From DATKZS01 sp035527835 [NCBI: bacterium] (lineage in GTDB: Bacteria; RBG-13-61-14): 16,883 nt of DNA. The notes below the pieces were generated by a model, which was not told the origin of the DNA, searched no databases, and was given only the letters and a program-made list of their open reading frames with translations. How positions within the stretch are numbered: the first letter of the stretch is position 1; the number at the start of each line of letters is the position of its first letter. Position numbers and translations under genes: made by a program. Below, piece after piece: positions 1-16,883 of the stretch. The stretch is taken from NCBI GenBank assembly GCA_035527835.1, contig DATKZS010000153.1:1-16883 (forward strand), in the 5' to 3' direction.

Positions 1-18
1 CACCCGCGTCCGCGCATT

Positions 19-1731
19 TTACGCTCTCCTCTTCGGCATGACCCCGGCCTTTTCCGCGTCAAAGGTGTCGGGCGTGACCCCGAGCTTCTGGAGCTCTCCC
101 TTGATCACGCGGTGGGTGCCGGTCTTGGGCAGCTCGGGCATGATGCGCCAGTATCGGGGCACGGCGAAATAGGCGAGCTTGTCGGAGAGGAACTGGATCA
201 GCTCGGCCGGGGCAACTTCCTTGTCCGGGACCAGGACCAGGCTGGCCATGATGTCGTCCTCGCCGAGCTCCGCGGGCACGCCGTACACCGCGGCCTCCTG
301 CACCGCCGGGTGCTTCATGATCTCGACCTCCACCTCGTAGGTGGACACGTTCTCGCCGCGGCGCCTCATGCTCTCCGAGTCGCGGCCCACGAAATAAAGG
401 TAGCCCTTCTTGTCGGCGTACACGTAATCGCCGGTCCGGATCCATCCGTCGCGGACCTTCTTGTCCGTGGCCTGGTCGTTCCCGTAATACTCGACGCTGC
501 CGTCGCTCTTGGATTTTCCCTTCCGGGCCTGGAGCAGGAGCTCGCCGCGCTCGCCGGGCTTTACGTCGTTGCCCTCACTGTCCACCACCCGGATCTTCGC
601 GCCGAGCGGCTTGCCGATGGAGCCTTTGGGCGCGTTGCCGATGTTCATGATGAGCACGCCGCCGCCGTCCACCGCGCCGTAGCCCTCCCAGATCTCGACG
701 CCGAAGCGTTGCTCGAATTTTTCCCACAGCTCGGCCGGGCAGGCGCTGGTGACGACGCGGCGGATCTGGTGGTCGCGGTCGTCGGGCCGCTCGGGCTGTT
801 TCATGAGGATGGGGATCATGGCGCCGAGGAGGTTAAAGGTGGTGGCGTTGTAGAAGCGGCAGCGGTCCCAGAACTGGGACGCGGAGAATTTTTTGTCGAG
901 GGCGACGGATGCGCCGGCGCCGATGGCGGTGAGCGAGGTCACGAACAGGGCGTTGGCGTGGTAGAGGGGGAGACAGGTGTACATGACGTCGTCGGGCGCG
1001 ACCATGGTTCGGCCCAGGGCCTCGATCATGCTGAGCATGGAATCGCCGTGGCGGTAGACCACGCCCTTGGGCAGCCCGGTGGTGCCGGAGGTGTACATGA
1101 GGACCGCGAGGTCGCCGGTGGTGGGCCGCGGCACGGGCCGGGTGAGCGGCAGCGTGTCGTCATACAGCGAGCTCGCGCGCGCGTATCCGTCGGCCATCTC
1201 GCCGGCCGGGTCCTCGGTCTCGTCCACGATCACCCGCTCCACGCTCTTCACCTTGTCCCGGATGGACTCAAAATACGGCAGGAGCGAGGGATGGATGAAG
1301 AGGAAGCGGACCCCCGAGTTGGTGAGCAGGTAAGCCAGCCCGTCGCCGCGCAGCGCCGTGTTGGTGGGCACCGCGAACATTCCGAGCTTCTGCGCGGCGA
1401 AGAACACGTCGTAATAGGCCGGCGAGTTGGCGGTCATGATAGCGACGCCGTCCCTGGGCTTCGCGGAAAGGCCGATCAGGCCGTGGGCCACGCGGTTGGC
1501 GTTCAGGTTCATGTCGGCGTACGAGTACCGCTTATGCAGGTAGTTAAGAAAGATCTTGCGGCCCTGCTTTTCGGCCTGCCGCTCCAATAAGTCGCAGAAG
1601 TACATCTCGGTGGCGGGCGAGAGCGTCTTGGCTTTCACGCTCTTCCTGATGGTGGCGAGCAGCGTGCCGTGTTCAAGCTGTACAGCTACTACATTCTTGG
1701 CCAGCTTGGCCATAAACAACCCTAGATTCAT
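19..1731 (-). CDS. Class I acyl-CoA synthetase (AMP-forming; CaiC/FATP-like)
   Basis: This 570-aa protein is an ANL-superfamily adenylate-forming ligase that would activate a carboxylic acid to its CoA thioester with ATP. The P-loop-like A3 motif YTSGTTGLPKG is at residues 213-223. The adenine-site segment WEGYGAVDG is at 348-356, the TGD motif at 433-435, and the hinge GRDSESMRRRGENVS at 449-463. The segment around 296-345 (NATTFNLLGA, then RFGVEIWEGYG) recalls crotonobetaine/carnitine-CoA ligases and FATP-type synthetases. Two motifs are off consensus. The usual YGxTE is YGAVD, and the A10 segment reads LPKTGTHRVIK, with Arg541 where the catalytic Lys normally sits (Lys544 is close by). The ATG at 1729-1731 follows AGGAGG by 7 nt. 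It is the last gene of the acyl-CoA operon in the window, 105 bp after the second dehydrogenase with a palindrome between them. The substrate cannot be read from sequence; an aliphatic, steroid-like or carnitine-like acid is possible. Confidence 0.9.
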   Translation of the reverse strand: MNLGLFMAKLAKNVVAVQLEHGTLLATIRKSVKAKTLSPATEMYFCDLLERQAEKQGRKIFLNYLHKRYSYADMNLNANRVAHGLIGLSAKPRDGVAIMTANSPAYYDVFFAAQKLGMFAVPTNTALRGDGLAYLLTNSGVRFLFIHPSLLPYFESIRDKVKSVERVIVDETEDPAGEMADGYARASSLYDDTLPLTRPVPRPTTGDLAVLMYTSGTTGLPKGVVYRHGDSMLSMIEALGRTMVAPDDVMYTCLPLYHANALFVTSLTAIGAGASVALDKKFSASQFWDRCRFYNATTFNLLGAMIPILMKQPERPDDRDHQIRRVVTSACPAELWEKFEQRFGVEIWEGYGAVDGGGVLIMNIGNAPKGSIGKPLGAKIRVVDSEGNDVKPGERGELLLQARKGKSKSDGSVEYYGNDQATDKKVRDGWIRTGDYVYADKKGYLYFVGRDSESMRRRGENVSTYEVEVEIMKHPAVQEAAVYGVPAELGEDDIMASLVLVPDKEVAPAELIQFLSDKLAYFAVPRYWRIMPELPKTGTHRVIKGELQKLGVTPDTFDAEKAGVMPKRRA

Positions 1732-1760
1732 TACCTTCCTCCTTGGCTTGCATCAGGAAC

Positions 1761-1847
1761 GTAGGTCGTAGAGCGAAGGGCGAATGGAGTGAAGAAAAGG
1801 CTTGTGCACCATTCTTCACGCCCTACGCTCTCCGCCCTACGCCCTAC
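1761..1847. repeat. Inverted repeat family A (GTAGGGCGTAG type)
   Basis: Two 36-nt arms (1761-1796 and 1812-1847) are inverted copies with about eight mismatches around a 15-nt loop. Each arm is built from GTAGGGCG-like units and ends GTGAAGAA at the loop side. It fills the gap between the second acyl-CoA dehydrogenase and the acyl-CoA synthetase. The outer arm overlaps the dehydrogenase 3' end and encodes its last residues and TAG stop. As RNA it would form a long imperfect hairpin within the operon message. Confidence 0.8.
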
Positions 1848-2943
1848 CCTTGCCTCCACCCAATAACTTATCCATGAGGGCCAGCTTCTGCCGCATGGGC
1901 GAGCCCATGATCTCCGCGGCCTGGCGCGCGTCTCTCATGCGGTGTTCCTGCGGGTATTCCATGGTGTAGCCGTAGCCGCCCAGGAGCTGGACGCCGTCCA
2001 TGGTGCCGCGGATGGCGAGCTCGGCGGCCATGATTTTCACGGCCAGGCGCGCGTCCGGGTCCGTGCCGTTCTCGGAGAGCCCTCGGAGCCAGGCCTCGCG
2101 CAGGGCGATGTTCTCGACGGCCATGAGCCCGTACATGGCGCGGAGCTGGGAGTGCTCTTGGATCATGCGTCCGCCCTGGTAGCGCTCCATGCCGTACTCG
2201 AGGGCGTAATCCAGGCTGGCCTTGTGGGTGGCGATGAGGATGGCGGTGACTGCCGGATAGAACAGCTCGTGCAGCGCGGCGAGCGCGTCCAACCCCGTGG
2301 CCAACAGATGGCCGGCCGGCAGCTCGCGGTCCACCAGGTCCAGGTGACCTACCGGACATGGGCGCAGCCCGAGCATCTCGGCGGGCGCGGGCCGGGTCTC
2401 CTCGGAAAGGGGCACCAGGAAAACGCCGGCGCCTCCGTCCATGTCCGCGGCGATCACGGCGGCGTCTGCCACCGGCGCATTGGCCACGAGCCGCGCGGTC
2501 CCGGTCAGGATGTAACCGTCGCCGCGCTTCTCCGCGGAGGGCAGGCCCTGCGGATCAGAGGGATCGAGATAGAGCGGATACGCCAGCAGACGCGGCGGGT
2601 CCGCGCCGATCCATTCGGCCTTGAGCCCGTCATTGCCGAGCCGCAGTAGAGCCTCGGCGGCCAGGGCATGCGTGAGCAGGCTCGCGGCAAACCCGGCCTC
2701 GGCCGAGGCCAGCTTCTCGATCACCAGGGCCCAGACCTCGGGCGGCAGCGCGACGCCTCCCAGGTCCTCCGGCGCGGTGAGGAACAGGATGCCCGCCTCC
2801 CCTGCCCGCTTGAACGTCTCCGCGGCAAAGGCGTGATACGGGTATGAGTCGCGCTCGAACACGCCGTCCTTGAGCTCGCGGTCGGCGAAGCGTTCCGCGG
2901 TGTCCAGGATCGCCTTGATGGTCTCGTCGTCGTGCCTTAACAT
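1837..2943 (-). CDS. Acyl-CoA dehydrogenase-family protein lacking catalytic Glu (probable partner subunit)
   Basis: This 368-aa protein has the acyl-CoA dehydrogenase fold. The N-terminal helical region contains PEDLGG (58-63). The C-terminal half contains LLGGYGYTMEYPQEHRMRDAR, typical of the last helices. Two hallmark elements are missing. The TEPxAGSD flavin/substrate signature is replaced by a short divergent beta-domain. Where the family has IYEGT with the catalytic base, this protein reads EIMGS, with Met346 at the Glu position. The ATG at 2941-2943 has AGGAGG 6 nt upstream, and that site overlaps the TAG of the preceding dehydrogenase (9-nt gap), so the two are probably translationally coupled. 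In actinobacterial steroid degradation, heterotetrameric dehydrogenases pair a catalytic-Glu subunit with one lacking it. By analogy I infer a partner role. A non-enzymatic or altered-chemistry role is also possible. The last residues and the stop are encoded by a palindromic repeat. Confidence 0.85.
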   Translation of the reverse strand: MLRHDDETIKAILDTAERFADRELKDGVFERDSYPYHAFAAETFKRAGEAGILFLTAPEDLGGVALPPEVWALVIEKLASAEAGFAASLLTHALAAEALLRLGNDGLKAEWIGADPPRLLAYPLYLDPSDPQGLPSAEKRGDGYILTGTARLVANAPVADAAVIAADMDGGAGVFLVPLSEETRPAPAEMLGLRPCPVGHLDLVDRELPAGHLLATGLDALAALHELFYPAVTAILIATHKASLDYALEYGMERYQGGRMIQEHSQLRAMYGLMAVENIALREAWLRGLSENGTDPDARLAVKIMAAELAIRGTMDGVQLLGGYGYTMEYPQEHRMRDARQAAEIMGSPMRQKLALMDKLLGGGKGRA

Positions 2944-2952
2944 GGCTGCCTC

Positions 2953-4389
2953 CTACATGGTCGTCTTGCGCGCGATGATGCTGTCAAAGAGGTGCTTGCG
3001 GTTCATTTGGTTGGTGCCCTCGTAAATCTGGAGCAGCTTGGCGTCGCGGAAGATTTTCTCGACGCCGGCGGCGTGTTCGAGCCCGGCGGCGCCGGCTATT
3101 TCCAGGGCCAGGTTGGCGTTCCTCATGGCCAGGTCGGTGGCCACGCACTTGGCCGCGGAGGAATGGGCCTGGTCGCGCTGTCGGTTCTTGAGCCCGATGC
3201 GGCTCACGGCGCGGTTCATGATCTTGCTCATGACCGAGGACCGCAGCACTTTCTGGTAGAGGGGCGAGAGGAGCAGGACGTCGGGGATGAGCTTCTGTAA
3301 CAGCGTCAGCGCCGGGTTGGTCATGATGCCCATCATGCCGTTTTGCGCGCCGCACAGTCCGGCGGAGATATAGAGGGCGCGGCCGATCATGACGTTGGCC
3401 AGCATGTCGGCCAGGATCTGCTGCACCCACTGCTCGTCAATGAGGAACCGGCCCTGGTAGCGCGCGGTGTGGGCGAGCTTCAAGGCGTGCTCGAAGGCGC
3501 CGCGGGCGCAGCCGGTGCCGATGGCGGCGACGCCGACGCGGGACGCCCCGAGCACGAAGAGGATGCGCTCGAAGAACTCGGGGATCTCGGAGATGACCAT
3601 GTTGTCGGGCACGTAGCAGTCCTCGAAGACCAGGGTGGAGGCCGGGCAGGCGCGCTGTCCCATCTTGAGCTCGTGCTTGACCATGGAAAAGCCGGGCTGT
3701 CCGGTCTTGACGATCACGCCCAGGCCGGACTGAAGCGGGTCCTTCTTGTCGCGGTAGGCCGAGACCATGTGCCAGGTGGCGAAATGGCCGTCGGAGATGA
3801 AGACCTTCTGCCCGTTCAGCACCCAGCCGCCGTTCTTGCGGACGGCGCTGGTGACCACGCGGGCCTTGGGCATCATCTCCTCGTCCTCCACGTCGGAGCC
3901 CGCGGAAGGCTCGGTGTGCGCGGCGCTCATGATGATCGGCTCGCCGCGCTTTTCTCCGGCCACGATGTCCTCGCTGATCCGGCCCAGGAGATCCAGGTTC
4001 ATGCCCGCGGCCAGGCCGGAATAGCCCAGGTAATGCGCGCCCACCACGTTGCCCAGCCCCGTGCACGCCGCGCACATCTCCTCGAACATGAGCGCTAGCA
4101 CGAAAAGGTCGCTGCCCTGGCCGCCGAACATCGGCGGGATCATCACCGAAAACAGGCGCTCCTCCGCGGCCCGGCGGCAGAAGTCCCAGCTCAGGTAATC
4201 GTGGTCCTCCCTGCTCTTGCGGTCCACCTCCAGGGCAATGGGCCGGATGAAGCGGTCCGAGAACGACCGGAACCGCTGCTGCGCGTCCTCCCACGCCCGG
4301 ACCTTGAACGGATGGCTCCGGCGCATCGCGGCCAGCACCGGGTAGCAGTCCTCGAAGTCCATTTCCATGGGATCAATGTATGCCGTCAT
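2953..4389 (-). CDS. Acyl-CoA dehydrogenase (canonical catalytic subunit)
   Basis: This protein would oxidise an acyl-CoA to the trans-2-enoyl-CoA using FAD, passing electrons to an electron-transfer flavoprotein. I start it at the ATG at 4387-4389 (478 aa), because AGGAGG lies 5 nt before it; a GTG two codons upstream overlaps that ribosome site. Residues 159-166 read TEPSAGSD, the family's flavin/substrate signature, followed by WVLNGQKVFISDG at 189-201. Near the C-terminus, QIYEGTNQMNR includes Glu457, the position of the catalytic base in medium-chain-type enzymes. At 478 aa it is about 90 residues longer than a minimal family member; part of the excess is an N-terminal extension and part lies in the C-terminal half, around the NRQRDQAHSSAAKC stretch. 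It sits directly upstream of, and coupled to, a second dehydrogenase lacking the catalytic Glu. Chain-length or ring specificity cannot be read from sequence. Confidence 0.92.
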   Translation of the reverse strand: MTAYIDPMEMDFEDCYPVLAAMRRSHPFKVRAWEDAQQRFRSFSDRFIRPIALEVDRKSREDHDYLSWDFCRRAAEERLFSVMIPPMFGGQGSDLFVLALMFEEMCAACTGLGNVVGAHYLGYSGLAAGMNLDLLGRISEDIVAGEKRGEPIIMSAAHTEPSAGSDVEDEEMMPKARVVTSAVRKNGGWVLNGQKVFISDGHFATWHMVSAYRDKKDPLQSGLGVIVKTGQPGFSMVKHELKMGQRACPASTLVFEDCYVPDNMVISEIPEFFERILFVLGASRVGVAAIGTGCARGAFEHALKLAHTARYQGRFLIDEQWVQQILADMLANVMIGRALYISAGLCGAQNGMMGIMTNPALTLLQKLIPDVLLLSPLYQKVLRSSVMSKIMNRAVSRIGLKNRQRDQAHSSAAKCVATDLAMRNANLALEIAGAAGLEHAAGVEKIFRDAKLLQIYEGTNQMNRKHLFDSIIARKTTM

Positions 4390-4453
4390 GTTCACCTCCT
4401 GTGCCCTGAACTCCCGGCGTTAAGGATGCATAAGTTCGTTTGCATTTTTTTTC

Positions 4454-4533
4454 GCCGCAGATGAACGCGGATTAACGCAGATAATTTTAAATAATTTCTT
4501 ATTAATCTGCGTTCATCTGCGTTCATCTGCGGC
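4454..4533. repeat. Inverted repeat family B (CGCAGATGAACGCGGATTAA type)
   Basis: Two 29-nt arms (4454-4482 and 4505-4533) are inverted copies with two mismatches and a 22-nt AT-rich loop. Each arm is built from 12-nt units of the form GATGAACGCA or GATTAACGCA. It occupies the gap between the thiolase and the first acyl-CoA dehydrogenase. A short open frame through it (PQMNADERRLIRN...) is a product of the repeat and should not be called a gene. Confidence 0.85.
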
Positions 4534-4567
4534 CAATTAATACACCTAAAATGGTCGCCGTTTCCGC

Positions 4568-5941
4568 TTATGGTTTTTCCAGAATGTGAATGCACATGGC
4601 GGCTTCCTCGTTGCCGAGCGCGCCGCCTCCGTTCTCGGCCAGGGCGATCCTCGCTCCCTCCACCTGGCGCTTGCCGGCCTGGCCCCGGAGCTGGGCCACG
4701 AGCTCGAAAATCTGGGCCAATCCGGAGGCCCCGATGGGATGGCCCCTGGAGATGAGGCCGCCGGAGGTATTGACCGGGAGCTTGCCGCCGATCCTGGTAT
4801 CTCCGTCCTCCGCGCGCACTCCGCCCTCGCCCTCCTTGAAGAACCCGAGCGCCTCGGTCTGGTGCAGCTCTCCGAAGGCGGTGGCGTCGTGGACCTCGGC
4901 CAGGTTCACGTCGCCCGGTCCCAGGCCCGCCGTTTCATAGGCGATCCTGCCCGCCCGCAGGGCGATGTCGGGTTCGTCAACGCCGCGCGCCATGCCGGAT
5001 GCCAGCACCGAGGCTCGCACCTTGACCGCGCGGGACCGCGCCCCGAGCCGATCCACCACCTCGGCCGAGGCCAGGATGGCCGACGCCGCGCCATCGCCGA
5101 TGGGAGCGCACATGGCCCGCGTCAGCGGATAACTCACCAGCCTGTCCCTCAAAACGTCCTCGATCGAAACGTCGAAGGTGTACTGCGCGTTCTCGTTCAT
5201 GGTCGAGTGCCAGTGGTTCTTGGCGGCGATGGCCGCGAGCTGGCGCTGGGTGCTGCCGAACCTATTCATGTGCATCCGGGCCGCGTAGCCGTACACGTCC
5301 ATGAAGGGCGAGTGGTCGCCGCCCGTGATCCCGGCCTTCCTGATCTGGTCGTAGCCGATGGTCTCGCCGAGCATGATCCAGACCACGAACATGTCGCGGT
5401 AGTCCCGGAGCCGGTCGCGAATGCTCCTGGCCTTGCGCGTTTTTTTCGCGGCGCTGGCCGCCTCGAGCTGCTCCCGGGGTATCTCGGCCGGGTCCACCTT
5501 GAACTCCTTCAAGCGCTCGGCCTCCTTAGCGATGCACTTGGCGTCCATGCCCCCGATGAAGCCGGCGAACACCGCGTACTTGTTGCGGTCGTAGAGCTTC
5601 TCCGCGCCGATGGCGAGCGATACGTCGAAGAGCCCGGAGGCCACGTCCTTCCAGGCGCCGTGGAAGGCGGTGGACCCGCCGGCGCAGGCGTTCTCGACGT
5701 TGGTGATGGGCACGGCGTCCAGCCCGAACGGCCGCAAGGCCACCTGCCCCCTGATGCAGTGCTGCCATTCGCGCCCGCCCCAGCCCGAGTTCGAGAACCA
5801 CACCGACTGGACGTCCTTTTTCGCAAGGCCCGCGTCCTGAAGCACGCCCTCGGCGGTAATGGCCGCCAGCTCCTTGATGCCCTGGTCAAGGTGCTTGCCG
5901 AACTTGATGGTGTGCGATCCGATCACGTAAACGTCTCTCAT
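4568..5941 (-). CDS. SCP2/SCPx-type thiolase (acetyl-CoA acyltransferase-like)
   Basis: This thiolase-superfamily protein is predicted to cleave a 3-ketoacyl-CoA with CoA. I start it at the ATG at 5939-5941 (457 aa), with GGAG 8 nt upstream; an in-frame ATG eight codons earlier lacks a comparable site. Residues 81-93 read NVENACAGGSTAF, with the nucleophile candidate Cys86. EVHDATAFGELH is at 349-360, and NTSGGLISRGHPIGASG at 391-407 carries His401. This set resembles the sterol-carrier (SCPx) thiolase branch more than FadA. The retained Cys86 argues against an Ltp2-type aldolase. An unusual charged segment at about 131-192 (rich in Lys, Arg and Glu) makes it longer than the roughly 390-400 aa usual for this branch. 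It lies in the acyl-CoA operon between the TetR gene and the dehydrogenases, with a repeat on each side. Confidence 0.88.
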   Translation of the reverse strand: MRDVYVIGSHTIKFGKHLDQGIKELAAITAEGVLQDAGLAKKDVQSVWFSNSGWGGREWQHCIRGQVALRPFGLDAVPITNVENACAGGSTAFHGAWKDVASGLFDVSLAIGAEKLYDRNKYAVFAGFIGGMDAKCIAKEAERLKEFKVDPAEIPREQLEAASAAKKTRKARSIRDRLRDYRDMFVVWIMLGETIGYDQIRKAGITGGDHSPFMDVYGYAARMHMNRFGSTQRQLAAIAAKNHWHSTMNENAQYTFDVSIEDVLRDRLVSYPLTRAMCAPIGDGAASAILASAEVVDRLGARSRAVKVRASVLASGMARGVDEPDIALRAGRIAYETAGLGPGDVNLAEVHDATAFGELHQTEALGFFKEGEGGVRAEDGDTRIGGKLPVNTSGGLISRGHPIGASGLAQIFELVAQLRGQAGKRQVEGARIALAENGGGALGNEEAAMCIHILEKP

Positions 5942-6024
5942 ATCATTCTCCAGCTCAGTATTCAATATTTTTCGGCCCGCGCGGCCGGCGGCCTTGGGTC
6001 TATAACATGCTCAGAGAATCTTAA

Positions 6025-6102
6025 GACAGGATTAACAGGATTAACGGGATGTTCAGAATACGCCTCTTGTTTTTTCATCCTGTAAATCCTGTTAATCCTG
6101 TC
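6025..6102. repeat. Inverted repeat family C, copy 1 (GACAGGATTAACAGGAT type)
   Basis: Arms at 6025-6051 and 6076-6102 (27 nt each) are inverted copies with about two mismatches and a 24-nt loop. The unit is ACAGGATTA, repeated within each arm. It lies between the TetR gene and the thiolase. The outer arm supplies the TAA stop of the TetR gene. A second copy of the family is at 12763-12848. Confidence 0.85.
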
Positions 6103-6727
6103 CCAAAATTCCCTGAGCCTCGGCCGGGTTTTTTTCCGGCCGCAGGCGCCGCTCCAGATAGCGCACGATTGCATCCACCCTCTCCTCCGGGACTTCCCTT
6201 TGTTTGTCCAGTGCCGCGAGGATGGAGAGCATCCAGGTGGTGGCCAGGATCACCCAGGCGGTCATGTCCTTGTCCAATTCGGGGTCCAGCTCGCCGCGCT
6301 CGATGATGCGGGTGAGCTGGTCCCGGATGAACTTCTGGAAAAACTCGATGATGTTCCAGACCCGCTCGCGCACCTTCTCGTCGTCAGCGGTGATGGCCTT
6401 GATCACGCACCGCAGCTTGTCCGTTTCCAGAAGAACGGTGCGGTGATAGGACCGGCCGAAGGAGCGGATGGCGCCGAGCGACGGGGTCTGGAGCTCCCGC
6501 GCCGCCTTCATGATCTGGAGCACCTGTTCCATGATGTGGTCCAGCATCGAAACCTGGAGGTCCTGCTTGTTCTTGAAATGCTGATAGATCAGGGCCTCGT
6601 TGATCCGCGCTTCCTTGGCGATCGCGCTCATGGTGGCCCGGTCATAGTTCTTCCTGGCGACCACGCGCACGGTGGCCTCCAGGATCTCCATTCTTCTCTG
6701 CTGGGCGCTCATTCTTTTCGCGGCCAT
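6092..6727 (-). CDS. TetR/AcrR-family transcriptional regulator
   Basis: This 211-aa protein has an N-terminal TetR DNA-binding domain. The helix-turn-helix spans about residues 32-57 and includes IAKEARINEALIYQHFKNK, a strong family signature. The rest is an all-helical ligand-binding and dimerisation region with no recognisable specificity motif. The ATG at 6725-6727 abuts the stop of the preceding 191-aa gene, and its ribosome site GGAAGG lies inside that gene, so translation is probably coupled. TetR proteins of acyl-CoA operons commonly bind acyl-CoA or fatty acid and release DNA. Here I infer self-regulation of the operon through the palindrome at 7411-7420. The final two residues and TAA come from an inserted palindromic repeat, so the C-terminus was probably altered by that repeat. 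Confidence 0.93.
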   Translation of the reverse strand: MAAKRMSAQQRRMEILEATVRVVARKNYDRATMSAIAKEARINEALIYQHFKNKQDLQVSMLDHIMEQVLQIMKAARELQTPSLGAIRSFGRSYHRTVLLETDKLRCVIKAITADDEKVRERVWNIIEFFQKFIRDQLTRIIERGELDPELDKDMTAWVILATTWMLSILAALDKQREVPEERVDAIVRYLERRLRPEKNPAEAQGILGQD

Positions 6728-7303
6728 TTAACCTTCCTTCTCCCACTCGATGTCAATCGCGGTCCTTTTCGAGCCCTCCCAGTGCTTTTCGAGGAAGCGC
6801 ACGCTGTAATTCGAGACCCCGCTGATCTCGACCAGCATCTCCAGCCATCCCTGGATGAAGTAATAAATGACCTCGGTCCCGGGGTCATCGTCCATGAAGG
6901 TCACCCGATAATGCCGGTCCCCGATCTTTTCCATTTCGAACTCGAGGCCCCGCACCAGGTTGCTCCTGGCCATAGTGGAAAACCTCATGATCGAGGCGTC
7001 CAGGTCCCTGGCGCCCACAAAACCCCGGTACGTCTCCTCCACCATGCGCCGGGAATTGGCCTTGGCCCATTGCCGGGCCAGCTCCGGGTCCTCCTTGCCC
7101 ACCAGCTTGTACATGGCCCGGATGCACAAGAGCGCCGGCCCGAAATCGTACCATTGCGAGGCCAGGATGCGCTGCGAAACCAGTTGTTTTGCCTCGTCCG
7201 AAAGATGCTCGTCCCAGGGCAGGCCGTCCAGCGACCTGATGGTTTTAACCACGTCCACGATGGTCGTGCCCTTGATCTTCTTCTCCGTGGATCCGCCCTC
7301 CAT
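6728..7303 (-). CDS. Uncharacterised 191-aa protein, first gene of acyl-CoA operon (possible DUF2378/V4R-like sensor fold)
   Basis: I do not recognise this protein with confidence. It has no signal peptide or membrane segment. The N-terminal half is helical, beginning IKGTTIVDVVKTI, with SQWYDFGPALLCI around 49-61. The C-terminal half ends LEKHWEGSKRTAIDIEW. This layout (KG-start, WY motif mid-protein, final charged strand ending in W) loosely resembles the myxobacterial DUF2378/TIGR02265 and V4R/heme-NO-binding-like proteins, which are small-molecule sensor folds. That comparison is from memory and tentative. The Cys expected in some V4R ligand sites is absent from the C-terminus. The ATG at 7301-7303 follows a strong GGAGG at very short spacing. 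The gene directly abuts the TetR gene, so a role in sensing or regulation, such as modulating the repressor, is a reasonable inference. Confidence 0.8.
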   Translation of the reverse strand: MEGGSTEKKIKGTTIVDVVKTIRSLDGLPWDEHLSDEAKQLVSQRILASQWYDFGPALLCIRAMYKLVGKEDPELARQWAKANSRRMVEETYRGFVGARDLDASIMRFSTMARSNLVRGLEFEMEKIGDRHYRVTFMDDDPGTEVIYYFIQGWLEMLVEISGVSNYSVRFLEKHWEGSKRTAIDIEWEKEG

Positions 7304-7410
7304 TTTCCTCCCCCCTGTGCATGAAGCTGATGATCTTTTTGTCCGAACCCCAGACCGTGAGGCAGAACCCCCACGAGCCGTGATATTGCCCGCCTCCCTT
7401 TGTAACTAAA

Positions 7411-7420
7411 TGAACGTTTA
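7411..7420. promoter_or_regulatory. Candidate TetR operator
   Basis: TGAACGTTTA is a near-perfect 10-nt palindrome (8 of 10 positions) centred on AACGTT. It lies just downstream of the predicted -10 box of the acyl-CoA operon, across the likely transcription start. A bound TetR dimer there would block initiation. Placement and symmetry are seen in the sequence; binding is inferred. Confidence 0.4.
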
Positions 7421-7422
7421 CA

Positions 7423-7451
7423 TCTATAGCACAATCACTTTTAAAAAGCAA
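7423..7451 (-). promoter_or_regulatory. Predicted promoter of the acyl-CoA operon
   Basis: On the minus strand, TTGCTT (7446-7451) is followed after 17 nt by TATAGA (7423-7428), in an AT-rich stretch. This places a transcription start near 7415 and a leader of about 110 nt before the 191-aa gene. The boxes match the sigma-70 consensus at 3/6 and 4/6 positions. Confidence 0.45.
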
Positions 7452-7624
7452 GAAATATATTATTATTATTTTATAGTAAGTTATAGCGATGCGGGGACTA
7501 TTTCTGCTTGAGGGGCAAATTGATATCAGCTAAGTATGTAGTCGTTTATTTATAAAAACGGGAGAGAGTGGCGGGCATGGAGGAAGGCGGATCCTGCTCG
7601 GGAAATATCCATGTTCAACGGGCG

Positions 7625-7688
7625 GTAGGGGCATGTCCCTGTGCCTGCCCCATGCCGGTGCGTCCACGGGGAGACGCCCCGGCGCGGC
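7625..7688. repeat. GC-rich dispersed repeat family D, copy 1
   Basis: The stretch shares the core TGCCTGCCC, ATGCCGG and GCGCGGC, in the same order, with 12659-12709. The second copy is shorter by about 15 nt in the middle. The 5' part (GGGGCATG, then TGCCTGCCCC) and GCGTC/GACGC can pair with themselves, so it could fold as RNA. This resembles REP-type intergenic repeats. Confidence 0.6.
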
Positions 7689-7765
7689 ATTTTCATGATT
7701 TCCGGGTTCCGCAAAGCGGCATGGGGACTGCTTGGAAGCATCGGAGCGCCGGGTCCCCGTTATCC

Positions 7766-7794
7766 TTGACATCGGCCATCAAGCGGCTTACCAT
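7766..7794 (+). promoter_or_regulatory. Predicted promoter of the amidotransferase gene
   Basis: TTGACA (7766-7771) is a perfect -35 box, followed after exactly 17 nt by TACCAT (7789-7794, 4/6 to consensus). The start would be near 7801, giving a leader of about 14 nt that includes the ribosome site AGAGGAAAA. Confidence 0.6.
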
Positions 7795-7814
7795 CGGCAA
7801 AGAGGAAAATCCCG

Positions 7815-8378
<564 letters not shown>

Positions 8379-8393
8379 TCCCGTTCCCGCCGC

Positions 8394-10343
8394 TCAGTTC
8401 CATGACTTTTTGATTATCCTGGCCATTCCCGCGATGAACAGCGGGCACAGCAGGACCAGGGCGGCCATGCAGGCGGTCCCGGGACCGACGCGGCCCGTCA
8501 ACTGGCCGCAGGACAGGGAGCCGCCACCGCCGCTGGACACGGGGACCGCGCCGTTACCGTCGTTGTCGCCACCAGTGTCTCCTCCGTCTCCCGGGACCTC
8601 CGCGATGGGCGTGCCCAGGGCATAAAGGCCCACAACGGGGGTGTTGGCCACCACCAGGTCGGAAACCGGCATGGACTGGTCCGCCACCTCCACCCAGGAT
8701 GAGGACTCGTCATCGAAGCGGTACAACCTGGGCGCGGCCTCGTCTCCCGCGTCCAGCGCCGCGGCCTGGGGCATGAGCTCGAGGGCGATCTGCATATCGT
8801 TTCCCGGCGCCATCCGGGCCTGTCCGCTGGTCAGCTCGATCTTGATAAAATCGCCGGTGCTGTCAAACGGGGCATCCTCCACCAGGTCGGCATAAAGGGC
8901 CGGATCACCCTCCACCAGAATGCCGTATGACGGATCGGTGAGCCCGGCGCCGGGCACGACCAGGTCGGCGGCCAGGCCGAGGCCGAAGTTCAGGCCCACG
9001 CTAAGCTCGGTGTCCGCGCCGCTCTCAGCCTGCTCCACCACCTGCGCTTCGCCCAGGTAGTTCTCGGTCTCCCAGATGTTGACCTCGACTCCCACCAGCT
9101 CCACCAGCAGCACCGTGTCGTTGTAGTCCCAGTCCGCCAGGTCCGCCGGCAGGTCCTCGAAGCCCACGATGTAGCGCAGCGGATCGGTGCGCTCGACCCG
9201 AGCGAACTCGGAATTGGAATAATGATCGTAATCGCCCAGGCCCAGGCTCTCTCCGTGAACGTGGATATGGAACACCAGCTCGTCGGCGGAGATGAAGGGA
9301 GTGGAAACCACCGTGCCCACGTTCTTCAGGCTCTTCTTGATGAGGAGCTGAGAGATCGGCTCATCAATATAAATATCGCTGGAGAGCCCCGCGCTGGCCT
9401 CCAGCAGAGTCACCCGCACCCGCCACTGTCCCTCCGGAATGATGAGCTGGGAGCAGGGATTATCGTCCGGGAAATCCAGCCATTGCGTGGTGGCCATGTC
9501 CCAGCTCGCGCCGAACCGGCCCGTATAGAAATACAGCGTGTTGGTGCAATCGTTATAAATGCTGGCCTGTTCCTCGTTTCCAGTGTTAACCGGCGCGGGA
9601 AGCTTGACCGGGTTCTGCCAGATGCCGTTGAGCTTGGTTGCGCGGTGAATTGCTGACGCGACCCCGTCGCCCCGGCCGCCCCGGCCCAGGAACAGGTACT
9701 TTCCGGTATAGGACAGGCTCGGGCTGTCCTCGTTCATGTCCGAGTGGAAGGGCGCACCCATGTTGACCGCGTTCTGCCACACGCCGTTGACCTTGTGGGA
9801 CATATAAAGATCGCGCTCACCCGCATCCCCGGAAGAAAAGATCAAGGTCTGTCCGTCCACGGAGATGAAGGGAGTGATTTCAATGGTGGTGGTGTTGACG
9901 CCGAGAGGTAGAACCACCGGCTGCTGCCATACTCCATTAATGTTCTCGGACATCCAGATGTCCAGGCCGGTCGCGGCGTCAGTCCCGCCGAAGCCTCCGG
10001 CCCGGCTGGAGTGAAAATACATGTAGCGGCCGTCAAGGGTGAGACTGGGGTGCCCGTCCCGAGCGGTGGGATCGTTGAGCGGCTCGGGAAGGCGTTCCGG
10101 CGTGGTCCACTGGCCGTCCACCAGATGGGTGACGTAGATTTCCAGCTTGTAGAGGTTGAGCCCGCCTTCACGGTCGGAGCTGAAGTACATGGTCTTGCCG
10201 TCGGCGGAGATCCAGGGCTCCACGTCGCGGTAATTCGTGGCCAGGCCCGGGATCAATTCCGGTGTTGACCATTGTTCAGCGTAAATCGCGCCGGGCAGAA
10301 TGAAGCAGAGAACGACCATGACCGCCAGGATTCTGGATTTCAT
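8394..10343 (-). CDS. Secreted PD40 beta-propeller / DUF4114 protein with LSCGQ C-terminal anchor (paralogue 2)
   Basis: I start this 649-aa protein at the ATG at 10341-10343, with AGGAGG 6 nt upstream and a signal peptide following (cleavage probably after IYA, residue 22). An open frame 49 codons longer lacks these. Residues about 40-275 contain five WD40-like/PD40 blades, such as EPWISADGKTMYFSS (42-56) and HPSLTLDGRYMYFHS (98-112). A DUF4114-type segment at 394-410, GFEDLPADLADWDYNDT, resembles acidic Ca-binding loops. After a Gly/Asp-rich linker come LSCGQ (610-614), a hydrophobic helix (about 623-641) and a basic end (RIIKKSWN), which looks like a cell-surface sorting tail. It lies 35 bp downstream of its paralogue and is probably co-transcribed. 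The function is unknown; PD40 propellers usually bind proteins or glycans. No catalytic motif is seen. Confidence 0.9.
   Translation of the reverse strand: MKSRILAVMVVLCFILPGAIYAEQWSTPELIPGLATNYRDVEPWISADGKTMYFSSDREGGLNLYKLEIYVTHLVDGQWTTPERLPEPLNDPTARDGHPSLTLDGRYMYFHSSRAGGFGGTDAATGLDIWMSENINGVWQQPVVLPLGVNTTTIEITPFISVDGQTLIFSSGDAGERDLYMSHKVNGVWQNAVNMGAPFHSDMNEDSPSLSYTGKYLFLGRGGRGDGVASAIHRATKLNGIWQNPVKLPAPVNTGNEEQASIYNDCTNTLYFYTGRFGASWDMATTQWLDFPDDNPCSQLIIPEGQWRVRVTLLEASAGLSSDIYIDEPISQLLIKKSLKNVGTVVSTPFISADELVFHIHVHGESLGLGDYDHYSNSEFARVERTDPLRYIVGFEDLPADLADWDYNDTVLLVELVGVEVNIWETENYLGEAQVVEQAESGADTELSVGLNFGLGLAADLVVPGAGLTDPSYGILVEGDPALYADLVEDAPFDSTGDFIKIELTSGQARMAPGNDMQIALELMPQAAALDAGDEAAPRLYRFDDESSSWVEVADQSMPVSDLVVANTPVVGLYALGTPIAEVPGDGGDTGGDNDGNGAVPVSSGGGGSLSCGQLTGRVGPGTACMAALVLLCPLFIAGMARIIKKSWN
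9028..9140. repeat. Near-identical tract shared with 11025-11137 (copy in paralogue 2)
   Basis: These 113 bp differ from 11025-11137 at only three positions (9033, 9081 and 9090), whereas flanking homologous parts of the two genes differ at many synonymous sites. It encodes about residues 402-439, from the DWDYND motif through WETENYLGEAQVVEQA. Local similarity this high suggests recent gene conversion. Confidence 0.8.
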
Positions 10344-10378
10344 CTCTTCCTCCTTTGATACGAAACGGGCTGATCTTG

Positions 10379-12340
10379 TTATCCGGCCTTCCTGATTAAG
10401 CGGTATACTCCCGCGCCGAGGAGCGGCACGATCAATCCGATCCAGGCGATCAAGGAGCCGAGGCCGGCCGGTCCCGGTATCTGCCCGCAACTCAGTCTTG
10501 CATTGGGGCCGCCGCTGAATGGATTTCCCCTGGCGCCGGGGACGGAATCGTCCTGGCCGTCCTGGTCCCCGGGCGCCTCGGGAATCTCGGGGGGCGCCGG
10601 CTTGGGAATGCCCAGTGCGAACAGGCCCACTGACGGGGTGTCGGCCACGAGTTGTTCATCCGAGACCATGGATTGCAAAGCCACTTCCCGCCACGAGGAT
10701 GACTCAATGTCGAACTGATAGAGCCTGGGCTGGGCCTGCCCGCCCTGGTCCTGGGCCGTGACCTGGGACACGAGGTCGAGGGAGAGCCGGATGGCGTTGC
10801 CGTCCGCCAGCTCCTGCTGGCCGCTGGTGAGCTCGACCTTGACAAAATCGCCGGTGCTGTCGAAAGGCGCGTCTGTCAGCAGCTCTCCATAAAGGGAGGG
10901 GTCGCCTTCCGTGATGATGCCATAGCCGGATTCGTCCAGACCGGCCCCGGGAATCATGGCCACCGCGTCAAGCCCTACTCCCCTGGTGAGCGGCACGCCG
11001 ATCAAGGTGTCCTGCTCCATCGGCGCCTGTTCCACCACCTGCGCTTCGCCCAGGTAGTTCTCGGTCTCCCAGATGTTCACCTCGACCCCCACCAGCTCCA
11101 CCAGCAGCACCGTGTCGTTGTAGTCCCAGTCCGCCAGCTCCGCCGGCAGGTCCTCGAAGCCGATAACGTAACGCAGGGGATCGGTGCGCTCGACCCGCGC
11201 GAACTCGGAGTCGGAATAATGATCGTACTCGCCCAGGTCCCCGCCGTGGACGTGGATATGGAACACCAGCTCGTCCGCGGACAGGAACGGCGTGGAAACC
11301 ACCGTGCCCACGTTCTTCAGGCTTTTCCGGATCAACAGTTGCGAGATGGGCTCGTCAATGTAAATGTCGCTCATGAGTCCGGCGCTGGCTTCGAGCAGGG
11401 TGACCCTGACGCGCCACTGTCCCTCCGGGATGATGAGCTGGGAGCAGGGATTATCATCGGGAATGTCCAGCCATTGCGTGGTGGCGATGTCCCAGGAGCC
11501 GGCCGGGCTGCACATGTTATAGAAGTAGAGGGTGTCGGTGCAGTCGTTGAAGATGCTGGATTCCGTTCCGCTCCAGCAGTGGTTCACGGTGCTGGGCAGC
11601 TTGACCGGCGCTTGCCAGGCGCCGTCTACCTTGACGGAGCGATAAATGTTGCTGAGGTCGGAAAAGAAGAAGTACTTGCCGGTATAAGACACGCTGGGAT
11701 GGACCTGGGCCTTGCTGCTGTTGATGACCGGCCCCATGTTCTCGGCCTGTTGCCATACCCCGTCCACCTTGCGGGAAATGTAGAGGTCATAGTTTCCGTA
11801 TCCGCCCGGCCTCTTGCTGGAGAAGAGCAGGGTCTGGCCGTCCACGGAAATCTGGGGCGCGTAATCCGAGGAGGTGGTATTGATGTTGGGGCCCAGGTTC
11901 ACGGGCTGCTGCCATTGCCCGTTGATGTTCTCGGACATCCAGATGTCGGCGTCGGTATCGGAGGTGCGCTTGCCCGAGTTGTAGTCGCTCGGGCGGTTGG
12001 AATGGAAATACATATAGCGGCCGTCAAGCGTGAGGCTGGGGTGTCCGTCACGGCCCAGCGGATCGTTGAGCGGCTCGGGCAGACGCTCCGGAGCGGACCA
12101 AACGCCGTCCACCAGGTGCGAGACGAAAAGTTCCAGCCCGCATTTGCCGCAAGGGCCACCGGGGAAACGGTCCGAGCTGAAATATAGAGTCTTGCCGTCC
12201 GCCGAGATCCAGGGCTCAAGGTCACGGGCACTTGAATTTAGCTCGCTGATGTAACTCGGGGATGACCATTGTTCAGCATGGAGGGTAATGGGCAGAATGA
12301 GGATGAACCCGATTATGGCCGCTAAGATTCTTGATTTCAT
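10379..12340 (-). CDS. Secreted PD40 beta-propeller / DUF4114 protein with LSCGQ C-terminal anchor (paralogue 1)
   Basis: This 653-aa exported protein has the same architecture as its downstream neighbour. It starts at the ATG at 12338-12340 with GGAGGAG upstream and has a signal peptide with likely cleavage after LHA (residue 22). Five PD40-like blades lie between about 40 and 275 (EPWISADGKTLYFSS at 42-56, YAPQISVDGQTLLFSS at 160-175). The region 296-440 is almost identical to the paralogue and includes GFEDLPAELADWDYNDT at 394-410. The tail is LSCGQ (616-620), a hydrophobic helix (about 629-646) and RLIRKAG. Extra Cys pairs in the propeller (Cys64/Cys67, Cys255, Cys267, Cys277) could form disulfides outside the cytoplasm. 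It is the first gene of a two-gene operon. A surface-binding or adhesive role is an inference; no enzymatic motif is visible. Confidence 0.9.
   Translation of the reverse strand: MKSRILAAIIGFILILPITLHAEQWSSPSYISELNSSARDLEPWISADGKTLYFSSDRFPGGPCGKCGLELFVSHLVDGVWSAPERLPEPLNDPLGRDGHPSLTLDGRYMYFHSNRPSDYNSGKRTSDTDADIWMSENINGQWQQPVNLGPNINTTSSDYAPQISVDGQTLLFSSKRPGGYGNYDLYISRKVDGVWQQAENMGPVINSSKAQVHPSVSYTGKYFFFSDLSNIYRSVKVDGAWQAPVKLPSTVNHCWSGTESSIFNDCTDTLYFYNMCSPAGSWDIATTQWLDIPDDNPCSQLIIPEGQWRVRVTLLEASAGLMSDIYIDEPISQLLIRKSLKNVGTVVSTPFLSADELVFHIHVHGGDLGEYDHYSDSEFARVERTDPLRYVIGFEDLPAELADWDYNDTVLLVELVGVEVNIWETENYLGEAQVVEQAPMEQDTLIGVPLTRGVGLDAVAMIPGAGLDESGYGIITEGDPSLYGELLTDAPFDSTGDFVKVELTSGQQELADGNAIRLSLDLVSQVTAQDQGGQAQPRLYQFDIESSSWREVALQSMVSDEQLVADTPSVGLFALGIPKPAPPEIPEAPGDQDGQDDSVPGARGNPFSGGPNARLSCGQIPGPAGLGSLIAWIGLIVPLLGAGVYRLIRKAG
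11025..11137. repeat. Near-identical tract shared with 9028-9140 (copy in paralogue 1)
   Basis: Partner of the 113-bp tract in the downstream paralogue, with 3 mismatches in 113 positions. The two copies are about 2.0 kb apart in direct orientation, so they are also a possible substrate for recombination that would fuse the two genes. Confidence 0.8.
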
Positions 12341-12412
12341 CTTCTCCTCCTTCTTGGCAAAGGGAGATCTTCGACCTCTTGTCCAGGGCGCATGCTTTAT
12401 TTTGATGGCCCT

Positions 12413-12441
12413 AGACTACCATTCCCATTTGCATTTGTCAA
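12413..12441 (-). promoter_or_regulatory. Possible promoter of the propeller/DUF4114 operon
   Basis: On the minus strand a perfect TTGACA (12436-12441) is followed after 17 nt by TAGTCT (12413-12418), a poor -10 box (3/6). The upstream 100 bp are AT-rich. The leader would be about 65 nt. The strength lies in the -35 box and spacing only. Confidence 0.4.
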
Positions 12442-12650
12442 GAAGAAAATCGTAATATTCCAGATATATTTACGCAAATTTTCTGCCAAGTTACAGGCAT
12501 TTAAAGGCAAAAAAAAACTATTGAGTTACAGTATGATGGCGTCTGGGTCCCCAATACCTGCAAAGAAAGTGTGAGCGGCGACTCACATTAAGGCCGCAAA
12601 ATATTACGTGTCATCCGGGTCAGAGCTTCAATTTTCAGTTAATCACAAGA

Positions 12651-12723
12651 GGTTGCAAGCAGGGGCAGGCCCCCGTGCCTGCCCGATGCCGGGGCGCCCC
12701 CAGCGCGGCCTTTGGCCGCAACC
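12651..12723. repeat. GC-rich dispersed repeat family D, copy 2
   Basis: The core at 12659-12709 matches 7625-7688 in order and content. Here the element is framed by the inverted hexamers GGTTGC (12651-12656) and GCAACC (12718-12723). It includes a strong hairpin, GCGGCC-TTT-GGCCGC, at 12705-12719. The hexamer frame is not seen in copy 1. Confidence 0.6.
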
Positions 12724-12762
12724 AAAATATGGTCTTGGCGGTTCAATTGAAATCATGAAAAG

Positions 12763-12848
12763 ATTTTTTGACAGGATTAACAGGATGGAAGAAGATCGGT
12801 TTACACTTTCCGAGAATCCTGTAAATCCTGTTAATCCTGTCAAAAAAT
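12763..12848. repeat. Inverted repeat family C, copy 2, perfect 24-bp arms
   Basis: Arms at 12763-12786 and 12825-12848 are perfect inverted copies (ATTTTTTGACAGGATTAACA and on through GGAT), with a 38-nt loop carrying one extra ATCCTGTA unit on the right. It shares its core with 6025-6102. In RNA it would form a stable 24-bp stem downstream of the GH15-like gene. The A/T runs are inside the stem, so it is not a classic terminator. Confidence 0.85.
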
Positions 12849-12915
12849 AGTACGAACATCTAAAAGCGCAAAGAAATTTATGCATCTTGCATGTTAGTAG
12901 TACAGGGGGACGCGC

Positions 12916-15306
12916 CTACGGCGCCGGCGGCTGCATGGGCGCGAACAGCCCGGGCTCGTAAACGGCCAGCGCGGAAAGGTAGACCGTGGCGCCGTTCCAC
13001 AAATGCGGGATGCTGGTGCGCTGCTGAGCGACTTTCTGGCCGGTTCCCGCGAAATCTCCCCATAGCGTGACCTCGCCGTAGCAGTCGGTGCCGGGGAACG
13101 CGACCTCGCTGGTGAGGACCGTGAGCGCCTCATGGAGCAGGTCCGTGTACTCGTGGTCCTTGTCGGCCAGCGCCAGGATGAAAATCTCCTCGCCGAGATA
13201 CGCGAAGCCCGGCCGCTTTTTGTCAATCTTCTCGCGGATGCTTTGAGCGATGCGCTCCTTGATGGCGCGGGCGCCCGGCTCGCGGTAGTGGGTAAATGCG
13301 GGCGCGGGCCACAGGGTCCAGGCCAGGCCGCGGAACCCGGCCATGTCCAGGGTTTCCGGGAACGCGGACCGCGCCCGGACGCCGTCGCGCAGCGACCGCG
13401 CGGCCTCGCACCACCGGGCGGTCTTCTCCCGGGCAAAGCCCCACCGCGGCCCGGCGTCGCAGGCCGCGGCCAGGCCGGCCAGCACCGACGACGCGCCGTG
13501 GAGCGTGGCCTCCGGCGGGAAATTGTCGTCCTCCAATGCCGGCTTGACCCAGCCATTCTTCACGTCGGTAAAGCGCACCAGCGCGTCCGCCGCCCGCTCG
13601 AACGTGTCCTTCATCCGGGCGATGTACGCCGGCCGCTCGGACCCGGGCAGTACCCGCTCGTGGCGCCAGAAGTCCCAGACCGGCAGGCCGGTCTCGTCAA
13701 TCTCGAAGGGCATGACGCTGGGCATGGAGCCGTGAGTGCCGTCGGGCGACATATTGGACGGCCAGTGGCCGGAGGGGTCGTAGAAGCCGGAGCGGAAGTT
13801 GAACACGAACACGGGGCCATAGGCCAGTTTCTTGGTGAACTGGGTGCGGGTGTAAAAGTCGTGGTGGCGGGTCACGCGGTCCGGGAAGCCGGCGAGGTCG
13901 AGGGTGAGGTCGAAGAAGGCCCCGTCGCGGGTCCAGTCAAAGTGATAGTGCGGCTGGCGCGACAAAGATGCCACGATCTCGCCGCTCTCCTGGTCCTGGG
14001 CCTGGATGAGATTGAGCACGGAGCGCCGGGCCACGCGGGAGGTGACAGGGTCGGCCGCGGCCGGGAGATGGATTTGCTTGGAGACTTCACGCCAATGAGT
14101 GACCGCCCGCTCCCGGAGCGCGTCCACCCCGGCGTTGCGCGCCGTTCGTATCATGTCCACGGCCTTTTCCGCGCTGTCGCTCACCGCGATCAGCACCGAC
14201 AGATCATTTTCCCGGCCGCTCTTCAGGTCGTGGGACATGATGGAGTTGGCCTTGCCGAAAAAAAGGTGGTTCCCAGTTAGCTCCTCCACCGGTGCTCCGA
14301 AGCGGCAGAGAGAAGATTTCTTGTTAGTACACCCGTCTTCCTCCACCTGATAACCATCCACTTGACCGTTGAACCCCCACGCCACGAACACTCCGCCTTC
14401 CGGATACGCGGCGTCGAGGTCCGAGGCGCTGATGGGCAGGCCGGAGAGCTTCTCGAGCCGCGCCTTGTCCTTGACCTTGGGCTGGAAATGGATCATGACC
14501 TTATCCGGCTCGAAAAAAAGAGCGGCAAAACCAGCTTCCTTGGGGTCGCTCTTCGTGTATTCTCCGGGCTTGGCCATGAAGGGCGCGAAGGTGGCGTGAT
14601 AGAAAAAGCGCGTGGCCTGGCCCGAGACCTGATAGGACCGGACCATCAGGTCGCGGTCGGGATCAATCCAGTCACTCACCGCGACCTTGACCTCCGGCCT
14701 CACAAGCTCGGTCCGCAGCACCGTCGAGTCCTCGGGCTCGAAGCTCCGGGACGAGGTCCAGGAAGGGTCGCCCATCCACACCAGTTGCGCAGGCGAGATC
14801 TGCACGCCTCCCCTTGAGCCCAGGCCCTGGCACCCTTCGACCGGCCGGCCGTAGCGCCGCCAGTCCGGGCCCGCGCAGTCGCGGTTACAGCGCACCGGCG
14901 CCTGGTGCGGCGCGAAGATGTTGTTGGCCACCGTGAAATAACGGAGCTGATCCGAGTACGAGGGATTGGGCCAGCGGAAAACCACCAGCTCGCCCCACGG
15001 CGAGATCTCCACCGAGAGCCTCCCGTTGCCGAGCGCGGTCGCGTAATTCGAGGCCCCGCTCTGCGACTCCGAGGCCAGGTCGGAAGCGAACAGGATGTCG
15101 CCGCCCGCTTCCTCGATGGAATTTTTAGTCAGGTTCAGCTTGACCGCGTCGGCCAGCTTCCTGACGCCCGGGATCATGGGGGCCTTGATGGGCTTGTAGT
15201 CCCGGTCCTGCCCGGAGGCGGCTCCGGCCATGAATATAACGCCGATCAATGCCGCGGCGGCAAGGAGCCGGAACGAATAGGCCCGCGCTTTTTTATCAGG
15301 TTCCAT
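12916..15306 (-). CDS. Secreted GH15-like (glucoamylase-fold) glycoside hydrolase
   Basis: This 796-aa protein has an N-terminal signal segment (hydrophobic about 13-30, cleavage near residue 32) and is predicted to be exported. The N-terminal 400 residues look like the beta-sandwich domain of bacterial GH15 enzymes. From about 420 the (alpha/alpha)6 part contains HFDWTRDGAFF (455-465, like the W-x-RD substrate loop of glucoamylases), FEIDETGLPVWDFW (534-547), PALEDDNFPPEATLHG (589-604) and IPHLWNGATVYLSAL (766-780). Glu592 is a candidate general acid and Glu745 (CYGEVTLW) a candidate base, but I cannot align them firmly. The usual reaction is release of glucose or a related sugar from alpha-glucans; the substrate here is unknown. 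The ATG at 15304-15306 has GGAGGG 6 nt upstream. Cys140/Cys144/Cys159 and Cys326/Cys334 may form disulfides. No C-terminal anchor is present. Confidence 0.85.
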   Translation of the reverse strand: MEPDKKARAYSFRLLAAAALIGVIFMAGAASGQDRDYKPIKAPMIPGVRKLADAVKLNLTKNSIEEAGGDILFASDLASESQSGASNYATALGNGRLSVEISPWGELVVFRWPNPSYSDQLRYFTVANNIFAPHQAPVRCNRDCAGPDWRRYGRPVEGCQGLGSRGGVQISPAQLVWMGDPSWTSSRSFEPEDSTVLRTELVRPEVKVAVSDWIDPDRDLMVRSYQVSGQATRFFYHATFAPFMAKPGEYTKSDPKEAGFAALFFEPDKVMIHFQPKVKDKARLEKLSGLPISASDLDAAYPEGGVFVAWGFNGQVDGYQVEEDGCTNKKSSLCRFGAPVEELTGNHLFFGKANSIMSHDLKSGRENDLSVLIAVSDSAEKAVDMIRTARNAGVDALRERAVTHWREVSKQIHLPAAADPVTSRVARRSVLNLIQAQDQESGEIVASLSRQPHYHFDWTRDGAFFDLTLDLAGFPDRVTRHHDFYTRTQFTKKLAYGPVFVFNFRSGFYDPSGHWPSNMSPDGTHGSMPSVMPFEIDETGLPVWDFWRHERVLPGSERPAYIARMKDTFERAADALVRFTDVKNGWVKPALEDDNFPPEATLHGASSVLAGLAAACDAGPRWGFAREKTARWCEAARSLRDGVRARSAFPETLDMAGFRGLAWTLWPAPAFTHYREPGARAIKERIAQSIREKIDKKRPGFAYLGEEIFILALADKDHEYTDLLHEALTVLTSEVAFPGTDCYGEVTLWGDFAGTGQKVAQQRTSIPHLWNGATVYLSALAVYEPGLFAPMQPPAP

Positions 15307-15378
15307 ATTTTCCCTCCGCTTTATTTCTATTTCCTCATCGCATGTGGATATTCAAAAGAACCTGCGATAGGACTTTGA

Positions 15379-15630
15379 GGCCGTTTTAACGGCCTTTTCC
15401 GCGATGGTTCAGGCCCGTGCTTTAGCGCGGGTTTCGGGGCGGCCGCGATGCCTGGAGCCCGTTTTAACGGGCTTCTCGCTTCCCGGATTTATCCACCCCT
15501 TCTTGGCTGGTGAGCTAAAGCATTTTTCCGAGAAGGACGCTGAAGCGCCCTCCCCTCCTTGCGACCTCCGCGGTTACCCGCCATCAATGGCGGGCCTGAA
15601 CCTTCCCTGTAAAGCCCGGTTCACCGGGCT
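15379..15630. repeat. Cluster of six short tight-loop palindromes (family E)
   Basis: The six palindromes are at 15379-15394 (GGCCGTTTTAACGGCC), 15414-15431 (CCCGTGCTTTAGCGCGGG, one G-T), 15457-15472 (GCCCGTTTTAACGGGC), 15535-15550 (core CGCTGAAGCG, one mismatch), 15577-15594 (CCCGCCATCAATGGCGGG) and 15613-15630 (AGCCCGGTTCACCGGGCT). Stem sequences differ, but the design is constant: 6-8 bp stems rich in GC outside and loops of 2-4 nt. GGCCTGAA or its complement TTCAGGCC flanks two of them. Confidence 0.8.
15613..15630 (-). terminator. Possible terminator of the sialidase-like gene
   Basis: On the minus strand a perfect 8-bp stem with a 2-nt loop, 30 nt past the stop codon, is followed by TTTACAGG. 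Stem and position suit an intrinsic terminator, but the T-run is short, and the hairpin is also a member of the family E cluster. Confidence 0.35.
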
Positions 15631-15659
15631 ATATTTTATTTGGAGGCGCAACTTCATTG

Positions 15660-16709
15660 TCATTTTATCCACAACTCGGTGAAAGCCAAGTGTTTAATGG
15701 TCTCTCTCCGGTAGGTGTAAGTGAGATGGATGACGCCGTCCCCGGCCTGGCACAGCGACGGGTAGGAGTACTCGCCGGGTGCCGTCTCCACGTCGCGGAC
15801 CACGCGCCAGGAGTTGCCGTTGTCATCGGACACGGCCAGCGAGAGCGGGGTGCGCTTGTCAGCGGAGTTGTTGAAGGCGAGGAGCAGGCGGCCGGAGGCG
15901 AGCCGGATCATGTCGGTGCCCGCGTTCGGGTTCGGGAGAGCCGTGAGCTCGGGCGCGGACCAGGTCCGGCCGCCGTCGCTCGAGCGCGTCCGCCACAGCC
16001 GGCCCGTGCCCTTCCTGGCGCCGGTGCGCATGGTGGCGTAGAGCGAGCCGTCGCCGAGCTCGGCCACCGCCGCCTGGATGTTGCCCGGCTTCGAGCAGAC
16101 CTCGCTGAGGTGCTCCCAGGTCGCGCCGTTGTCAACGGAGGCCATGAACTCCGAGCACCACTTGTTCTCGCTGTAGAGCGGTAAAAGGATGCGGCCGTCT
16201 TTCAGAATGATCGGGTGGTTCCGGGTCATCCATCCCCTTTTGTCGCGGAACATGGTGACCGGCCCCCAGGTATGGCCCGAGTCCTCGGAGGTCCGGTACT
16301 TGATCTTGGCCCAGTTCCAGCCCAGACCGTGGATGGTCACGAAGAATAGCCACGTCCGGCCCTTCGCATCCACGAACAGCACCGGGTTGCCTTCCGGCTT
16401 GTCCGGGGTGTCCGCGATCACCTCGGGCCTTGACCACTTCCCGGCTTGAAAACGCGAGGCGTAGATGGCCACGTCGGGGTTGGCCTCGGCCGTGCCCGAG
16501 TACCAGGCGCACAGGATGCTCCCGTCCGGCATCGAGGCCACGGAGCTTCCGTGGTTCGACTTATACTCCGCGCTCGGCTCGAACACGAAGCCGGAGCTGA
16601 TGAGCCCTGCCCCATCCGGACCCGCTGTCACCGCGCCTACGGCCAATAATAATGCGAGCATTATTCCCTTCCCCGACGGCGGTCGCGCGGACCGCACGGC
16701 CTGTTTCAT
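15660..16709 (-). CDS. Exported BNR/Asp-box sialidase-like beta-propeller (BNR_2 type)
   Basis: This 349-aa protein has a signal segment (hydrophobic 17-29, after a long basic stretch). It has four Asp boxes of the form SxDxGxTW: SEDSGHTW (141-148), SVDNGATW (191-198), SSDGGRTW (243-250) and SDDNGNSW (294-301). The C-terminal GEYSYPSLCQAGDGVIHLTYTYRR (312-335) is typical of BNR_2 proteins. This fold is a six-bladed propeller seen in exo-alpha-sialidases and related glycan-binding or -cleaving enzymes. The FRIP motif of classic sialidases is absent, so sialic acid need not be the substrate. NHGSSVASMPDGSILCAWYSG (52-72) looks like the first blade. The ATG at 16707-16709 has an AAGGA-type ribosome site. 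It lies upstream of the secreted GH15-like gene on the same strand, so a joint role in degrading or remodelling extracellular glycans is plausible but not shown. Confidence 0.85.
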   Translation of the reverse strand: MKQAVRSARPPSGKGIMLALLLAVGAVTAGPDGAGLISSGFVFEPSAEYKSNHGSSVASMPDGSILCAWYSGTAEANPDVAIYASRFQAGKWSRPEVIADTPDKPEGNPVLFVDAKGRTWLFFVTIHGLGWNWAKIKYRTSEDSGHTWGPVTMFRDKRGWMTRNHPIILKDGRILLPLYSENKWCSEFMASVDNGATWEHLSEVCSKPGNIQAAVAELGDGSLYATMRTGARKGTGRLWRTRSSDGGRTWSAPELTALPNPNAGTDMIRLASGRLLLAFNNSADKRTPLSLAVSDDNGNSWRVVRDVETAPGEYSYPSLCQAGDGVIHLTYTYRRETIKHLAFTELWIK

Positions 16710-16741
16710 TCCATCCTTCCTTTCCGAGTCATTTTCCAGAG

Positions 16742-16770
16742 TATCTACATCACGGCGATGTTTAAATCAA
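16742..16770 (-). promoter_or_regulatory. Possible promoter of the sialidase-like gene
   Basis: On the minus strand TTGATT (16765-16770) is followed after 17 nt by TAGATA (16742-16747), matching consensus at 4/6 and 3/6. The leader would be about 25-30 nt. It is the best pair in the upstream 100 bp. Confidence 0.3.
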
Positions 16771-16818
16771 GCCGACAAGTGTATTCTTTCCCGCTGCCAG
16801 TATGCGGCCGGACCCGGC

Positions 16819-16844
16819 GTGGGAGCGCCCTTCCGGGCGCGATC
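16819..16844. repeat. Palindromic repeat family F, copy 1 (GTGGGA-stem-TTCC-stem-GATC)
   Basis: GTGGGA is followed by GCGCCC, the loop TTCC, GGGCGC and GATC: a perfect 6-bp stem inside a conserved frame. The layout recalls dispersed GGGAGCG...CGCGAT repeats known from several proteobacterial genomes. Confidence 0.6.
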
Positions 16845-16867
16845 CTCGAAAGGGCCGGGCAAGCGGG

Positions 16868-16883
16868 GTGGGAACTCCCTTCC
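16868..16883. repeat. Palindromic repeat family F, copy 2, cut by window end
   Basis: GTGGGA-ACTCCC-TTCC repeats the frame and loop of the copy at 16819-16844 with a different stem sequence. The window ends right after the loop, so the second stem half is not visible. Confidence 0.45.

Follow-up and report, generated by a model that had tools for sequence, protein, structure and literature searches.

A probable divergent myxosortase-type sorting signal at the C-termini of tandem exported proteins from a candidate bacterial phylum

The closest described counterparts of the tails analysed here are the cysteine-containing C-terminal signals processed by myxosortases. For the MYXO-CTERM signal (TIGR03901, TIGR03382) and its protease MrtX in Myxococcus xanthus, PMC11980579 describes that cleavage in the MrtX/TraA system depends on the protease as well as on the cysteine and can be reproduced in E. 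coli, that EExxxR and HxxxN are the motifs named for MrtX, and that Myxococcota encode dozens of MYXO-CTERM substrates per genome; the lipidation step is presented there as hypothetical even in Myxococcus. In the same account, pairs of JDVT-CTERM and MrtJ (NF033191, NF033192), which likewise combine a cysteine signal with a myxosortase-family protease, form a two-gene neighbourhood. Judging from the names of the NCBIfam models, Synerg-CTERM/MrtS (TIGR04564, NF040589) also pairs a tag for sorting with an intramembrane protease of the glutamic type.

The window (the whole stretch of DNA analysed, 16,883 nucleotides) encodes two tandem exported proteins, P0001 and P0002, which are likely to carry a divergent myxosortase-type (MYXO-CTERM-like) C-terminal sorting signal in a candidate phylum. 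On this reading the tag is a variant of the one known from social myxobacteria and not a wholly new class, and the tail is probably an instruction to the cell to remove it and to attach the protein to the surface. The case is built from predicted export signals, similar tails on unrelated proteins, a common cysteine, a characteristic spacing between a proline and a basic residue, and protease motifs in sister genomes.

The features of the pair are collected in Table 1. The start of P0001 is placed at the ATG at 10343, which is preceded by an AGGAGG site and lies 35 bases past the stop of P0002; the mechanical list of open reading frames begins this gene further upstream. The two proteins are 65% identical over their whole length and 44% identical over the tails alone. 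Both have an N-terminal signal peptide, recognised by eye and by a scripted hydrophobicity rule, whose ends were read by eye as LHA/EQW and IYA/EQW, followed by PD40 beta-propeller repeats (Pfam, 1.4e-18 for P0002) and a DUF4114-like domain that scores 20.3 bits in P0002, under the Pfam cut-off of 27. Each tail runs from LSCGQ through a Gly/Pro spacer to a single hydrophobic stretch and a basic end, with the cysteines at exactly the positions, 612 and 618, given in the first-pass annotation of this DNA. Structure prediction of P0002 from a three-row alignment gave a mean pLDDT of 38, too low for a structural search.

Table 1. Features of the tandem gene pair in the window.
Feature	Coordinates	Strand	Description
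P0002, exported protein, 653 aa	10379..12340	-	signal peptide, PD40, DUF4114-like domain, Gly/Pro linker, Cys tail
P0001, exported protein, 649 aa	8394..10343	-	tandem paralog, architecture as P0002
P0002 signal peptide, residues 1-22	12275..12340	-	read from sequence; predicted cleavage site
P0001 signal peptide, residues 1-22	10278..10343	-	read from sequence; predicted cleavage site
LSCGQ of P0002	10481..10495	-	Cys618, proposed modified residue at putative cut site
LSCGQ of P0001	8502..8516	-	Cys612, proposed modified residue at putative cut site
P0002 hydrophobic helix, about residues 630-646	10403..10453	-	Pro639, Arg647 at Pro+8
P0001 hydrophobic helix, about residues 624-641	8421..8474	-	Pro634, Arg642 at Pro+8
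P0002 basic C-terminal end	10382..10402	-	RLIRKAG
P0001 basic C-terminal end	8397..8420	-	RIIKKSWN

The window would appear to derive from the same phylum-level lineage as three draft genomes, referred to here as the sister genomes G001, G002 and G003, which are all the genomes of G001's class and phylum in the collection searched. Its thiolase (4568-5965) is 75% identical to that of G001 and 69% to those of G002 and G003, and for the protein encoded at 12916-15306 G001 has a match of 57% identity; six other window proteins gave matches of 25-50% or none in a comparison that covered minority stretches of the sister genomes. G001 is the MAG Deltaproteobacteria RBG_13_61_14, a name that suggests that its phylum is the candidate phylum RBG-13-61-14 named in PMC13170169. 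Six relatives of the window proteins were found in the genome collection by a scan that was seeded with two peptide patterns and is blind to relatives lacking them, and no relative of a whole window protein was found in viral contigs. One of the six is close, a G001 ortholog (L007) with 67% identity in the best segment, which ends GPGCLSVAAASDPAGW-helix-RLIKRRPR. This protein retains the signal peptide, the cysteine, the helix and the basic end, with G-C in place of S-C and no SCGQ.

Searches of the three sister genomes, tail models included, bring the lineage to fifteen tails: the window pair, six from G001, three from G002 and four from G003. The search with TIGR03901 gave 22 matches at E values up to 10, one of them above cut-off, in G003; on inspection, G001 and G003 each contributed one further tail, the remainder not being tail-like. 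A scan for tail properties over some 1.1 Mb added one tail in G001, and a model built from seven tails (A4) retrieved four new tails from the three genomes, at 30.1, 27.2, 20.8 and 16.9 bits, the last with an E value of 0.049. Several tails were accepted on anatomy in spite of weak E values, namely L133 (0.049), L138 (0.53, model A4) and three found with a model of twelve tails (A5), L179 (0.037), L183 (0.16) and L185 (0.81). One further protein, L058 (G001, 1440 aa), has a cysteine, a charged spacer and PLL with Arg at +8 and may be a sixteenth tail; it was kept outside the tail counts and placed among the controls of the ranking described below.

The proteins that carry the fifteen tails fall into nine cargo groups, between which blastp gives no match at a threshold of 1e-3 when the C-terminal 60 residues are left off. 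Four groups have several members (the window pair with L007; L036 with L101; L129 with L131 and L133; L179 with L185), and L030, L031, L126, L138 and L183 each stand alone. Among the thirteen sister-genome proteins, Pfam identified an M10 matrixin domain in L036 and L101, a papain C1 domain with a lectin-like domain in L030, CBM96 in L126, MopE-type metal binding in L138 and PD40 in L183 and L007, together with a TSP3 repeat slightly below cut-off in L031; L129, L131, L133, L179 and L185 had no Pfam match. Such recurrence of a cysteine-helix-basic tail on unrelated cargo supports the suggestion of the first-pass annotation that the layout is that of a CTERM sorting signal. The papain-type protein L030 from G003 and the CBM96 protein L126 from G002 share almost the same tail (RFGCM.T.G.MDSG.IGS) despite unrelated cargo, which looks like the behaviour of a module. 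With the tails removed, blastp gives no match between these two proteins.

In a leave-family-out ranking, ten of the fifteen tails came first of 3,706 scored sequences; those falling short were L185 (2nd), L036 (6th), L126 (11th), L101 (13th) and L007 (3251st). For the window pair, the model comprised twelve sister-genome tails without the G001 homolog and placed both proteins first, at weak E values of 0.06 and 0.094; with the homolog restored (13 tails), P0002 was first (E 0.0004) and P0001 third (E 0.17). A cysteine was present in 17 of 22 proteins with a single anchor, against 3 of 27 with more hydrophobic segments, a count to which we attach no weight, several rows being doubtful open reading frames and the filter having missed four true tails (P0001, L007, L129 and L131).

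Alignment of the fifteen tails leaves the cysteine as the sole invariant column (15/15), in agreement with the role of key residue first assigned to it, a result that is partly by construction in that the models and scans demand a cysteine. The residue before it varies: S-C follows Leu or Ile in six tails, G-C occurs in eight and D-C in one. Even within one orthologous group, the cysteine and helix are constant while the neighbouring residues change (GLSCGL, GNISCSV, GGYDCFG), and SCGQ is confined to the two window tails. Within the helix, proline is followed by Leu or Val in 14 of 15 tails, and Lys or Arg lies exactly eight residues after the proline in 13 of 15, the exceptions being L138, which has Gln, and L007, which lacks the proline; L183 fits and has an extra Arg at +4. 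Under the rule applied to controls (past the called helix, the first residue that is charged or polar must lie eight positions after a proline), 11 of 15 tails conform, with L183 and L007 failing and L129 and L131 not being called as helices since the 15-residue window does not fit.

The controls were 37 C-terminal helices without an upstream cysteine from the same DNA, taken from open reading frames of which many encode multi-span membrane proteins and some are uncertain genes. None of them has a proline at the place that this rule demands, and three have, at any position, a proline with Leu, Val or Ile after it. The spacing was present in six of the seven tails found by homology, the NCBI model or the property scan, a figure that both rules give (Fisher p ~1e-6, an overstated value, the window tails being paralogous, L036 and L101 homologous and TIGR03901 itself possibly favouring proline). 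The signal of the lineage may be described as a cysteine, usually preceded by Gly or Ser, then 16-25 residues, a helix proline and Lys or Arg at Pro+8. The residues that flank the cysteine in LSCGQ appear to be a local version of a signal carried by the cysteine and the helix. A motif common to two paralogs had resembled the core, and the wider comparison alone showed that it is the cysteine and the helix that seem to matter.

A CPBP (myxosortase-like) protease, the enzyme predicted in the first-pass annotation, was located in two of the three sister genomes. Together these genomes encode eight CPBP proteins (PF02517), all of which were scanned with NCBIfam. Two exceed the cut-off of 100 for the myxosortase core model NF040914, C17 of G001 (about 124.5-127.4 bits) and C15 of G003 (about 123.4-126.5 bits), a level reached in none of 14 control genomes. 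They are 39% identical, both contain EExxxR and HxxxN, and in both genomes the protease gene comes immediately after a co-oriented UvrD helicase gene (Pfam UvrD-helicase). Neither is above cut-off for MrtP, MrtC, MrtX, MrtS, MrtZ or MrtJ. The six other CPBP proteins are below the NF040914 cut-off, the best being a G001 protein at 64.3 bits. The second CPBP protein of G003 is nearer to the archaeomyxosortase MrtA (70 bits against a cut-off of 200) and is a second candidate for the acting enzyme in that genome.

In G002, which has three tails, no CPBP protein above the NF040914 cut-off was found (20.8-23.6 bits). This suggests an assembly gap in a fragmented draft, since the neighbouring helicase is also absent: no ortholog of the UvrD helicase was found in G002, where the best match is 32% identical over part of the protein. 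G002 is the principal exception to the proposed pairing of tail and protease. By extension from two of the three sister genomes, a myxosortase would be expected in the genome from which the window derives.

Compared with MYXO-CTERM, the lineage shares the order of signal peptide, cysteine, helix and basic end, and the sister-genome protease carries the motifs named for MrtX. One of the fifteen tails, that of L030, scores above the TIGR03901 cut-off (21.1 against 20 bits), so that a named CTERM model, to which a match of the window tails would in the first-pass annotation have refuted a new signal, does reach the lineage; the window tails themselves have no NCBIfam match at E values up to 10, as had been supposed for this pair, and differ from MYXO-CTERM in having S-C and not G-C. 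The proline eight residues before a basic residue is a candidate difference that MYXO-CTERM may share. The sister proteases score 117.7 and 123.1 bits against the MrtX cut-off of 180 and are also below those of MrtC and MrtP, and the hosts differ, Myxococcota for MYXO-CTERM and a candidate phylum here. None of the fifteen tails is above cut-off for JDVT-CTERM, the proteases score 65.7 and 57.9 bits against 75 for MrtJ, and no tail gene was seen directly beside a sister protease in the open reading frames listed. Synerg-CTERM is likewise above cut-off on none of the fifteen, with the proteases at 75.1 and 75.9 bits against 130.

Outside the lineage, a model of all fifteen tails was applied to 386 genomes chosen for their relationship to G001, in most of which no more than 18 candidates were scored, and at least 185 of these genomes gave a match at E values up to 0.5. 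At least 27 cysteine tails from 17 genomes were recognised among 27 loci and 20 further stretches inspected, the rest having none; L264 is a doubtful member of this set. NCBIfam was applied to twenty of the 27, of which five are above a MYXO-CTERM cut-off, four with TIGR03901 (20.2, 20.5, 26.8 and 24.4 bits) and one with TIGR03382 (19.1 bits). A proline is present in 18 of the 27, at exactly eight residues in seven by script or nine by eye; the model favours proline, and this count is not independent of it. That the lineage model retrieves recognised MYXO-CTERM tails elsewhere supports the view that the lineage tails and MYXO-CTERM may be of one broad kind.

Alternatively, the lineage could hold a distinct cysteine class, defined by the proline eight residues before the basic end and served by its own lineage of myxosortases encoded beside a UvrD helicase, in RBG-13-61-14 and, to judge from the tails in the 17 other genomes, perhaps in several other lineages. 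We regard this as a tentative possibility. Were it correct, the helix proline might bend the helix, as a kink or hinge, and so offer the bond beside the cysteine to the glutamic protease.

It is unlikely that the tails are ordinary C-terminal membrane anchors in which the cysteine is incidental and no cleavage occurs. A final hydrophobic stretch with a basic end would hold any exported protein in the membrane, paralogy accounts for the agreement between the window tails, and most of the tails came from models and scans that require a cysteine, so that its invariance is partly built in. However, an incidental cysteine is difficult to reconcile with cysteine-helix-basic tails across nine unrelated cargo groups, with a proline-basic spacing found in 11-13 of 15 tails against 0 of 37 controls (and in six of seven found without our own models), and with a protease of the myxosortase core in two of three sister genomes.

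The pentapeptide LSCGQ had been put forward as the possible core of a new class shared by many exported proteins of this genome. A rival reading is that it marks a sorting class of its own, served by a dedicated enzyme outside the myxosortases. Identity of LSCGQ alone says little because the two window proteins are paralogs; five consecutive identical residues would be unremarkable in such a pair, which taken alone is weak evidence. By region, the pair agrees at 11/31 positions in the linker, 5/5 in LSCGQ, 3/10 in the spacer and 9/23 in the helix and end. This contrast, the change of serine codon and the first ranks of both window tails in the leave-family-out model strengthen the case that the agreement is more than chance. 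The serine codon of LSCGQ is TCC in P0001 and AGT in P0002, and the serine has therefore survived a switch of codon family, which speaks for a separate class, as do the lack of an NCBIfam model matching the window tails and the recurrence of LSCG and ISC on the tails of other proteins in G003 and G002. Against it stand the G-C of the G001 ortholog, the coexistence of G-C and S-C tails with the same helix signature in G002 and G003, the myxosortase-core protease in two of the three sister genomes and the restriction of SCGQ, in the searches that follow, to the window paralogs. No further LSCGQ-type tail with SCGQ was found in about 1.7 Mb of the 4.7 Mb of G001, small parts of G002 and G003 and small loci, and a two-row SCGQ tail model run on the three whole genomes gave four weak matches (best E 0.43), at which the property scan flagged no tail. 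Papers retrieved for LSCGQ deal with tomato, with coagulation factor XII, with antimicrobial peptides and with lipid-transfer allergens of plants, and our literature search found no paper treating SCGQ together with C-terminal sorting. We consider a separate class quite improbable, and LSCGQ cannot stand as the core. Rather than many proteins with that motif, six, three and four tailed proteins were found in the three sister drafts, all without SCGQ. The first-pass annotation had held that an absence of other tailed proteins from this genome or its relatives would count against a sorting signal; other proteins of the relatives do bear cysteine-helix-basic tails, and two of the three genomes the protease, but not the pentapeptide.

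Processing by an exosortase or rhombosortase, as for PEP-CTERM or GlyGly-CTERM, is very improbable, for although the tripartite layout is alike, a related DUF4114-type protein ends in PEP-CTERM and a tail from another genome (L284) is above both the MYXO-CTERM and the GlyGly-CTERM cut-offs, no PEP or GlyGly model is above cut-off on any of the fifteen lineage tails. To our knowledge, a conserved cysteine is not part of PEP-CTERM or GlyGly-CTERM signals.

The preferred reading, a divergent MYXO-CTERM-like signal, suggests the following mechanism. The propeller protein would be exported by Sec, and its C-terminal helix and basic end would halt in the inner membrane, leaving the cysteine at the periplasmic face. 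A lipid would be joined to the cysteine side chain, and a CPBP intramembrane glutamic protease (myxosortase) would then cut beside the cysteine and free the helix; the predicted cut at the cysteine after lipidation is drawn by analogy with MrtX and TraA. The lipidated protein would then be delivered to the cell surface. Type II secretion is no more than a tentative candidate for the exit route in the lineage, GspD (TIGR02517) being above cut-off in G001 only, with a partial match of 241.8 bits in G002 and at most 56.7 bits in G003. If correct, the proposal would bring a candidate phylum, represented here by drafts alone, within the range of surface sorting that depends on a cysteine and a processing protease, and it offers a compact set of substrates with a predicted enzyme and a simple, testable helix feature, the proline with a basic residue at +8.

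The cargo of the window pair has relatives with other C-terminal fates. No tail of the kind described below was recognised by eye at the C-termini of three distant relatives (L003-L005). A DUF4114-type relative from an Omnitrophota MAG (L006) has a PEP-CTERM end (21.4 bits against a cut-off of 16), and one from an Elusimicrobia MAG (L002) has a T9SS type A tail (39.8 against 23 bits). These resemble the window proteins in the DUF4114-type domain and differ in relying on other enzymes and on other signals, the latter being absent from the window proteins. It would appear that DUF4114-type cargo is sorted to the surface by different machines in different phyla.

Searching with the lineage model, the profile built from 15 tails of the window pair and three sister draft genomes (G001–G003), identified 27 Cys-helix-basic tails in 17 other genomes (L247–L293). 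Of the 20 that were covered by the NCBIfam scan, 15 score under the MYXO-CTERM cut-offs, and it is possible, judging from these sequences, that the L247–L293 set represents uncatalogued myxosortase substrates. Within the sister genomes, the tail is also present on L129, L131 and L133, homologous exported proteins of ∼620–660 residues found once in each genome, for which a Pfam search returned no match. The C-terminus of L058 in G001, with a Cys, a charged spacer, a helix containing Pro and an Arg at +8, may be an additional tail and was left out of the tail counts.

The UvrD helicase gene lies immediately upstream of the myxosortase-like gene in G001 and G003 alike; the G002 draft yielded neither this protease gene nor the helicase gene. 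G003, a bacterial draft, also encodes the CPBP protein L078, another and more remote myxosortase-like protease, its match to archaeomyxosortase MrtA reaching 70 bits against a cut-off of 200.

Features of the window and of related loci
Feature	Location	Strand	Remark
Relative of the window pair's DUF4114-type domain, with PEP-CTERM	L006 5481-6173		Omnitrophota MAG
Relative of the window pair's DUF4114-type domain, with T9SS tail	L002 5214-9377		Elusimicrobia MAG
UvrD helicase gene and myxosortase-like gene	L150 8793-12082; L151 2486-5724		G001 and G003
CPBP protein	L078 1450-2535	(-)	G003; nearest model archaeomyxosortase MrtA
1440-aa ORF	L058 7322-11641	(-)	G001; tail-like C-terminus
796-aa protein	window 12916-15306	(-)	57% identical to G001 protein
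Short tandem repeats, similar 9-base unit	window 6026-6050, 6077-6101, 12815-12840		separate intergenic sites

By sequence comparison, the 796-residue window protein is conserved and without family assignment: the identity to its G001 homologue extends across 777 residues, while Pfam gave no match at E 0.01 and the PDB no solved relative (best E 0.78). From its motifs we presume, as a guess, that it could be a sugar-active exported enzyme. The intergenic repeat units of the window, ACAGGATTA, ATCCTGTAA and AATCCTGTA, are mutual rotations or complements.
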